Origin: Halieaceae bacterium
Lineage (GTDB): Bacteria > Pseudomonadota > Gammaproteobacteria > Pseudomonadales > Halieaceae
Assembly: GCA_028280635.1 (NCBI GenBank)
Contig: JANQLM010000048.1
Coordinates: forward strand, 1-64,000
DNA: 64,000 nucleotides
Direction: 5' to 3'
Shown here: in pieces, positions 1 through 64,000 of the stretch
How the letters are laid out: every line of letters starts with the position of its first letter
Position numbering within the stretch: position 1 is the stretch's first letter
The notes under the pieces: generated by a model
Seen by the model: only the letters and a program-made list of their open reading frames with translations
Told to the model about the DNA's origin: nothing
Database searches by the model: none
Translations under genes and position numbers: made by a program

Positions 1-303
1 CGACGCCTGCAGGATGAGTTGGGTGTGACCACGGAACTGGAGCAGCTCTACACGTTTGAGTATCGCGCCCGCTACAAGGATCTCGGCACCGAACACGAAC
101 TCTGTGCTGTCTATGTGGGGCAGTATCCTCGCAATGCGCCGCTGCGCATCAACGCTGAAGAGATTGCCAGCTGGGGCTGGTTTTCACGCGCTGAGATAGA
201 CCGGCAGGTAGATGCTCAACGTGAGCGGTTCGCCCCCTGGTTCCTGTTGGAATGGGAGCAACTCAAACACCACTCGGTAGACCTTGCCAGGCTGGCAAGC
301 TGA
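1..303 (+). CDS. idi: Isopentenyl-diphosphate delta-isomerase, type 1 (C-terminal fragment)
   Basis: The reading frame is open from base 1, so the gene begins outside the window and only about 100 C-terminal residues are seen. The fragment has the Nudix-type IPP isomerase C-terminus: an E-H-E-L-C-A-V stretch whose two glutamates match the metal-binding E-x-E of the E. coli enzyme, then N-A-E-E-I-x-x-W-x-W and F-A-P-W-F. The enzyme interconverts IPP and DMAPP. In photosynthesis clusters it feeds geranylgeranyl/phytyl and carotenoid synthesis. It ends 3 bp before the convergent HemN-like gene. The family call is solid; the active-site cysteine would lie in the missing part. Confidence 0.85.
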   Translation, partial: RRLQDELGVTTELEQLYTFEYRARYKDLGTEHELCAVYVGQYPRNAPLRINAEEIASWGWFSRAEIDRQVDAQRERFAPWFLLEWEQLKHHSVDLARLAS

Positions 304-306
304 TCG

Positions 307-1701
307 CTACCAGCCGTTGGACCACTTGAGGTCAAGCGCGGAATTCCCCGCCAGGTGGTGTAGCAGGTATCGCCCCTGCGGTGTCACTGACAGACTGCCC
401 TTGCCACGCTGCAGGAAACCCTGGGCCTGAAGCGTTTCCAGGGCCAGTGCGCTTTCCTCACCCTCTCCAGGCGCCAGTTCGCCGTCCAGATGCATATTAC
501 TCAGCAGGCCGTTGACAGCGCGGCGGTGCTGCAGTCCCCGCTCTGAGAGCTGGACACCGGCACGCACCGGCAGCTCGTCCCTGTCCACCGCCTCGCCCCA
601 GGTATCGATGCTGTCGAAGTTCTGCAGGCAGGCGCCACCCACTTCGCTGATGGCGCTGGCACCCATACCCAACAGCGTCTGGCTCCCATGAGCGTTGTAG
701 CCCATCCAGTTATGGGCCAGCCGGCGCTCGTTCTGGGCCGTTACCAGCGCGTCACCTTCACGGGCAAAGCTATCGAGCCCCACCCAGGTGTAACCCGCAG
801 CTTCCATTGCGTCGACGATACCGTTGAACATGATGAGCCGATCCGCCAGGGACGGCAGACTGGGCGACTGTATGGCGCGCTGGTGCCGGAAGACTTCAGG
901 CTGGCGAGCATAAGCGTAGCAATTGAGCCGATCCGGCTGCAGGTACACGATATCCTCAAGCGTGTGCTTAATAGAGCTCATCGATTGGTCGGGCAGACCG
1001 TAAAGCAAATCCATGCCGATGGTATCGAACCCTGCATCAAGGGCGTTCTGGAACACGTCTTCCAGGACCGCCAGGGAGTTGGACTTACCCAATGCCTTCT
1101 GGACCCCGGGATCCAGGTCCCTGACCTCCAGCTTGATAGCCCGGAAGCCCAGGCCGCGCAGCATCTGTAACTGCGAAGCTGATGAGCGGCGCGGGTTGAT
1201 CTCTATAGTGGCGTCGGAGTCGGCATCCAGTTGGAAGCCCTGCTCAAGAAGATCGGCCAGGCGCAATAGCTGCGGCTCACTCAGGTAGTTGGGAGTGCCG
1301 CCGCCGACGTACAGCTCCGCCAGCGCAATACCCTCACCGGTGCGCGTGGTCACCAGTTCCAGCTCGTGCTCGAGGCGGTCGAGATAGCGATCGATCACCC
1401 TCGGATCATGTGTGACCGTGGTGATGTGGTCGCAGCTCAGGCAGCGCGACTGGCAAAACGGCAGGTGGATATAGACGGCGGGCTTTCCGCCTTCCTGAAC
1501 AGCCGGGCTGGCCAGGATATCCGCATACTTCCTGCCGTCGATGTGGTCGCCCACCTGTGGATCCAGCAGGTCGGGGATGTGACTGCCTTCAGATGCGCCG
1601 ATCAAGTCGGCCGTTCGTTTAAGGCCGAAATTTGTGTCTGATTTAGAATTTGCGCCCAATACCGCGCCCAAGCCATTGTTTTTATTAGGCTCTTTGGCCA
1701 T
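307..1701 (-). CDS. HemN-like radical SAM protein (oxygen-independent coproporphyrinogen III oxidase family)
   Basis: 464 residues, about the length of HemN (457), and collinear with it: a radical SAM cluster motif C83-x3-C87-x2-C90, the G-G-G-T-P-N-Y-L SAM-binding segment, and a HemN-like C-terminal half (L-L-G-M-G-A-S-A-I-S). HemN converts coproporphyrinogen III to protoporphyrinogen IX without oxygen, upstream of Mg chelatase. Two departures from E. coli HemN are visible. The fourth cysteine (C71 there) is His92 here, and the N-terminal P-R-Y-T-S-Y-P-T-A motif is absent. Activity as a true decarboxylating oxidase is therefore uncertain; it could be a divergent enzyme for low-oxygen tetrapyrrole synthesis or another HemN-family protein. 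The ATG is preceded by AAGGGGG. About 200 bp of non-coding DNA separates it from puhE upstream, so it probably has its own promoter; no TGT-N12-ACA site was found there. Confidence 0.8.
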   Translation of the reverse strand: MAKEPNKNNGLGAVLGANSKSDTNFGLKRTADLIGASEGSHIPDLLDPQVGDHIDGRKYADILASPAVQEGGKPAVYIHLPFCQSRCLSCDHITTVTHDPRVIDRYLDRLEHELELVTTRTGEGIALAELYVGGGTPNYLSEPQLLRLADLLEQGFQLDADSDATIEINPRRSSASQLQMLRGLGFRAIKLEVRDLDPGVQKALGKSNSLAVLEDVFQNALDAGFDTIGMDLLYGLPDQSMSSIKHTLEDIVYLQPDRLNCYAYARQPEVFRHQRAIQSPSLPSLADRLIMFNGIVDAMEAAGYTWVGLDSFAREGDALVTAQNERRLAHNWMGYNAHGSQTLLGMGASAISEVGGACLQNFDSIDTWGEAVDRDELPVRAGVQLSERGLQHRRAVNGLLSNMHLDGELAPGEGEESALALETLQAQGFLQRGKGSLSVTPQGRYLLHHLAGNSALDLKWSNGW

Positions 1702-1899
1702 GCAAGTGCCCCCTTGCCGATACTCTAATATCGACCTTGTGCGGCTGGCTTATACATTAGCCTTCGGGCCGCGCCTTACGGCGCTGCCGCATACAGCGCG
1801 GCGAGAGGATAACTCGTAGACCAGTCAGACGAGCAGTTCCCCGTTTATACTCCCGAAAATGACACCACACAATGTCCAAAATCAATTATTCGTCGTTGT

Positions 1900-2718
1900 T
1901 TAGGTTTTGTTTAGTATTGAGGCGCCCTTGAGAAAGGTACGCTCGTAACTCCCCGGCTCCTGTTCATCAATCACTGGCATCGCCCAGCGCCAAAGCTTGG
2001 AATCCTGCACCGGCAGCACCAGAAACCAGTGTTCCAGCACACCCAGGCTCAACAGCAGGCCGACGATCGCATGGCCGGTAGCGACAAAGGGGTCCTCTGC
2101 CAGCCAGGCGTGGTGCAGGAACCACACGGCGACACCGGTACCCAGCACCACGGAGAACGGAAACAGCAGGTTGATGCGGCGCTGCTTCATGTAGGTCACC
2201 AGATGCTGCTGGCTGCGCGGCAGCCACTCGGCATGGAAATTGGCGACCCCGAGAAACAGGTTCAGTTTGGCGCTCCAGCGCATCAGCCACAGGGACACAC
2301 AGGTCAGGCCGGCCACCTGGTTGGGCTGGCCCGCGGTCACCGCGACGACGGATAACACCAGCACAACCACCGCCAGTTCATGATAAAGGCTGGTTTTCAG
2401 GGCCAGGCCAAAACGGGTCCAGCCGGTAGCGTCCGGCGGGCAGGGTCGATTGCTGGGGCCGGTCACAAAGCCCATCAGGTAACCCATTTCCAGCCAGCCC
2501 CACAGGCACAAGGCCTGCAGGAAAGCGTATAGCGCCGCGGTTTGCGTCGCCTGCGCGGCGACGGATTCGAGGCTGCTAAAACACAGCACCAACAATGCGG
2601 TGGCGCCGGCCATGCTCCAGCGATGGGTGCCGGCCGGCAGGTGGTTGAGCCACAGGATCAGGCCGGTGGTAAACCACCAGCCAAACACGGCGACGGCTGT
2701 GGCCAACAGGTAAGCCAC
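1900..2718 (-). CDS. puhE: Photosynthetic complex assembly protein PuhE
   Basis: A 272-residue, strongly hydrophobic protein with about seven predicted membrane spans and the conserved N-F-H-A-E-W-L-P and R-R-I-N segments of the DUF3623/PuhE family. PuhE is an inner-membrane factor that affects reaction-centre/LH1 assembly and bacteriochlorophyll supply. It is last in the bchF-to-puhE superoperon, 6 bp after puhC. The start is GTG at 2718, with GAGG a few bases upstream. Confidence 0.88.
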   Translation of the reverse strand: MAYLLATAVAVFGWWFTTGLILWLNHLPAGTHRWSMAGATALLVLCFSSLESVAAQATQTAALYAFLQALCLWGWLEMGYLMGFVTGPSNRPCPPDATGWTRFGLALKTSLYHELAVVVLVLSVVAVTAGQPNQVAGLTCVSLWLMRWSAKLNLFLGVANFHAEWLPRSQQHLVTYMKQRRINLLFPFSVVLGTGVAVWFLHHAWLAEDPFVATGHAIVGLLLSLGVLEHWFLVLPVQDSKLWRWAMPVIDEQEPGSYERTFLKGASILNKT

Positions 2719-2724
2719 GCCGCC

Positions 2725-3186
2725 TCAGGACCTCGCCTGGCCGGCGTCGAGAAGGCGCGCGAACACTCCGGCGTTGTCCGGCCCAAAGGCATTGAGCACG
2801 ATGGTGCGACCGGTGGCCTGGTCGCTGATGGTCAACGCGCCATCGCTGCGACGGGCCAGCAGGAACGGCGCCTCGGCGCCCGCTTCAAGCGCGCGCCGTT
2901 CGCGCGTCATACTGCGCAATACGCCGCGAACGAAACTGCCGTCGCCGGAGGGGAAACTGGCCAGCAAGGCGCCGTCGCGCCAGTCATACACCTCCACCGC
3001 GCCGGCCTGCCCATCCTCAAAGCGCAGTTGGCGACTGTTAACAACCGCCCGGGCCGCGACCTGCGCCACGTCGGATTGAGAGGAAATGCCGGACAGGCGG
3101 GCGACCGTCACCAACAGCAGCGCGGCCAGCGCCAGACCCCCGAGTACATAGGGGGCATAGTCGCCGACAAAATGCTTGCTCTTCAT
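2725..3186 (-). CDS. puhC: Photosynthetic complex assembly protein PuhC
   Basis: 153 residues with one N-terminal membrane anchor (about residues 14-32) and a soluble domain of the PuhC family, with a G-A-V-E-V-Y-D-W-R-D-G segment and a T-G-R-T-I-V-L-N-A-F-G-P-D-N-A-G-V-F motif near the end. PuhC is a membrane-anchored factor needed for efficient RC-LH1 assembly. I chose the ATG at 3186, preceded by AGGTG; a GTG one codon upstream is possible. It lies between puhB and puhE, as in purple bacteria. Confidence 0.88.
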   Translation of the reverse strand: MKSKHFVGDYAPYVLGGLALAALLLVTVARLSGISSQSDVAQVAARAVVNSRQLRFEDGQAGAVEVYDWRDGALLASFPSGDGSFVRGVLRSMTRERRALEAGAEAPFLLARRSDGALTISDQATGRTIVLNAFGPDNAGVFARLLDAGQARS

Positions 3187-3212
3187 CACCTGTCACTCAC
3201 AGCGTCTGGCCC

Positions 3213-3845
3213 TCACGCCGAGACAACGCCCGCAAACCCTGGCTCGAGTTCCCGCGGGGCTTCTGCGGGCCGCGCCGCTGCACCGACCACGTCAGCCAGC
3301 AAAGCTGCTGCCGTGTCGGCATTGGCAAGGCCCCGCAGCGCGGGTTTGACGCGGGCATAGTGCCAGGGCCGGGCATGGGGCCAAAGGGCCATGAAGGAGA
3401 TGCGGTCACCTTCAGCGAGGGTCAGGCAGATATCGGCATGGCTGCCATAGCGGGCGATATCGGCGGCGTTCACACGCTCCAGTGGTACATTGATCATCAT
3501 CGGGATGGCGACCCCAAAGCGCAGCACTACGCGCTTGTTGGTGAGGGTGTAGACCGTGGAGCGGGCATACAACCAGGCCATCACCAGCAGTATCGCCAGC
3601 GCTGTCAGACCCAAGGCAAAGGGCCAGCTGCTCGCCGCCAGGGCTTCCGGCAGGCTGGCGCCGGATTGCAGCTTGCTCCACAGGTACCAGGCCATCAGCA
3701 GCAGGAAATACAGCGCCACGCCGCGGACGTGGAACACCCGCTGGGCCAGGCCCTGCCATTCCGGCTCACCCTGCCAGACGATGTACTCACCTTCGGGGAG
3801 CTGCTCAGGCAGGCCGCGAATCGGCTCGTATTCGTATTCGCTCAT
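3213..3845 (-). CDS. puhB: Photosynthetic complex assembly protein PuhB (PH-domain protein)
   Basis: 210 residues. An N-terminal L-P-E-G-E-Y-I-V-W-Q-G-E-P-E-W segment, two membrane spans (about residues 45-61 and 75-95) and a bacterial PH-like domain (T-V-Y-T-L-T-N-K-R-V-V-L-R-F-G-V-A) match the PuhB family. PuhB assists assembly of reaction-centre subunit H and RC-LH1. Its ATG overlaps the puhA stop codon (ATGA), which indicates translational coupling. Confidence 0.9.
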   Translation of the reverse strand: MSEYEYEPIRGLPEQLPEGEYIVWQGEPEWQGLAQRVFHVRGVALYFLLLMAWYLWSKLQSGASLPEALAASSWPFALGLTALAILLVMAWLYARSTVYTLTNKRVVLRFGVAIPMMINVPLERVNAADIARYGSHADICLTLAEGDRISFMALWPHARPWHYARVKPALRGLANADTAAALLADVVGAAARPAEAPRELEPGFAGVVSA

Positions 3846-4657
3846 ATCAGCGGCTCCATCCTCTCCGGCAGCGCATAGAGGTAACCGCCGCCGTAGTAGG
3901 CAGTGATCTGGTCCTCCTCCTGCAGGGTGATCTGGTTGGGGCTGGCGGTGACGGGCACATCGGCAAAGTGCTTGCTGGTAATGGACTTCACCCGCACGCT
4001 GCCATCGCGGCCGCTGATCCTGGAGAAGTTGATCGGCAGCAGTACGCGCCTGGCAGCTGCCGGTGCAGCCATCTCGCCGGGCACGGCGGCCGCCGGTTCG
4101 GCACCGGCCACTTCCACCTCCAGGTAGCGGAGCTGGGGTTCTGCCAAATCCAGCCAGCAGTCGACCACCGTGCCGCCGACTTCACCATCCACCCCATAGA
4201 CCGGCTGGCCACGGGGATCGGGATCCTGGGAGGCGAGCGACCAGTCCGGCAGGTTGCGCAGCGGCTGGATGCGGGGCTCCCCCTCGTTGGTCAGGTCCGG
4301 GGTCTGTGGGCGAATATTCCAGGACCCGGGGCCGACGCCGTCGAGCATGGGATTGCCTGTGGGCTCCAGGGGATAACCGGGCTTGTCCTTTTTCAAGGCC
4401 AGGTCGCGCTGGGGCTCCGGGTTGGGCCGCGGCACGGTGCGGGTACCCTGGCCGTGCGGCAGCACAAAGGTCTTGGGCGGCGGCATATCGGGCCAGCCCG
4501 GAAGCCCGGGCCGGGTTTCGTCGTATTGCTCCAGCGGATAGCCTTCGCGCTTGGTCTCCCGGTGCAGCCAGAAAACCAGCGTGAAGAAAAATATCCAGAA
4601 TGCATAGAGCACCAGTTGCGCTACATCGATGTAGCCGGTTACTGCACCTGTTCCCAT
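3842..4657 (-). CDS. puhA: Photosynthetic reaction centre H subunit
   Basis: 271 residues, near the usual 255-265 for PuhA. There is one N-terminal membrane helix (about residues 11-30), then the diagnostic R-E-x-K-R-E-G-Y-P-L-E segment and a soluble cytoplasmic domain with the P-x-R-K-x-F-T-L-P-like linker (P-P-P-K-T-F-V-L-P) and PRC-barrel-like C-terminal half. The H subunit caps the L/M core and shapes the proton path to QB. The partner pufLM genes are not in this window. It lies 25 bp after lhaA in the operon. Confidence 0.95.
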   Translation of the reverse strand: MGTGAVTGYIDVAQLVLYAFWIFFFTLVFWLHRETKREGYPLEQYDETRPGLPGWPDMPPPKTFVLPHGQGTRTVPRPNPEPQRDLALKKDKPGYPLEPTGNPMLDGVGPGSWNIRPQTPDLTNEGEPRIQPLRNLPDWSLASQDPDPRGQPVYGVDGEVGGTVVDCWLDLAEPQLRYLEVEVAGAEPAAAVPGEMAAPAAARRVLLPINFSRISGRDGSVRVKSITSKHFADVPVTASPNQITLQEEDQITAYYGGGYLYALPERMEPLI

Positions 4658-4682
4658 GATGAACCTCCTGCCTCGGTTCGAA

Positions 4683-6092
4683 CTATTGAGGAATATCGTT
4701 TAGGTAAAAGGCGGGCCGTTCAGCCGGCTCCTCCGCCTGATGTCGCACCAGCGGCCCTATGACCACCAGCGCCAGAAACAGCACCAGGATTTCAAGCTGG
4801 TAAACCGCCCCGTAGCCCGTTGCCGGGCCGGTCAGGGCCGGACCCAGCATGCCTCCTTCCGCCAGATGGCCCACACTGTCCCGCAGCCCGCCACCGCCGG
4901 CGATGGCCAGCCCTGTGGCCGTGGCCTGCACGGCGCCCCAGGCACCCAGCGCGATACCGGAGCGGCCGCCCTCGGCGAGGTCCATGGCCGCCGTCAGGGT
5001 ACCTATGGCAAAGGCCCCGGAGCCGAAACCAATCGCGGCGGTGCCAAGACGAAACAGCAGACCGGACTCCAGCGGCGCCGCCAGCAGCACGGCGGAAAAC
5101 GCAAAAATCCCTACCAGTGCGCCGTTGGCCGCCAGCCGCAACGGGTCTCGCCCTTCGCTGAGCTGGCGTGAGGCGAGCGCGAAGGCCGCCAGCATGCCAA
5201 GACTGAAAATTGCGGTGAGGCCGGTGGTGGCCGCTACCGACAGGCCGAGCACCTGGCCACCGTAGGGCTCCAGCAGAATGTCCTGCATGGAAAAGCCGAT
5301 CGAACCGAGGCCGACGGCCAGCAGCAGGCGCGGCGCCCGCCCACTCTGCTTGAGCTGAGACCAGCTTTCCCTGAAGCGGGGGCGCGCCCGACCGTGGGCG
5401 GTCAGCGTCGGGTTGCGGGCCTCCTGCTTCCACAGGGCGATCACGTTGAGCACCATGGTGACCACCGCGGCACCCTGCACCACGCGGATCAGGCGGATGT
5501 AGTCAAATTCCTGCAGCAGCGCGGCAAAGGCCAGCGAGCTGAGAATCATGCCCACCAGCAGGGTGACGTAGAGCAGCGCCACTACCCGCGGCCGCAGGCG
5601 ATCCGATGCCAGGTCCGTGGCCAGGGCCAGACCTGCCGTTTGCGTCGTGTGCAGGCCCGCGCCCACCAGCAGGAAAGCCAGCGCTGACGCCGCCATCCCC
5701 GCCCACAGCGGCCCGTTGTGCGGTTCCGTCAGTACGATCAGGGCAAAAGGCATGATCGCCAGGCCACCGAACTGCGCCATGGTGCCCAGCCAGATGTAGG
5801 GCACCCGCCGCCAGCCCAGGTAGGAGCGATGGTGATCCGAGCGATGACCGACCAGGGCGCGCAGGGGGGCAAACAGCAATGGCAGCGACACCATCAGTGA
5901 GACCAGCCAGGCGGGTTGGTCGAGTTCCAGTACCATGACCCGGTTGAGTGTGCCGTTGAGCAGCACTACCGCCATGCCCACGGAAAACTGGAACAGCGAC
6001 AGCCGCAGAATACGCCCGAGCGGCAGCTCACTGCTGGCCGCATCCGCAAAAGGCAGCCAGCGCTCGCTGATTTGCGGCACGGAGAACTTCAC
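4683..6092 (-). CDS. lhaA: LhaA/PucC-family light-harvesting 1 assembly protein
   Basis: 469 residues, about 12 membrane spans, with the PucC/LhaA N-terminus: R-I-L-R-L-S-L-F-Q-F-S-V-G-M, then V-L-L-N-G-T-L-N-R-V-M-V-L-E-L, and R-A-L-V-G-H-R-S-D-H-H-R-S. This MFS subfamily delivers bacteriochlorophyll to LH1 polypeptides during assembly. Its position directly upstream of puhA matches the lhaA (F1696) slot of other purple bacteria. The GTG start overlaps the bchM stop. Confidence 0.92.
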   Translation of the reverse strand: MKFSVPQISERWLPFADAASSELPLGRILRLSLFQFSVGMAVVLLNGTLNRVMVLELDQPAWLVSLMVSLPLLFAPLRALVGHRSDHHRSYLGWRRVPYIWLGTMAQFGGLAIMPFALIVLTEPHNGPLWAGMAASALAFLLVGAGLHTTQTAGLALATDLASDRLRPRVVALLYVTLLVGMILSSLAFAALLQEFDYIRLIRVVQGAAVVTMVLNVIALWKQEARNPTLTAHGRARPRFRESWSQLKQSGRAPRLLLAVGLGSIGFSMQDILLEPYGGQVLGLSVAATTGLTAIFSLGMLAAFALASRQLSEGRDPLRLAANGALVGIFAFSAVLLAAPLESGLLFRLGTAAIGFGSGAFAIGTLTAAMDLAEGGRSGIALGAWGAVQATATGLAIAGGGGLRDSVGHLAEGGMLGPALTGPATGYGAVYQLEILVLFLALVVIGPLVRHQAEEPAERPAFYLNDIPQ

Positions 6093-6786
6093 CGGGCGAT
6101 CAGCTCCATCGCCTGGGAAGTATAGAAACCACTGTTCACCCGATAGCTTCGACCCGCACTCCAGCCCCGGGCGCCCAGTTCCAGAGCCACGGTCCGCGCC
6201 AACGCATCTTCCGCCACCGGTTGAATCGCCGGCGCCCGGTTGCCGCGGGGGAACAGCCTGCCCACCGTATGCATGGCCGCCAGCAGCGGCGTACTGGGGG
6301 CAAAGGTAAACAGAACGCTGCGGCCGGCACGGGATGTCATCTGGTGCAGTACAGCCATCACATCCTCGAGCTGGTAGTGAATCAGTGAGTCCATGGCCAC
6401 CACGTGGTCAAACTCCCCGAGATCGGCGCTGGACATGTCACCGACCCGGAACTCCACCCGGCCCCGCAGCTCCTCCGGCAGGCGTTCACTGGCCAGTTCC
6501 ACCAGGGTTGGCGACAGATCGGTCGCCACCACCCGGGCGCCCCGCCGCGCCGCTTCCAGGGCAAATGCGCCGGTGCCGCAGCCCGCATCCAGTACGCGCC
6601 GATCGCTCAGGTCCTCGGGCAACCAATTCAGCAGGGTTGCGCGCATCTGGTCGCGGCCGGCGCGCACCGTGCGACGGATGCGACCCACCGGGGCATCCGA
6701 GGTCAGGCGCTTCCAGGCTTCTACCGCGGTCTGGTCAAAATAGGTTTCCAGCTCGGAGCGGGTCTGTTCGTAGCTCGATACGCTCA

Positions 6787-6787
<1 letters not shown>
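6089..6787 (-). CDS. bchM: Magnesium protoporphyrin IX methyltransferase
   Basis: 232 residues. SAM-binding motif I (V-L-D-A-G-C-G-T-G-A-F) lies around residue 65, followed by A-T-D-L-S; the C-terminal third is typical of BchM. The enzyme transfers methyl from SAM to the C13 propionate of Mg-protoporphyrin IX, between Mg chelatase (BchH) and the AcsF cyclase. I place the start at the ATG at 6787, which overlaps the bchL stop (TGATG), rather than the TTG one codon upstream. It is translationally coupled to bchL. Confidence 0.93.
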
Positions 6788-14671
<7,884 letters not shown>

Positions 14672-14710
14672 CACTGGGGGGCAGCGCCGGTTATTGTTGG
14701 ATTACCAAAG

Positions 14711-14739
14711 AATCTAGCGCTTGTCGGTCAAACTGTCAA
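14711..14739 (-). promoter_or_regulatory. Predicted sigma70-type promoter of the bchF superoperon
   Basis: On the minus strand a perfect -35 TTGACA (14739-14734) and a -10 TAGATT (14716-14711) are separated by exactly 17 bp. Transcription would start near 14704, about 30 nt before bchF. The -35 lies inside a TGT-N12-ACA site, so a bound repressor would block polymerase. Confidence 0.65.
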
Positions 14740-14751
14740 TATTGCCTTACA
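14734..14751. promoter_or_regulatory. PpsR/CrtJ-type operator, bchF/ppsR control region
   Basis: TGTCAATATTGCCTTACA is an exact match to the family consensus TGT-N12-ACA. It covers the bchF -35 box and lies between the divergent bchF and ppsR genes, so it could serve both repression of the superoperon and autoregulation of ppsR. Confidence 0.75.
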
Positions 14752-14759
14752 CTTAATGA

Positions 14760-14777
14760 AGTCCAATAAATTTGACA
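14760..14777. promoter_or_regulatory. Degenerate second PpsR half-operator with overlapping TTGACA
   Basis: AGTCCAATAAATTTGACA has a good right half (TTGACA) and a one-base change in the left half (AGT for TGT). It starts exactly 8 bp after the perfect site, the spacing used by cooperative CrtJ/PpsR pairs. Its TTGACA (14772-14777) could also be the -35 of a ppsR promoter, with a weak -10 TTAACT at 14795-14800 (17-bp spacer). Confidence 0.45.
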
Positions 14778-14916
14778 TAGCGCAGGGTTTGCGATTAACT
14801 CGAATGACCGAGGTATATGCAAGCGACGCGCTCGCACGGCCAACGGTCGGATTCGCCCCAACCGCGTCATCTGACCGCGGTAAAAGCCACCCTTTATTGA
14901 GAAACGGAAACTGCGC

Positions 14917-16308
14917 GTGCTAGGTCAGTTGGACCCTCAGGCATCGGCCGACCTCGTAACGAGAATGGCCGACTTCACAATGCTACTGGACGCCAGTGGC
15001 CACATCCTTGAATTGTCCGTGAATAGCGAAGACCTGGCCGGCGCTGTGGATGACAGTTGGGTCGGCAGAGACCTGCGCGAGCTTGCCACGGCAGAAACCC
15101 GGCCCCGCGTAGAAGAGCTGCTGCAACAGACCACCGCCAGCCCCGGCAGCGTCGGCAGCTGCGATGCCAGTCACGAGCTGGATGATGACGACAGCGACCT
15201 GCTGGTCCGCTACCGCGCGGTAGCGCGGGGCAACAATGCCGAAATCCTGGTGCTCGGGCAGGACATGCGGCCGGAAGCCAACCTGCGCCAACAGCTGATG
15301 AACGCCCAACAGGCGCTGGAGCAGGACTACTGGCGACTGCGCCAGATTGAAACCCGATACAAGCGCTTGTTCGACATGGTCAGTGACGCGATCATCGTGG
15401 TGGACGGCGACAGCCAGCGGGTGATCGAATCCAACCCGCGGGCCGCCGCCCTGCTGTCCCCGGACCAGGACTCCATCGCCGGCAAACCGTTCCCGGTCGG
15501 ACTGGACAAAACCGGCACCCGCAGCGTCAAGGCCCTGCTCGATGAAGTGCGACTGGCCGGACGCGGCAGCATCGAAGAGGTGCACACCGAACACGGCGAC
15601 CACTGCTTTGATATCAACGCCACCTTCCTGCGCCAGGGCAATGAGGCGCGCTTCCTGGTGCGCTTTGCCGATCACGGCACCGAGGGCGTCAGCATGGAGC
15701 ATGGCGCGGACGCGCTGCTGGGGGCATCCCTGCAGTCGTCGCCGGACGCCATCCTGCTGACCGATGAAGACGGTCGCGTCATCGCCGCCAACCAGACCTT
15801 CCTGGAGCTGGCTCAGGTGGTGTCCCAGGAGCAGGTACTTGGGCAACTCGCCGATCGCTGGCTGGGACGCTCCGGCGTGGATCTCAGCGTACTGCTGACC
15901 AACCTGCGCAAGAACACCAACGTCAAGCTGTTCAGCACCACCCTGCAGGGGGAACAGGGCTCCACTGCCGATGTGGAGGTGTCCGCCACCGCACTGTCCA
16001 ATTCCCGAGGGCGGAACCTCGCCTTCTTTATCAGGGATGTGGGGCGCCGCGTCGCCGCCGAGCACCCCTCCGCCGCGCAACTGCCCCGCTCCATCGAACA
16101 GATCACCAAGCGGGTGGGACGGGTTCCACTCAAGGACCTGGTGCGTGAATCCACCGACGTGATCGAGGCCCTGTGCATCGAAGCCGCGCTTGCGCTCACT
16201 CACGACAACCGCGCGTCCGCCGCGGAACTGCTGGGCCTGAGCCGGCAAAGCCTGTACGCCAAGCTGCGCCGCTATGAGATCGACGGCCCCGGTGATGAAG
16301 CCGGCTGA
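14917..16308 (+). CDS. ppsR: Transcriptional regulator PpsR (CrtJ)
   Basis: 463 residues, the normal PpsR length. An N-terminal PAS domain (about 15-115) is followed by a glutamine-rich linker with Q-Q-A-L-E-Q-D (about 122-145), two further PAS domains (about 150-255 and 270-380), and a C-terminal Fis-type HTH (N-R-A-S-A-A-E-L-L-G-L-S-R-Q-S-L-Y, 431-447). PpsR represses photosynthesis genes under oxygen and/or light by binding TGT-N12-ACA. Cys420 in the HTH region is the counterpart of the redox-active CrtJ Cys420. No cysteine occurs near residue 250, where the second redox cysteine is found in Rhodobacter; the nearest is Cys230. The start is GTG at 14917. It diverges from bchF and is followed by bchG. 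Confidence 0.93.
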   Translation: MLGQLDPQASADLVTRMADFTMLLDASGHILELSVNSEDLAGAVDDSWVGRDLRELATAETRPRVEELLQQTTASPGSVGSCDASHELDDDDSDLLVRYRAVARGNNAEILVLGQDMRPEANLRQQLMNAQQALEQDYWRLRQIETRYKRLFDMVSDAIIVVDGDSQRVIESNPRAAALLSPDQDSIAGKPFPVGLDKTGTRSVKALLDEVRLAGRGSIEEVHTEHGDHCFDINATFLRQGNEARFLVRFADHGTEGVSMEHGADALLGASLQSSPDAILLTDEDGRVIAANQTFLELAQVVSQEQVLGQLADRWLGRSGVDLSVLLTNLRKNTNVKLFSTTLQGEQGSTADVEVSATALSNSRGRNLAFFIRDVGRRVAAEHPSAAQLPRSIEQITKRVGRVPLKDLVRESTDVIEALCIEAALALTHDNRASAAELLGLSRQSLYAKLRRYEIDGPGDEAG

Positions 16309-16348
16309 GACCTAAACGCACCTCGCTTAAGTCACATCAAGAATTTTG

Positions 16349-16388
16349 ACACCTCTGACTGTCCATTTTAATTGACAGTCAGAGGTGT
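16349..16388 (+). terminator. Perfect 15-bp hairpin after ppsR, overlapping the bchG control region
   Basis: The arms ACACCTCTGACTGTC (16349-16363) and GACAGTCAGAGGTGT (16374-16388) are exact reverse complements around a 10-nt A/T-rich loop, and TTATTTCT follows. It lies 40 nt after the ppsR stop and could act as an intrinsic terminator, though the T run is short. It also contains the first PpsR operator and the bchG -35 box, so it may be a DNA-level regulatory palindrome instead. Confidence 0.5.
16360..16377. promoter_or_regulatory. PpsR/CrtJ-type operator 1 of bchG
   Basis: TGTCCATTTTAATTGACA matches TGT-N12-ACA exactly. It contains the bchG -35 hexamer TTGACA (16372-16377). Confidence 0.75.
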
Positions 16389-16400
16389 TATTTCTATATT
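16372..16400 (+). promoter_or_regulatory. Predicted bchG promoter
   Basis: A perfect -35 TTGACA (16372-16377), a 17-bp spacer and a -10 TATATT (16395-16400, 5 of 6 to consensus). The expected start of transcription falls at about 16407, the A of the first possible bchG ATG. Each box lies in a different PpsR operator. Confidence 0.7.
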
Positions 16401-16403
16401 ACA
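16386..16403. promoter_or_regulatory. PpsR/CrtJ-type operator 2 of bchG
   Basis: TGTTATTTCTATATTACA matches TGT-N12-ACA exactly, lies 8 bp after operator 1 and covers the -10 hexamer. Two exact sites with 8-bp spacing is the arrangement known for cooperative PpsR/CrtJ repression. Confidence 0.75.
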
Positions 16404-16406
16404 GTC

Positions 16407-17309
16407 ATGCTCCCTGAAGCCATGGCGCCCACACCCAGCTCCCGCCCCGAATTGCGCGGCCTGCTGCAACTGCTGAAGCCAATCACCTGGTTTCCGCCGA
16501 TGTGGGCTTTTGCCTGCGGCGCCGTCTCCTCCGGCGCCAACCCCATTGATACACCCCTGCTGCTGCTATCCGGCATTGTGCTGGCTGGGCCCATGGTCTG
16601 TGGCGCCAGCCAGGTAGTGAACGACTGGTTTGACCGCGAAGTGGACGCCATCAATGAACCCCACCGGCCAATACCCTCCGGCCGCGTACCCGGCAGTTGG
16701 GGTCTGTACCTGGCCATCACCTGGTCCTTCATGAGCCTGCTCCTGGGAATGAGTCTTGGTGTCACGGTGTTCTGGGCCACCCTGCTGGGCCTGATCCTGG
16801 CCTGGGCGTACAGCGCCCCGCCCCTGCGCTTCAAGCAGAACGGCTGGCTTGGCAACCTCGCGGTAGGCATTTCCTACGAGGGGCTCGCATGGGTGACCGG
16901 CGCCGCCGTGTTCCTGGGCGCCCTGCCCGGCACGCCAGTGCTGGCCCTGGCCTTCCTCTACAGCCTGGGCGCACACGGCATCATGACGCTGAACGACTTC
17001 AAGGCGCTGGAGGGCGATCACTCCCTGGGCATTCGCAGCCTGCCGGTGCAACTGGGCGCTGAGCGCGCGGCCAAGGTGGCCTGCCTGGTGATGGGCGTAC
17101 CGCAGCTATTTGTGATCGCCCTGCTCTACGACTGGGGCCAGCCGCTGTTTGCGGGCATTGTTGCCGCCCTGCTGGCGCTGCAGCTTGCCGCCATGCGCAA
17201 GATGCTGCGCGACCCCAGGGCATTGGCCCCCTGGTACAACGGCACCGGCGTCACACTCTACGTACTGGGCATGATGGCCAGTGCCGTCGCTATAAGAGGT
17301 CTGGCATGA
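16407..17309 (+). CDS. bchG: Bacteriochlorophyll synthase (geranylgeranyl transferase)
   Basis: 300 residues, UbiA-superfamily polyprenyltransferase with about eight membrane spans. The conserved N-terminal L-L-K-P-I-T-W-F-P-P-M-W-A-F, the Mg-prenyl-diphosphate motif N-D-W-F-D-R-E-V-D-A-I-N-E-P-H-R-P and the second motif L-N-D-F-K-A-L-E-G-D identify BchG. It esterifies bacteriochlorophyllide a with geranylgeranyl or phytyl diphosphate. An alternative ATG at 16422 removes five residues. The predicted transcription start coincides with the first ATG, so the mRNA is either leaderless or has a 15-nt leader. Confidence 0.95.
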   Translation: MLPEAMAPTPSSRPELRGLLQLLKPITWFPPMWAFACGAVSSGANPIDTPLLLLSGIVLAGPMVCGASQVVNDWFDREVDAINEPHRPIPSGRVPGSWGLYLAITWSFMSLLLGMSLGVTVFWATLLGLILAWAYSAPPLRFKQNGWLGNLAVGISYEGLAWVTGAAVFLGALPGTPVLALAFLYSLGAHGIMTLNDFKALEGDHSLGIRSLPVQLGAERAAKVACLVMGVPQLFVIALLYDWGQPLFAGIVAALLALQLAAMRKMLRDPRALAPWYNGTGVTLYVLGMMASAVAIRGLA

Positions 17310-17327
17310 CAAGAGGTCTGGCATGAA
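17294..17327 (+). repeat. Short tandem duplication at the bchG stop / transporter start junction
   Basis: The 16-bp string AAGAGGTCTGGCATGA occurs at 17294-17309 and again at 17311-17326 (period 17). It carries a ribosome-binding site (GAGG) and an overlapping ATG/TGA. The first copy supplies the bchG stop and the second the ATG of the next gene. This looks like a duplication that broke an original ATGA overlap into a 13-nt gap. Confidence 0.85.
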
Positions 17328-18699
17328 CCGCGCGGAAGCAGGCAATTACGGCGGCCTGGGCTGGCTGGCAATCATTCGCCTGGGCCTGGTACAGACCGCC
17401 CTGGGGGCCGTCATCGTCCTCACCACGTCAACCCTGAACCGGGTGATGGTGGTAGAACTGGCTCTACCCGCCATGCTTCCCGGGATACTGGTGGCACTGC
17501 ACCACATGGTGCAGATGACACGCCCCCACGTGGGCTACGGCTCTGATGTGGGTGGGCGGCGCACACCCTGGATCATTGGCGGCATACTGGTACTCGCCAG
17601 CGGCGGCGTGCTCGCCGCGTTTGCCACCACCCTGATGGACGCCACCCTGGCCTGGGGCGTCGGACTGGCCGTGCTGGCCTTCCTCATGATCGGCCTGGGG
17701 GCGGGCGCCGCCGGCACCTCCCTGTTGGTGCTGCTGGCAAAGAAAGTGGCACCCGGACGCAGGCCCGCCGCCGCCACCCTGGTGTGGATCATGATGATTG
17801 CCGGCTTCGCCATCACTGCCGGCGTCGCCGGGCAATTCCTGGATCCCTTCAGTCCGCAGCGGCTGGTAACGGTCACCGGCACGGTATCCCTGGCGGCGGT
17901 GATTATCACCCTGTTCGCCATCCGCGGCATTGAAGCCAGTGCCGTCGGCTACAGCTCGGACGATGCCGAAGCCGGGGACGGCGCCGGCATGCCGGATTTT
18001 CGGGTCGCGCTGCGCGAAATCTGGGAAGAGCGCCAGGCCCGCCAGTTCACGGTATTTGTGTTTGTCTCGATGCTGGCTTTCAGCGCCCAGGACCTGATCC
18101 TGGAGCCCTTCGCCGGCACGGTATTCGGGATGACACCCGGTGAATCCACACAGCTGGCCGGCATTCAACACAGCGGCGTGCTGATGGGCATGCTCATGGT
18201 GGCCCTCAGTGGCAGCCTGCTGAAGCTCAACAGCGTGGCGCACCTGCGGCGCTGGACTGTAGGCGGCTGTATCGCCTCTGGTCTGGCCCTACTGGGCATC
18301 GCCACCGGCGGCGGCTACGCCGAACACTGGCCCCTGGCCACCAATGTGTTTCTGCTCGGCGCGTCCAATGGCGCATTCGCCGTAGCAGCCATTGCGTCAA
18401 TGATGAACCTGGCCGCCGACGGCCGCGCCCGCCGCGAGGGGCTGCGCATGGGCCTTTGGGGCGCCGCCCAGGCCATTGCCTTTGCCCTCGGCGGCTTCCT
18501 GGGCACGGTGGCGATAGACGCCACCCGTCAGTTCGTGGCCGACCCGGCCTCCGCCTATGCCCTGGTGTTCAGCGCCGAGGCGATCCTGTTCCTGTGGGCC
18601 GCACGGCTGGGAAGTGCCGTGCGCAATACCCAACCCCAACACGCAGCGGCACCCGCCTTTGGAGAGGTAGCCGTCGCCAGCCTGCTCAACGAGAGGTAG
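17323..18699 (+). CDS. PucC-family MFS transporter between bchG and bchP (Bch2-type)
   Basis: 458 residues with about 12 membrane spans. The N-terminal half repeats the PucC/LhaA signature (S-T-L-N-R-V-M-V-V-E-L-A-L-P-A at about 36-50; R-P-H-V-G-Y-G-S-D at about 67-75; Q-D-L-I-L-E-P-F-A-G mid-protein). It is the second PucC-family protein here besides LhaA. In purple bacteria a gene in this bchG-bchP slot is often called bch2 or orf428. A role in handling bacteriochlorophyll or its precursors for assembly is inferred. It is in an operon with bchG and bchP (5 bp before bchP). Confidence 0.85.
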   Translation: MNRAEAGNYGGLGWLAIIRLGLVQTALGAVIVLTTSTLNRVMVVELALPAMLPGILVALHHMVQMTRPHVGYGSDVGGRRTPWIIGGILVLASGGVLAAFATTLMDATLAWGVGLAVLAFLMIGLGAGAAGTSLLVLLAKKVAPGRRPAAATLVWIMMIAGFAITAGVAGQFLDPFSPQRLVTVTGTVSLAAVIITLFAIRGIEASAVGYSSDDAEAGDGAGMPDFRVALREIWEERQARQFTVFVFVSMLAFSAQDLILEPFAGTVFGMTPGESTQLAGIQHSGVLMGMLMVALSGSLLKLNSVAHLRRWTVGGCIASGLALLGIATGGGYAEHWPLATNVFLLGASNGAFAVAAIASMMNLAADGRARREGLRMGLWGAAQAIAFALGGFLGTVAIDATRQFVADPASAYALVFSAEAILFLWAARLGSAVRNTQPQHAAAPAFGEVAVASLLNER

Positions 18700-18704
18700 C
18701 AGCC

Positions 18705-19976
18705 ATGAGCGAACAAAAAGCCACACACCAGGACGCGGCCAGCCCGGCCAATGCGACCGACAGCTCGCATGCGCCGCTCGCGCGGCACCCGGAGGAATTC
18801 GACGTCATCGTGATCGGTGGCGGACCGGCCGGCGCTACCGCAGCCAACGACCTGGCCCGGGCCGGCCACAGCGTGTTGATGCTGGAGCGCGCCTTCAGGA
18901 TCAAACCCTGTGGCGGCGCCATCCCGCCGCGGCTTATTGAAGACTACGACATTCCCCAGCACCTGCTGGTGGCCAAGGTCACCTCAGCACGCATGGTGTC
19001 GCCGACCCAGACCAAAGTCGACATGCCCGTGGGCGACACCTACGTCGGCATGGTCGACCGGGAAGTGTTCGACCCCTGGCTGCGGCAGCGTGCCGTAGAG
19101 GCCGGCGCCAGCCAACGCATCGGCAGCTTCAAGCAGCTGCGGCGCCGGGACGATGGCCGGGTGGAAGTGGACTTCACCGACAAGGAAAACGGCGGCGAAG
19201 TGGTCACCGTCATTGGCCGCACCGTGATTGGCGCGGACGGCGCCAACTCGCAGGTAGCAAAATCCTACGTCCCCGGTGGCGACCAGAAAAAATGTGTGCT
19301 GGCCTATCACGAAATCGTACGCTCACCAATTGGCTCAGCCGGCGGCAACTTCGACCGCCATCGCGCGGACGTCTGGTACCAGGGCAATCTGTCACCGGAC
19401 TTCTACGCCTGGGTCTTCCCCCATGGCGAGACCACCAGCATTGGTGTCGGCAGCGAAATGAAGGGCTTTTCCGCACCAGACTCCGTCAAGGCCCTGCGTC
19501 GCGAGGTCAACCTGGAGTGCGCCGAAACCCTGCGGCGAGAAGGCGCGCCGATCCCACTTAAGCCGCTGCGGCGCTGGGACGATGGCGCTAATATCGTGCT
19601 CGCGGGAGACGCCGCCGGCGTGGTAGCGCCGGCCTCTGGCGAGGGCATCTACTACGCCATGTACGGCGGGCAGTTGGCCGCCGAAGCGGTCATGGAGTGC
19701 CTGGCCACCGGTGATGCCCGCGCCCTGGGCACAGCCCGCAAGCGCTTCATGAAGGAGCACGGCCGGGTATTCTGGATCCTCGGCATGATGCAGAAGTTCT
19801 GGTATTCCAGCGACAAGCGTCGGGAGCGTTTCGTCAGTATGTGCAAGGACCCGGATGTGCAATACCTGACCTGGCAGGCCTACACCCAGAAGAAACTGGT
19901 GCGCGCCCGGCCAGCCGCCCATGCGCGGATTTTCTTCAAGGATATGGCTCACCTGCTGGGGCTCGCCCGGGTCTAG
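18705..19976 (+). CDS. bchP: Geranylgeranyl (bacterio)chlorophyll reductase
   Basis: 423 residues from the ATG at 18705, which has GAGAGG upstream. The open frame extends further 5' only as a shadow inside the transporter gene. The FAD-binding motif D-V-I-V-I-G-G-G-P-A-G-A-T-A-A is at about 27-41, followed by the family motifs P-C-G-G-A-I-P-P and G-D-A-A-G-V-V-A-P-A-S-G-E-G-I-Y-Y-A. It reduces three double bonds of the geranylgeranyl tail to phytyl. The N-terminus is about 25 residues longer than usual and looks disordered. Confidence 0.95.
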   Translation: MSEQKATHQDAASPANATDSSHAPLARHPEEFDVIVIGGGPAGATAANDLARAGHSVLMLERAFRIKPCGGAIPPRLIEDYDIPQHLLVAKVTSARMVSPTQTKVDMPVGDTYVGMVDREVFDPWLRQRAVEAGASQRIGSFKQLRRRDDGRVEVDFTDKENGGEVVTVIGRTVIGADGANSQVAKSYVPGGDQKKCVLAYHEIVRSPIGSAGGNFDRHRADVWYQGNLSPDFYAWVFPHGETTSIGVGSEMKGFSAPDSVKALRREVNLECAETLRREGAPIPLKPLRRWDDGANIVLAGDAAGVVAPASGEGIYYAMYGGQLAAEAVMECLATGDARALGTARKRFMKEHGRVFWILGMMQKFWYSSDKRRERFVSMCKDPDVQYLTWQAYTQKKLVRARPAAHARIFFKDMAHLLGLARV

Positions 19977-19996
19977 CGAACGGCGCTTCCCAACAC

Positions 19997-20290
19997 ATGG
20001 CGGACTGGTTCGCCTCGGGCAGGATTGTCGACCTGGTGTTGCTACTGGTGGCGCTGGAAATCGCCGCCCTGCCCTGGTTGCTGCGGCGGCTGGGCAGCGA
20101 GCTTCGAGTCTTTCAACTGTTACCCAATATCATTGCCGGCATCGCACTGATGCTGGCCCTGCGCGCAAGCCTGGTGGACGCCCCCTGGCCGTGGATATCC
20201 ACCGCCCTGCTGGTGGCACTGGCGGCACATCTCGGAGATCTCGCCCTCAGGCTGCGGCGAAGCAGCCCGGGGCAGGAAAGAGCGGACTGA
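19997..20290 (+). CDS. Small membrane protein of the photosynthesis cluster, unknown function
   Basis: 97 residues with about three hydrophobic segments (V-D-L-V-L-L-L-V-A-L-E-I-A-A-L-P, then L-P-N-I-I-A-G-I-A-L-M-L-A-L-R, then S-T-A-L-L-V-A-L-A-A-H-L-G-D-L-A) and a basic C-terminus. I do not recognise a named family. It follows bchP by 20 bp on the same strand and ends 5 bp from the convergent acsF stop, so it is probably cotranscribed with bchG-bchP. Its location suggests, but does not show, a part in pigment or membrane assembly. The ATG at 19997 is chosen because the upstream frame lies inside bchP. Confidence 0.6.
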   Translation: MADWFASGRIVDLVLLLVALEIAALPWLLRRLGSELRVFQLLPNIIAGIALMLALRASLVDAPWPWISTALLVALAAHLGDLALRLRRSSPGQERAD

Positions 20291-20295
20291 GAACC

Positions 20296-21390
20296 TTACC
20301 AGACCGGGGCCAGGCGCGGCTCGGCGGGGATCTCGTTGCTCCTGGTGGGGTGCAGGTACAAGCGCAGGAAAGTCAGGCCGGCGGCCGCTGAAAGGCCCAG
20401 CCGCTTGACCCCGGCCACCAGGCCGCCGCGCTCCCGCAGCTCCTGGATTCGCACATTGATCTCCCTGAGACGCTCAAGCCCGGCGCGGAAGCGTGGGCTG
20501 TCGGTGTCCAGGGTCAGCGGGAATACCTGGCGGCTGATCTCTGTGGTGATTTCGAAAACCCGGAAATCAAACTCGGTGGGATCCATGCCAAGGGCATGGT
20601 AGAGCTGCGGCCGGGTGTGGTCGCGGACATACATGGTGGAGTACACCGCCAGCAGGAAGAAACGAATCCACAGCTTGTTGTAACCGCGCAGCAGGTGGGG
20701 GTTGGCGCGCATGATCAACGCCAGGGATTCGCCGTGACGGAATTCGTCATTGCACCATTCCTGGAACCAACGGAAGATCGGGTGAAAACGCTTTTCCGGG
20801 TGCTTCTCCAGGTGCCTGAAAATGGTGATGTAGCGAGCGTAACCAATCTTCTCTGACAGGTAGGTGGCGTAGTAGATGTACTTGGGCTTGAAGTAGGTGT
20901 AGTCCTTCTCGCGCTTCAGAAAGCCCAGGTCCACCGCTACCCCGAGATGCTTGAGGGCGCGGTTGATAAAGCCGGCGTGGCGGGACTCGTCACGAGCCAT
21001 ATAGGCCATCAGGTCCTGCACGTCCTTATTGTCCACGTTTTTCTTGATTTCGTTATAGAGCACGCAGCCCGAGTACTCCGCGGTAATGGAGCTGACCAGG
21101 AAGTCGACGAACTCTTCCCTCAGCTCCGGAGACAGTTCGTGCATCTCGGCGTCGTAATCCACTTCGCCACGAAAGTGATCGTGGTTGTTATCTGCGGCAT
21201 ACTCTGCGAGCATCTTGTCCCATTCCTCGCGAACGGGATTGACGTCGAGACGATCCATCTCGGCGTAGTTCGTCTTATAAAAACGAGGCGCCAGCAGGGT
21301 GTCTTTCACAGCCTGCGCAGTGGTGTCATTGGTGTTGGTTTCGGGCTTGTTGTCAGTGTTGCTGTCGTCGATAGCAGCCATCTGGTTCAT
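20296..21390 (-). CDS. acsF: Aerobic Mg-protoporphyrin IX monomethyl ester (oxidative) cyclase
   Basis: 364 residues. Diiron ligands of the family are visible: E in [13 protein letters not shown] in [10 protein letters not shown], and E-F-R-H in N-D-E-F-R-H-G-E-S. The protein forms ring E of the (bacterio)chlorophyll macrocycle using O2. Its presence, with no bchE in this window, indicates aerobic pigment synthesis. The N-terminal 30 residues are Asn/Thr/Asp-rich and probably flexible. A GAGG ribosome-binding site precedes the ATG. A PpsR-type site lies in the shared upstream region. Confidence 0.96.
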
Positions 21391-21475
21391 CTCGTTACCC
21401 TCGTGTCGCCTGGGGGCGATATTTGCGGCGTGTATTTAACGCCCGTGGACTGATAAGTCGTGTTCTGTCTTACTG

Positions 21476-21493
21476 TGTAAAGTTTTTTTGACA
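21476..21493. promoter_or_regulatory. PpsR/CrtJ-type operator between acsF and the BLUF gene
   Basis: TGTAAAGTTTTTTTGACA is an exact TGT-N12-ACA site in the divergent region, about 85 bp from acsF and 105 bp from the BLUF gene. A second, half-degenerate copy TGTCAATTATAGTTGTCT (21501-21518; right half TCT instead of ACA) follows after 7 bp. Confidence 0.7.
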
Positions 21494-21494
21494 G

Positions 21495-21523
21495 TTGGCT
21501 TGTCAATTATAGTTGTCTATACT
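21495..21523 (+). promoter_or_regulatory. Candidate promoter of the BLUF gene
   Basis: TTGGCT (21495-21500) and TATACT (21518-21523, 5 of 6 to the -10 consensus) are spaced by 17 bp. The degenerate PpsR half-site fills the spacer. Transcription would start near 21530, giving a leader of about 68 nt. Confidence 0.45.
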
Positions 21524-21597
21524 GCAAATTCAAGCAGGCTCGCACTATTCAGGCACGGATAGTCCGCGAGTTTCGAGCGCCAGGGGGCGCACGGCGA

Positions 21598-22077
21598 ATG
21601 GGACGAGATGCGGTAAGCGGTGTGATACACGCCGAAACGCCCGATGCCACGGCTGACCGGTTATACACTCTTGGCTATGCGAGTACGCAGACAAAGCCGC
21701 TGGGCACGGCAGGCCTGATCGAACTGCTCAACGAAGCCAGGGACTTTAACCAGAAAAACGGCATCACCGGCCTCCTGCTGCACAGGGATGACTCCTTCCT
21801 GCAGGTGATTGAAGGCCGCAAACAGGACGTCCTGTCCCTGTATGAACTGATCCAGAAAGATCCCCGCCATGAGCGCGTGGAAATCCTGTTTCAGGACTAC
21901 ATCACGGAACGTGAGTTCTCCGACTGGCAGATGGGTTTCATCGAGCTGGGCGGCGTGGATGTTTCGCTGCTGCCGGGTTTTTCCAACTTCCTGGTGGAAA
22001 ACGAGGAGCCCAGATCCCTGCTTGAGCGGCTCAGCCGTACCAAGCGGCTGCTGCTGCTGTTCAGGAATCTGTGCTGA
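21598..22077 (+). CDS. BLUF-domain blue-light photoreceptor protein
   Basis: 159 residues made almost entirely of one BLUF domain (about residues 21-115) and a short tail. All photocycle residues are in place: Tyr27 (L-G-Y-A-S), Asn51 (F-N-Q-K-N-G-I-T-G), Gln69 (F-L-Q-V-I-E-G), Trp110 and Met112 (S-D-W-Q-M-G-F), which match Tyr21, Asn45, Gln63, Trp104 and Met106 of AppA. BLUF proteins bind FAD and shift a hydrogen bond on blue light. No output domain such as the SCHIC domain of AppA is attached, so signalling must go through protein contact, as in short PixD/PapB-type BLUF proteins. The position beside a PpsR operator and acsF suggests a partner of PpsR or of another regulator; this is inference. 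Convergent with gdhA. Confidence 0.9.
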   Translation: MGRDAVSGVIHAETPDATADRLYTLGYASTQTKPLGTAGLIELLNEARDFNQKNGITGLLLHRDDSFLQVIEGRKQDVLSLYELIQKDPRHERVEILFQDYITEREFSDWQMGFIELGGVDVSLLPGFSNFLVENEEPRSLLERLSRTKRLLLLFRNLC

Positions 22078-22109
22078 CAGCCGCCGAAAGCGGCCAGTTC
22101 AGCGCACGA

Positions 22110-23465
22110 CTACATCACCCCGTAGGCCAACATGGCGTCCGCCACCTTGGTAAAACCTGCGATATTGGCGCCCTTGAAGTAATCCACATGCCCACCTGAC
22201 TGCACACCGTATTCCACGCACTGGTCGTGGATGCTGCGGATAATCTTGCGCAGGCGCTCATCCACCTCTGACTCACTCCACTGCAGGCGCAGGCTGTTCT
22301 GGCTCATCTCCAGGCCGGACACCGCCACCCCGCCGGCGTTCGCCGCCTTGGCGGGCGCATGCAGCATGCGCCTGGCCTCGCTGAACAGGCTGATCGCTTC
22401 CGGGGTAGTAGGCATATTGGCGCCCTCCGATACCCCTCTCACCCCGTTCTTCAGCAGCGTTCGAGCCTCCTCGCCATCAATTTCGTTCTGGGTGGCACAG
22501 GGGAAAGCCAGGTCGGCCTCGATGCCCCAGGGCTCCGCGCCGTCGTGGTAATCGAAACCGAATTCTTCCGCCGCCTCGGAAATCCGCCCGCGGCGCACGG
22601 TCTTAAGCTCCTTGACCCAGTCCACCTGGTCCTGGGTGATACCCTTCGGGGCATACACCATGCCATTGGAATCGGACAGGGTCAGCACCTTACCGCCCAT
22701 GGCAATCAGCTTTTCCGCACAATAGGTGGCCACGTTCCCGGAGCCCGACACCAGACAGCGCTGGCCCTCGATGTGCTCGCCGTGGTGGGTGAGCATCTCT
22801 TCCATCATGTATACCGTGCCGTAGCCGGTGGCTTCGGTGCGTATGTGACTGCCGCCAAACTCCAGGGCCTTGCCGGTGAGCACACCTTCAAAGCGGTTGG
22901 CCAGGCGCTTGTACTGGCCGAACAGGTAACCCACCTCACGGGCGCCGACGCCGATGTCCCCCGCCGGCACGTCGGTATCGGGGCCAATGTGGCGGTGCAG
23001 CTCGGTCATGAAGGCCTGGCAGAAGCGCATCACCTCACGGTCCGAACGCCCCTTGGGGTCGAAGTTGGCACCCCCCTTGCCGCCGCCCATGGGCAGGCCG
23101 GTCAGGGAGTTCTTGAAGGTCTGCTCAAAGGCCAGGAACTTCAGCATGCCCTGGTTGACCGAGGGGTGAAATCGAATACCCCCCTTGTAGGGGCCAATGG
23201 CGTTGTTCTGCTGCACCCGGAAGCCCCGGTTGACCCTCAGCTCGCCGACGTCGTCCTCCCAGACCACGCGGAAGCTGACGACCCGGTCGGGCTCGGTCAT
23301 GCGCTCCAGGATGCGCAAATCCTTGTAGCGCGGCTTGTCCTGGATATAGGGAATGATATCCATCGCCACCTCGTGGACCGCCTGGTGAAACTCCGGCTCG
23401 CCCGGGTTGCGCTCTACCACGCCCTCCATGAACTTCTCGAGGTTCTCTGCTTTGTCGACCACCAT
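22110..23465 (-). CDS. gdhA: NADP-type glutamate dehydrogenase
   Basis: 451 residues, the length of bacterial hexameric GDH. The glutamate-binding segment G-G-I-R-F-H-P-S-V-N and catalytic-lysine motif L-P-M-G-G-G-K-G-G-A-N-F-D-P-K-G are intact, as is the dinucleotide fold (V-S-G-S-G-N-V-A-T-Y-C-A-E). It aminates 2-oxoglutarate to glutamate. The cofactor preference (NADP) is inferred from overall similarity to E. coli GdhA. It stands alone after the photosynthesis cluster. Confidence 0.94.
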   Translation of the reverse strand: MVVDKAENLEKFMEGVVERNPGEPEFHQAVHEVAMDIIPYIQDKPRYKDLRILERMTEPDRVVSFRVVWEDDVGELRVNRGFRVQQNNAIGPYKGGIRFHPSVNQGMLKFLAFEQTFKNSLTGLPMGGGKGGANFDPKGRSDREVMRFCQAFMTELHRHIGPDTDVPAGDIGVGAREVGYLFGQYKRLANRFEGVLTGKALEFGGSHIRTEATGYGTVYMMEEMLTHHGEHIEGQRCLVSGSGNVATYCAEKLIAMGGKVLTLSDSNGMVYAPKGITQDQVDWVKELKTVRRGRISEAAEEFGFDYHDGAEPWGIEADLAFPCATQNEIDGEEARTLLKNGVRGVSEGANMPTTPEAISLFSEARRMLHAPAKAANAGGVAVSGLEMSQNSLRLQWSESEVDERLRKIIRSIHDQCVEYGVQSGGHVDYFKGANIAGFTKVADAMLAYGVM

Positions 23466-23515
23466 GGCCAGCTCCTTTACAGCGTTGTGTTTATTCAGCC
23501 ACCGCGATTGTCGGG

Positions 23516-24799
23516 TTACAGGCGCAGCCCCAACTCATCGTGCGCCTCTCGCGCCAGGGCCTCCCGGAAATCCGGATGGGCGATACCGATCAACTCACGG
23601 GCGCGCTCAATCACCGAGTGGCCGCGCAGGCGGGCGATGCCGTACTCGGTAACAATGTAGTCCACGTGGGCGCGGGTGGTGACCACGCCGGAGCCGAGGG
23701 TCAGCATGGTCACCAGGCGGGTAACCTGTCCGTCCCGGGCCGTGCTGGGCAGCGCGATCACCGACTTGCCTCCCTCGGAGAAAGCCGCCCCCAGCACAAA
23801 ATCCACCTGGCCGCCCACGCCCGAGTAAACCCGCGGGCCCATCGAGTCGGCGCACACCTGGCCGCTAAGATCGATCTGGATGGCGCTGTTGATCGACACC
23901 ACATGCTTGTTGCGGGCAATCACCGTGGGGTCGTTCACGTACTCGATATCCAGGAAAATCACTTCCGGATTGTCATCGACGAATCGATACAGGGCCTCGC
24001 TGCCCATGGCGAAGCCGGTGACGATCTTGCCACGCTGGCGCTTCTTGCGTGAATTGTCCACGGCGCCGCACTCCACCAGGGGCAGCAGCCCGTCGGAAAA
24101 CATTTCGGTGTGCACGCCCAGGTGCTTGCGGTCACCCAGGTTGGACAGGGCCGCATCGGGAATCGCGCCGATGCCCATCTGCAGGCAGTCACCGTCATCG
24201 ATGAGGCTGGCGATGTGCTCCCCGATGCGGCTTGTCACCTCGTTGGCCGGGCGGGGCTCGATAGTGATCAAGGGCGCGTCTTCCAGATAGGCGATGTCGA
24301 TGGCATCCAGCGGAATGAAGGCATCGCCGTGGGTGCGGGGCATGCTGGGATTCACATGGGCGATCACACGGTCTGCCACCTCGCAGGCCGCCTTGGTGGC
24401 CTCCACCGAAATACCCAGGGTGCAGTTGCCGTGCTGGTCGGGGGAGGACACCTGGATCAGCGCCGTGTTGACCTGCTGTTCACCGCGACGGAACAACTTG
24501 GGCAGCTCGGACAGAAAAATAGGCACGTAGTCCGCCAGCCCGGCGTTGATCAGGTCGCGGGTGTCCTTGCCGGCGAAGAACACCCGATGCCGAAGATGAC
24601 CGTGCAGCGCCTCGCCGCAGACGGCGCTGGCGTGCTCCAGATGCAGCTGCATCAAGGTGAGGCCGCTGCAGTTGAGCGCGTGCTCAGCGAGTGCCTCCAG
24701 CAGTACCGTCGGGGTGGCGGCCATGGAATGGCACCAGATGTACTCACCGCTCTCGATGGAGGCGACGGCTTCCGCCGCCGATTCGCAAAACCTTGTCAC
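23516..24799 (-). CDS. Acetyl-CoA hydrolase/transferase family protein (4-hydroxybutyrate CoA-transferase-like)
   Basis: 427 residues, family I CoA-transferase with two similar domains. The glycine-rich M-G-I-G-A-I-P-D-A-A segment and G-V-H-T-E-M-F-S-D-G, whose Glu is the expected CoA-thioester nucleophile, are clear. These proteins transfer CoA between short-chain acids (acetate, 4-hydroxybutyrate, butyrate, succinate) or hydrolyse acetyl-CoA. The natural acid cannot be read from the sequence. It is transcribed with the nitroreductase and pirin genes upstream, but gaps of about 35-45 bp leave the operon open. Confidence 0.82.
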   Translation of the reverse strand: MTRFCESAAEAVASIESGEYIWCHSMAATPTVLLEALAEHALNCSGLTLMQLHLEHASAVCGEALHGHLRHRVFFAGKDTRDLINAGLADYVPIFLSELPKLFRRGEQQVNTALIQVSSPDQHGNCTLGISVEATKAACEVADRVIAHVNPSMPRTHGDAFIPLDAIDIAYLEDAPLITIEPRPANEVTSRIGEHIASLIDDGDCLQMGIGAIPDAALSNLGDRKHLGVHTEMFSDGLLPLVECGAVDNSRKKRQRGKIVTGFAMGSEALYRFVDDNPEVIFLDIEYVNDPTVIARNKHVVSINSAIQIDLSGQVCADSMGPRVYSGVGGQVDFVLGAAFSEGGKSVIALPSTARDGQVTRLVTMLTLGSGVVTTRAHVDYIVTEYGIARLRGHSVIERARELIGIAHPDFREALAREAHDELGLRL

Positions 24800-24833
24800 A
24801 CGCTCGCTTCCCGCACTAAACGCAGGCAGCCTA

Positions 24834-25421
24834 TCACAGCCCCCCGTCGATAATGATGTCAGCCAGCGGCTTGCGTTCGCGGGGAGCTTCGTCGCGCTCG
24901 GCGTACTGTGCGGGAATCACATCGGGCGTGCCCTCATAGCCTATGGCCAGGCCGGTCAGGGCCTCCTGGCTGTCAGCCAGGCCGAAAGCGCCGTGGGCGG
25001 CATCCGGGTCTATGCCGATCATCTGGTGTACCACCAGGCCGCGAGCGGTCGCCTCCAGGGTGAGCATCGCGGAGGCGGCGCCGAGGTCGTGGGCGGCCGC
25101 CTTGTTGGGCTTGCCGTTGTACTCGAAGTGCTTTTCGATCACCCCCAGGGCCAGCACCGGGGCGTTGGCGGCCCAGGGCTGGTTGCCTTCCAGCAACACC
25201 TGGTGAAGCGTGTCCCAGGTGGCCTGGCTGCGGCCCCTGACGCCGACGATGTAGCGCCAGGGCTGGGCATTGTATGAAGACATGGTCCAGCGCGCCGCTT
25301 CGAACAGGCTACTGAGGTCTACCTCGCTCACCTCGCGCGCCGGATCAAAGGCATAGGGGCTGTGACGCTCGGTCAACAGCGCATGGATGGGGTGTTCTAC
25401 CGGGGCGATTCCCTTGCTCAT
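24834..25421 (-). CDS. Nitroreductase family protein
   Basis: 195 residues. The FMN-binding nitroreductase fold is seen from R-H-S-P-Y-A-F-D-P at about 19-27, the E-A-A-R-W-T-M-S-S-Y-N-A-Q-P-W-R segment, and a middle L-G-A-A-S-A-M-L-T-L-E-A-T-A-R-G-L. Members reduce nitro groups, quinones or flavins with NAD(P)H; the substrate is unknown. The start is the ATG at 25421 with AGGAA upstream; the frame extends to 25466 but without family-like sequence. Confidence 0.85.
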   Translation of the reverse strand: MSKGIAPVEHPIHALLTERHSPYAFDPAREVSEVDLSSLFEAARWTMSSYNAQPWRYIVGVRGRSQATWDTLHQVLLEGNQPWAANAPVLALGVIEKHFEYNGKPNKAAAHDLGAASAMLTLEATARGLVVHQMIGIDPDAAHGAFGLADSQEALTGLAIGYEGTPDVIPAQYAERDEAPRERKPLADIIIDGGL

Positions 25422-25465
25422 TGGAAGTTCCTGTCTGTCTGATGTCGATAAAAGCTGCCGGTTCA

Positions 25466-26368
25466 TTATTCCGGCAGGGGAATGTACTCATCGTCGCCTT
25501 CGACCTTCGGGAAGCGCCCTTCCTTCCAGTCCAGCTTGGCCTGTTCGATTCGCGCGGGGTCACTGTGCACAAAGTTCCAGAAGATATGACGCTCGCCCAG
25601 GCGATCACCGCCAATAACCATCACCCGGCTCTCCTGGCTGGCCCTGAGCGTCAGCGACTTGCCGGGACAGGCGACCGCCATCACCCCGGCGCCGTGGCTG
25701 TCTTCGTCGATCACCACCTCGCCTTCGACCACGTACACCGCGAGCTCCTGTTCGTCATCAGGCAGTGACAACTCGGCGCCCGCCTGCAGCCGGCAGTCCA
25801 TGTACAGGGTGCGGGAATAGCTCATCACCGGCGACTCTTCGCCAAAAGCCGAGCCCATAATCAGGGTGGCGTGTGCACCGGGCAGGGAAATCCCGGGCAG
25901 GTCGGTCGCGGGATAGTGGCTGAAGTCCGGGGCGCGCTCCTGGTCCTGTTCAGGCAGGGCAATCCAGGATTGGATGCCATGCAGGCGGCTGAGCTCATCG
26001 AGATCGTCACCGGCTCGCTCAGAGTGGACGATGCCGCTACCCGCTGTCATCAGGTTGATCGCCCCGGCCTGAATAGGCTGCACCACGCCGAGACTGTCCC
26101 GGTGCATGATCTCGCCTTCAAACAGGTAGGTGATGGTGGCGATACCGATGTGCGGGTGCGGCCGCACCGAGATGCCCTTCCCTGGCGGGAATTCCGCCGG
26201 GCCCATGTGATCGAAGAACACGAACGGTCCCACCTTGCGGCGCCTGCGCGAAGGCAGTGAACGGCGCACGGTAAACTCCCCGAGATCGGTCTCCCGCGGC
26301 TCGATCAACAGTTCAATACTGCCCTCTCGCTCCGCGCAGGCTGCGTCTTCGGCATTTTCAAAGCTCAT
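25466..26368 (-). CDS. Pirin family protein
   Basis: 300 residues, two-cupin pirin. The N-terminal cupin has R-R-x-L-P-S-R-x-R-R-x-V-G-P-F-V-F-F-D-H-M-G-P and the metal-binding histidines in R-P-H-P-H-I-G-I-A-T-I-T-Y, plus S-G-I-V-H-S-E-R. Pirins are metal-dependent cupins; some have quercetinase activity, others regulate by protein contact. A second pirin-type protein lies 140 bp upstream. Confidence 0.88.
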   Translation of the reverse strand: MSFENAEDAACAEREGSIELLIEPRETDLGEFTVRRSLPSRRRRKVGPFVFFDHMGPAEFPPGKGISVRPHPHIGIATITYLFEGEIMHRDSLGVVQPIQAGAINLMTAGSGIVHSERAGDDLDELSRLHGIQSWIALPEQDQERAPDFSHYPATDLPGISLPGAHATLIMGSAFGEESPVMSYSRTLYMDCRLQAGAELSLPDDEQELAVYVVEGEVVIDEDSHGAGVMAVACPGKSLTLRASQESRVMVIGGDRLGERHIFWNFVHSDPARIEQAKLDWKEGRFPKVEGDDEYIPLPE

Positions 26369-26438
26369 GGTGAAATCTCCCGCTGGGTGTTGGATGGCGT
26401 GAAAAACAGTGTGAACAGCATTTGTTACGCAGTGAGGT

Positions 26439-26461
26439 GCGGGCCCGTTTAACGGGCCCGC
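26439..26461 (-). terminator. GC-rich hairpin after the YhhW-type gene
   Basis: GCGGGCCCG (26439-26447) and CGGGCCCGC (26453-26461) are exact inverted copies around TTTAA; the inner T/A pairs can extend the stem. It lies about 47 bp past the stop codon of the minus-strand pirin gene. No T-run follows, so termination would be weak or factor-dependent. Confidence 0.45.
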
Positions 26462-26462
26462 G

Positions 26463-26522
26463 AGCCTTCAGCCCATATCAAGAGCCTTCAGCTCACATTA
26501 ATAGCCTTCAGCCCATGTCAAA
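26463..26522 (-). repeat. Three tandem 20-bp repeats over the end of the YhhW-type gene
   Basis: Three copies of a 20-bp unit (plus-strand start AGCCTTCAGC) run at 26463-26482, 26483-26502 and 26503-26522. The third holds the true stop codon. The other two repeat the last codons and stop as non-coding copies with a few changes. Confidence 0.8.
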
Positions 26523-27203
26523 GAGCAGGAATTCCGACTCTTCAGCAGCTTCGATGTGCAAGTGGTCGCCGCCATCCAGCGCGGCGCCATCGCCCTGCTC
26601 CAGGCGTTGGCCGTTGACCAGCAGGCTGCCACCTGCCACCTGCAGCCAGCCTTTGCGGTCGCCGGCAATCGCATGATCAAGCGCCCTGCCGGACTCGAGA
26701 ATCGAGGCGTAGAGGTCCACATCCCTGTGAATCACAACCGCCCCATCGCGACCGTCACGGGCACCGACCAGCCGCAGCTGGTTGAGCTTGTCTTCGCGAC
26801 CAAAGGGCTTCTGCTCGTAACCGGGCTCCAGACCCTGGACTTCCGGCAGAATCCAGATCTGCAGGAAGTGGACTTCCTCGCTGTCGGAGGCGTTGTACTC
26901 GCTGTGGCGTACACCGGTCCCCGCCGTCATGCGCTGTACATCGCCGGGACGAATCAGCGAGCCGTTGCCCATGCTGTCATTGTGCTCCAGGGCGCCGTCC
27001 AGCACATAGGAGATGATCTCCATATCACTGTGGCCGTGGGTGTCGAAGCCGCGGCCGGGCTTTACCCGGTCTTCGTTGATCACCCGCAAAGGCCCGTGGC
27101 CCATATAGCGCTGGTCGAAGTAGTGGCCAAAGGAGAAGCTGTGCTTGCTGTCCAGCCAGCCGAAGTTGGCCACGCCACGCTCTGCACTCGGTCGAATCGT
27201 CAT
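26508..27203 (-). CDS. YhhW-type pirin/quercetin 2,3-dioxygenase-like protein
   Basis: 231 residues, the same length as E. coli YhhW. The cupin metal ligands are visible: His56 and His58 in F-D-T-H-G-H-S-D-M-E and the later H-S-E in G-T-G-V-R-H-S-E-Y-N. YhhW-type proteins cleave quercetin in vitro; the in vivo role is unknown. It diverges from a LysR gene with an inverted repeat between them, suggesting control by that regulator. The last codons lie in a 20-bp tandem array. Confidence 0.9.
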   Translation of the reverse strand: MTIRPSAERGVANFGWLDSKHSFSFGHYFDQRYMGHGPLRVINEDRVKPGRGFDTHGHSDMEIISYVLDGALEHNDSMGNGSLIRPGDVQRMTAGTGVRHSEYNASDSEEVHFLQIWILPEVQGLEPGYEQKPFGREDKLNQLRLVGARDGRDGAVVIHRDVDLYASILESGRALDHAIAGDRKGWLQVAGGSLLVNGQRLEQGDGAALDGGDHLHIEAAEESEFLLFDMG

Positions 27204-27239
27204 GTTTGGGTCCTCCTGTGTGGTTGATAAATACAGTTT

Positions 27240-27263
27240 ATTGTTTGTCCAATAGGAAACAAT
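27240..27263. promoter_or_regulatory. Inverted repeat between yhhW-type and lysR genes
   Basis: ATTGTTT (27240-27246) and AAACAAT (27257-27263) are exact inverted copies separated by 10 bp. It also fits the LysR-family T-N11-A pattern. The position, midway between divergent start codons, fits an operator of the LysR regulator. Confidence 0.5.
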
Positions 27264-27317
27264 TAGGCATTATGGAAACATTCTGTAACTTTATTGTTGA
27301 CAATATTCGGAGGGCTG

Positions 27318-28229
27318 ATGGACATCCTGGAGGGCATGCGGAGTTTTGCCCGGGTGGTGGAAGCCGGGGGATTTGCCGCGGCAGCCCGCGAGATGGGTGT
27401 CTCCCGGGCTGTGGTCAACAAGCAGGTCAAGAAGCTCGAGGAGAGCCTGGGAGCCCAGTTACTGCTGCGCAGCACCCGGGTGGTCAAGCCGACGGATACC
27501 GGCCTTGCCTTTTACCAGCGCTGCCTGTCGGTGCTGGCGGAGGTAGACCTGGCGCTCAGTGCCGTGCGGGAAGCCCAGGGCCTGCCGGTAGGCACCCTGA
27601 GAATCAACGCGCCGATGTCCTTCGGCACCCTGCACCTGCCCGAGATCGTCGGCAGTTTCATGGACCGCTACCCGGACCTGCGGGTTGAACTGAGCCTCAA
27701 TGACCGCTTCGTGGACCCGCTGGAAGAAGGCTTCGACGTCTCCATTCGCATCAGTGAGCCCCACCACAGCACCAGCCTGGCAACCCGTGAAATCACCCCG
27801 GTGCGCCGGGTACTGTGCGCCTCCCCCGCCTACCTGTCGGAGGCCGGCGAGCCCGCCGTACCGGCAGAACTCGCGGAGCACCGCTGCCTCCACTATGGCT
27901 ACCAGGCCACCGGCATCCAGTGGCGGCTCAATGGGCCCGAAGGCGAGGAATCGGTGGCCGTGAACTGTGCCATGTGGTCCAACAATGGTGAGGTGCTGGC
28001 CGCGGCTGCCTGCCGGGGGCGCGGCATCGCGCTGCTGCCCACGTTCATCGTCGGCGCCTCGCTGCAGGCCGGAGAACTGCGCACCCTGATGCCGGACTAC
28101 GAACCTACCACCCTGACGCTTTGCGCCCTGTATCCTCGCCATCGCCACCTGTCGAGCAAGGTACGGCTGTTTGTCGACTGCCTGGCAGAAACCATCGGCG
28201 AACGCCCCTATTGGGACCTGGTGAGCTAG
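27318..28229 (+). CDS. LysR family transcriptional regulator
   Basis: 303 residues. The N-terminal winged HTH reads F-A-R-V-V-E-A-G-G-F-A-A-A-A-R-E-M-G-V-S-R-A-V-V-N-K-Q-V-K-K-L-E; the substrate-binding domain of the CrgA/DsdC-like subgroup follows. The start is the ATG at 27318, with GGAGGG directly upstream; an upstream TTG in frame at 27294 is less likely. It diverges from the YhhW-type pirin gene, the likely target. The inducer is unknown. Confidence 0.9.
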   Translation: MDILEGMRSFARVVEAGGFAAAAREMGVSRAVVNKQVKKLEESLGAQLLLRSTRVVKPTDTGLAFYQRCLSVLAEVDLALSAVREAQGLPVGTLRINAPMSFGTLHLPEIVGSFMDRYPDLRVELSLNDRFVDPLEEGFDVSIRISEPHHSTSLATREITPVRRVLCASPAYLSEAGEPAVPAELAEHRCLHYGYQATGIQWRLNGPEGEESVAVNCAMWSNNGEVLAAAACRGRGIALLPTFIVGASLQAGELRTLMPDYEPTTLTLCALYPRHRHLSSKVRLFVDCLAETIGERPYWDLVS

Positions 28230-28251
28230 TCGCCCGCGCCTTCAGCGGACC

Positions 28252-29748
28252 TTACTCACCCTGCTGCCGGCGCCACTGCTCCGGCGCCCAGGCAATGATG
28301 GCTTCGGCGTCTTCCTGCAACAGGAAATCAGCAGCGACCGCTGCCTCGGTGGCAGCAGTCACCGCCGCCACAAAACCGGCTTCGTCGACATAGAGGCTGG
28401 CCATCTGCTCGGCGCTGAACAATTGGGTGGTGCCAAACAGGCGACAGAAGCCGCCACTGCTCTGTCCTTCTCCCGACAGGATGGCGCTCGGGGCGTCCAC
28501 GTAGGGTGTTCGAATACCGCCGGTGACATTGCCCAGCGAATCCCGCAAAAAGGCGCCGCCGTCATCCGTCAGGTCCAGCAGCGGGCCAGAGGGAGGCGCC
28601 GTGCCGAACTGAATCCAGTCGTCCAGCGCCCGCACCGCGCGCGCAAACACATAGTGCATGGGGCCGGAATTGAAGGGTGCATCACAACGCAGGATGCCAA
28701 GCACCGTGTCTTCCTCCACCACTTCCGCGAAGCGCGGCTCCCCGGTGGCATCGAGCCGCCCGCTGACGATTGTGTAGTAGTCGGCATGGGCGGTACCCGC
28801 CACCTCCCACAGGCGGAAGTTGTCGCTGTCGGCCTGGCGCGCCCCGAAGTAGTTGAGGATGGTCAGGTCGGTTTCCGTCTGGAAAGTGATCACCGGTACG
28901 CCGATGTCTTCACGCACCCGCGGCAGTGGCGGTGTATCGATCGGCACCTGCGGCTCCTGCGCCAGGGCAGAGGAACCGCCGCCGCGACTGTGCACCATGA
29001 AACCATCGTAAGCGCCATAGCGGGGCTGCACGGCGTTGATGTAGGTGACCAACCTGCCGGCGGACTGGGATTCGCCGTAGGCGGCGATGCGGTCCGGCAC
29101 CATGCCCGCCAGCACGTCAAGGTTGGCCTGACCTCTGAGGACCGCAGTCACCTGGGTAAATATATCGTAGGAAAAACTGTCACCCGGGTGCAGCAGGCTG
29201 CCGTAGCGTTCCGGGTTTACCGCCTTCAGATGGAATGGCGCGAGACTGCCCTCGCTGCCCTCGATACCGACGATCTGCGCCGATACGCCAATCCAGATGT
29301 GTCCACTGCGGTACATCTCCACATGCCCGCTGCCCCAACTGGGCGGAATATCGAAGCCCGAGGTGACATTCAGCCACTCCACGATCACCGAGCCGTTGAA
29401 GTCCGCCGGGTCTAGCGGGCGATGCACTACCAGGCGGGTGCGGTACTCGGCCTGCTCTGCGGGTTCAGCTTCCCAGGTGCCGTCCGGTAGCAGCTCGTTG
29501 AGGTTGGTAAAGGCACTGGCCGTGCCTTCGTAAAAATACTCCCGGGCCTCGTAGTCGATGATGGCGAGATCGAAGGCATTCGCCTGCAGGAACAAGTTTC
29601 CGGCGTCGGGCGGGTCCGAGACCGTGGGCACCGCCACGGGAAGCAAGACCGGACCCGCCGGCGCGGTCTTGGGAATACTGCCGCCAGAGCCACAAGCGGA
29701 AACGAGGAACACCAGGGTCAGGGCCAGGGGGAGAACTAGTGGACGCAT
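28252..29748 (-). CDS. Secreted lipoprotein, alpha/beta hydrolase domain-containing
   Basis: 498 residues. The N-terminus is a lipoprotein signal peptide ending in L-V-S-A-C-G. The body matches the alpha/beta-hydrolase-domain family of large secreted proteins: E-W-L-N-V-T-S-G-F, then the nucleophile-like A-Y-G-E-S-Q-S-A-G-R-L, and a late G-T-A-H-A-D. The presumed serine is in E-S-Q-S-A. The substrate is unknown; esters or lactones are possible. The ATG at 29748 is chosen because it begins the signal peptide; the upstream frame is not signal-like. Confidence 0.78.
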   Translation of the reverse strand: MRPLVLPLALTLVFLVSACGSGGSIPKTAPAGPVLLPVAVPTVSDPPDAGNLFLQANAFDLAIIDYEAREYFYEGTASAFTNLNELLPDGTWEAEPAEQAEYRTRLVVHRPLDPADFNGSVIVEWLNVTSGFDIPPSWGSGHVEMYRSGHIWIGVSAQIVGIEGSEGSLAPFHLKAVNPERYGSLLHPGDSFSYDIFTQVTAVLRGQANLDVLAGMVPDRIAAYGESQSAGRLVTYINAVQPRYGAYDGFMVHSRGGGSSALAQEPQVPIDTPPLPRVREDIGVPVITFQTETDLTILNYFGARQADSDNFRLWEVAGTAHADYYTIVSGRLDATGEPRFAEVVEEDTVLGILRCDAPFNSGPMHYVFARAVRALDDWIQFGTAPPSGPLLDLTDDGGAFLRDSLGNVTGGIRTPYVDAPSAILSGEGQSSGGFCRLFGTTQLFSAEQMASLYVDEAGFVAAVTAATEAAVAADFLLQEDAEAIIAWAPEQWRRQQGE

Positions 29749-29902
29749 GCTGCAACTACTCTGCTTTGTTATTGGAATATCGTTAGTTTTGCCGCATTTA
29801 ACCACAAACGGCGGTGCAGTGAGACTTCACCCGCGGAGGTTAATGTGCGCTATGATTACCCTACTGTTGCGTCCCTGAGGGCGCACCCCGCGAGGCGCAT
29901 CC

Positions 29903-31144
29903 GTGGTACCGGGAAGAGGCGCGCGCCGCGATTTGCTGGACTTGGGGGAAGACACACTGATCAAAAAAGTTGCCCCGCTCCTGGTGCTGGTTGCTGCTGT
30001 TGCCGTTTTCATGCTTTTGCAGGCCAATCAACCCACACCGGAAAAACGCGAGCAGGGACCGAGACCGATTACGGTGTTTGTGGAATCGGTCGAACGCGAC
30101 CAGGTGACCCTGGAAGTGGTCACCCAGGGTGAGGTGCGTTCACGCGTGTCCATCGACATGGTGGCGGAAGTGTCCGGCCGCATTGTCGAAGTGAGCCCGG
30201 AGTTCATGGAAGGCGGCGCGGTCAGCCCCGACGCCGCCCTGGTGCGCATCGACGATACCGATTACCAGTTGGCCCTGAGCCAGGCCGAGGCCAGGGTGGC
30301 GGAAGCCCGGGTTGCCCTGGAGCTGGCCCTGGCTGACGCCGATGTCGCCCGCAAGCAGTTGATAGACACTCCCAACCCCTCGGACCTGGCATTGAAAAAG
30401 CCCCAGGTCGCCGAAGCCCGCGCCGCCTTGAAGGCGGCGGAAGCCGACTTTGAGCAGGCCCGGGTCAACCTGGCGCGCACCCGGGTCTCCCTGCCCTTCA
30501 CCGGCCGCATGGCCAATACCTATGTGGATCTCGGTCAGTACGTAACCGTCGGTGCGCCGCTGGGCGAGGCTTTTGCCACCGACAAGGTCGAGATTCGCCT
30601 GCCCATCACCTACGACCAGCTCGCCACCCTGGGGCTGCCGATCGGATTTCGGGCGGAACCCGGCGCCGGCCTACCCGTCACTCTGGAAGCTGACGTAGCC
30701 GGCAGCAATCAACAGTGGCAGGGCGAACTGCTGCGGCTGGACGCTTCCATCGATCGTGAGACACGCACACTGTATGCCATCGCTGAGGTGGAAGACCCCT
30801 ATGGTGAGAACGTGTCCGCTACCGGCATGCCCCTGGCCGTGGGCCTCTACGTCACCGCGACGGTGCAGGGACGCGAGCTGGCCGATGCGGTGCGCATCCC
30901 GCGCAAGGCCCTGCGCGCGGGCGACACGGTCTATGTCATCAACGCTGACAACGAACTGGAGATTCGCGCCGTCAGCGTCAGCCACAGCTCGCCACACCAC
31001 GCCATTATTGAAGACGGCGTGAAAGCCGGTGACCGCCTGATCACCTCAACAATCCGCAACCCGATTCCCGGCATGGCGCTCAAGGCCGATGACGACAGCG
31101 CGGCGCTGGTCAGTGCCACCCCGGCGGGCAGCGGCCCCGGCTAG
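29903..31144 (+). CDS. RND efflux periplasmic adaptor (membrane fusion protein)
   Basis: 413 residues. An N-terminal membrane anchor (about 20-40) is followed by the lipoyl and helical-hairpin regions (Q-G-E-V-R-S-R-V-S-I-D-M-V-A-E-V-S-G-R-I; L-A-L-S-Q-A-E-A-R-V-A-E-A-R-V), then beta-barrel and membrane-proximal domains. It links the inner-membrane RND pump 15 bp downstream to an outer-membrane channel that is not encoded nearby. The GTG at 29903 has GAGG 7 nt upstream. A CTG at 29957, preceded by GGGGGAAG, begins a more natural anchor (I-K-K-V-A-P-L-L-V-L) and is an alternative start. Confidence 0.85.
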   Translation: MVPGRGARRDLLDLGEDTLIKKVAPLLVLVAAVAVFMLLQANQPTPEKREQGPRPITVFVESVERDQVTLEVVTQGEVRSRVSIDMVAEVSGRIVEVSPEFMEGGAVSPDAALVRIDDTDYQLALSQAEARVAEARVALELALADADVARKQLIDTPNPSDLALKKPQVAEARAALKAAEADFEQARVNLARTRVSLPFTGRMANTYVDLGQYVTVGAPLGEAFATDKVEIRLPITYDQLATLGLPIGFRAEPGAGLPVTLEADVAGSNQQWQGELLRLDASIDRETRTLYAIAEVEDPYGENVSATGMPLAVGLYVTATVQGRELADAVRIPRKALRAGDTVYVINADNELEIRAVSVSHSSPHHAIIEDGVKAGDRLITSTIRNPIPGMALKADDDSAALVSATPAGSGPG

Positions 31145-31159
31145 GCGAAGGCACCCGCC

Positions 31160-34100
31160 ATGAAACGCCTGATTGCCTGGTGGGTGCACAACCCTGTGGC
31201 CGCCAACCTGTTGATGGTGGGCATCCTGCTGGCGGGCTTCCTGGGCTTTAATGCCATGGAGCGCGAGGCTTTCCCCTTCTTCAAACCCAACCAGGTGGAA
31301 ATCGAAGCCACCTGGCCGGGGGCCGCGCCACAGGAGGTCGAAGAGCAGATCATCCTGCGCATGGAAGAGGCCCTCAAGGGCGTGGACAATGTCTACCGGG
31401 TCTACTCCACCGCTTCGGAAAACCTGGCTCGCCTCGAGGTGCAAACCTACGCCGGCGTCGACCTCGACAATTTTCTCAACGAGGTGAAAAACGCGGTCGA
31501 CTCCGTCACCTCGCTGCCCAGGGACGTGGAGAATACCCAGGTGCGTCGCACCGTGTTCCGGGACGAAATGGCGCGCATCGCCGTACACAGTGACGTACTC
31601 ACCGAGCGACAGCTGGTACGGCTTGCAGAAGACCTGCGCGACGAACTCGCGCGACTGCCCTACATCTCCATCGTCAACCTGTTCGGTGCGCGCAAGGAAG
31701 AGGTGTCCATAGAGCTGTCCGAACGGGATATGCGCCGCTACGGCCTGAGCTTTGATGAGGTCGCCAATGCGGTACGCGCCAGCTCCATCAACCTCTCTTC
31801 CGGACAGGTCCGGACAGCCACCGGTGACGTGCGACTGCGGGCGCGCAACCTTGCCGACAACGAGCAGGACTTCTCCCGCATCGTGGTGCGCCAGAGCCGC
31901 GACGGCGGCATAGTGACCCTGGGCGATGTCGCCACCATCATAGATGGCTTTGAGGACGAGGATATCCTCGCCACACTCAATGGCGAGCCGGCGATTCTGC
32001 TGATGGTGATGTCGCAGGAGTACATGCAGGTCGTCAAAAGCAGCGAGACCATGCGCGCCTGGATCGAGGAACGCCAGCGAACCCTGCCGCAGGGTGTGGA
32101 GCTCACCCTGTGGGGTGACTCGGCGGACATCTACCGCGGCACCATGAGCACAATCATGCAGTCCGCGTACCTGGGCCTGCTGCTGGTGTTCCTGGTGTTG
32201 ATCCTGTCGCTGCGACCCAAGGTGGCCCTGTGGGTCACCGCCGGTATTGCCGTTGCCTTCCTCGGCACCTTTTCGCTGCTGCCGGCGAACAATGTCTCGC
32301 TCAACGTCATGTCCACCTTCGCTTTCCTGCTGGTACTGGGCATCGTGGTGGATGACGCTATCGTGGTCGGCGAGAGCATCCACCGCCACAGCCACGAGGG
32401 CGGCGGACCGGACAGTGCCATCGAGGGCGCCTACGCTGTCTCCAAACCGGTCATTTTCGCGGTGCTGACCACGGTGATCGCCTTCGCGCCCTGGTTCTTT
32501 GTTTCCCTGGCCGAGGCGCAGATTACCAAGCAGCTTTCCGTGGTGATCACCGTCGCCCTGCTGATCTCGATTATCGAGGCGTTTTTTATTCTTCCCGCTC
32601 ACCTGCGCAAGCTCGATCACCGGGAAAAACTCTCAGGCCTGATGCGCAGGCAGCGGCAGTTGGAGGAAGGCATTGTCAATTTTGCCAACAGCCGCTTCCG
32701 CCGCTGCCTGGTGCTGGCCATCGAACGCCGCTACCTCACGGTCAGCCTGTTTATGGGCGCCTTCCTGATCAGCGTTGGCGTGTTCACCAGCGGCTGGGTG
32801 AAGTTTGCCTTTATGCCCGAAGTGCAGGGTACCCAGGTGTTTGTTCAGGCGCAGATGCCCACCGGCAATCCCTATTCACGCTCCATGGAGATACTCGACC
32901 AGTTCCAGGTGGCCCAGCGCAAGCTGATCGCCGAGGTGGAGGCGCGGGCGGAGGAAGGCGGCACCGGCAAACTGATTCACGGCTGGTACACCCGGGCCCG
33001 GCGCGACAGCGTGCTGGCGATTATCGAACTGGTCCCGCCAGAGCTGCGCGACATGACCGCCAAGGAGACCGCCGACCGGCTCCGCGACCTGGTCGGCGAT
33101 GTGCCCGATGCCGACGAAATCGAGATCAACTACACCATAGACAGGGAATCACCGGGGGTTTCCTACGTGCTGCGCCACCGGGACAGCGAGGTGCTGGCAC
33201 TGGCCAGTCAGGAGCTCAAGGCCCAGCTGCAATCCTACGACGGCACCTATTTCGTGCGTGACAACCTGCAGGGACAAACCGAAGAGCTGCACATGAGCCT
33301 GCTGCCCGGTACCGAGAAGCTCGGGCTCAGCCTTGCCGAGGTTTCCCGCCAGGTACGTCAGGCCTATTACGGTGAGGAAGTACAGCGACTGCCGCGGGAA
33401 AACGGCGACGTCAAGGTGATGGTGCGCTACCCGCAGGAACAGCGCCGCAACCTGGACAGTTTGCGCGATTTCCGGGTGCGCACCGGGGATGGCCGCGAGG
33501 TGCCACTGTTCTCGGTGGTGGATGTAGAGCTGACCACCGGCCTGCGGCGCATCCAGCGCCGGGACGGAGAGCGCATGGTACAGATCAGTGCCGACCTGTC
33601 CGCGGAACTCATGAGCAACATCAGCAGTGACATGAGTGATAACTTCCTGCCCGCATTCAAGGAGCGCCACGCCGACCTGGTGGTATTGAAGGCTGGCCAG
33701 GCGGAAAACGAGGAGTTTTTCCTCACGGAGATTCTCTCCCTGTACACCATTGCCCTGTTCGTGATGTACGCACTGATCGCCGTGGCTTTCCGCTCCTACT
33801 GGCTGCCGCTGCTGATCATGACCGCCATCCCCTTCGGTTTCATGGGTGCGGTGTACGGCCATCTGATGTTCGGAGTTTCCATGGCGATGTTCTCCTACTT
33901 CGGCATTGGCGCCGCCGCCGGGGTGGTGGTCAACGACAACCTGGTGCTGGTGGACTACATCGGGCGCCTGCGCGAGCGTGGCGAAGATGTCTTCAGGGCC
34001 GTGGAGAACGCCGGTGTACACCGCTTCCGCCCCATCCTGCTGACCACGCTCACCACCTTTATCGGCCTGATGCCGATCATGGCCGAGCGCTCTATTGATG

Positions 34101-34276
34101 CCCAGTTCCTCAAGCCGGCGGTGCTGGCGCTGGCCTTCGGCGTCATGTTTGCGTTGTTTGTCACCCTGCTCATGGTGCCGGCCCTGTATTGCATCGGCGA
34201 AGACATCCGCAGCGCGCTGGCGCGACTGTGGCAACGCCTCAAAGGCGCCCGGCGCGGCGCAGTTCACAGCCCCTGA
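31160..34276 (+). CDS. RND family efflux permease (AcrB/MexB-like)
   Basis: 1038 residues, 12 membrane spans and two large periplasmic loops, as in the family. Family landmarks include the N-terminal N-P-V-A-A-N-L-L-M-V, A-T-W-P-G-A-A-P-Q-E-V-E-E-Q-I, G-I-V-V-D-D-A-I-V-V-G-E in TM4 and A-G-V-V-V-N-D-N-L-V-L-V-D in TM10. It exports unknown substrates using the proton gradient. It forms a two-gene operon with the adaptor. A heavy-metal (CusA) type is unlikely because the CusA methionine motifs were not seen. Confidence 0.92.
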   Translation: MKRLIAWWVHNPVAANLLMVGILLAGFLGFNAMEREAFPFFKPNQVEIEATWPGAAPQEVEEQIILRMEEALKGVDNVYRVYSTASENLARLEVQTYAGVDLDNFLNEVKNAVDSVTSLPRDVENTQVRRTVFRDEMARIAVHSDVLTERQLVRLAEDLRDELARLPYISIVNLFGARKEEVSIELSERDMRRYGLSFDEVANAVRASSINLSSGQVRTATGDVRLRARNLADNEQDFSRIVVRQSRDGGIVTLGDVATIIDGFEDEDILATLNGEPAILLMVMSQEYMQVVKSSETMRAWIEERQRTLPQGVELTLWGDSADIYRGTMSTIMQSAYLGLLLVFLVLILSLRPKVALWVTAGIAVAFLGTFSLLPANNVSLNVMSTFAFLLVLGIVVDDAIVVGESIHRHSHEGGGPDSAIEGAYAVSKPVIFAVLTTVIAFAPWFFVSLAEAQITKQLSVVITVALLISIIEAFFILPAHLRKLDHREKLSGLMRRQRQLEEGIVNFANSRFRRCLVLAIERRYLTVSLFMGAFLISVGVFTSGWVKFAFMPEVQGTQVFVQAQMPTGNPYSRSMEILDQFQVAQRKLIAEVEARAEEGGTGKLIHGWYTRARRDSVLAIIELVPPELRDMTAKETADRLRDLVGDVPDADEIEINYTIDRESPGVSYVLRHRDSEVLALASQELKAQLQSYDGTYFVRDNLQGQTEELHMSLLPGTEKLGLSLAEVSRQVRQAYYGEEVQRLPRENGDVKVMVRYPQEQRRNLDSLRDFRVRTGDGREVPLFSVVDVELTTGLRRIQRRDGERMVQISADLSAELMSNISSDMSDNFLPAFKERHADLVVLKAGQAENEEFFLTEILSLYTIALFVMYALIAVAFRSYWLPLLIMTAIPFGFMGAVYGHLMFGVSMAMFSYFGIGAAAGVVVNDNLVLVDYIGRLRERGEDVFRAVENAGVHRFRPILLTTLTTFIGLMPIMAERSIDAQFLKPAVLALAFGVMFALFVTLLMVPALYCIGEDIRSALARLWQRLKGARRGAVHSP

Positions 34277-34352
34277 ACGCAGGACGCAATGTAACAAAGC
34301 TGTTTTATTGGCGTGGTATCACCTGCCCCACAGCTGAAACCCGCAGAGCGAC

Positions 34353-35237
34353 ATGTTAGATACCATCAGCCGGCAACTGTTCGACGACGCACCCGCCGAC
34401 ACCCTCTACCACTACACCTCTTTCAGCGGCATGACCGGGATCGTCAGCTCCGGCGAGCTGCGGGCCAGCGACATCCGCTACATGAACGACTCCGCCGAGC
34501 TGCGCCATACCCTCAACCTGCTGAAAACCCATGTCACCCAGCGCGTGATCGACGGCACGGACCACCCGCGCCTGCTCAACCAGTTGCTGGAATGGCTCTC
34601 CCACCGGGTGGTCAGCGGGCCCATGCTGTTCGGCGCCTCGTTCCGGGCCAACGGCAACCTGCTGTCCCAGTGGCGCGGCTACAGCGCCCATGGCAAAGGC
34701 GTGAGCCTGGGCTTTGCACCGGAGCACATCAGGCATTGCGCCGCTAGCCAGCACTTCCAGGTGGCGCGCTGCCTGTACTCGCCGGAGAAGCAGCGGCGAC
34801 TGATACGCGAGGTGGTGGACGCCATCGAGGTGACCGCCCTCAGGCTCGGTGAAAACGACGACCCCAGCAGCCGCCACCCCACCCAGTCCTACTACGATGT
34901 GTTCGAACATATCGAGGGCGACCTGCTACGCATTGCCGCCATTCTCAAGCACCCTTCCTTCGAGGAAGAACAGGAATGGCGCATCGTCTCGCCGATGATC
35001 TCCGACTCCTGCGACGAGCGTGTAGACTTCCGCGAAGGCGCGGCAATGATGGTGCCCTTCTATCGTTTCTCGCTGGCGGACGGCACGGGCAACCATATGC
35101 AGCTTGACCACGTGTTCCTGGGCCCCACCAACAATGTCGAGCTGTCAATGAACTCCCTGGAGCTCTACCTGGAACGCATGCGCACGCGGCCCCGGCGCGG
35201 GGTCAGCTATTGCCAGATCCCCTTTCGCAGCCGGTAA
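34353..35237 (+). CDS. DUF2971 domain-containing protein
   Basis: 294 residues. The DUF2971 hallmark is at the N-terminus: L-Y-H-Y-T-S-F-S-G-M-T-G-I-V-S-S-G-E-L-R-A-S-D-I-R-Y-M-N-D-S, followed by C-terminal E-E-E-Q-E-W-R. The function of this family is not established. The N-terminal Y-H-Y-T and later E-x-E-W-R resemble ADP-ribosyltransferase-like folds, but this cannot be shown here. It stands alone after the RND operon. Confidence 0.8.
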   Translation: MLDTISRQLFDDAPADTLYHYTSFSGMTGIVSSGELRASDIRYMNDSAELRHTLNLLKTHVTQRVIDGTDHPRLLNQLLEWLSHRVVSGPMLFGASFRANGNLLSQWRGYSAHGKGVSLGFAPEHIRHCAASQHFQVARCLYSPEKQRRLIREVVDAIEVTALRLGENDDPSSRHPTQSYYDVFEHIEGDLLRIAAILKHPSFEEEQEWRIVSPMISDSCDERVDFREGAAMMVPFYRFSLADGTGNHMQLDHVFLGPTNNVELSMNSLELYLERMRTRPRRGVSYCQIPFRSR

Positions 35238-35322
35238 GGAAGCCCTGTATAGCCTGGTGATAGCTCGGGCTTTGCGGGGCGGGGGTTGGCGAAGCGCGGC
35301 CCCAGCGTCTAGTATGCGCCCC

Positions 35323-35673
35323 ATGAGCGAACCCAAGCCGGACACCCGCACGCCGTCACCACCCTATGGTTACTCGCGCGAATGCCATTACCCGCTGGAA
35401 CAGCAGATCCGCATCGTGGCGGAGTTCTACGCTCACAATATTCGCCCCAGCCGCATTGCCTACCGGATGGGTATCGATATCGACCTGATCGAGAAGCTGA
35501 TCGCCGGGGAACTGCACCAGGCCGCTTTCGCCGAACTGGTGACTTACTACCGTAAGCACCGGCGCAACCAGCGCCTCAAGGATGCCCAACAGCTCAAGGG
35601 CAGCGCCCGGGTGGATCTGCAGACCCGCATCGAGAAAGAGTTCAGCGAGGCCGACCGCCTCGACCCGCGCTGA
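35323..35673 (+). CDS. Small basic HTH-like protein, unknown function
   Basis: 116 residues from the ATG at 35323 (an ATG three codons upstream is also possible; neither has a clear ribosome-binding site). The central part, E-F-Y-A-H-N-I-R-P-S-R-I-A-Y-R-M-G-I-D-I-D-L-I-E-K-L-I-A-G-E, looks like a helix-turn-helix of the transposase/Mor type. The C-terminus is charged and helical. No family was recognised; DNA binding is inferred from this segment only. It precedes the lactonase gene by 21 bp and may be cotranscribed with it. Confidence 0.6.
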   Translation: MSEPKPDTRTPSPPYGYSRECHYPLEQQIRIVAEFYAHNIRPSRIAYRMGIDIDLIEKLIAGELHQAAFAELVTYYRKHRRNQRLKDAQQLKGSARVDLQTRIEKEFSEADRLDPR

Positions 35674-35694
35674 GCGTAATCGCAGGAGCCCCGT

Positions 35695-36567
35695 ATGGCA
35701 GATACCACCACCCTGGTCGAAGGACTGCACTTCGGAGAGGGCCCGCGCTGGCGCGAAGGCAGGCTCTGGTTCAGTGATTTCTATGACCACGCGGTCAAGT
35801 CGGTCAGCGGCGCCGGCGACCTGCGCACGGAGTTTGAACTGGATGATCAACCCTCCGGCCTGGGTTGGCTGCCAGACGGCCGCCTGCTGGTAGTGGCCAT
35901 GAAAGCCCGCAAGCTGCTGGTGCGCGAGGCAGATGGCAGTGTGGGGGACTATGCCGACCTGCGCGAGCACACCGCCCACCTCTGCAACGACATGGTGGTG
36001 GACGGCCAGGGCCGCGCCTGGGTAGGCAACTTCGGCTTCGACCTGGACGCCGAGTTGGAAGCCCGCGGCACTGACGTCATCCTCGATCACCCCACCACCA
36101 ACCTGGTCCGGGTTGACCCTGACGGCAGCGTGGCCGTGGCCGCGCCCGAAATGCACTTCCCCAACGGTACAGTGGTCACTCCGGATGGAGCGACCCTGAT
36201 CGTCGCCGAGACCCTGGGCGGCTGCCTGACGGCCTTCGACATCGGCAGCGGCGGCAGGCTGGAGAATCGCCGCATCTGGGCCCCACTGGAGGGAATCGCC
36301 CCGGACGGTATCTGCTTGAACGAGAAACGGCAGGTGTGGGTAGCGAACGCCCTGGCGCCGGAAGTGATCTGCCTGGCGGAAGGCGGCACCATCGTACGCC
36401 GGGTGGAAACCAGCCAGTTCTGCTATGCCTGCATGCTCGGTGGGGAGGACGGCTGCACCCTGTTTGCCGTCACCGCGGCCAGCTCAGACCACCGCGCCGC
36501 CGCCGAATCGCGCACTGGCAAAATTGAGATGGTGCGGGTGTCGACTCCGCACGCCGGGTTACCCTGA
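35695..36567 (+). CDS. SMP-30/gluconolactonase family protein
   Basis: 290 residues, six-bladed beta-propeller. The metal ligands are recognisable: Glu in L-H-F-G-E-G-P-R-W, Asn in L-C-N-D-M-V-V-D and Asp in A-P-D-G-I-C-L-N. Such enzymes hydrolyse sugar or other lactones; the substrate is unknown. A REP-like palindrome follows 9 bp after the stop. Confidence 0.9.
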   Translation: MADTTTLVEGLHFGEGPRWREGRLWFSDFYDHAVKSVSGAGDLRTEFELDDQPSGLGWLPDGRLLVVAMKARKLLVREADGSVGDYADLREHTAHLCNDMVVDGQGRAWVGNFGFDLDAELEARGTDVILDHPTTNLVRVDPDGSVAVAAPEMHFPNGTVVTPDGATLIVAETLGGCLTAFDIGSGGRLENRRIWAPLEGIAPDGICLNEKRQVWVANALAPEVICLAEGGTIVRRVETSQFCYACMLGGEDGCTLFAVTAASSDHRAAAESRTGKIEMVRVSTPHAGLP

Positions 36568-36576
36568 ACGTTGAAC

Positions 36577-36622
36577 GGGGACAGTTTGCTTAATTGCATC
36601 AACAATTAAGTAAACTGCCCCC
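36577..36622. repeat. REP/RAYT-like imperfect palindrome
   Basis: The arms GGGGACAGTTTGCTTAATTG (36577-36596) and CAATTAAGTAAACTGCCCCC (36603-36622) pair at 18 of 20 positions around a 6-nt loop. The sequence resembles the GGGGACAGTTTACTTAATT palindromes often found scattered in gammaproteobacteria with REP-associated tyrosine transposases. It sits between the lactonase and GST genes and ends 17 bp before the GST start. It could also terminate the lactonase transcript. Confidence 0.65.
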
Positions 36623-36639
36623 AGCTACGGAGCTTCCCA

Positions 36640-37377
36640 ATGATCGACCTGCACTACTGGCCTACGCCCAACGGCAAGAAAGTAAGCATCCTGCTGGAAG
36701 AGGCGCAGATTCCCTACCGAGTGGTGTACTGCAACATCGGCATGGGCGACCAGTTCGGCGACGACTTCCTCGCCATCAGCCCCAACAACCGCATGCCCGC
36801 GATCGTCGACGATGAGCCTGCTGATGGCGGCGCGCCCCTGTCGGTGTTCGAATCCGGCGCCTGTATGCTCTACCTCGCGGACAAGCACCAGGCATTCGGT
36901 GGTGCCGGCCTGCGGGAGCGCTGGGAGGTGAACCAGTGGTTGATGTGGCAGATGGCCAACCAGGGGCCCAAGATGGGCGAGCGCGGACACTTTGCCCGCC
37001 TCAAGGATCGTGAGGGCGACCAGAGCTATGCCCTGACACGCTTTATGGATGAAACCCACCGGCTGTACGGAGTCATGAACAACCGGCTCTACGATCGCCG
37101 CTACCTGGCCGGCGACAGCTATACGATTGCCGATATGGCCTGCTACCCCTGGGCCGCCTACTACGAGCAGGCCGGCATCGACCTCGACGAGTTCAGGTAC
37201 GTCAAGCGCTGGTTTACCGAACTGGGAGAGCGCCCCGCCCTGCAGCGCGGCATGGAAGTTGGCAGCGACCAGAGCCAGGACTATTCAAAACTCACCGAGG
37301 AGGACATCGCGCGCCTCACAGCCCTGCTCTACAACCAGCGGGCGCGACCGGCCCCGGCGAGCGGCGGCCTCGAATAA
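36640..37377 (+). CDS. Glutathione S-transferase family protein (YfcG/Ure2p-like)
   Basis: 245 residues. The thioredoxin-like N-terminal domain has W-P-T-P-N-G-K-K-V-S-I-L-L-E-E and a cis-Pro/glutathione segment N-R-M-P-A-I-V-D-D then V-F-E-S-G-A-C-M-L-Y-L-A. The C-terminal helical domain has Y-L-A-G-D-S-Y-T-I-A-D-M-A-C-Y-P-W. The T-P-N-G start is characteristic of YfcG-type Nu-class GSTs with disulfide reductase activity. The substrate is unknown. Confidence 0.9.
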   Translation: MIDLHYWPTPNGKKVSILLEEAQIPYRVVYCNIGMGDQFGDDFLAISPNNRMPAIVDDEPADGGAPLSVFESGACMLYLADKHQAFGGAGLRERWEVNQWLMWQMANQGPKMGERGHFARLKDREGDQSYALTRFMDETHRLYGVMNNRLYDRRYLAGDSYTIADMACYPWAAYYEQAGIDLDEFRYVKRWFTELGERPALQRGMEVGSDQSQDYSKLTEEDIARLTALLYNQRARPAPASGGLE

Positions 37378-37390
37378 GCTCTCGAGTAGA

Positions 37391-38164
37391 CTACTGCTCG
37401 ACGAAGGCCCGCTCGATCACGTAGTGGCCGATCTCACCGTTGCGGGTCTCGCTGAAACCCCGCTCGTCCAGCATGGCGGTAAAGTCCTTGAGCATGCTGG
37501 GGCTGCCGCAGATCATGAAGCGGTCATGCTCGGGCGAAATCGCCGGCAGGCCCACGTCTGCTGATACCCGGTCCTCGGCCATCAGGTCGGTAAGCCGGCC
37601 CATGGTGTGGAACTCCTCGCGGGTGACGGTCGGGTAATAAACCAGCTTTTCCTGCACCAACTCGCCGAAATACTCATTGCTGGGAAGGTGCTCTGTAATG
37701 ATGTCTTTGTAGGCCAACTCGTCCACGTAACGGCAGCCATGGGTGAGAATAACCTTGTCGAAGTTCTCATAGATTTCCGGGTCGCGGATGATGCTCAGGA
37801 ACGGCGCAAGCCCGGTGCCGGTAGCGATCAGGTACAGGTGCTTGCCAGGCAGCAGGTTGTCTTCCACCAGGGTGCCGGTGGCCTTGCTGTTGACCAGGAT
37901 TTCATCCCCGGGGCGAATATGCTGCAGCTTCGAGGTCAGGGGGCCGTCCTGCACCTTGATGCTGAAGAACTCCAGCTCCTCCTCGTAGTGGGCGCTGGCC
38001 ATGCTGTAAGCGCGCAGCAGCGGCCGGCCCTGGTCTTCCAGTCCGATCATGGTGAAGTAGCCGCTCTTGAAGCGGAAACCCGGATCCCGGGTGGTCTTGA
38101 AGCTGAACAGTGTGTCCGTCCAGTGGTGAACATCGGTCACCGTTTCTCTCAACAGGCTTGCCAT
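37391..38164 (-). CDS. fpr: Ferredoxin-NADP reductase
   Basis: 257 residues, the length of bacterial Fpr. The FAD motif R-A-Y-S-M-A-S and the NADP motif T-G-T-G-L-A-P-F-L-S are present, as is G-S-P-S-M-L-K-D near the end. Fpr moves electrons between NADPH and ferredoxin or flavodoxin and supports oxidative-stress defence and Fe-S or BchL-type reactions. The ATG at 38164 has GGAGGAA upstream. It diverges from a LysR regulator, as fpr diverges from finR in Pseudomonas. Confidence 0.92.
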   Translation of the reverse strand: MASLLRETVTDVHHWTDTLFSFKTTRDPGFRFKSGYFTMIGLEDQGRPLLRAYSMASAHYEEELEFFSIKVQDGPLTSKLQHIRPGDEILVNSKATGTLVEDNLLPGKHLYLIATGTGLAPFLSIIRDPEIYENFDKVILTHGCRYVDELAYKDIITEHLPSNEYFGELVQEKLVYYPTVTREEFHTMGRLTDLMAEDRVSADVGLPAISPEHDRFMICGSPSMLKDFTAMLDERGFSETRNGEIGHYVIERAFVEQ

Positions 38165-38272
38165 GGGAATTCCTCCAGTCAATGGGAGAGAGTACGGCCA
38201 CATCTATTATTGGTGAAATGGTTATTATCTATATTATTATTCGGTTTTTTAGGTATAGATGGGCGCCAAACC

Positions 38273-39160
38273 ATGCGTTATACCCTTCGGCAGCTGGAAG
38301 TATTCCTGGCCACCGCACGCCACGGCAATCTCAGCCGCGCCGCTCAAACCCTGGCCATGTCCCAGTCCGCGGCCAGCAGCGCACTCCGGGACCTCGAAAA
38401 CCAGTTCGATGTACAGCTATTCGAAAGAGTCGGTAAGCGATTGAAAATCAATGAGTTAGGTGATTATCTTCAACCGCAGGCTGAAGCGCTGCTGGAGCGC
38501 GCCCGGGAGCTTGAAGACAGCTTCGCCCAGGGCGGCGCGCCGGGCCACCTGCGGGTGGGCGCCACCCTCACCATCGGCAACTACCTGGCGGTGGGCATGC
38601 TGGCTCGGTTTCGGGAGACCTTTCCCCGCTCTGACGTAAGCCTGCACGTGGCCAACACCCGGACCATTGCCGAGCAGCTCGCCCACTTCGAGCTGGATGT
38701 GGGCATGATCGAGGGGGAATTGAGCCACCCGGATCTCGAAATCTCCCACTGGCGTGATGACGAACTGGTGGTATTCGCACCTCCCGGCCACCCCTACGCC
38801 CAGCTCGCAGCCCTCAGCGATACCCAGCTTCGCAATACCCCCTGGGTGGTGCGCGAGCCCGGTTCCGGCACGCGCCAGGCCTTCGACCGGGCCATGGCGG
38901 GTATCCTGCCGGAGCTGGACATCAACCTGGAACTGCAGCATACCGAGGCCATCAAGCGCGCGGTGGAAGCCGGCCTCGGCCTCGGTTGCCTGTCGCGCAT
39001 CTGTCTCAGTGATGCCTTCCGGCGTGGGTCACTGGTGCCGGTGTCGGTGCCGGAACGGGATTTTCGACGCCAGCTTTCCATTGTATTGCACCGCCAGAAA
39101 TACCGCTCAGCCGGTCTCAGGGCCTGGCTGGAGCTGTGCCGGGACAGCGCCGCCGCTTAG
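38273..39160 (+). CDS. LysR family regulator, FinR-like
   Basis: 295 residues. The N-terminal HTH reads L-R-Q-L-E-V-F-L-A-T-A-R-H-G-N-L-S-R-A-A-Q-T-L-A-M-S-Q-S-A-A-S-S-A-L-R-D-L-E; a CysB/CbbR-type effector domain follows. The divergent pairing with fpr is the reason to propose FinR, the activator of fpr under oxidative stress in Pseudomonas. The 108-bp gap is very AT-rich (38200-38250) and should hold the promoters. The frame upstream of the ATG at 38273 lies antisense to fpr and is ignored. Confidence 0.85.
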   Translation: MRYTLRQLEVFLATARHGNLSRAAQTLAMSQSAASSALRDLENQFDVQLFERVGKRLKINELGDYLQPQAEALLERARELEDSFAQGGAPGHLRVGATLTIGNYLAVGMLARFRETFPRSDVSLHVANTRTIAEQLAHFELDVGMIEGELSHPDLEISHWRDDELVVFAPPGHPYAQLAALSDTQLRNTPWVVREPGSGTRQAFDRAMAGILPELDINLELQHTEAIKRAVEAGLGLGCLSRICLSDAFRRGSLVPVSVPERDFRRQLSIVLHRQKYRSAGLRAWLELCRDSAAA

Positions 39161-39166
39161 CAAATG

Positions 39167-39772
39167 TTAAGGCGCTGACTCCCCGGGGCTGGCAATATTC
39201 AGCTTACGTTTGATGCGGGACAGCGATACCGCGTCGACCCCCAGGTAAGCCGCGATATGGTACTGGGGAATGCGTTCCACCAGCTCCGGCTGGTGGTCCA
39301 GCAGCCAGCGGTATCGCTGCTCGGCATTGCAGGTCAGCAACAGGGCCTCGCGCTGCTCGTTGCGCATAAAGGCCTCGGAGAGCAGGCGAATGACCAGGCT
39401 CGAGACCTCCGGGTGTGAGGGTGCCAGTGCCAGCAACTGGGCGAGATCGGCAGCGACCAGTTCGCAGGGCTCCAGGGCCTGGATGGAAAAACTCGCCGGC
39501 CGGTCGCTCATGATGGCGCTGACCGGGCCAGTGATGTCGCCGGCGCCGTAGAACGCTTTGTTGCGCTCGCGGCCGTCGCTGTCGGTGTAGTAGAGCCTGA
39601 GCAGGCCCTGCCGCACCAGGTAAATGGCGCGACTGCGATCACCGGCGTGAAGCAGGTACTGGTCGCGGGGCAGTTCCAGGGGCTGCATGCCGGCGATCCA
39701 CTCGGCCAGCGCACTGGAATCACTGATGCCCCACTGATGTAACCAGGGCTGTAACAAATTTTCTATACTCAC
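39167..39772 (-). CDS. Crp/Fnr family transcriptional regulator
   Basis: 201 residues. A cyclic-nucleotide-binding-type beta-roll domain (about 25-140: L-P-R-D-Q-Y-L-L-H-A-G-D-R-S-R-A-I-Y-L-V-R-Q-G) is followed by a short C-terminal HTH (I-P-Q-Y-H-I-A-A-Y-L-G-V-D-A-V-S-L-S-R-I-K-R). No FNR-type Fe-S cysteines are present. The signal is unknown. The start is GTG at 39772, only 30 bp from the divergent aldolase gene, so the two probably share a control region that this protein may bind. It converges with the FinR-like gene (6-bp gap). Confidence 0.85.
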   Translation of the reverse strand: MSIENLLQPWLHQWGISDSSALAEWIAGMQPLELPRDQYLLHAGDRSRAIYLVRQGLLRLYYTDSDGRERNKAFYGAGDITGPVSAIMSDRPASFSIQALEPCELVAADLAQLLALAPSHPEVSSLVIRLLSEAFMRNEQREALLLTCNAEQRYRWLLDHQPELVERIPQYHIAAYLGVDAVSLSRIKRKLNIASPGESAP

Positions 39773-39802
39773 GGTACAAACCTAAAGCTAGAGAGGAAAC
39801 CC

Positions 39803-40597
<795 letters not shown>

Positions 40598-40681
40598 TCG
40601 CTTCAGCCACGGCCCGGGTGATCCCGGGCCCTGGTCTATCCCCAGGCCGTCACGCCAGGCGGCTGCAAGAGTTGCGCACGC

Positions 40682-42160
40682 GTGTTTGAAACCCTGGAGC
40701 TGGGCCGCAAGCTCAAGCGCAAGGATTTCAATGCCGCCGTGCAAACCCTGCGGGAGCAGTTGCTGGCGCTGCAGTTCAAACTCGAGGAGGCGGATTTCCC
40801 GGTCATTATCATCGTCTCCGGTGTCGAGGGGGCGGGTAAGGGTTCGGTGGTACACCGCCTCAATGAGTGGATGGACCCCCGTCTTATCGAAACTCACGCC
40901 TTCTGGGACCACTCCGACGAAGAAGAACAGCGCCCCTACCTGTGGCGCTTCTGGCGCGCCCTGCCCGGCAACGGCCGTATCGGAGTTTTCTTCGGCTCCT
41001 GGTACACCCGCCCGATCATCAACGCCGCCAGCGGCGCCATTACCGAAGCACAGCTCAATGTCGAGATGCAGCGCATCGAGGACCTGGAACGCATGCTCTG
41101 CGCTGACGGCGCGCTGGTCATCAAGCTGTGGTTTCACCTGCCGCCGGGCATCGCCAGGGAACGGCTGCAGGCAGACCAGCTACGGGAACTCACCCGTATC
41201 GAACTGTCGGAAAACTCTTCCGATGAGTTCGAACGGGGCTATGCCAACCTGGTGCGCGTCAGTGAACTGGCGATCCGCGCCACCGACACCGGCCCCAGCC
41301 CCTGGCACCTGGTAGAGGCCACCGACGACAACTACCGGGAATTGTCAGCCGGGCAGGTGGTGCAGCAGCGGCTGGCGGCGCGGTTGGCAGAGCCGCCCCC
41401 CGCACCCAATACCATGGCGCCGGTCCAGCCCACCAATGGCAACCAGCCGACGGTGCTGGACAAGATACCCCTGGATGCCACCCTGGAGACCGAAGAGTAC
41501 AGGGAGCAACTCGCTCACTACCAACAGCGCCTGGAGACCCTGGCCTGGCAGGCGCGCCGTGAAAAGCTCGCCTGTATTGCGGTATTCGAGGGCTGGGATG
41601 CCGCCGGCAAGGGCAGCGCCATACGGCGGGTCACCCAGTCCATCGACCCGCGCCTGTATCACCTGCTGCAATACGCCGCGCCTACCGACGAAGAGGCCTC
41701 GCATCACTATCTCTGGCGCTTCTGGCGTCAGCTCGGCCGGGACGGAAAATTCACCCTCTTCGACCGCTCCTGGTACGGCCGGGTACTGGTGGAGCGCGTG
41801 GAAGGCTTTGCCGCAGACCACGAGTGGCAACGTGCCTATTCGGAGATCAACCGCTTCGAGGAGCAACTGGTGGACCATGGCTCGGTGCTGCTGAAGTTCT
41901 GGCTGCATATCTCCCAGGAAGAACAGCTGGCGCGCTTCCAACTGCGCGAGGAAACCCCGCACAAGCAACACAAGATCACCGAGGAAGACTGGCGCAACCG
42001 GGAAAAGTGGCACGACTACGAGCTGGCGGTACACGACATGGTGGCCCACACCAGCACCGCAAGCACGCCCTGGACCCTGGTACCCGGCAACAACAAGCGC
42101 TACGCCCGCATCGAAATCCTCAGGACCTTCTGCGACGCACTCGAGAAACGGCTGGGATAA
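40682..42160 (+). CDS. Two-domain polyphosphate kinase 2 (polyphosphate:AMP phosphotransferase type)
   Basis: 492 residues with two tandem PPK2 domains of about 230 residues. Each has a Walker A motif (G-V-E-G-A-G-K-G-S near 45; E-G-W-D-A-A-G-K-G-S near 302) and W-R-F-W plus W-Y motifs (F-F-G-S-W-Y; F-D-R-S-W-Y-G-R-V-L). Two-domain, class II PPK2 enzymes such as Acinetobacter PAP make ADP from AMP and polyphosphate. In the first domain F-D-R-S-W-Y is changed to F-G-S-W-Y-T, so only the second may be catalytic, as known for this class. The start is GTG at 40682. Confidence 0.9.
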   Translation: MFETLELGRKLKRKDFNAAVQTLREQLLALQFKLEEADFPVIIIVSGVEGAGKGSVVHRLNEWMDPRLIETHAFWDHSDEEEQRPYLWRFWRALPGNGRIGVFFGSWYTRPIINAASGAITEAQLNVEMQRIEDLERMLCADGALVIKLWFHLPPGIARERLQADQLRELTRIELSENSSDEFERGYANLVRVSELAIRATDTGPSPWHLVEATDDNYRELSAGQVVQQRLAARLAEPPPAPNTMAPVQPTNGNQPTVLDKIPLDATLETEEYREQLAHYQQRLETLAWQARREKLACIAVFEGWDAAGKGSAIRRVTQSIDPRLYHLLQYAAPTDEEASHHYLWRFWRQLGRDGKFTLFDRSWYGRVLVERVEGFAADHEWQRAYSEINRFEEQLVDHGSVLLKFWLHISQEEQLARFQLREETPHKQHKITEEDWRNREKWHDYELAVHDMVAHTSTASTPWTLVPGNNKRYARIEILRTFCDALEKRLG

Positions 42161-42233
42161 GGACCGACCGACACCTGCGTGAGCTTCTATTCATAGCATT
42201 GAACCCGCACGCGCGGTACTCAGGGACCGTCCG

Positions 42234-42279
42234 GGACACGCTACAAGCATGACAGGGATATCATGCTTGTAGCGTGTCC
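42234..42279. repeat. Perfect 19-bp inverted repeat between convergent genes
   Basis: GGACACGCTACAAGCATGA (42234-42252) and its exact reverse complement (42261-42279) flank an 8-nt loop. It lies between the 3' ends of the PPK2 gene and fhs. It could be a bidirectional terminator or a member of a REP/RAYT repeat family; no T-run is adjacent. Confidence 0.7.
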
Positions 42280-42322
42280 GGAAAGACCCTTACACAGCCT
42301 GCACCCGGCCTACGGAGCACTC

Positions 42323-44002
42323 TCAGAACAAGCCCTCGATCTGGCCATCACCATTGACGCTAATGCGCTCCGCTGCGGGTGACCGTGGCAGGCCGGGCAT
42401 GGTGAACAGGTCGCCACAGAGCACAACCACAAAGCCGGCGCCCGCAGACAGGCGTACCTCCCGTACGGGCAGTTCAAAACCGCTGGGGGCACCTTTCACC
42501 GAGGGGTCGGCGGTAAAACTGTAGGGGGTCTTGGCCATGCATACCGGCAGGTCGCCATAACCCGCCTCTTCCAATGCCTGCAGGTGACGGCGGCTCTTCT
42601 TCTCGGCCACCACATCCGCGGCGCCGTAGACCGAGCGGGCAATTGTTTCGACCTTCTCCAGCAGCGACAATCGCGACGGGTAGCTGAAGGTCGGCTCCAC
42701 GTCGCCCTCGGCCAGCTCAACGACGGCCCGGGCCAGCTCAGCGGCGCCGGCCCCGCCCTCTGCCCAGTGGCTGGCGAGGCAGGCAGGGACGCCCTGCGTT
42801 TCGCAGAAATCGGCGAGCAGCGCCAGCTCGGCATCGCTATCGGCGGTAAAGCGATTGATCGCCACCACCACCGGGGCGCCAAAGGCCTTGAGGTTGTCCA
42901 GGTGGCGCTTGAGATTGACCAGGCCGGCTTCCAGCGCCGCCAGGTCTTCGGTCTCCAGTGCCCCCTGGGCGGCGCCGCCGTTGAACTTGAGGGCTCTTAC
43001 CGTGGCTACCAGCACACTGGCGGCAGGGGCTAAGCCCGCCTGCCGGCACTTGATGTTGAAGAACTTCTCGGCGCCCAGGTCGGAGCCGAAGCCCGCCTCG
43101 GTCACCACGTAGTCCGCCAGCTTGAGGGCGCTGCGGGTGGCAATCACCGAGTTGCAGCCGTGGGCGATATTGGCGAAAGGGCCGCCGTGAACGATGGCCG
43201 GTGTATGCTCGAGCGTCTGCACCAGGTTGGGCTGCAGGGCATCGCGCAACAGGGCGCTCATGGCACCGTCAGCGCCCAGCTCGGCGGCACGCAGCTGATC
43301 GCCGCTGTTGTTGTAGCCCACCACAATGTTGCCCAGCCGCTGCTTGAGGTCGGCCAGGCTCTCCGCCAGGCAGAAGATTGCCATCACTTCCGAGGCCACG
43401 GTGATATCGAAGCCGGTCTGGCGTGGCAGGCTGTTGCCCGGGCCGCCCAGGCCCGCCACCAGGTGTCGCAGGGCCCGGTCATTCATATCGACCACCCGCC
43501 CCCAGGTACGGCGCCGCACGTCGAAGTCGAGGCCGTTGCCCCAGTGCAGGTGGTTGTCCAGCATGGCCGCCAACAGGTTGTGGGCGGCACCGATGGCGTG
43601 CAGGTCGCCAGTGAAATGCAGGTTGATATCTTCCATGGGCAGGACCTGGGCATAGCCGCCCCCCGCGGCCCCGCCCTTCATGCCGAACACCGGCCCCAGG
43701 CTCGGTTCCCGCAGGCACACCAGGCTGTTCTTGCCGATGTGACGCAGCCCATCTGCCAGGCCCACTGCGGTGGCGGTCTTGCCCTCACCCATCGGAGTCG
43801 GTGAAATCGCCGTCACCAGAACCAGCTTGCCATTGCCGTTGTCGTGCACTGAATCGCAGAAATCGTGGCTCAGCTTGGCCTTCGAGGTGCCGTAGCTGAT
43901 CAGGGCATCGGTGGGGATGGCGAGCCCTGCCGCCACTTCATCGATGAGCAGGGGGCTTGCTTCGCGGGCAATGTGCAGGTCGCTTTTCACGCTGGCGGGC
44001 AT
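42323..44002 (-). CDS. fhs: Formate-tetrahydrofolate ligase
   Basis: 559 residues, the family length. The P-loop [11 protein letters not shown] lies at about residue 70, with [20 protein letters not shown] and H-F-T-G-D-L-H-A-I nearby. It makes 10-formyl-THF from formate, ATP and THF for one-carbon metabolism. The ATG at 44002 has AAGGAG upstream; the frame extends to 44122 without family-like sequence. Confidence 0.95.
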
Positions 44003-44102
44003 TTTGTTCTCCTTATTGATGCAGAGCGCGGTTAGCTCGCGCTGTACCTCGCCGCGGACAGGTGCTGGTGAATCACCGCCGGGCTTCGCTATCATGCTGC
44101 CC

Positions 44103-44618
44103 ATGATCGAGCCCATCGACAAGCCACAGCAGGCCCTGGTGAGAGCGGAAACCCTGCGCTATGTCAGGCTTGCGGCTGATCTTTACGGCCGGGACTTCCC
44201 GCCCGTGCCGGTGGACTTCGATCTCATGGGCAGCAGCGCCGGTATGTTCCGGGTGCGCAGGAATGACGCCCGAATCCGCTACAACCCCTGGCTGTTCGCC
44301 AAGTACTTTGAGGACAACTTCAGCGGCACCGTGCCCCACGAAGTGGCTCACTACGTCGTGCACTGCCTGTATGGCCTGCACCGGGTCAGACCCCACGGTC
44401 GCGAATGGCTTGCAGTAATGGCGGACTTCGGCGCCGACCCGCGCGTCACCGGTGATTTCGACCTGACCGGCATACCCACCCGCCGGCAGCGCCGCTTTCG
44501 CTACCAGTGCCTGTGCCGAGAACACCAGTTGTCCACTCGCCGCCACAACACCATTCAGCGAGGCCAGGCCCGCTATCAGTGCCGCCTCTGCGAGGGGCAA
44601 CTGGTGCTGGCGGGCTGA
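44103..44618 (+). CDS. sprT: SprT-like zinc metalloprotease family protein
   Basis: 171 residues. The H-E-x-x-H motif is V-P-H-E-V-A-H-Y, and the C-terminal zinc ribbon reads [16 protein letters not shown] then Y-Q-C-R-L-C. This is the SprT domain shared with eukaryotic Spartan proteases. The bacterial role is not well defined. An alternative ATG is at 44094. It diverges from fhs. Confidence 0.88.
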
Positions 44619-44634
44619 CAGCCCGGCGGGCGGC

Positions 44635-45840
44635 CTACTCCACCAGCCGCGAATACACGGCCAGTTCGCCGTGCAGGGTGCGATGCACCGGGCAGCGATC
44701 GGTGATCTGCAGCAAGCGCTCGCGTTGTTCCGGAGTTAGCTCACCCCGCAGGGTGATACTGCGATCGATGACCTCAAGCTTCCCGCCACCTTCCTCGCAG
44801 TCGGCACAGTCTTCGACGTGATCGCGGCCGTGCTCAAGCTCCACCTCCACGTGCTCCAGCGGTATCTGCTTGTGACTGGCGTACATACGCAGGGTCATGG
44901 CGGTACAGGTACCCAGTGCCGCCAGCAGGTGTTCATAGGGGTCCGGGCCGGTGTCATCACCACCCACCGACCTTGGCTCATCCGCCTGCCAGTGGTGGTC
45001 ATCAGTGTGCACCCGTTGGGTAAAGCGGTGATTCAGTTCCTCCACCCTGACCTGGCCCTTGTCCAGCACCACCGCAGTCGGCGCCTCCGGCTCCGGCAGG
45101 TAGCGGCTGGCCCACCCGGCAATGCTGCGGGCCACGTAGTCGGAGTCGGCTTTTCGAGTGAGCAGGTGATCGGCGTCATCAAGGCTGATGAAACTCTTGG
45201 GATGGCGGGCTTCCAGGTAGATTTTCTCCGCCTCGCGAATGCTGACGGTATCGTCTCCGGGCGCGTGCATGACCAGCAGCGCCTTTGACAGTTTGCCGAT
45301 GCCCCCGCTCTGGTAGCTCTCCAGGTCTTCAATGAACTGGCGCTTGATCCTGAAGCTGCGCCCGGCCAGGGAGACCTCCGCTTCCCCCTGCTCGCGAATG
45401 GTGTCCAGCGAGGCGGAAAAATTATGTATCACGTGTTCAGCCTGGTGCGGGGCGCCGATGGTTACCACAGCCGTCGCCTCCGGCACCTGCGCGGCCATGG
45501 CCAGCACCGCGGCGCCGCCCAGGCTGTGCCCGATCAACAGCGCCGGGGCCTGGTAGTCCCGCCGCAGGAATTCGCAAGCCGCCAGCAGATCCTGGATATT
45601 GCTGGAGAAGTTGGTGTTGGAGAAATCGCCGTCGCTGTTGCCAAGGCCGGTGAAATCGAATCGCAGCACGGCTATCCCGTCGTCATTGAGGGCGCGCGAA
45701 ATGCGCGACGCCGCCGCCACGTCCTTGCCGCAGGTAAAGCAGTGAGCGAACAGTGCGTAGCAGCGTACCGGCGTTTCCGGCAGCTCCAGTGCTCCGCTAA
45801 GGGTCAGGCCATTACTCGGGAATTCTACTTTCTTGCGCAT
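44635..45840 (-). CDS. Alpha/beta hydrolase-OsmC fusion protein
   Basis: 401 residues. The N-terminal alpha/beta hydrolase (about 1-255) has nucleophile elbow I-G-H-S-L-G-G. The C-terminal OsmC/Ohr-like domain (about 270-400) has the two expected redox cysteines in L-G-T-C-T-A-M and D-R-C-P-V-H-R-T-L. This fusion is widespread; it suggests hydrolysis of an ester followed by reduction of a (hydro)peroxide, but the substrate is unknown. It converges with sprT. Confidence 0.9.
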
Positions 45841-45890
45841 GGGAACCTCGCTTGGAAACCTCCCAAGCTTAGTCTATCCAGTCGGCTGGC

Positions 45891-46985
45891 CTATTTGTGC
45901 GCGACGCTCGCCTCTAGGAAGCGTACCGTCCGCCGCTGGGCGCCCCAGGTGCCGGGTTCCGGCTCAAACACCCCGGGTATTTTTGTGCCGCAGCTCCGGC
46001 AGCAACCGTCCACTGATAGCTGCCACTCACCCAGGCTGTGCCAGTCGCGCTCGATTAACAGCTCTCCACAGGCATGGCACCAGGAAGAATTACCCTGCGG
46101 GTCATGTATGTTGCCAGTAAATGCATAGTGCACGCCGCTGTCCAGGGCAATGCGCCGGGCGCGGAACAGGGTCTCGGCCGGGGTGCGCGGCAGGTCGCGC
46201 ATCTTCCAGTCGGGATGGAAGGCCGTGAAATGCAGGGGCACGTCCGGCCCGAGTTCCTCCACCACCCAGCGACACAGCAGGGAGAGTTCGGCGTCCGAGT
46301 CGTTCTTGCCGGGAATCAGCAGCGTGGTGAGTTCCAGCCAGACGTCGGTGTCATGGTAGACGTAGGCGATGGTGTCCAGCACCTCGTTGAGATGCGCCCC
46401 GCAGAGCTCGTAATAGAATTCTTCAGTGAATGCCTTGAGATCGATATTGGCGGCGTCCATGGCAGCAAAAAACTCGCGGCGCGGTTCCGGGCAGATGTAC
46501 CCGGCGGTCACCGCCACCGACCTGATGCCCTGCTCCCGTGATGCCTGGGCCACACCGATGGCGTACTCGTGAAAAATCACCGGGTCGTTGTAGGTATAGG
46601 CGATGGAGCGGCAACCGGTCTCGCGGGCTGCCCGGGCGAGAGTGGCCGGGCTGGCGGCGGCCGCCAGGGTATCCATCTCCCGGGACTTGCTCATATCCCA
46701 GTTCTGGCAAAACTTGCAGGCCAGGTTGCAGCCTGCCGTGCCAAAAGACAGAACGGGCGTGCCGGGCAGGAAGTGTTTGAGGGGCTTTTTCTCGATGGGG
46801 TCGATGCAGAAGCCGCTGGAGCGGCCGTAGGTGGTCAGCACCACCTCACCATCCTCGCAGGCGCGCACATAGCAGAGCCCTTGCTGCCCATCGCGCAGCT
46901 TGCAGGCCCGGGGACAGAGGTCGCATTGCACACGCCCATCCCCCAGGTCATGCCAGTAACGGGTTGGCACGGTGGAGGCGTTCAT
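45891..46985 (-). CDS. amrS: AmmeMemoRadiSam system radical SAM enzyme
   Basis: 364 residues from the ATG at 46985. The radical SAM motif C86-x3-C90-x2-C93 (G-C-N-L-A-C-K-F-C-Q-N-W) is preceded by a cysteine-rich N-terminus (C-D-L-C-P-R-A-C-K-L then G-L-C-Y-V-R). A C-terminal rubredoxin-like cysteine set follows (W-C-H-A-C; C-C-R-S-C-G). This is the AmrS arrangement, related to pyruvate-formate-lyase activases. The reaction is not established to my knowledge. It diverges from the Memo-AMMECR1 gene with only 26 bp between start codons; a GTG at 47003 would narrow this to 8 bp. Confidence 0.9.
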   Translation of the reverse strand: MNASTVPTRYWHDLGDGRVQCDLCPRACKLRDGQQGLCYVRACEDGEVVLTTYGRSSGFCIDPIEKKPLKHFLPGTPVLSFGTAGCNLACKFCQNWDMSKSREMDTLAAAASPATLARAARETGCRSIAYTYNDPVIFHEYAIGVAQASREQGIRSVAVTAGYICPEPRREFFAAMDAANIDLKAFTEEFYYELCGAHLNEVLDTIAYVYHDTDVWLELTTLLIPGKNDSDAELSLLCRWVVEELGPDVPLHFTAFHPDWKMRDLPRTPAETLFRARRIALDSGVHYAFTGNIHDPQGNSSWCHACGELLIERDWHSLGEWQLSVDGCCRSCGTKIPGVFEPEPGTWGAQRRTVRFLEASVAHK

Positions 46986-47011
46986 CGTAGTGCGAGTATA
47001 CACTAGGGGTC

Positions 47012-48400
47012 ATGGCGCAAGTGAGACTGCCCGCCGTGGCCGGCCGCTTTTACCCGGCAGACCCCGCTCTGCTGCGGCAGGACGTGGACAGCCTGCTGGC
47101 AGGCGCCGCATCACCGGCGCAAACGGCCACACCCAAGGTGCTGGTGGCACCTCACGCCGGCTATATCTACTCGGGCCCACTGGCCGCCCGCGCCTATCGC
47201 CAGCTTGAAGGCCACACCCAGAGCATCCGCCGCGTGATCCTGCTGGGCCCTTCCCACAGGGTGGGCTTCCAGGGCATCGCCAGCACCAGCGCCACCCACT
47301 ACCGCACCCCACTGGGGGATGTCCCGCTGGATACCGAGGGGCTGGAACGCATCCGGGCGCTGCCCGGCGTACACCAGCGCGATGCCGCGCACGGCCCGGA
47401 GCACAGCCTGGAGGTGCATCTGCCCTTTCTGCAGCGCTGCCTGGAAAATTTCAGTCTGCTACCGCTGGTGGTCGGGGACGCCAGCCCGGGACAGGTCGGC
47501 GCAGTGATCGAGGCACTGTGGGGCGGGCCTGAGACCCTGCTGGTGATCAGCTCAGACCTCAGCCATTTCCTGGACTACGACCAGGCGTGCTCCCGAGACA
47601 GCAGCACCGCGCAGCGGATCGAGGCCAGGGCCACCGACCTCAGGGGCGAGGAAGCCTGCGGCGCGCGCCCCCTGAACGGCCTCCTCAGCGTCCTCAAGCA
47701 GCGCGGCCTGGACATTCGCCGTCTCGGTATGAACAATTCCGGGGATACCGCCGGCGACCGGTCCCGCGTGGTGGGCTACGGTGCCTGGGTGGTGGACGCG
47801 GAAGAAACGAACAGTGTCGATGCGAAGCAACAGCCGGAACAGGAGAGGCTGGGGCTCGCCGCCCGTCAGCAACTCCTGCACCTGGCACGGAGCGCCATTC
47901 ACCACGGCTTACACGGCAAGGGTGAACTGAGTTTCCCACTCGAACGCTTTGACGCCGAGCTGCACAAGCCGCGCGCCAGCTTTGTCACCCTGAATCTACG
48001 CGGCGCCCTGCGCGGCTGTATCGGCAGCCTGGCCGCCAGCCGCCCTCTGCTGGCAGACGTGGTGCATAACGCCGGCGCCGCCGCCTTTCGGGACCGGCGC
48101 TTCAAGCCACTCACGGCTGGCGAGTATCCGGCGGTGGATCTGCATATATCGGTATTGAGCCCGCCTCGCATCATCGACGTCGAATCGCGACAGGCCCTGC
48201 TGGACTACCTGCAGCCCGGCATTCATGGACTGGTGCTGCAGGAAGGCAATAAACGCTCTACCTACCTGCCCAGCGTATGGGAGAAAATCCCGGACCGGGA
48301 TCGCTTCGTCAGTGAACTGCGCGCCAAGGCCGGCCTGCCGCGCCAGGGCTGGTCCGATGCGATGCAGGTATCGGTCTATACCACGGACGAATTCAGTTGA
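47012..48400 (+). CDS. Fused Memo (AmrB) - AMMECR1 (AmrA) protein of the AmmeMemoRadiSam system
   Basis: 462 residues. Residues 1-265 are a Memo domain with the three metal-site histidines (His48 in A-P-H-A-G-Y, His82 in G-P-S-H-R, His185 in S-D-L-S-H-F). The human Memo cysteine position reads N-N-S-G-D. Residues about 280-462 are an AMMECR1 domain with the hallmark L-R-G-C-I-G (333-338). These are normally separate proteins AmrB and AmrA; here one polypeptide joins them with a short glutamine-rich linker. Function unknown; coupling to the AmrS radical enzyme next door is inferred from recurrent co-occurrence. Confidence 0.9.
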   Translation: MAQVRLPAVAGRFYPADPALLRQDVDSLLAGAASPAQTATPKVLVAPHAGYIYSGPLAARAYRQLEGHTQSIRRVILLGPSHRVGFQGIASTSATHYRTPLGDVPLDTEGLERIRALPGVHQRDAAHGPEHSLEVHLPFLQRCLENFSLLPLVVGDASPGQVGAVIEALWGGPETLLVISSDLSHFLDYDQACSRDSSTAQRIEARATDLRGEEACGARPLNGLLSVLKQRGLDIRRLGMNNSGDTAGDRSRVVGYGAWVVDAEETNSVDAKQQPEQERLGLAARQQLLHLARSAIHHGLHGKGELSFPLERFDAELHKPRASFVTLNLRGALRGCIGSLAASRPLLADVVHNAGAAAFRDRRFKPLTAGEYPAVDLHISVLSPPRIIDVESRQALLDYLQPGIHGLVLQEGNKRSTYLPSVWEKIPDRDRFVSELRAKAGLPRQGWSDAMQVSVYTTDEFS

Positions 48401-48469
48401 TACCCGGGGGCCGCCCGTGCGTTCGCGCCTGACACAATAGCGCCGCGTTCAGGCTGCTATAGTGATGAT

Positions 48470-49813
48470 ATGAAGCCTGTTTTTTTGGCCGTGGCGGTGC
48501 TGCTCGCGGTGACCTTGTCGCCAGGAATCAGAGCCGCCGAAGAGCCGCCCCCCCTGGATGCCATCTGGGTGCTGGACCTGGACGGCGCGGTGGGACCCGC
48601 GACCAGCGACTACCTGGTGCGCGGCCTGGCCCGCGCCGCCGAAGCCGGCGCCAGGCTGGCGGTGATTCGCATGAACACACCCGGCGGCCTGGACGGCGCC
48701 ATGCGCGATATTATCGAGGCCATTCTCGCCTCGCCGGTACCCGTCGCCAGTTATGTCACCCCCCAGGGGGCACGCGCCGCCAGTGCCGGCACCTATATTC
48801 TCTACGCCAGCCATATCGCCGCCATGGCCCCCGCCACCAACCTGGGCGCGGCGACACCGGTACCGCTGGGAGCGCCCACCCCACCCTCCCCGGCCGCCGA
48901 CCCGGAGGCTGAGGACGAAGGCACCGAGGCTGCCCCTGGTAATGCCATGAACCGCAAGATGGTCAACGATGCCGCCGCCTACATCCGCGGCCTGGCGACC
49001 CTTCGCGGCCGCAACGCCGAATGGGCGGAACTGGCGGTGCGCGATGCCGCCAGCCTGTCAGCGGAAGAAGCGCTGGAACAGGGCGTGATCGATATCGTCG
49101 CCCGCAACCTCAACGATCTGCTGACCCAGGCCGAGTGGCGCGAGGTGATGATTGACGGAGAGACGCTGACCCTGGAGCTGACCGGCGCGCCATTGCACCA
49201 GGCAGCACCCGACTGGCGTACGGAATTCCTCAGCATCATCACCAATCCAAGCCTGGTACTGATCCTGGGTATGATCGGCTTCTACGGCATCATTCTCGAG
49301 TTTTACAATCCCGGCTCCCTGGTGCCGGGCACTATCGGCGTTATCTGCCTGCTGTTGGCGGGCTACGCCCTGCAGCTACTGCCGGTGAACTACGCGGGGC
49401 TGGCCCTGCTGCTGCTCGGGATTGCCCTGATGGTCGCCGAGGCGGTCTCGCCCAGTTTCGGGATCCTCGGCGTCGGGGGCCTGGTGGCCTTCATGTTTGG
49501 CGGGGTGATCCTGTTCGATACCGACATCGAGGCCTTCCGGGTCGGCTGGCCATTGCTGGCTTCCGTCGCCCTGACCAGTGCCGCACTGATTATCGTAACC
49601 GTCTCCATCGCCCTGCGTATGCGCCACCAGGCCGTCACCACCGGTGTCGAGCAGATGATAGGTATGGCGGCGACGGCGCTGGGCCAGGGCCAGGTGCGGG
49701 CCGGAGGGGAAATCTGGGAAGCCCAGTGCAGTGAGGACCTGGACCAGGGAGACCCGGTCGTGGTTCGCGCCGTCGATGGCCTCACCTTGATCGTTGAAAA
49801 GGAGCACAGCTAA
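48470..49813 (+). CDS. NfeD-family membrane serine protease
   Basis: 447 residues. A signal peptide (about 1-22) is followed by a ClpP/SppA-like protease domain with the nucleophile in [10 protein letters not shown] and the lysine of the dyad in M-N-R-K-M-V-N-D-A. Four to five membrane spans (about 245-390) and a C-terminal OB-like NfeD domain complete the long NfeD1 form. Such proteases cleave the C-terminal hydrophobic region of their partner stomatin. The stop overlaps the start of the stomatin gene (TAATG). Confidence 0.92.
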
Positions 49814-50556
49814 TGGATATGTTCTGGCCGGTCATCCTGTTCTTTGTTATCGGGATCCTGTTCTACACCTTCCGGATCCTGCGGGAGTATGAGCGCGGTG
49901 TCATTTTCTTCCTGGGCCGCTTCCAGAAGGTGAAAGGTCCGGGCTTGATTATCGTGGTGCCCGGCATCCAACAGATGGTCAAGGTGGACCTGCGCACCCT
50001 GGTCTACGACGTACCGACCCAGGACGTGATTTCCCGCGACAACGTGTCCGTGAAGGTCAGCGCGGTCATCTATTTCCGGGTGGTCGACCCGGAGCGGGCC
50101 ATTATCAATGTGGAAGACTTCTTCGAAGCCACTGCCCAATTGGCCCAGACCACCCTGCGCTCGATACTCGGCCAGCACGAGCTCGACGACATGCTGGCCC
50201 AGCGCGACAAGCTCAACCAGGGTATCCAGGTACTGCTGGACGAACAGACTGAATCCTGGGGCATCAAGGTGATCAACGTCGAAATCAAGCACGTGGACCT
50301 GGACGAGAGCATGATTCGCGCCATCGCCAAACAGGCGGAGGCTGAGCGCGAGAGACGCGCCAAGGTGATTCACGCCGAAGGTGAGATGCAGGCCTCAGCC
50401 AAGCTGCTGGAGGCGGCGGAAACCCTCTCCCGCCAGAGCCAGGCGCTGCAGCTACGCTACATGCAGACGCTGACGGAATTGTCCCGCGATCGCAGCTCGA
50501 TGATTGTGTTTCCGCTACCCATCGACCTGCTGGAAAGCCTGATCAAGAAGGATTGA
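49813..50556 (+). CDS. Stomatin/SPFH family protein (slipin)
   Basis: 247 residues. An N-terminal membrane segment (about 5-22) is followed by the SPFH domain: [14 protein letters not shown], then [15 protein letters not shown] and V-E-I-K-H-V-D-L. A coiled coil ([11 protein letters not shown]) lies near the C-terminus. It scaffolds membrane microdomains and is the substrate/partner of NfeD. Its last 14 nt overlap the convergent DUF4345-like gene. Confidence 0.93.
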
Positions 50557-50935
50557 GCGGCACCGGGCGCACCAGCAGCAGCCAGCCCAGGAACACCAGG
50601 CAGACAGTCTCGTAGCTCATGGCAAACACCGTGTAGCCGCTGAAATCACCGTGCATAAAGGCCAGGCTCACCCGCACCACCGCCAGCCCGGCAAACAGGA
50701 ACAGCAGTGTGGTGAGCGCCACCTGCTCCAGGTGCTTGCGCAGCAGGCCCAACAGGCACAGCACCCCGACCGCCACCTGCAGGCCGCCGTACATGGCCTG
50801 CAGTTCGATGGTGCCGGTCACGCTGTTGGCAGTCACCCCGGCGGCCCCGGACAACATCGCCGGATCGACCAGGCAATAGAGCCCGTAGGGGATAAACAAC
50901 AGGACCTGCAGCCCCAGGAACAAGCGTTCGATCAT
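50543..50935 (-). CDS. DUF4345-like small membrane protein
   Basis: 130 residues with four predicted membrane spans. The pattern [16 protein letters not shown] fits the DUF4345/DoxX-like group of four-helix membrane proteins. Function unknown. Its 3' end overlaps the stomatin gene tail to tail, and its ATG overlaps the stop of the dehydratase gene upstream (ATGA), so these minus-strand genes are cotranscribed. Confidence 0.75.
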
Positions 50936-51756
50936 TCGTTTGCCTCCGCAGTCATGGCTGCCCGCCCATCCGGGCGGTACGCCGTCAGTGAAATCCCGTT
51001 ATCGCCGTTGTCGATATTGCCTCGCAGGCGCAGGCGATCACCGCAATACAGCGGTGCCCGTGCCCGGAAGCTAAAGCTGCTGATGCCCGGATTGGCGTCT
51101 GTCGCCAGCATCGCCAGCAACAGCGCGGTCAACGGGCCGTGCACCACCGGTTCGGGATAGCCTTCAACATCGCGCGCGTAGTCGCCGTCATAGTGGATAC
51201 GGTGGCCGTTAAAAGTCAGCGCAGAAAACTTGAACAGCAGCACCGGGTCGGTGTCGACGTCCAGCGCCAGGCGGCTGTCAGGCACCGGCGCCAGTTCACC
51301 ACTGTGGGCCGGCTCCGCGGGCTCCCCGCGCGCCGGCAGGTACATGAAATCACGCTCCTCCTCGATACAGAGCGCCCCGCGCTGCCGGTAGCGGTAGCCC
51401 ACGGTCAGTAGCGTCATGCCGCCAGTGCTGCCCTGCTTCTCCTGGCAGGACAACACCGACTCCTCCATCACGCCCTCCACACCCAACTGCAGGTGGCGGT
51501 GCAAGCGACAGCGCCCACCCACAAACATGCGCCGCGGCTGCTCGATGTCCGGGAAGAAGCTGCCGGGCCGCGGGTGGCCATCCGCACCCTGTTGTTCCCG
51601 GTCTGGTGTGTCGAGGAAGTAGAGCCAATGCCACAGCAGGGGCAGGCCCAGGGCCGGTGCCGGGCCGTCCATGCCCAGGCTGGCCCAAAGGGCGGCGGCG
51701 GGCCAGGGATCGAGCCGTGAGCTGAACTCCCGGCGCCGTTCAGGCAGGCTGCTCAC
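50932..51756 (-). CDS. MaoC/HTD2-type hydroxyacyl-thioester dehydratase (mesaconyl-C4-CoA hydratase-like)
   Basis: 274 residues with a double hot-dog arrangement. The C-terminal hydratase motif is clear: F-K-F-S-A-L-T-F-N-G-H-R-I-H-Y-D-G-D-Y-A-R-D-V-E-G-Y-P-E-P-V-V-H-G-P-L-T-A-L-L. The His and Asp in this stretch are the expected catalytic residues. The architecture is that of HTD2-like and mesaconyl-C4-CoA hydratases. The acyl-CoA substrate is not determined. It overlaps the small genes on both sides. Confidence 0.82.
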   Translation of the reverse strand: MSSLPERRREFSSRLDPWPAAALWASLGMDGPAPALGLPLLWHWLYFLDTPDREQQGADGHPRPGSFFPDIEQPRRMFVGGRCRLHRHLQLGVEGVMEESVLSCQEKQGSTGGMTLLTVGYRYRQRGALCIEEERDFMYLPARGEPAEPAHSGELAPVPDSRLALDVDTDPVLLFKFSALTFNGHRIHYDGDYARDVEGYPEPVVHGPLTALLLAMLATDANPGISSFSFRARAPLYCGDRLRLRGNIDNGDNGISLTAYRPDGRAAMTAEANE

Positions 51757-52012
51757 CGCGCTCGCGAATCAGGTCTTTCATGTAAAACATATGGAAAATG
51801 CCAAACAGGAAGGTGTTCAGCACATGCCAGGCGGTGTTTCCGGGGGCCTCGGCAATCACCCTGCGGAACATCACACACTCGAACGCATGGGCGATAGCCA
51901 GTGACAGCAGAATCCCGATGCAGAGGTTGGACTCCAGGGTCAGCGGACGGGTGATGGCGACATAGCCCAGGAAGCTGTATAACAGAAGAGCAATAATTTT
52001 AATGGCATACAC
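51740..52012 (-). CDS. DUF1145-like small membrane protein
   Basis: 90 residues with two or three hydrophobic segments and a basic end. The layout resembles the DUF1145 (YhhL-like) proteins: R-P-L-T-L-E-S-N-L-C-I-G-I-L-L, L-A-I-A-H-A-F-E-C-V-M-F-R and F-L-F-G-I-F-H-M. Function unknown. It overlaps the dehydratase start by 17 nt. A 16-bp tandem array lies just upstream of its start. Confidence 0.6.
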   Translation of the reverse strand: MYAIKIIALLLYSFLGYVAITRPLTLESNLCIGILLSLAIAHAFECVMFRRVIAEAPGNTAWHVLNTFLFGIFHMFYMKDLIRERGEQPA

Positions 52013-52045
52013 GGTTTATCGTCCTGTTATGTCTGCGACTGCTTT

Positions 52046-52093
52046 TTATGAGTGTTATGGGTTATGAGTGTTATGGGTTATGAGTGTTATGGG
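52046..52093. repeat. Three perfect 16-bp tandem repeats
   Basis: The unit TTATGAGTGTTATGGG occurs three times without change at 52046-52061, 52062-52077 and 52078-52093. A diverged partial copy (TTTTTATGGGTGTTA) follows at about 52101. It lies in the 258-bp divergent region between the DUF1145-like gene and the AbfD-like gene, where no other signal was identified with confidence. Confidence 0.9.
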
Positions 52094-52271
52094 TGACCGC
52101 TTTTTATGGGTGTTAGCCATGGGCGCTGACCACGGGGGCTGCCTGGAGGCAAGCCACCCGGCTCCGGCCCGGCGGGAACACCATGCGGCACACGGATTTA
52201 TAAGATACTGTTTCACAGTGTAGCAGGCAGCATCCACAGGAAAGAACCGTAGAGGCACGGGAGATAACACC

Positions 52272-53831
52272 ATGAGCGAGCAAGCTGGCGCCAGCCTTTC
52301 CACCCTCTCAACCGCTTCACCGACAGGCGCGGTAGGTCGCAGTGCTGAGCAGCGCTGGGCCCTGTTCCAGGATCGCCTGGAGTCCGGGGACGACTACATC
52401 GACAGCCTGCGCGGTCGCGGCCTCAAGGTGTTCCTGTTTGGCGAGCAGATCGAGGAGCCGGTAGACCACCCGATTATTCGCCCGTCCATCAACGCCCTGG
52501 CGGCCTCCTATCAGCTGGCCCAGGACGACCCGGACCTGGCCACCGCGGAATCGCCCTATACCGGCACCCGGGTCAACCGTTTCCTGCACATTCCCACCAG
52601 CCCCGAAGACCTGGTCAACAAGAACCGCATGCAGCGCCGCATGGGGCAAATCACCGGCACCTGTTTCCAGCGCTGCGCCGGCCTGGACTGCATCTCGGTC
52701 ATGCACTCACTGACCTACGATATAGACCAGGCCCACGGCACCGAGTACCACAGCCGTTTCCTGAAGCTGCTGGAGGGCCTGCAGCGCCACAACCTGATCA
52801 TCGCCGCCGGCATGACCGACCCAAAGGGCGACCGCAGCAAGGCACCCCACGAGCAGGCCGACCCGGACATGTTCATGCGCGTCGTTGATCGCGACGAACA
52901 CGGTCTCTACGTGTCCGGCGCCAAGGCCCATATGACCGGCGGGCTCAACTCTCACTGGGTGATGGTCATGCCGACCATGCGCCTGTCAGAGGCGGACCGC
53001 GACTACGCCGTGATCGGCGCCGTACCGCTGCAGACCCCCGGCCTGACCTTCATCTACGGTCGCCAGTCCTGCGACACCCGCGCCCTGGAGGGCGGCGAAA
53101 TCGACCAGGGCAATGCCCGTTATTCAGGCCAGGAAGTGCTGGTCGTGTTCGATCGGGTGTTCATCCCCTGGGAGCACGTGTTCATGGACGGCGAATGGGA
53201 GTTCGCCAGCCTGCTGGTGGAGCGTTTCACCGATTACCACCGCGCCAGCTATGTCTGCAAAACGGGACTGGGCGACGTGATGGTGGGGGCTGCCGCCACC
53301 ATTGCCGAATACAACGGTGTGGAAGGCGCTTCCCATATCAAGGACAAGCTGGTGGAGATGACACATCTCAACGAGACCATTTTTTCCTCGGGCATCGCTT
53401 CTTCGCACCAGGCCTATCCGCTGCCCTCGGGTGCCTGGATCAATGACGGCATGCTCTCCAATGTCTGCAAACACAATGTCACGCGCTTCCCCTACGAGAT
53501 TTCGCGCCTGGCCCAGGACCTGGCCGGAGGGCTGATGGTCACCCTGCCCTCGGAAAAGGATTTCGAGTCCAGCGACACCGGCGAGTTGCTGGAGCGCTTC
53601 TTCAAGGGTCGGGACGATATTCCCACCGAGGACCGGGTGCGCATCCTGCGCCTGATCGAGAACATGACCCTGGGCCGCAACGCTGTGGGCTACCTCACAG
53701 AATCACTGCACGGGGCTGGCTCTCCGCAGGCCCAGCGCATACAAATATTGCGAAACATGAATGTGGATGATAAAAAGCGCCACGCTCGCAAGCTGGCCGG
53801 CATCATTGCCACCGACGCGGAGGCCGGCTGA
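52272..53831 (+). CDS. 4-hydroxyphenylacetate 3-hydroxylase family protein with 4-hydroxybutyryl-CoA dehydratase-like Fe-S ligands
   Basis: 519 residues, HpaB/AbfD superfamily (acyl-CoA-dehydrogenase-like fold binding FAD). Cys131 and Cys135 (T-C-F-Q-R-C-A-G), His323 and Cys329 (D-Y-H-R-A-S-Y-V-C-K-T-G-L-G-D-V) correspond to the 4Fe-4S ligands Cys99, Cys103, His292 and Cys299 of Clostridium 4-hydroxybutyryl-CoA dehydratase, with one residue fewer between His and the last Cys. FAD monooxygenases of the HpaB type lack these residues. Dehydration of 4-hydroxybutyryl-CoA or a related acyl-CoA is therefore more likely than hydroxylation, but the substrate is inferred. The gene stands alone upstream of an acyltransferase. 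Confidence 0.8.
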   Translation: MSEQAGASLSTLSTASPTGAVGRSAEQRWALFQDRLESGDDYIDSLRGRGLKVFLFGEQIEEPVDHPIIRPSINALAASYQLAQDDPDLATAESPYTGTRVNRFLHIPTSPEDLVNKNRMQRRMGQITGTCFQRCAGLDCISVMHSLTYDIDQAHGTEYHSRFLKLLEGLQRHNLIIAAGMTDPKGDRSKAPHEQADPDMFMRVVDRDEHGLYVSGAKAHMTGGLNSHWVMVMPTMRLSEADRDYAVIGAVPLQTPGLTFIYGRQSCDTRALEGGEIDQGNARYSGQEVLVVFDRVFIPWEHVFMDGEWEFASLLVERFTDYHRASYVCKTGLGDVMVGAAATIAEYNGVEGASHIKDKLVEMTHLNETIFSSGIASSHQAYPLPSGAWINDGMLSNVCKHNVTRFPYEISRLAQDLAGGLMVTLPSEKDFESSDTGELLERFFKGRDDIPTEDRVRILRLIENMTLGRNAVGYLTESLHGAGSPQAQRIQILRNMNVDDKKRHARKLAGIIATDAEAG

Positions 53832-53866
53832 GCATTCCCGATTAACGCATTCGTGAGGAACACGCC

Positions 53867-54463
53867 TTGAGGCGCTGGTTTGCCCGTGCCCTGCTGACGG
53901 CACTGGGCTGGAAAATTGAAGGGGGCAAGCCCCTGCATCACAAGTATGTGCTGATCGCGGCGCCCCATACCTCCAACTGGGACTTCCCGCTGATGATGCT
54001 GTTTGCGTGGGCCTTCGGCATTCGCATCAACTGGATGGGCAAGCACAGCCTGTTCAAGCCACCCTACGGCTGGGTAATGCGCGCCCTGGGCGGGGTTCCG
54101 ATACAGCGGCGCAGCAACAACAACGTGGTGGAGGCGATGGTCGAGGCTTTCGCGGAGCGCGAGGAACTGGCGCTGGTAGTGCCGGCGGAAGGCACCCGGG
54201 CGCGTACCGAGTTCTGGAAGTCCGGTTTCTACCACATTGCCCGCGGCGCCAATGTGCCGATCGTGCCCTCCTACCTGGATTTCGGCCAGAAGCGCGGCGG
54301 CTTTGGCCCGGCGCTGCCCATGAGTGGCGACGTCAAGCGTGACATGGGGCTGCTGCGGGGGTTCTACGCGCCGATGAAGGGCCTGTACCCGGACCAGTTC
54401 GGACCGGTGCGGCTGCGCGAAGAGGAACAGACCGCGCCCGACCAGCGCCGCGCCGCCTCCTAG
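53867..54463 (+). CDS. Lysophospholipid acyltransferase family protein (PlsC-like)
   Basis: 198 residues. The H-x4-D motif is A-P-H-T-S-N-W-D, the P-E-G-T motif reads P-A-E-G-T-R-A-R, and the substrate segment is G-G-V-P-I-Q-R-R. This short form acylates a glycerophospholipid or related acceptor at the inner membrane; the acceptor is unknown. The start is TTG at 53867 with GAGGAA 8 nt upstream; no in-frame ATG precedes the domain. Confidence 0.85.
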   Translation: MRRWFARALLTALGWKIEGGKPLHHKYVLIAAPHTSNWDFPLMMLFAWAFGIRINWMGKHSLFKPPYGWVMRALGGVPIQRRSNNNVVEAMVEAFAEREELALVVPAEGTRARTEFWKSGFYHIARGANVPIVPSYLDFGQKRGGFGPALPMSGDVKRDMGLLRGFYAPMKGLYPDQFGPVRLREEEQTAPDQRRAAS

Positions 54464-54496
54464 GAATCCCGTGCTCGCTGGCTCAGGGCTGTAATC

Positions 54497-55645
54497 TCAG
54501 TCAGCGGCCTGGTAGCGCACCTCCTCCAGCTCCCCCGGCAAGACGTCCGAGAGGAAGTCCTGGGCCAACTCCCGGTCATCGTCCTCATCGGCAAACTGGC
54601 TGTCGAAGAAGGCACGCACCACCAGCGCGGTAATCATCTGCTGGCGCATCGGATTCATGGCCACGGGTAGCGGGTCCATCAGGCACAGCTCATTGACGGC
54701 ATCGTAGTTGATGCCCTGCTCCCGGGTACCCAACACGTCCAGCCAGAAGTCGTCGTTATCGTTCTCGATGTTCCTGAGCACGATGTAGCATCCCAGGGCA
54801 TCGGGGTTGGACATGAAACGCAGCGGTGTGGACTGGCCGGAAAAGCCGGTATGGGAGCCGTTGAGCACCGTAACAAGCTGCGACTCGGGCACCATATCCA
54901 GCACCGGCGCCGCGTTGCTGGCAAAGGGCACCAGCGCATCGATATCCGCGGCCAACATCAGGAAAGGCACCTCCCGGTGCCGGAAGAACGCCGGCAGGAA
55001 CTGGCGCGTGGGACCGGCGATGGACATCGCCGCGCCGATACGTTCGTCCCCCAGTTCCGGGTGGAAGGCGGCCAGGGTGGAGGTCATACCGCCCAGACTG
55101 ATGCCGGTAACGCCGATGCGCCGCTCATCGATCATGCGCCAGAGCCCGTCATCGGCATCGGTGGAGCGCGCCAGCAGCTGGTCGATAAGAAAGCTCACGT
55201 CCCCCGGCTGGTTGACGATATCCCGCACCCAGGGGCGATCGGGCGCATAGGTGTTGGTCAGCGGAAAGTTGGCTGCCACAACCACGTAACCGTGGCTGGC
55301 GAGATGCTCTCCCAGGTAGGCGCCGCCCCTGCGGTTGGATGAAAAGCCGTGGCTGTAGACGATTAGCGGGTAGGGGCCGTCCTCGTAGCCCGGCGGATGC
55401 CAGACCGTGGCCAGCAGCTCGCGCTGGTCAGAACCCTGGAAACTGTCGTGCGCGGGGCTGGGCCGGCTGGTATCGACAAAAGTTTCATCAAATTGCCGAA
55501 CCTCAAAGGGCCCAGGTGCCAGCCGGGCCGCGCTGGCCGATTCCGGTGCCAGCGGTACCGGTTGCTTTGCCACCGTCAGCACCACGCCCAGTATCAGCAG
55601 CGGCAGCACCACCAGGACCAGGAAAAACAGCAGGAACTTACGCAT
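54497..55645 (-). CDS. Alpha/beta hydrolase (PAF-acetylhydrolase/dienelactone hydrolase-like), membrane-anchored
   Basis: 382 residues with an N-terminal signal anchor (about 4-25). The oxyanion segment is Y-S-H-G-F-S-S-N-R-R-G, the nucleophile elbow G-I-S-L-G-G-M, the acid probably in A-A-D-I-D-A-L-V-P and the catalytic His in L-N-G-S-H-T-G-F. The substrate is unknown. It overlaps the acyltransferase gene upstream by 8 nt and forms an operon with it. Confidence 0.82.
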   Translation of the reverse strand: MRKFLLFFLVLVVLPLLILGVVLTVAKQPVPLAPESASAARLAPGPFEVRQFDETFVDTSRPSPAHDSFQGSDQRELLATVWHPPGYEDGPYPLIVYSHGFSSNRRGGAYLGEHLASHGYVVVAANFPLTNTYAPDRPWVRDIVNQPGDVSFLIDQLLARSTDADDGLWRMIDERRIGVTGISLGGMTSTLAAFHPELGDERIGAAMSIAGPTRQFLPAFFRHREVPFLMLAADIDALVPFASNAAPVLDMVPESQLVTVLNGSHTGFSGQSTPLRFMSNPDALGCYIVLRNIENDNDDFWLDVLGTREQGINYDAVNELCLMDPLPVAMNPMRQQMITALVVRAFFDSQFADEDDDRELAQDFLSDVLPGELEEVRYQAAD

Positions 55646-56369
55646 AGGCTTCAGGATCCAGTCGGCGCATTTCCGTCTCGATCCAGTTCTCCACTTCTCT
55701 CATCAATTCATCAGGCTCCCTGCTCTCCGCGGGGATCGGCTTGCCGAAGGAGACATCCACGGTGCCAGGTATCAGGCGAAAGCTGCGCCGCGGCCAACAG
55801 CGCGCCGAGGTCACGGCGATGGGTATGATGCTGGCGCCGGTCGCCACCGCCAGCCGGGTGGCACCGGTCTTGTAGACGCCCTGGCTGCCGCGCTCAGTGC
55901 GGGTGCCCTCGGGGAACATGATGACCCAGACACCCTTGCCCATCAGCTCACGGCCCTGCTCTGCCACCTTGTTCCAGGCCTCCGAGCGCTTGCTGCGATC
56001 GATATGGATCATGTCCAGGCGGCCCATGGCCCAGCCGAAGAAGGGAATCATCAGCAGCTCTTTCTTGAATACATAGGCCAGGGGATGAGTGGCCAGGGTG
56101 GGCAGCGCAAACGTTTCCCAAGTGGACTGGTGCTTGGAGCACAGAATGATCGGCTCGTTGGACTCCGCCGGTGGCAGGTTCTCGAAGCCGTGCAAGCGGT
56201 ACTGCACACCACCGATCAGGCGCGCTGCCTGAGTGACCTGCCACAGCCAGCCCACGGCCAGCTTGTACAGCGGGCGACCGCGCAGAAAGATAGACAGAAT
56301 CAGGATGAAGACCGCGTAAGGGATCACGCTGACTGCCATCCACAGCAGGTGGAGTGCGCCGCGAATCAT
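55638..56369 (-). CDS. plsC: 1-acyl-sn-glycerol-3-phosphate acyltransferase
   Basis: 243 residues. The motifs are classical: H-Q-S-T-W-E (H-x4-E variant of H-x4-D), I-H-I-D-R-S, F-P-E-G-T-R-T and I-I-P-I-A-V. An N-terminal membrane segment is present. It acylates lysophosphatidate to phosphatidate. It overlaps both neighbours by a few bases (ATGA with the esterase gene). A second PlsC-like gene lies at 53.9 kb, so which one is the housekeeping enzyme is unclear; the motif fit is better here. Confidence 0.88.
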   Translation of the reverse strand: MIRGALHLLWMAVSVIPYAVFILILSIFLRGRPLYKLAVGWLWQVTQAARLIGGVQYRLHGFENLPPAESNEPIILCSKHQSTWETFALPTLATHPLAYVFKKELLMIPFFGWAMGRLDMIHIDRSKRSEAWNKVAEQGRELMGKGVWVIMFPEGTRTERGSQGVYKTGATRLAVATGASIIPIAVTSARCWPRRSFRLIPGTVDVSFGKPIPAESREPDELMREVENWIETEMRRLDPEAYA

Positions 56370-57451
56370 GCAGCGGCCTCACCGGAGGATCTGACGCGGT
56401 GCTCCGACATGAAGCGCTCGATCTGGTCGAAGGCGTGACGCGCCTCCTCCATGTCCTGGCGCACGAATATGTGCCAGACATGCAGCATATGGCCCCAGGC
56501 CTGCAGCTCCACCGGAGAGCCCTGGGAGCGCGCCTTGTTGACGTATCGCACTGCGTCGTCCAGCAGCATCTCCTGGGCGCTCACATGCACCAGGGTTGGA
56601 GGCAGCCTGGCGAGATCCGCGTACACCGGCGATACATTGGGGTGGCGCGGCGGCATGCGGTTGTTGAACAGGTTGACCAGCCGCAGCAGCACTTTGGGCA
56701 CGCGGTTCATTTTCCCAAACAGCGGGCCCAGCATATGGTCGCTATCGACATTGGTTTTCAGGCTGGGGCTGGCAAAGGTGTTATCCGTGGCCGGCGACAG
56801 GGCGATCACCCCGTTGGGTGCCATCAGCCCCTGGTCGCGAACCCAGTTGGACAGCGACAGGCTCAGGTTGCCCCCGGCGGAGTCACCCGAAACGAACAGC
56901 TCGCGCGCGCGACCCGGGCCCTGGGGGCCGGTATCCAGTATCCAGCGGTAGGCGGCCCGGCAGTCCTCAATACCGGCCTGGCGTGGGTGCTCCGGCATCA
57001 GCCGGTAGTCCAGGGAAAACACGGCGCCACCGTAACGGCGGGCGTATTCCGTAGTGATAGCGCGATGGCTGAGGGGACTGCCCGCCACGAAGGCGCCCCC
57101 GTGGATGTACAACAGCCGCCGGGCGGGATCCGCGCCGGGGGCAAGAATCCACTCACCGCGGATGCCGGCGCTGTCGACCGGGATAATCTCGCCCTCGAAC
57201 GCCACCTCGGCGCCAAGCTCATCCATGCTGTTGCGCATTACCGTGAGCTGCTCCTTGCGTGAGGCGGACTGCAGGGCGCTGTTCATATCACCCAGCGAGG
57301 CGATTGCCTCGAAATGCGCCTGGCTGGGGTCGGCGCCCTTGTTCAGGGGCTCGGGCCGGGGGGAATCGTAAACCTTGAGGTCCTCACCCCGCAGAACAAA
57401 CAGGTTGATCGCCACCAGTACCGCGACCAACACCACCAATAACCAGATCAT
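56366..57451 (-). CDS. Alpha/beta hydrolase of the hormone-sensitive lipase family
   Basis: 361 residues from the ATG at 57451, preceded by GGGGGAAAG. An N-terminal membrane anchor (about 2-22) is followed by the oxyanion motif Y-I-H-G-G-A-F and nucleophile motif G-D-S-A-G-G-N-L, which define the HSL (GDXG) family. It is a carboxylesterase of unknown substrate. It is first in a three-gene operon with plsC and a second hydrolase. Confidence 0.9.
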   Translation of the reverse strand: MIWLLVVLVAVLVAINLFVLRGEDLKVYDSPRPEPLNKGADPSQAHFEAIASLGDMNSALQSASRKEQLTVMRNSMDELGAEVAFEGEIIPVDSAGIRGEWILAPGADPARRLLYIHGGAFVAGSPLSHRAITTEYARRYGGAVFSLDYRLMPEHPRQAGIEDCRAAYRWILDTGPQGPGRARELFVSGDSAGGNLSLSLSNWVRDQGLMAPNGVIALSPATDNTFASPSLKTNVDSDHMLGPLFGKMNRVPKVLLRLVNLFNNRMPPRHPNVSPVYADLARLPPTLVHVSAQEMLLDDAVRYVNKARSQGSPVELQAWGHMLHVWHIFVRQDMEEARHAFDQIERFMSEHRVRSSGEAAA

Positions 57452-57560
57452 TGACTTTCCCCCGGACAAACAGGCATGGAGGCCACTCTGCGGCAGCCCC
57501 TCAACACAAGAAACGCGATTTAACCTATTATGACTGGCGGTTGCAAACAGGGGTGACATT

Positions 57561-58523
57561 ATGCCGTGGACCTACGACAGGGGACTGCATGAACTGGGCA
57601 ATGGCTGCTATGCGTGGCTGGCCCCCGATGGTTCCTGGGGCTGGAGCAATGCCGGGCTGATTACCGACGGCGAACAATCCCTGCTGGTCGACACCCTGTT
57701 CGACCTCGACCTGACCCGCGACATGCTGGCCGCAATGCGTGACGCCGCACCACTGGCGGCCGCCCAGTTCGACCGGCTGGTGAACACCCACGCCAACGGC
57801 GATCATTGTCACGGCAACGAGCTGGTAACGGGGGCCGAGATCATCGCCTCGGAGGCCTCGGCACAAGAGATGAACGAACTCCCGCCGGAGGCGCTGGCGG
57901 CTTTCATGGCGATGGCAGACGAGCTCGGGCCAGCCGGGGCCTACCTCAAGCACTGCTTCGGTGCTTTTCGTTTCGATGGCATCACCTTCACCCCGCCAAC
58001 CCGCACTTTCAGGGGCGCCCTGTCCCTGACGGTCGGCGACAAGCCGGTGGAACTGATCGAAGTGGGACCGGCCCACACCCGCGGCGACGTGCTGGTGCAC
58101 AGCCCGGCGGACCGTACCGTATTCACCGGCGATATCCTGTTTATCGAGGGCACACCCATCATGTGGGAAGGTCCGGTAGCAAACTGGATCGCCGCCTGTG
58201 AGCGTATCGAGGCGATGGACGTCGACACCATCGTACCGGGCCACGGCCCCGTTACCGACAAGCTCGGCGTGCGCCGGGTGCGGGAGTACCTGGCCTTCAT
58301 CCGGGACGAGGCACGGGCGCGCTACGAAGCGGGCCTCAGCCCCTTTGACGCGGCGCGGGATATTGCCCTCGGCCCCTTTGCCGGCTGGTTGGACGCGGAG
58401 CGCATCGCCGTCAACGTCAATACGCTTTACCGGGAGTTTAACGATGACGGCCAGGTGGCTGATATTGTTGAGCTGTTCTCGCAAATGGCAGCACTGGCCG
58501 GGTTTGAGCCCGAAACCGCTTGA
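57561..58523 (+). CDS. Metallo-beta-lactamase-fold hydrolase
   Basis: 320 residues. The metal-binding motif is H77-x3-D81-H82-x-H84 (T-H-A-N-G-D-H-C-H-G). Further ligands appear in G-P-A-H-T-R-G-D-V, F-T-G-D-I-L-F and V-P-G-H-G-P-V. Members hydrolyse thioesters, lactones or phosphodiesters; the substrate is unknown. No clear operon partner. Confidence 0.88.
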   Translation: MPWTYDRGLHELGNGCYAWLAPDGSWGWSNAGLITDGEQSLLVDTLFDLDLTRDMLAAMRDAAPLAAAQFDRLVNTHANGDHCHGNELVTGAEIIASEASAQEMNELPPEALAAFMAMADELGPAGAYLKHCFGAFRFDGITFTPPTRTFRGALSLTVGDKPVELIEVGPAHTRGDVLVHSPADRTVFTGDILFIEGTPIMWEGPVANWIAACERIEAMDVDTIVPGHGPVTDKLGVRRVREYLAFIRDEARARYEAGLSPFDAARDIALGPFAGWLDAERIAVNVNTLYREFNDDGQVADIVELFSQMAALAGFEPETA

Positions 58524-58619
58524 GGACGCTGACAGGGCCGCTGAACGCTGTGCTCAAGTGTAAAAAATTCTATTTTTATCAGTCGCTTGCCGCGTATACC
58601 CGTGGTAGTTTGGAAGGTT

Positions 58620-60158
58620 ATGGGAAAGATTGGATATGCACTGGTTACCGGGCTTGCCGTCCTCTTGATTGGCGTTGGCCTGCTCTATCGCGAGCCGGCA
58701 GGGAACGTGGAGGCCACAGCCCCTGCCCCGGTGGCAGCGACCGTCGAGGCGGACACCACGGCGGAGCCCGACAGCCCGGTACCCCTCGCCAATGACAGGC
58801 GGCCGCTGGACTACCTGGACCAGGTAACCGACCGCGCACCCCGCAAGTTCATCGAAATGCGCGAGGCCAACGTGCTGCGCGCCCTCGTCACTCACAGCAA
58901 GACCTTTTATTTCTTCGACGGCGCCACCCAGCGCGGCCTGTCCCATGACGCGCTGGTGGAATTCGAAAAGTTCCTCAACAAGGAACTCAAGACGAAAACC
59001 ATCAAAATGAGGGTGGTATTCATCCCCGTCACCCGCGACCAACTGCTGCCGGCCCTGGAAGCGGGCTACGGGGACGTGGCGGTAGCCAATCTGACGGTCA
59101 CGTCGGAACGCGAGCAGCGAGTGGCATTCTCACGGCCCATCTATCGCAATGTGCGGGAAATCGCCGTCACCGGCGCTCATGCCGATCCGGTCAGCAGCCG
59201 CGACCAGCTGGCCGGCCGCATCATCCACACGCGTGGCTCCAGCAGCTATTTCGAGAGTCTCTCGACGCTCAATGCCGAATTCGAGCAACGCGGACTGACG
59301 CCCATGAATATCGTCGAGGTCGATGAGCACCTGGAGGACGAAGACCTGCTGGAGATGGTGAATGCCGGGCTGATCGACACCATCGTCATGGACTCGCACA
59401 AGGCCCAGTTCTGGGAGCAGATCTTCGAAAACATCCGCGTCCACGAAGACGTCGAACTGCGTGAGGGTGGCGCCATTGCCTGGGCCATGCGCAAGGATAC
59501 CCCGGAGCTCAAGGCGATGGTGGACAAGTTCCTGCGTCGCAATGGCGAAGGTACGCTGTTGGGCAATATGCTGCTGAAGCGTTACCTGGACGACAACACC
59601 TACATTCGCAATCACCTGGCTTCGCCGGAAATGCAGAAGTTCAACGAGACCGCCCACCTGTTCCAGAAGTACGCCGCCCAATACGACTTCGACTGGTTAA
59701 TGGTGATGTCCCAGGCCTACCAGGAATCGCGCCTCGACAACAGCGCCCGCAGCCACACCGGCGCCATCGGCATCATGCAGATGCTGCCCAGCACCGCCGC
59801 CGACAAGAACGTGGGCATACCGGATATCAGCGGCCTGGAAGACAATATTCACGCCGGCAACAAGTACCTGCGTTTCATCCGCGACCGCTATTTTGAAAAG
59901 GAGCCCATGTCCGACCTCAACAAGACCCTGTTCTCCTTCGCCGCCTACAACGCAGGCCCGGCCCGGGTGGCCAGGCTGCGTCGCGAAGCCGAGCGCCAGG
60001 GGCTGGATCCGAATGTCTGGTTCGACAATGTCGAGGTCATCGCCGCCAAACGCATCGGCCGCGAAACGGTGCAGTATGTCAGCAATATCTACAAGTACTG
60101 GGTGGCTTACCGCCTGAGCCGCGATACCCTTAAGGCGTCCCTGGCCTCCGCCGCCTGA
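58620..60158 (+). CDS. MltF-like membrane-bound lytic transglycosylase
   Basis: 512 residues. A signal anchor (about 5-24) is followed by a solute-binding-protein-like domain (about 85-330; V-A-V-A-N-L-T-V-T-S-E-R-E) and a lytic transglycosylase SLT domain (about 350-490) with catalytic Glu369 in Q-A-Y-Q-E-S-R-L-D and G-I-M-Q-M-L-P-S-T-A. It cleaves peptidoglycan to anhydromuropeptides. The ATG at 58620 has GGAAGG upstream. An N-terminal Pro/Ala-rich linker of about 60 residues precedes the first domain. Confidence 0.9.
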   Translation: MGKIGYALVTGLAVLLIGVGLLYREPAGNVEATAPAPVAATVEADTTAEPDSPVPLANDRRPLDYLDQVTDRAPRKFIEMREANVLRALVTHSKTFYFFDGATQRGLSHDALVEFEKFLNKELKTKTIKMRVVFIPVTRDQLLPALEAGYGDVAVANLTVTSEREQRVAFSRPIYRNVREIAVTGAHADPVSSRDQLAGRIIHTRGSSSYFESLSTLNAEFEQRGLTPMNIVEVDEHLEDEDLLEMVNAGLIDTIVMDSHKAQFWEQIFENIRVHEDVELREGGAIAWAMRKDTPELKAMVDKFLRRNGEGTLLGNMLLKRYLDDNTYIRNHLASPEMQKFNETAHLFQKYAAQYDFDWLMVMSQAYQESRLDNSARSHTGAIGIMQMLPSTAADKNVGIPDISGLEDNIHAGNKYLRFIRDRYFEKEPMSDLNKTLFSFAAYNAGPARVARLRREAERQGLDPNVWFDNVEVIAAKRIGRETVQYVSNIYKYWVAYRLSRDTLKASLASAA

Positions 60159-60175
60159 CCGACGTCGACCCGCCC

Positions 60176-60190
60176 GGGCGCGATGCGCCC
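60176..60190. terminator. Small GC hairpin between convergent genes
   Basis: GGGCGC (60176-60181) and GCGCCC (60185-60190) pair around GAT in the 33-bp gap between the transglycosylase and Rieske genes. There is no T-run, so a terminator role is only possible. Confidence 0.3.
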
Positions 60191-60191
60191 C

Positions 60192-61328
60192 TTAGCTGAT
60201 GGCCTCATCCACCATGGCGTTGAACCTGACCAGCGCGCCCTCGAATCGCCCGAAGTTGAGGTGCGGGTTGGCGCCCGTATCCAGGCCGCGCTGAATGGCC
60301 TCCCCCAGTTCGAAATCCTCGTCCAGGGTGTACAGGGTCAGGGCGTGGTTGCGCTTCCAATAGCTTTCCTTCTCCGGCGTGGCTTCGCTGGAGGGGATCA
60401 TGGTGGAAAGCCGCAGCCTGGTGCGGCTGGCGGAGACCGGAACACCCTGGATCCAGATGAAATGATCCTCCTGCACCAGGAACTGGGAACCGGGGAAGAT
60501 GGTGTACAACAGGTTGGCGTGCTTGTTGATTTCCCAGTCTTCACTGGGCTGGGCCGCCATGTCCGGGAGACTGCTGCGCGGCAATACCGAACGGATGTGC
60601 TGGCCGACACAGCGGTAGGATGACAGGTTGTCAAGAAACAGAGGCGCGATGGTTTCACGGTGGGCTACACGAAAGTGGTAGGCCTCCAGTCCGCCCTCCA
60701 CCAGGATTTTCCAGTTGGATTCCAGGTCGCGGGTGCTGGTTTCGTAGATGACATGGGACTCGGCATCAAGGCGGCTGAACTCCCCGTCCAGTTCCCCGAG
60801 GTGGGCTGCCACATCAATGGTCCTGTCCGCCGAGAAAGACACCCACACCCAGCCGGCACGTTCCTCACAGGGTACCTCATGCAGGCGGTAGGCCTCGCGG
60901 TCCAGCCCGGGAAAGCCGGTTTTTTCATGGGGCACGCCAATCAGGTCGCCACTGCTGTTCCAGGTCCAGGCGTGATAGGGGCAGCTGAAGCGATGTTTGC
61001 AGCCGCTAGCTTCACCAACCAGTTGGGCACCCCGATGCCGGCAGACATTCATGAAGCAACGTACGGTGCCGCTCTCGTCGCGCACCAGCAACAGCGGCTT
61101 GCCCGCCAGTTCACGGGTCAGGTAGGCGCCCGCCCCCCTGATCTCACTGACATGGGCCGCAATCAGCGGCCGGGCGCGAAAAATACGCTCCCGCTCACGG
61201 GCAAACACGGCAGGGTCGATATAGCGCTCTGGCGAAACCCTGGTCCACGGCTCCGACAGGTACGGGGCCTTTGTGTCGTGCAATTCCACCAGCTCCTTGA
61301 GGAGCTCGACCTGGGTTTCCTGCTGCAT
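60192..61328 (-). CDS. Rieske aromatic ring-hydroxylating oxygenase, alpha subunit
   Basis: 378 residues. The Rieske 2Fe-2S ligands are Cys96-x-His98 and Cys116-x2-His119 (N-V-C-R-H-R-G; C-P-Y-H-A-W). The catalytic domain carries E-A-Y-H-F-x-V-A-H-R-E, giving the mononuclear-iron histidines. It needs reductase partners that are not in the window; the fpr product at 37-38 kb is a possible but unproven donor. The ATG at 61328 has GGAGAG upstream. It diverges from a TetR gene with operators overlapping its promoter region. Confidence 0.9.
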   Translation of the reverse strand: MQQETQVELLKELVELHDTKAPYLSEPWTRVSPERYIDPAVFARERERIFRARPLIAAHVSEIRGAGAYLTRELAGKPLLLVRDESGTVRCFMNVCRHRGAQLVGEASGCKHRFSCPYHAWTWNSSGDLIGVPHEKTGFPGLDREAYRLHEVPCEERAGWVWVSFSADRTIDVAAHLGELDGEFSRLDAESHVIYETSTRDLESNWKILVEGGLEAYHFRVAHRETIAPLFLDNLSSYRCVGQHIRSVLPRSSLPDMAAQPSEDWEINKHANLLYTIFPGSQFLVQEDHFIWIQGVPVSASRTRLRLSTMIPSSEATPEKESYWKRNHALTLYTLDEDFELGEAIQRGLDTGANPHLNFGRFEGALVRFNAMVDEAIS

Positions 61329-61353
61329 TGTGCTCTCCGCTGCAAATAGCTGG

Positions 61354-61369
61354 CTTACCAATTGGTAAG
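61354..61369. promoter_or_regulatory. TetR-type operator 1 (perfect palindrome)
   Basis: CTTACCAATTGGTAAG is a perfect 16-bp palindrome 25 bp from the Rieske gene start and 67 bp from the TetR gene. A second copy follows 23 bp on, centre to centre. Confidence 0.75.
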
Positions 61370-61376
61370 GAATGTA

Positions 61377-61392
61377 CTTACCGTTTGGTAAG
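61377..61392. promoter_or_regulatory. TetR-type operator 2
   Basis: CTTACCGTTTGGTAAG repeats the CTTACC-N4-GGTAAG dyad of the first operator. The 23-bp centre spacing is about two helical turns, so two dimers could bind on one face. Confidence 0.75.
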
Positions 61393-61435
61393 TTGTCAAG
61401 CCATGCCGTACACTCGTCGCAAAGGGAGACAGAGC

Positions 61436-62020
61436 ATGACTGCCACCACGCGAGAACAATTCCTGGCCGCCGCCGAGCATCTGTTCGCCGAGAAAGGTTT
61501 CTACGGCGCCAGTATCGCCACCATCGCCCGGGAACTGGGCTTGACCAAACAGGCCCTGCTGCACCACTTTGGCAACAAGGAAAAGCTCTACGGTGAAGTG
61601 CTGCGCTCTCTGTCGGAAAGACTGGCGGCGAACAACAGCGAGATCAGGGAAAACAGCCCCGACCCGGCAGAACAACTGGAAGAGATGCTGCTGGCGCAAT
61701 TCCGCGGGCAGATGGCACACCAGGATTCCGCGCGCCTGATCATGCGCGAGCTGCTGGACAACGAACAGCGCGCAGACAGAGCCGGCAACTGGTACCTGAA
61801 GGACTACCTCGAAGAGCTCGTCAGCACAGTGCAGTCAGTAAACCGCAAGTTCAGCCGCGCCCAGGCGCTGGCCGTGGTTTACCAGCTACTGGGCGCCGCG
61901 CACTACTTCGCTGTATCCCAACCCACCCTGGACAACATCTTCGGCAAGCGGCAGATGGCGGATACCCGGCAGTGCTTCGAAGCCCAGCTTCGCCAGCTTA
62001 TCCGGGCGGCGCTGGCCTAG
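61436..62020 (+). CDS. TetR family transcriptional regulator
   Basis: 194 residues. The HTH region is typical: A-A-E-H-L-F-A-E-K-G-F-Y-G-A-S-I-A-T-I-A-R-E-L-G-L-T-K-Q-A-L-L-H-H-F-G-N-K-E-K-L-Y. The ATG at 61436 has GGGAG upstream. It diverges from the Rieske oxygenase gene, with two matching palindromes between, so it probably represses that gene and itself. The ligand is unknown, probably an aromatic or acyl compound. Confidence 0.92.
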   Translation: MTATTREQFLAAAEHLFAEKGFYGASIATIARELGLTKQALLHHFGNKEKLYGEVLRSLSERLAANNSEIRENSPDPAEQLEEMLLAQFRGQMAHQDSARLIMRELLDNEQRADRAGNWYLKDYLEELVSTVQSVNRKFSRAQALAVVYQLLGAAHYFAVSQPTLDNIFGKRQMADTRQCFEAQLRQLIRAALA

Positions 62021-62038
62021 AGCTCCCGGCAACAGGCT

Positions 62039-62812
62039 TCAATTGTAGGCGGCGCCGCCATCGATCTTGAGAATGGCGCCATTGGTGTAGCTGCCGGCAT
62101 CGCTGGCCAGGAACAGCGCAGCCCCCACCACCTCTTCCGGCTCACCCACCCGGCCCAAGGGCACCATGGACTCGAAAGCAGCGACCACCTCCGGCGTCCA
62201 GGCTTTGGAGATATCCGTCGCGAAGGGGCCTGGCATGATGCAGTTGCAGCGCACCCTCGGGGCATAGGCCCGGGCGATGGACTCGGTAAGATTATTAAGC
62301 CCTGCCTTGGCGGTGCCGTAGGGCACCTCATGGGGAGTGGGAGATACCGCGGCGATACTGCTGACATTGATGATACTGCCGCCCCCGCCCGCCGCCATAC
62401 GCTCCCCCACCACGGCTGACAGCCGAAAGGGTCCCGCCAGGTTGACCGCGGCTACCTTGTCCCACAGTTCCCGGGTGACGCTGGTCAGCGAGGGATACAG
62501 CGGCGACATGCCGGCGTTGTTCACCAGCACATCGATGCGCCCGAAACGCTCGTACACGGCATCCACCAGCGCATCACAGGCGTCCCAGTCGCCGACGTGA
62601 CACGCCATGCCGACACAGTCCTGGCCGGTAGCCTCGGCAATGGCGGTGGCCGCGGCATCGCAGGCATCCTGCTTGCGGGAACTGACCACCACCGAGGCAC
62701 CCGCCTCGGAGAAGCCACGGCACATGGCCAGGCCCAGGCCGCGGCTGCCGCCGGTCACCAGCACGACTTTGCCGCTGAGATCAAAATGGGCCGCGGTTTT
62801 CTCGATATTCAT
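62039..62812 (-). CDS. SDR family oxidoreductase 1
   Basis: 257 residues, classical short-chain dehydrogenase. NAD(P)-binding V-T-G-G-S-R-G-L-G-L is near residue 20, N-N-A-G is present, the catalytic Ser is in N-V-S-S-I-A-A-V-S and Tyr-x3-Lys in V-P-Y-G-T-A-K. The substrate is unknown. It is the first listed of three consecutive SDR genes on the minus strand, 18 bp after the next, suggesting one catabolic operon. Confidence 0.9.
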   Translation of the reverse strand: MNIEKTAAHFDLSGKVVLVTGGSRGLGLAMCRGFSEAGASVVVSSRKQDACDAAATAIAEATGQDCVGMACHVGDWDACDALVDAVYERFGRIDVLVNNAGMSPLYPSLTSVTRELWDKVAAVNLAGPFRLSAVVGERMAAGGGGSIINVSSIAAVSPTPHEVPYGTAKAGLNNLTESIARAYAPRVRCNCIMPGPFATDISKAWTPEVVAAFESMVPLGRVGEPEEVVGAALFLASDAGSYTNGAILKIDGGAAYN

Positions 62813-62830
62813 AGGGCTTGGGTTCCCGAA

Positions 62831-63607
62831 TCAGGCGTTGCGAATGGTCACACCACCGTCCGCCACCAGGGTGGCGCCGGTGATAAAGCTGGAAGCCGGC
62901 AGCGCCAGGTGCAGAATCGCGTGGGCGATCTCTTCGGGCTCAGCATAGCGACGCAGGGCGGTGCGGCGCTGTGCGAAAGTCTGCTTGTCAGCTTCCGGAA
63001 TGGCCTCGGTAATGCTGGTGCGCACCGGGCCCGGACACACCGCGTTGACCGTGATGCCCTCCTTACCCAGGTCCACCGCCAATGCCCGGGTCAGGCCGAC
63101 GGCGGCGTGCTTGGCCACCACGTAGGCGCTGTTAAAACGGGTGGCGCCCAGGCCCTCGGTAGAGGCCAGGTTGACAATGCGTGGGTGCGCCGCCTGGCGC
63201 AGCGCCGGCAGCGCCGTGCGTGCCGCCCAGGCCTGCGCCTCGACCATCACCGCCAGGGACGTATCCCAGGAGGCCGGATAATCCTCGCTATCGACGGCGG
63301 CGGGAATCGCCAGCCCGGCGTTGTTGACCAGGATGTCCAGCCCACCCAGGGCACTGATAGCGGCGCCGATAGTTTCGGTGACCCTGTCTCGCTCAGCGAG
63401 GTCGACGGCAAAGACCCGGGCCTGGCCGCCGGCCGCCTCGATCTCGGCCTGAAGTGCCGCCAGGGCCTCGGCATTCCGGTCCAGCAGGGCCAGCACCGCT
63501 CCCTCATCGGCAAACAGGCAGGCCGTTGCGCGGCCGATGCCGCTGGCGGCACCGGTGATAATGGCCCGGCTGCCGTCAATGGAACGGCTCAGTTTACTGA
63601 GAGGCAT
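62831..63607 (-). CDS. SDR family oxidoreductase 2
   Basis: 258 residues, classical SDR: I-T-G-A-A-S-G-I-G-R-A, N-N-A-G-L-A, catalytic Ser in V-N-L-A-S-T-E-G and Tyr-x3-Lys in A-Y-V-V-A-K. The substrate is unknown. It is 6 bp after the third SDR gene, so cotranscription is likely. Confidence 0.9.
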   Translation of the reverse strand: MPLSKLSRSIDGSRAIITGAASGIGRATACLFADEGAVLALLDRNAEALAALQAEIEAAGGQARVFAVDLAERDRVTETIGAAISALGGLDILVNNAGLAIPAAVDSEDYPASWDTSLAVMVEAQAWAARTALPALRQAAHPRIVNLASTEGLGATRFNSAYVVAKHAAVGLTRALAVDLGKEGITVNAVCPGPVRTSITEAIPEADKQTFAQRRTALRRYAEPEEIAHAILHLALPASSFITGATLVADGGVTIRNA

Positions 63608-63613
63608 GGCGTT

Positions 63614-64000
63614 TCAGGACCCGGCGATCACACCGCCGTCCATGACAATGGTGTGACCGCACAGGTAGTTACTGGCTTTCGAGCAAAGGTAGATCGTAGT
63701 GCCGGCAGCGTCCTCCGCGCGCCCCAGGCGACGGATGGGCTGCTCGGTGACTTCCATCTCCTCCGGGTCATCGGGCAGCAGGAAGGCCGTCATCTTGCTG
63801 GGGAAAAAGCCGGGCGCAATGCCGTTGATATTGATATTGTCCGGGCCCAGGTCCGCCGCCATATGGCGGGTGAGCTGAATTACCGCCGCCTTGCTGGCGG
63901 AGTAGGAATAGTTGTCCATACCCGGGTGGGTAATGCCGTTGATAGAGGCGATGTTGACCACCCGCGCCGGGTCGTCCTTGCTGCCCGCCGCACGCAGTGC
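63614..64000 (-). CDS. SDR family oxidoreductase 3 (cut by window end)
   Basis: The frame is open to base 64000, so the N-terminal part (nucleotide-binding motif) is outside. What is seen has N-I-A-S-I-N-G and Tyr-x3-Lys in Y-S-Y-S-A-S-K, then N-I-N-G-I-A-P-G-F and a C-terminal N-Y-L-C-G-H-T-I-V-M-D-G-G. It is a typical SDR C-terminus. The GTG at 63961 lies inside the gene and is not its start. Confidence 0.88.
   Translation of the reverse strand, partial: ALRAAGSKDDPARVVNIASINGITHPGMDNYSYSASKAAVIQLTRHMAADLGPDNININGIAPGFFPSKMTAFLLPDDPEEMEVTEQPIRRLGRAEDAAGTTIYLCSKASNYLCGHTIVMDGGVIAGS

Follow-up and report, generated by a model that had tools for sequence, protein, structure and literature searches.

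A single-domain BLUF gene and a conserved tandem PpsR-type operator beside acsF in phototrophic Halieaceae

Introduction

How do aerobic phototrophs that lack AppA sense blue light? The question was raised in 2009 by Spring et al. (PMC2654016), who reported that pigment in Congregibacter litoralis is lowered by blue light only, independently of oxygen, and that this organism has no appA but encodes a single-domain BLUF protein near ppsR, which they proposed to modulate PpsR in an unknown way. A BLUF gene close to acsF was later noted in this clade (Zheng et al. 2011, PMC3176799), and subsequent work on Halieaceae retained the BLUF-PpsR idea as a hypothesis (PMC3666943), for which we found no published test in the literature searched. 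The idea of a BLUF-PpsR circuit is therefore not new, having been published in 2009 for C. litoralis. New here are the family-wide footprint of the operator, its anchoring on acsF, and a C-terminal tail as a candidate output surface.

Results

The 64,000-nt stretch analyzed (hereafter, the window) comes from a member of the Halieaceae (OM60/NOR5) and includes part of a photosynthesis gene cluster with the order puhA, bchL, bchH, bchB, bchN, bchF, ppsR, bchG, a PucC-family gene, bchP, acsF, and the BLUF gene. The transcriptional regulator gene ppsR lies at 14917 to 16308 on the plus strand (TIGR02040, 476 bits against a cutoff of 275). The gene for the aerobic Mg-protoporphyrin IX monomethyl ester cyclase, acsF, occupies 20296 to 21390 on the minus strand (TIGR02029, 506 bits) and is divergent from the BLUF gene at 21598 to 22077 on the plus strand, as the earlier note on this DNA had described. 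This arrangement is constant: acsF is divergent from the BLUF orthologue at every one of the 55 orthologous loci with a detected acsF, the sole orthologue with no visible acsF (L008) being near a contig end, and in one genome (G007) the pairing is retained although ppsR is 16 kb away. Three other features of this genome were recorded. Two adjacent pirin-family genes, with C-terminal types Pirin_C and Pirin_C_2, stand beside a nitroreductase-family gene at 25466 to 27203. A BchE-like B12-dependent radical SAM protein is encoded elsewhere in the same genome (L032, contig C51), so that O2-independent and O2-dependent cyclases possibly coexist in one aerobic phototroph. Finally, bchF and ppsR are direct neighbors (14674 to 14917), whereas the Roseobacter litoralis cluster has a ppaA-like cobalamin-dependent gene between them; a Thiodictyon plasmid (L066) likewise has no ppaA-like gene at this position.

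Judged by its domain profile and photocycle residues, the product of 21598 to 22077 is a BLUF photoreceptor. Its 159 residues contain one BLUF domain (residues 22 to 113), matching Pfam PF04940 over 92 of 92 profile positions (E value, 5e-29). The five residues around the flavin (Tyr27, Asn51, Gln69, Trp110, and Met112) are all present, as claimed earlier, and are invariant among 35 orthologues. The chain stops at residue 159, which is 46 residues past the domain, confirming a stand-alone BLUF with no SCHIC domain on the same chain. In an AF2 model the BLUF core is well predicted (pLDDT, about 83 to 94), and Foldseek finds it similar to the BLUF domain of AppA, to PixD, and to BlsA. No match to the protein was found in the viral contigs scanned. 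The span of 21476 to 22077 originally assigned to the feature does hold a real BLUF gene, but its start at 21476 is that of the operator, the gene itself beginning at 21598.

The protein belongs to the photosynthesis-cluster clade of Halieaceae, as indicated by its position divergent from acsF, its placement in the tree, and its C-terminal tail: the BLUF orthologues form one clade (support, 97/96) with one outside sister. Across 140 Halieaceae genomes, 55 have both the BLUF orthologue and PpsR, 77 have neither, 1 has only the BLUF gene, and 7 have only PpsR; among these seven, one contig stops before the expected BLUF position (G071) and another carries a BLUF fragment at its end (G076). Physical linkage alone could yield this co-occurrence, so that a functional tie is supported but not proven. 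One genome (G110) departs from the usual structure at both genes: its BLUF reading frame (L095) overruns the usual end, with loss of the end of the tail, and its ppsR is split over two frames, which may reflect decay or an assembly error.

The exact TGT-N12-ACA site proposed between acsF and the BLUF gene is present at 21476 to 21493 (TGTAAAGTTTTTTTGACA), and sister genomes carry TGTCAATATTTTTTGACA at this position, a perfect TGTCA-N8-TGACA. What had been overlooked is a partner palindrome with a degenerate right arm at 21501 to 21518 (TGTCAATTATAGTTGTCT), 7 nt from the first, the pair having the form of a typical tandem PpsR operator. Tandem PpsR sites seven or eight bases apart have been described in C. 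litoralis (PMC2654016). The significance of the first site derives from this partner and from conservation: the window has 14 bare TGT-N12-ACA matches where 8.5 would be expected, an uninformative count, and the analysis relied instead on paired sites and on their conservation between genomes. At a threshold of 17 of 20 positions, the window contains only three strong tandem pairs, located in the bchF-ppsR gap (14734 to 14777; pair score, 17/20; spacing, 26), upstream of bchG (16360 to 16403; likewise 17/20 with spacing of 26), and between acsF and the BLUF gene. Simulated sequences (n = 15) never contained more than one pair each, even at a looser threshold. Two TGT-N12-ACA palindromes side by side, the second degenerate in its right arm, overlie a predicted promoter at the acsF/BLUF site, which fits the predicted PpsR regulon.

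The operator sites endure across loci while the surrounding sequence changes. Strict tandem pairs occur in 33 of 55 Halieaceae acsF-BLUF intergenic regions, as opposed to 0.9 in shuffled sequences, and exact TGT-N12-ACA sites occur in 24 of 55, as opposed to 2.8; the shuffles preserve base composition only, and the 55 loci come from related genomes, so that these counts are not independent events. Tandem spacing of 24 to 26 bp is kept across the family, and the peak information content of the intergenic region lies at palindrome 2.

A consensus scan between the two genes returned two promoter-like sites, one per strand, against 0.2 expected. The predicted acsF promoter (TTGAAT-16-TATAAT, 21506 to 21533, minus strand; 10 of 12 matches) has its −10 box within palindrome 2, most of the 19 loci compared having it at an identical offset, and a conserved CAAG block downstream on the plus strand corresponds to its predicted −35 region. 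The predicted BLUF promoter (TTGGCT-17-TATACT, 21495 to 21523, plus strand; 9 of 12 matches) spans palindrome 2, and a TATACT-like −10 box lies at the end of the palindrome, at the same offset, in the window's genus and four others (g1, g3, g6, g7, and g27 in all). In genus g21, no consensus BLUF promoter is recognizable over the operator. The locking of the acsF −10 box within palindrome 2, together with the lack of a recognizable BLUF −10 box in g21, indicates that this is primarily an acsF operator. The claim that the BLUF gene is under PpsR control thus holds in part: the tandem operator is real but is anchored on the acsF promoter, and a recognizable BLUF promoter overlaps it in some genera only, that of the window among them. 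These same observations could mean that the operator serves acsF only, with the BLUF gene outside PpsR control and its position a historical one. We regard this as distinctly unlikely, given that the predicted BLUF promoter of the window overlaps palindrome 2 and that the position of the BLUF −10 box is kept in five genera. In the window's genus, the operator is very plausibly common to acsF and the BLUF gene.

The assembly, which is 98.6% complete, contains one BLUF gene, that of the window. A full AppA elsewhere in the genome, which the earlier note had named as an alternative source of light control, is therefore rejected, there being no second BLUF gene. The note had also looked to SCHIC-domain genes to decide whether an AppA-like partner exists. 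No PpaA-like gene was detected: the genome gave no match to PpaA of R. litoralis in a search run without a positive-control genome, and its matches to the B12-binding domain PF02310, which does detect PpaA, were only the BchE-like radical SAM protein, MetH, and a methylmalonyl-CoA mutase (named from sequence). A very divergent SCHIC domain could escape such searches, as could a gene in the portion of the genome that the assembly lacks. No phytochrome was found in the genome, and LOV-based control is not supported, as none of the nine PAS_9 matches has an NCRFLQ-type motif.

Three photolyase/cryptochrome-family genes are present, all outside the window, and they raise the alternative that a different receptor (a cryptochrome, for instance) or photo-oxidative stress mediates the response to blue light, with only a minor role for the BLUF protein. 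CryB influences photosynthesis genes in Rhodobacter (PMC3320616), and green light, too, represses pigment in two Halieaceae (PMC3666943). The three genes may nonetheless be DNA repair photolyases, and none of them lies in the window; we consider this explanation very unlikely.

The tail of the BLUF protein comprises residues 124 to 159 (codons at 21967 to 22074, plus strand) and is a candidate output surface private to the clade. Its consensus, PREFLExLSRGKRLALMFR, is common to all 56 orthologues, with L145, L151, and F155 invariant in the alignment. A tail profile scores a median of 71 bits in the 56 orthologues, partly by construction because 35 of them built the profile, and at most 8.5 bits in 52 of 53 other BLUF proteins. 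In the AF2 model the tail has a pLDDT of 43 to 51, as opposed to the good core, and the tail model was set aside for this reason. The exception among the 53 is the sister sequence L100 (50.6 bits), from a genome of another gammaproteobacterial family (G482, 85% complete; locus L129) in which neither PpsR nor pufM was detectable, and this speaks against PpsR as the sole partner of the tail. Genes of dynamin-like GTPase and GAF-GGDEF-like type, identified by eye, lie on the contig with this BLUF gene, and this genome could reveal the ancestral partner of the tail.

That the closest tailed relative resides in such a genome favors a different account, in which the signal passes from the BLUF protein to a partner other than PpsR, such as a c-di-GMP enzyme, a chemotaxis protein, or some other regulator, and the place of its gene in the cluster reflects only co-production with pigments. 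Short BLUF proteins do have varied partners: BlsA exerts its effect via Fur (PMC5955987), and a BLUF protein from Spongiibacter has a link to chemotaxis (PMC8805636). Against this stand the constancy of acsF and the photosynthesis cluster as the neighbors of the BLUF gene across genera and the fact that pigment is specifically affected by blue light in C. litoralis (PMC2654016), and we judge signaling through another partner to be unlikely.

Discussion

The gene encodes the BLUF sensor that belongs to the photosynthesis cluster of phototrophic Halieaceae. The domain and its residues, the operator, the promoter overlap, their conservation, and the co-occurrence with PpsR can be read from the sequences themselves, and they are best explained, in our view, by a scheme that we hold to be about evenly poised between right and wrong. 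PpsR would occupy the tandem operator in the acsF-BLUF intergenic region and repress acsF as well as, in the window's genus, the BLUF promoter overlapping that operator. We infer that, in darkness, the BLUF protein most likely binds PpsR and relieves its repression by direct contact, possibly through the conserved C-terminal tail; blue light would end this relief, and the pigment genes would be shut down. Were both the relief and the repression of the BLUF gene by PpsR to hold, the resulting feedback loop would be positive and switch-like.

This scheme draws on the intact and sole BLUF gene, the family-wide tandem operator, the co-occurrence with PpsR, and the retained pairing with acsF; on searches for a PpaA-like gene, a phytochrome, or a LOV motif that revealed no replacement; and on the blue-light effect on pigment in C. 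litoralis, the precedent of LdaP, and the single clade with its private tail. Counting against it are that the operator is anchored on acsF, such that regulation of the BLUF gene could be a by-product, that a tail occurs in L100 with no detectable PpsR and need not be a PpsR contact, and that other short BLUF proteins act on different partners.

Known systems resemble the BLUF protein of the window in different respects. The nearest is KT71_19323 of C. litoralis KT71, also of a single domain, from the same clade of bacteria, near ppsR and acsF, and with no AppA, a likeness that is based on published description and not on sequence; KT71 has two BLUF genes, as opposed to one here. AppA of Rhodobacter (Cereibacter) sphaeroides carries the identical set of photocycle residues in its BLUF domain and is linked to PpsR, but it has a C-terminal SCHIC domain and Cys-rich region where the protein of the window has its own kind of tail. 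PixD (Slr1694 and Tll0078), BlsA, and BlrB share its size class and BLUF core, but their C termini are unlike the tail, with matches ending near profile positions 114 to 144 of 158, and their partners differ. LdaP (Dshi_1135) of Dinoroseobacter shibae works as the BLUF protein is proposed to, being a blue-light flavoprotein with no SCHIC domain that in darkness binds to PpsR and acts as its antirepressor (PMC10890935), although it is a LOV/FMN histidine-kinase-like protein of unrelated fold. A flavin photoreceptor lacking SCHIC can therefore antirepress PpsR in the dark.

More tentatively, and with considerable doubt, the private 36-residue tail might be a minimal PpsR-binding module that replaces the SCHIC domain of AppA, in which case the protein would be the smallest light-dependent PpsR antirepressor, and PpsR would control its own antagonist through the operator shared with acsF. 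A minimal light-dependent repressor antagonist of this kind, if true, would be of interest to optogenetics. On present sequence evidence, the acsF/BLUF feature is real and conserved, and its proposed mechanism is the published hypothesis with a stronger cis element and a candidate output segment. The conserved operator and tail narrow the question of 2009 to two proteins and one short segment.
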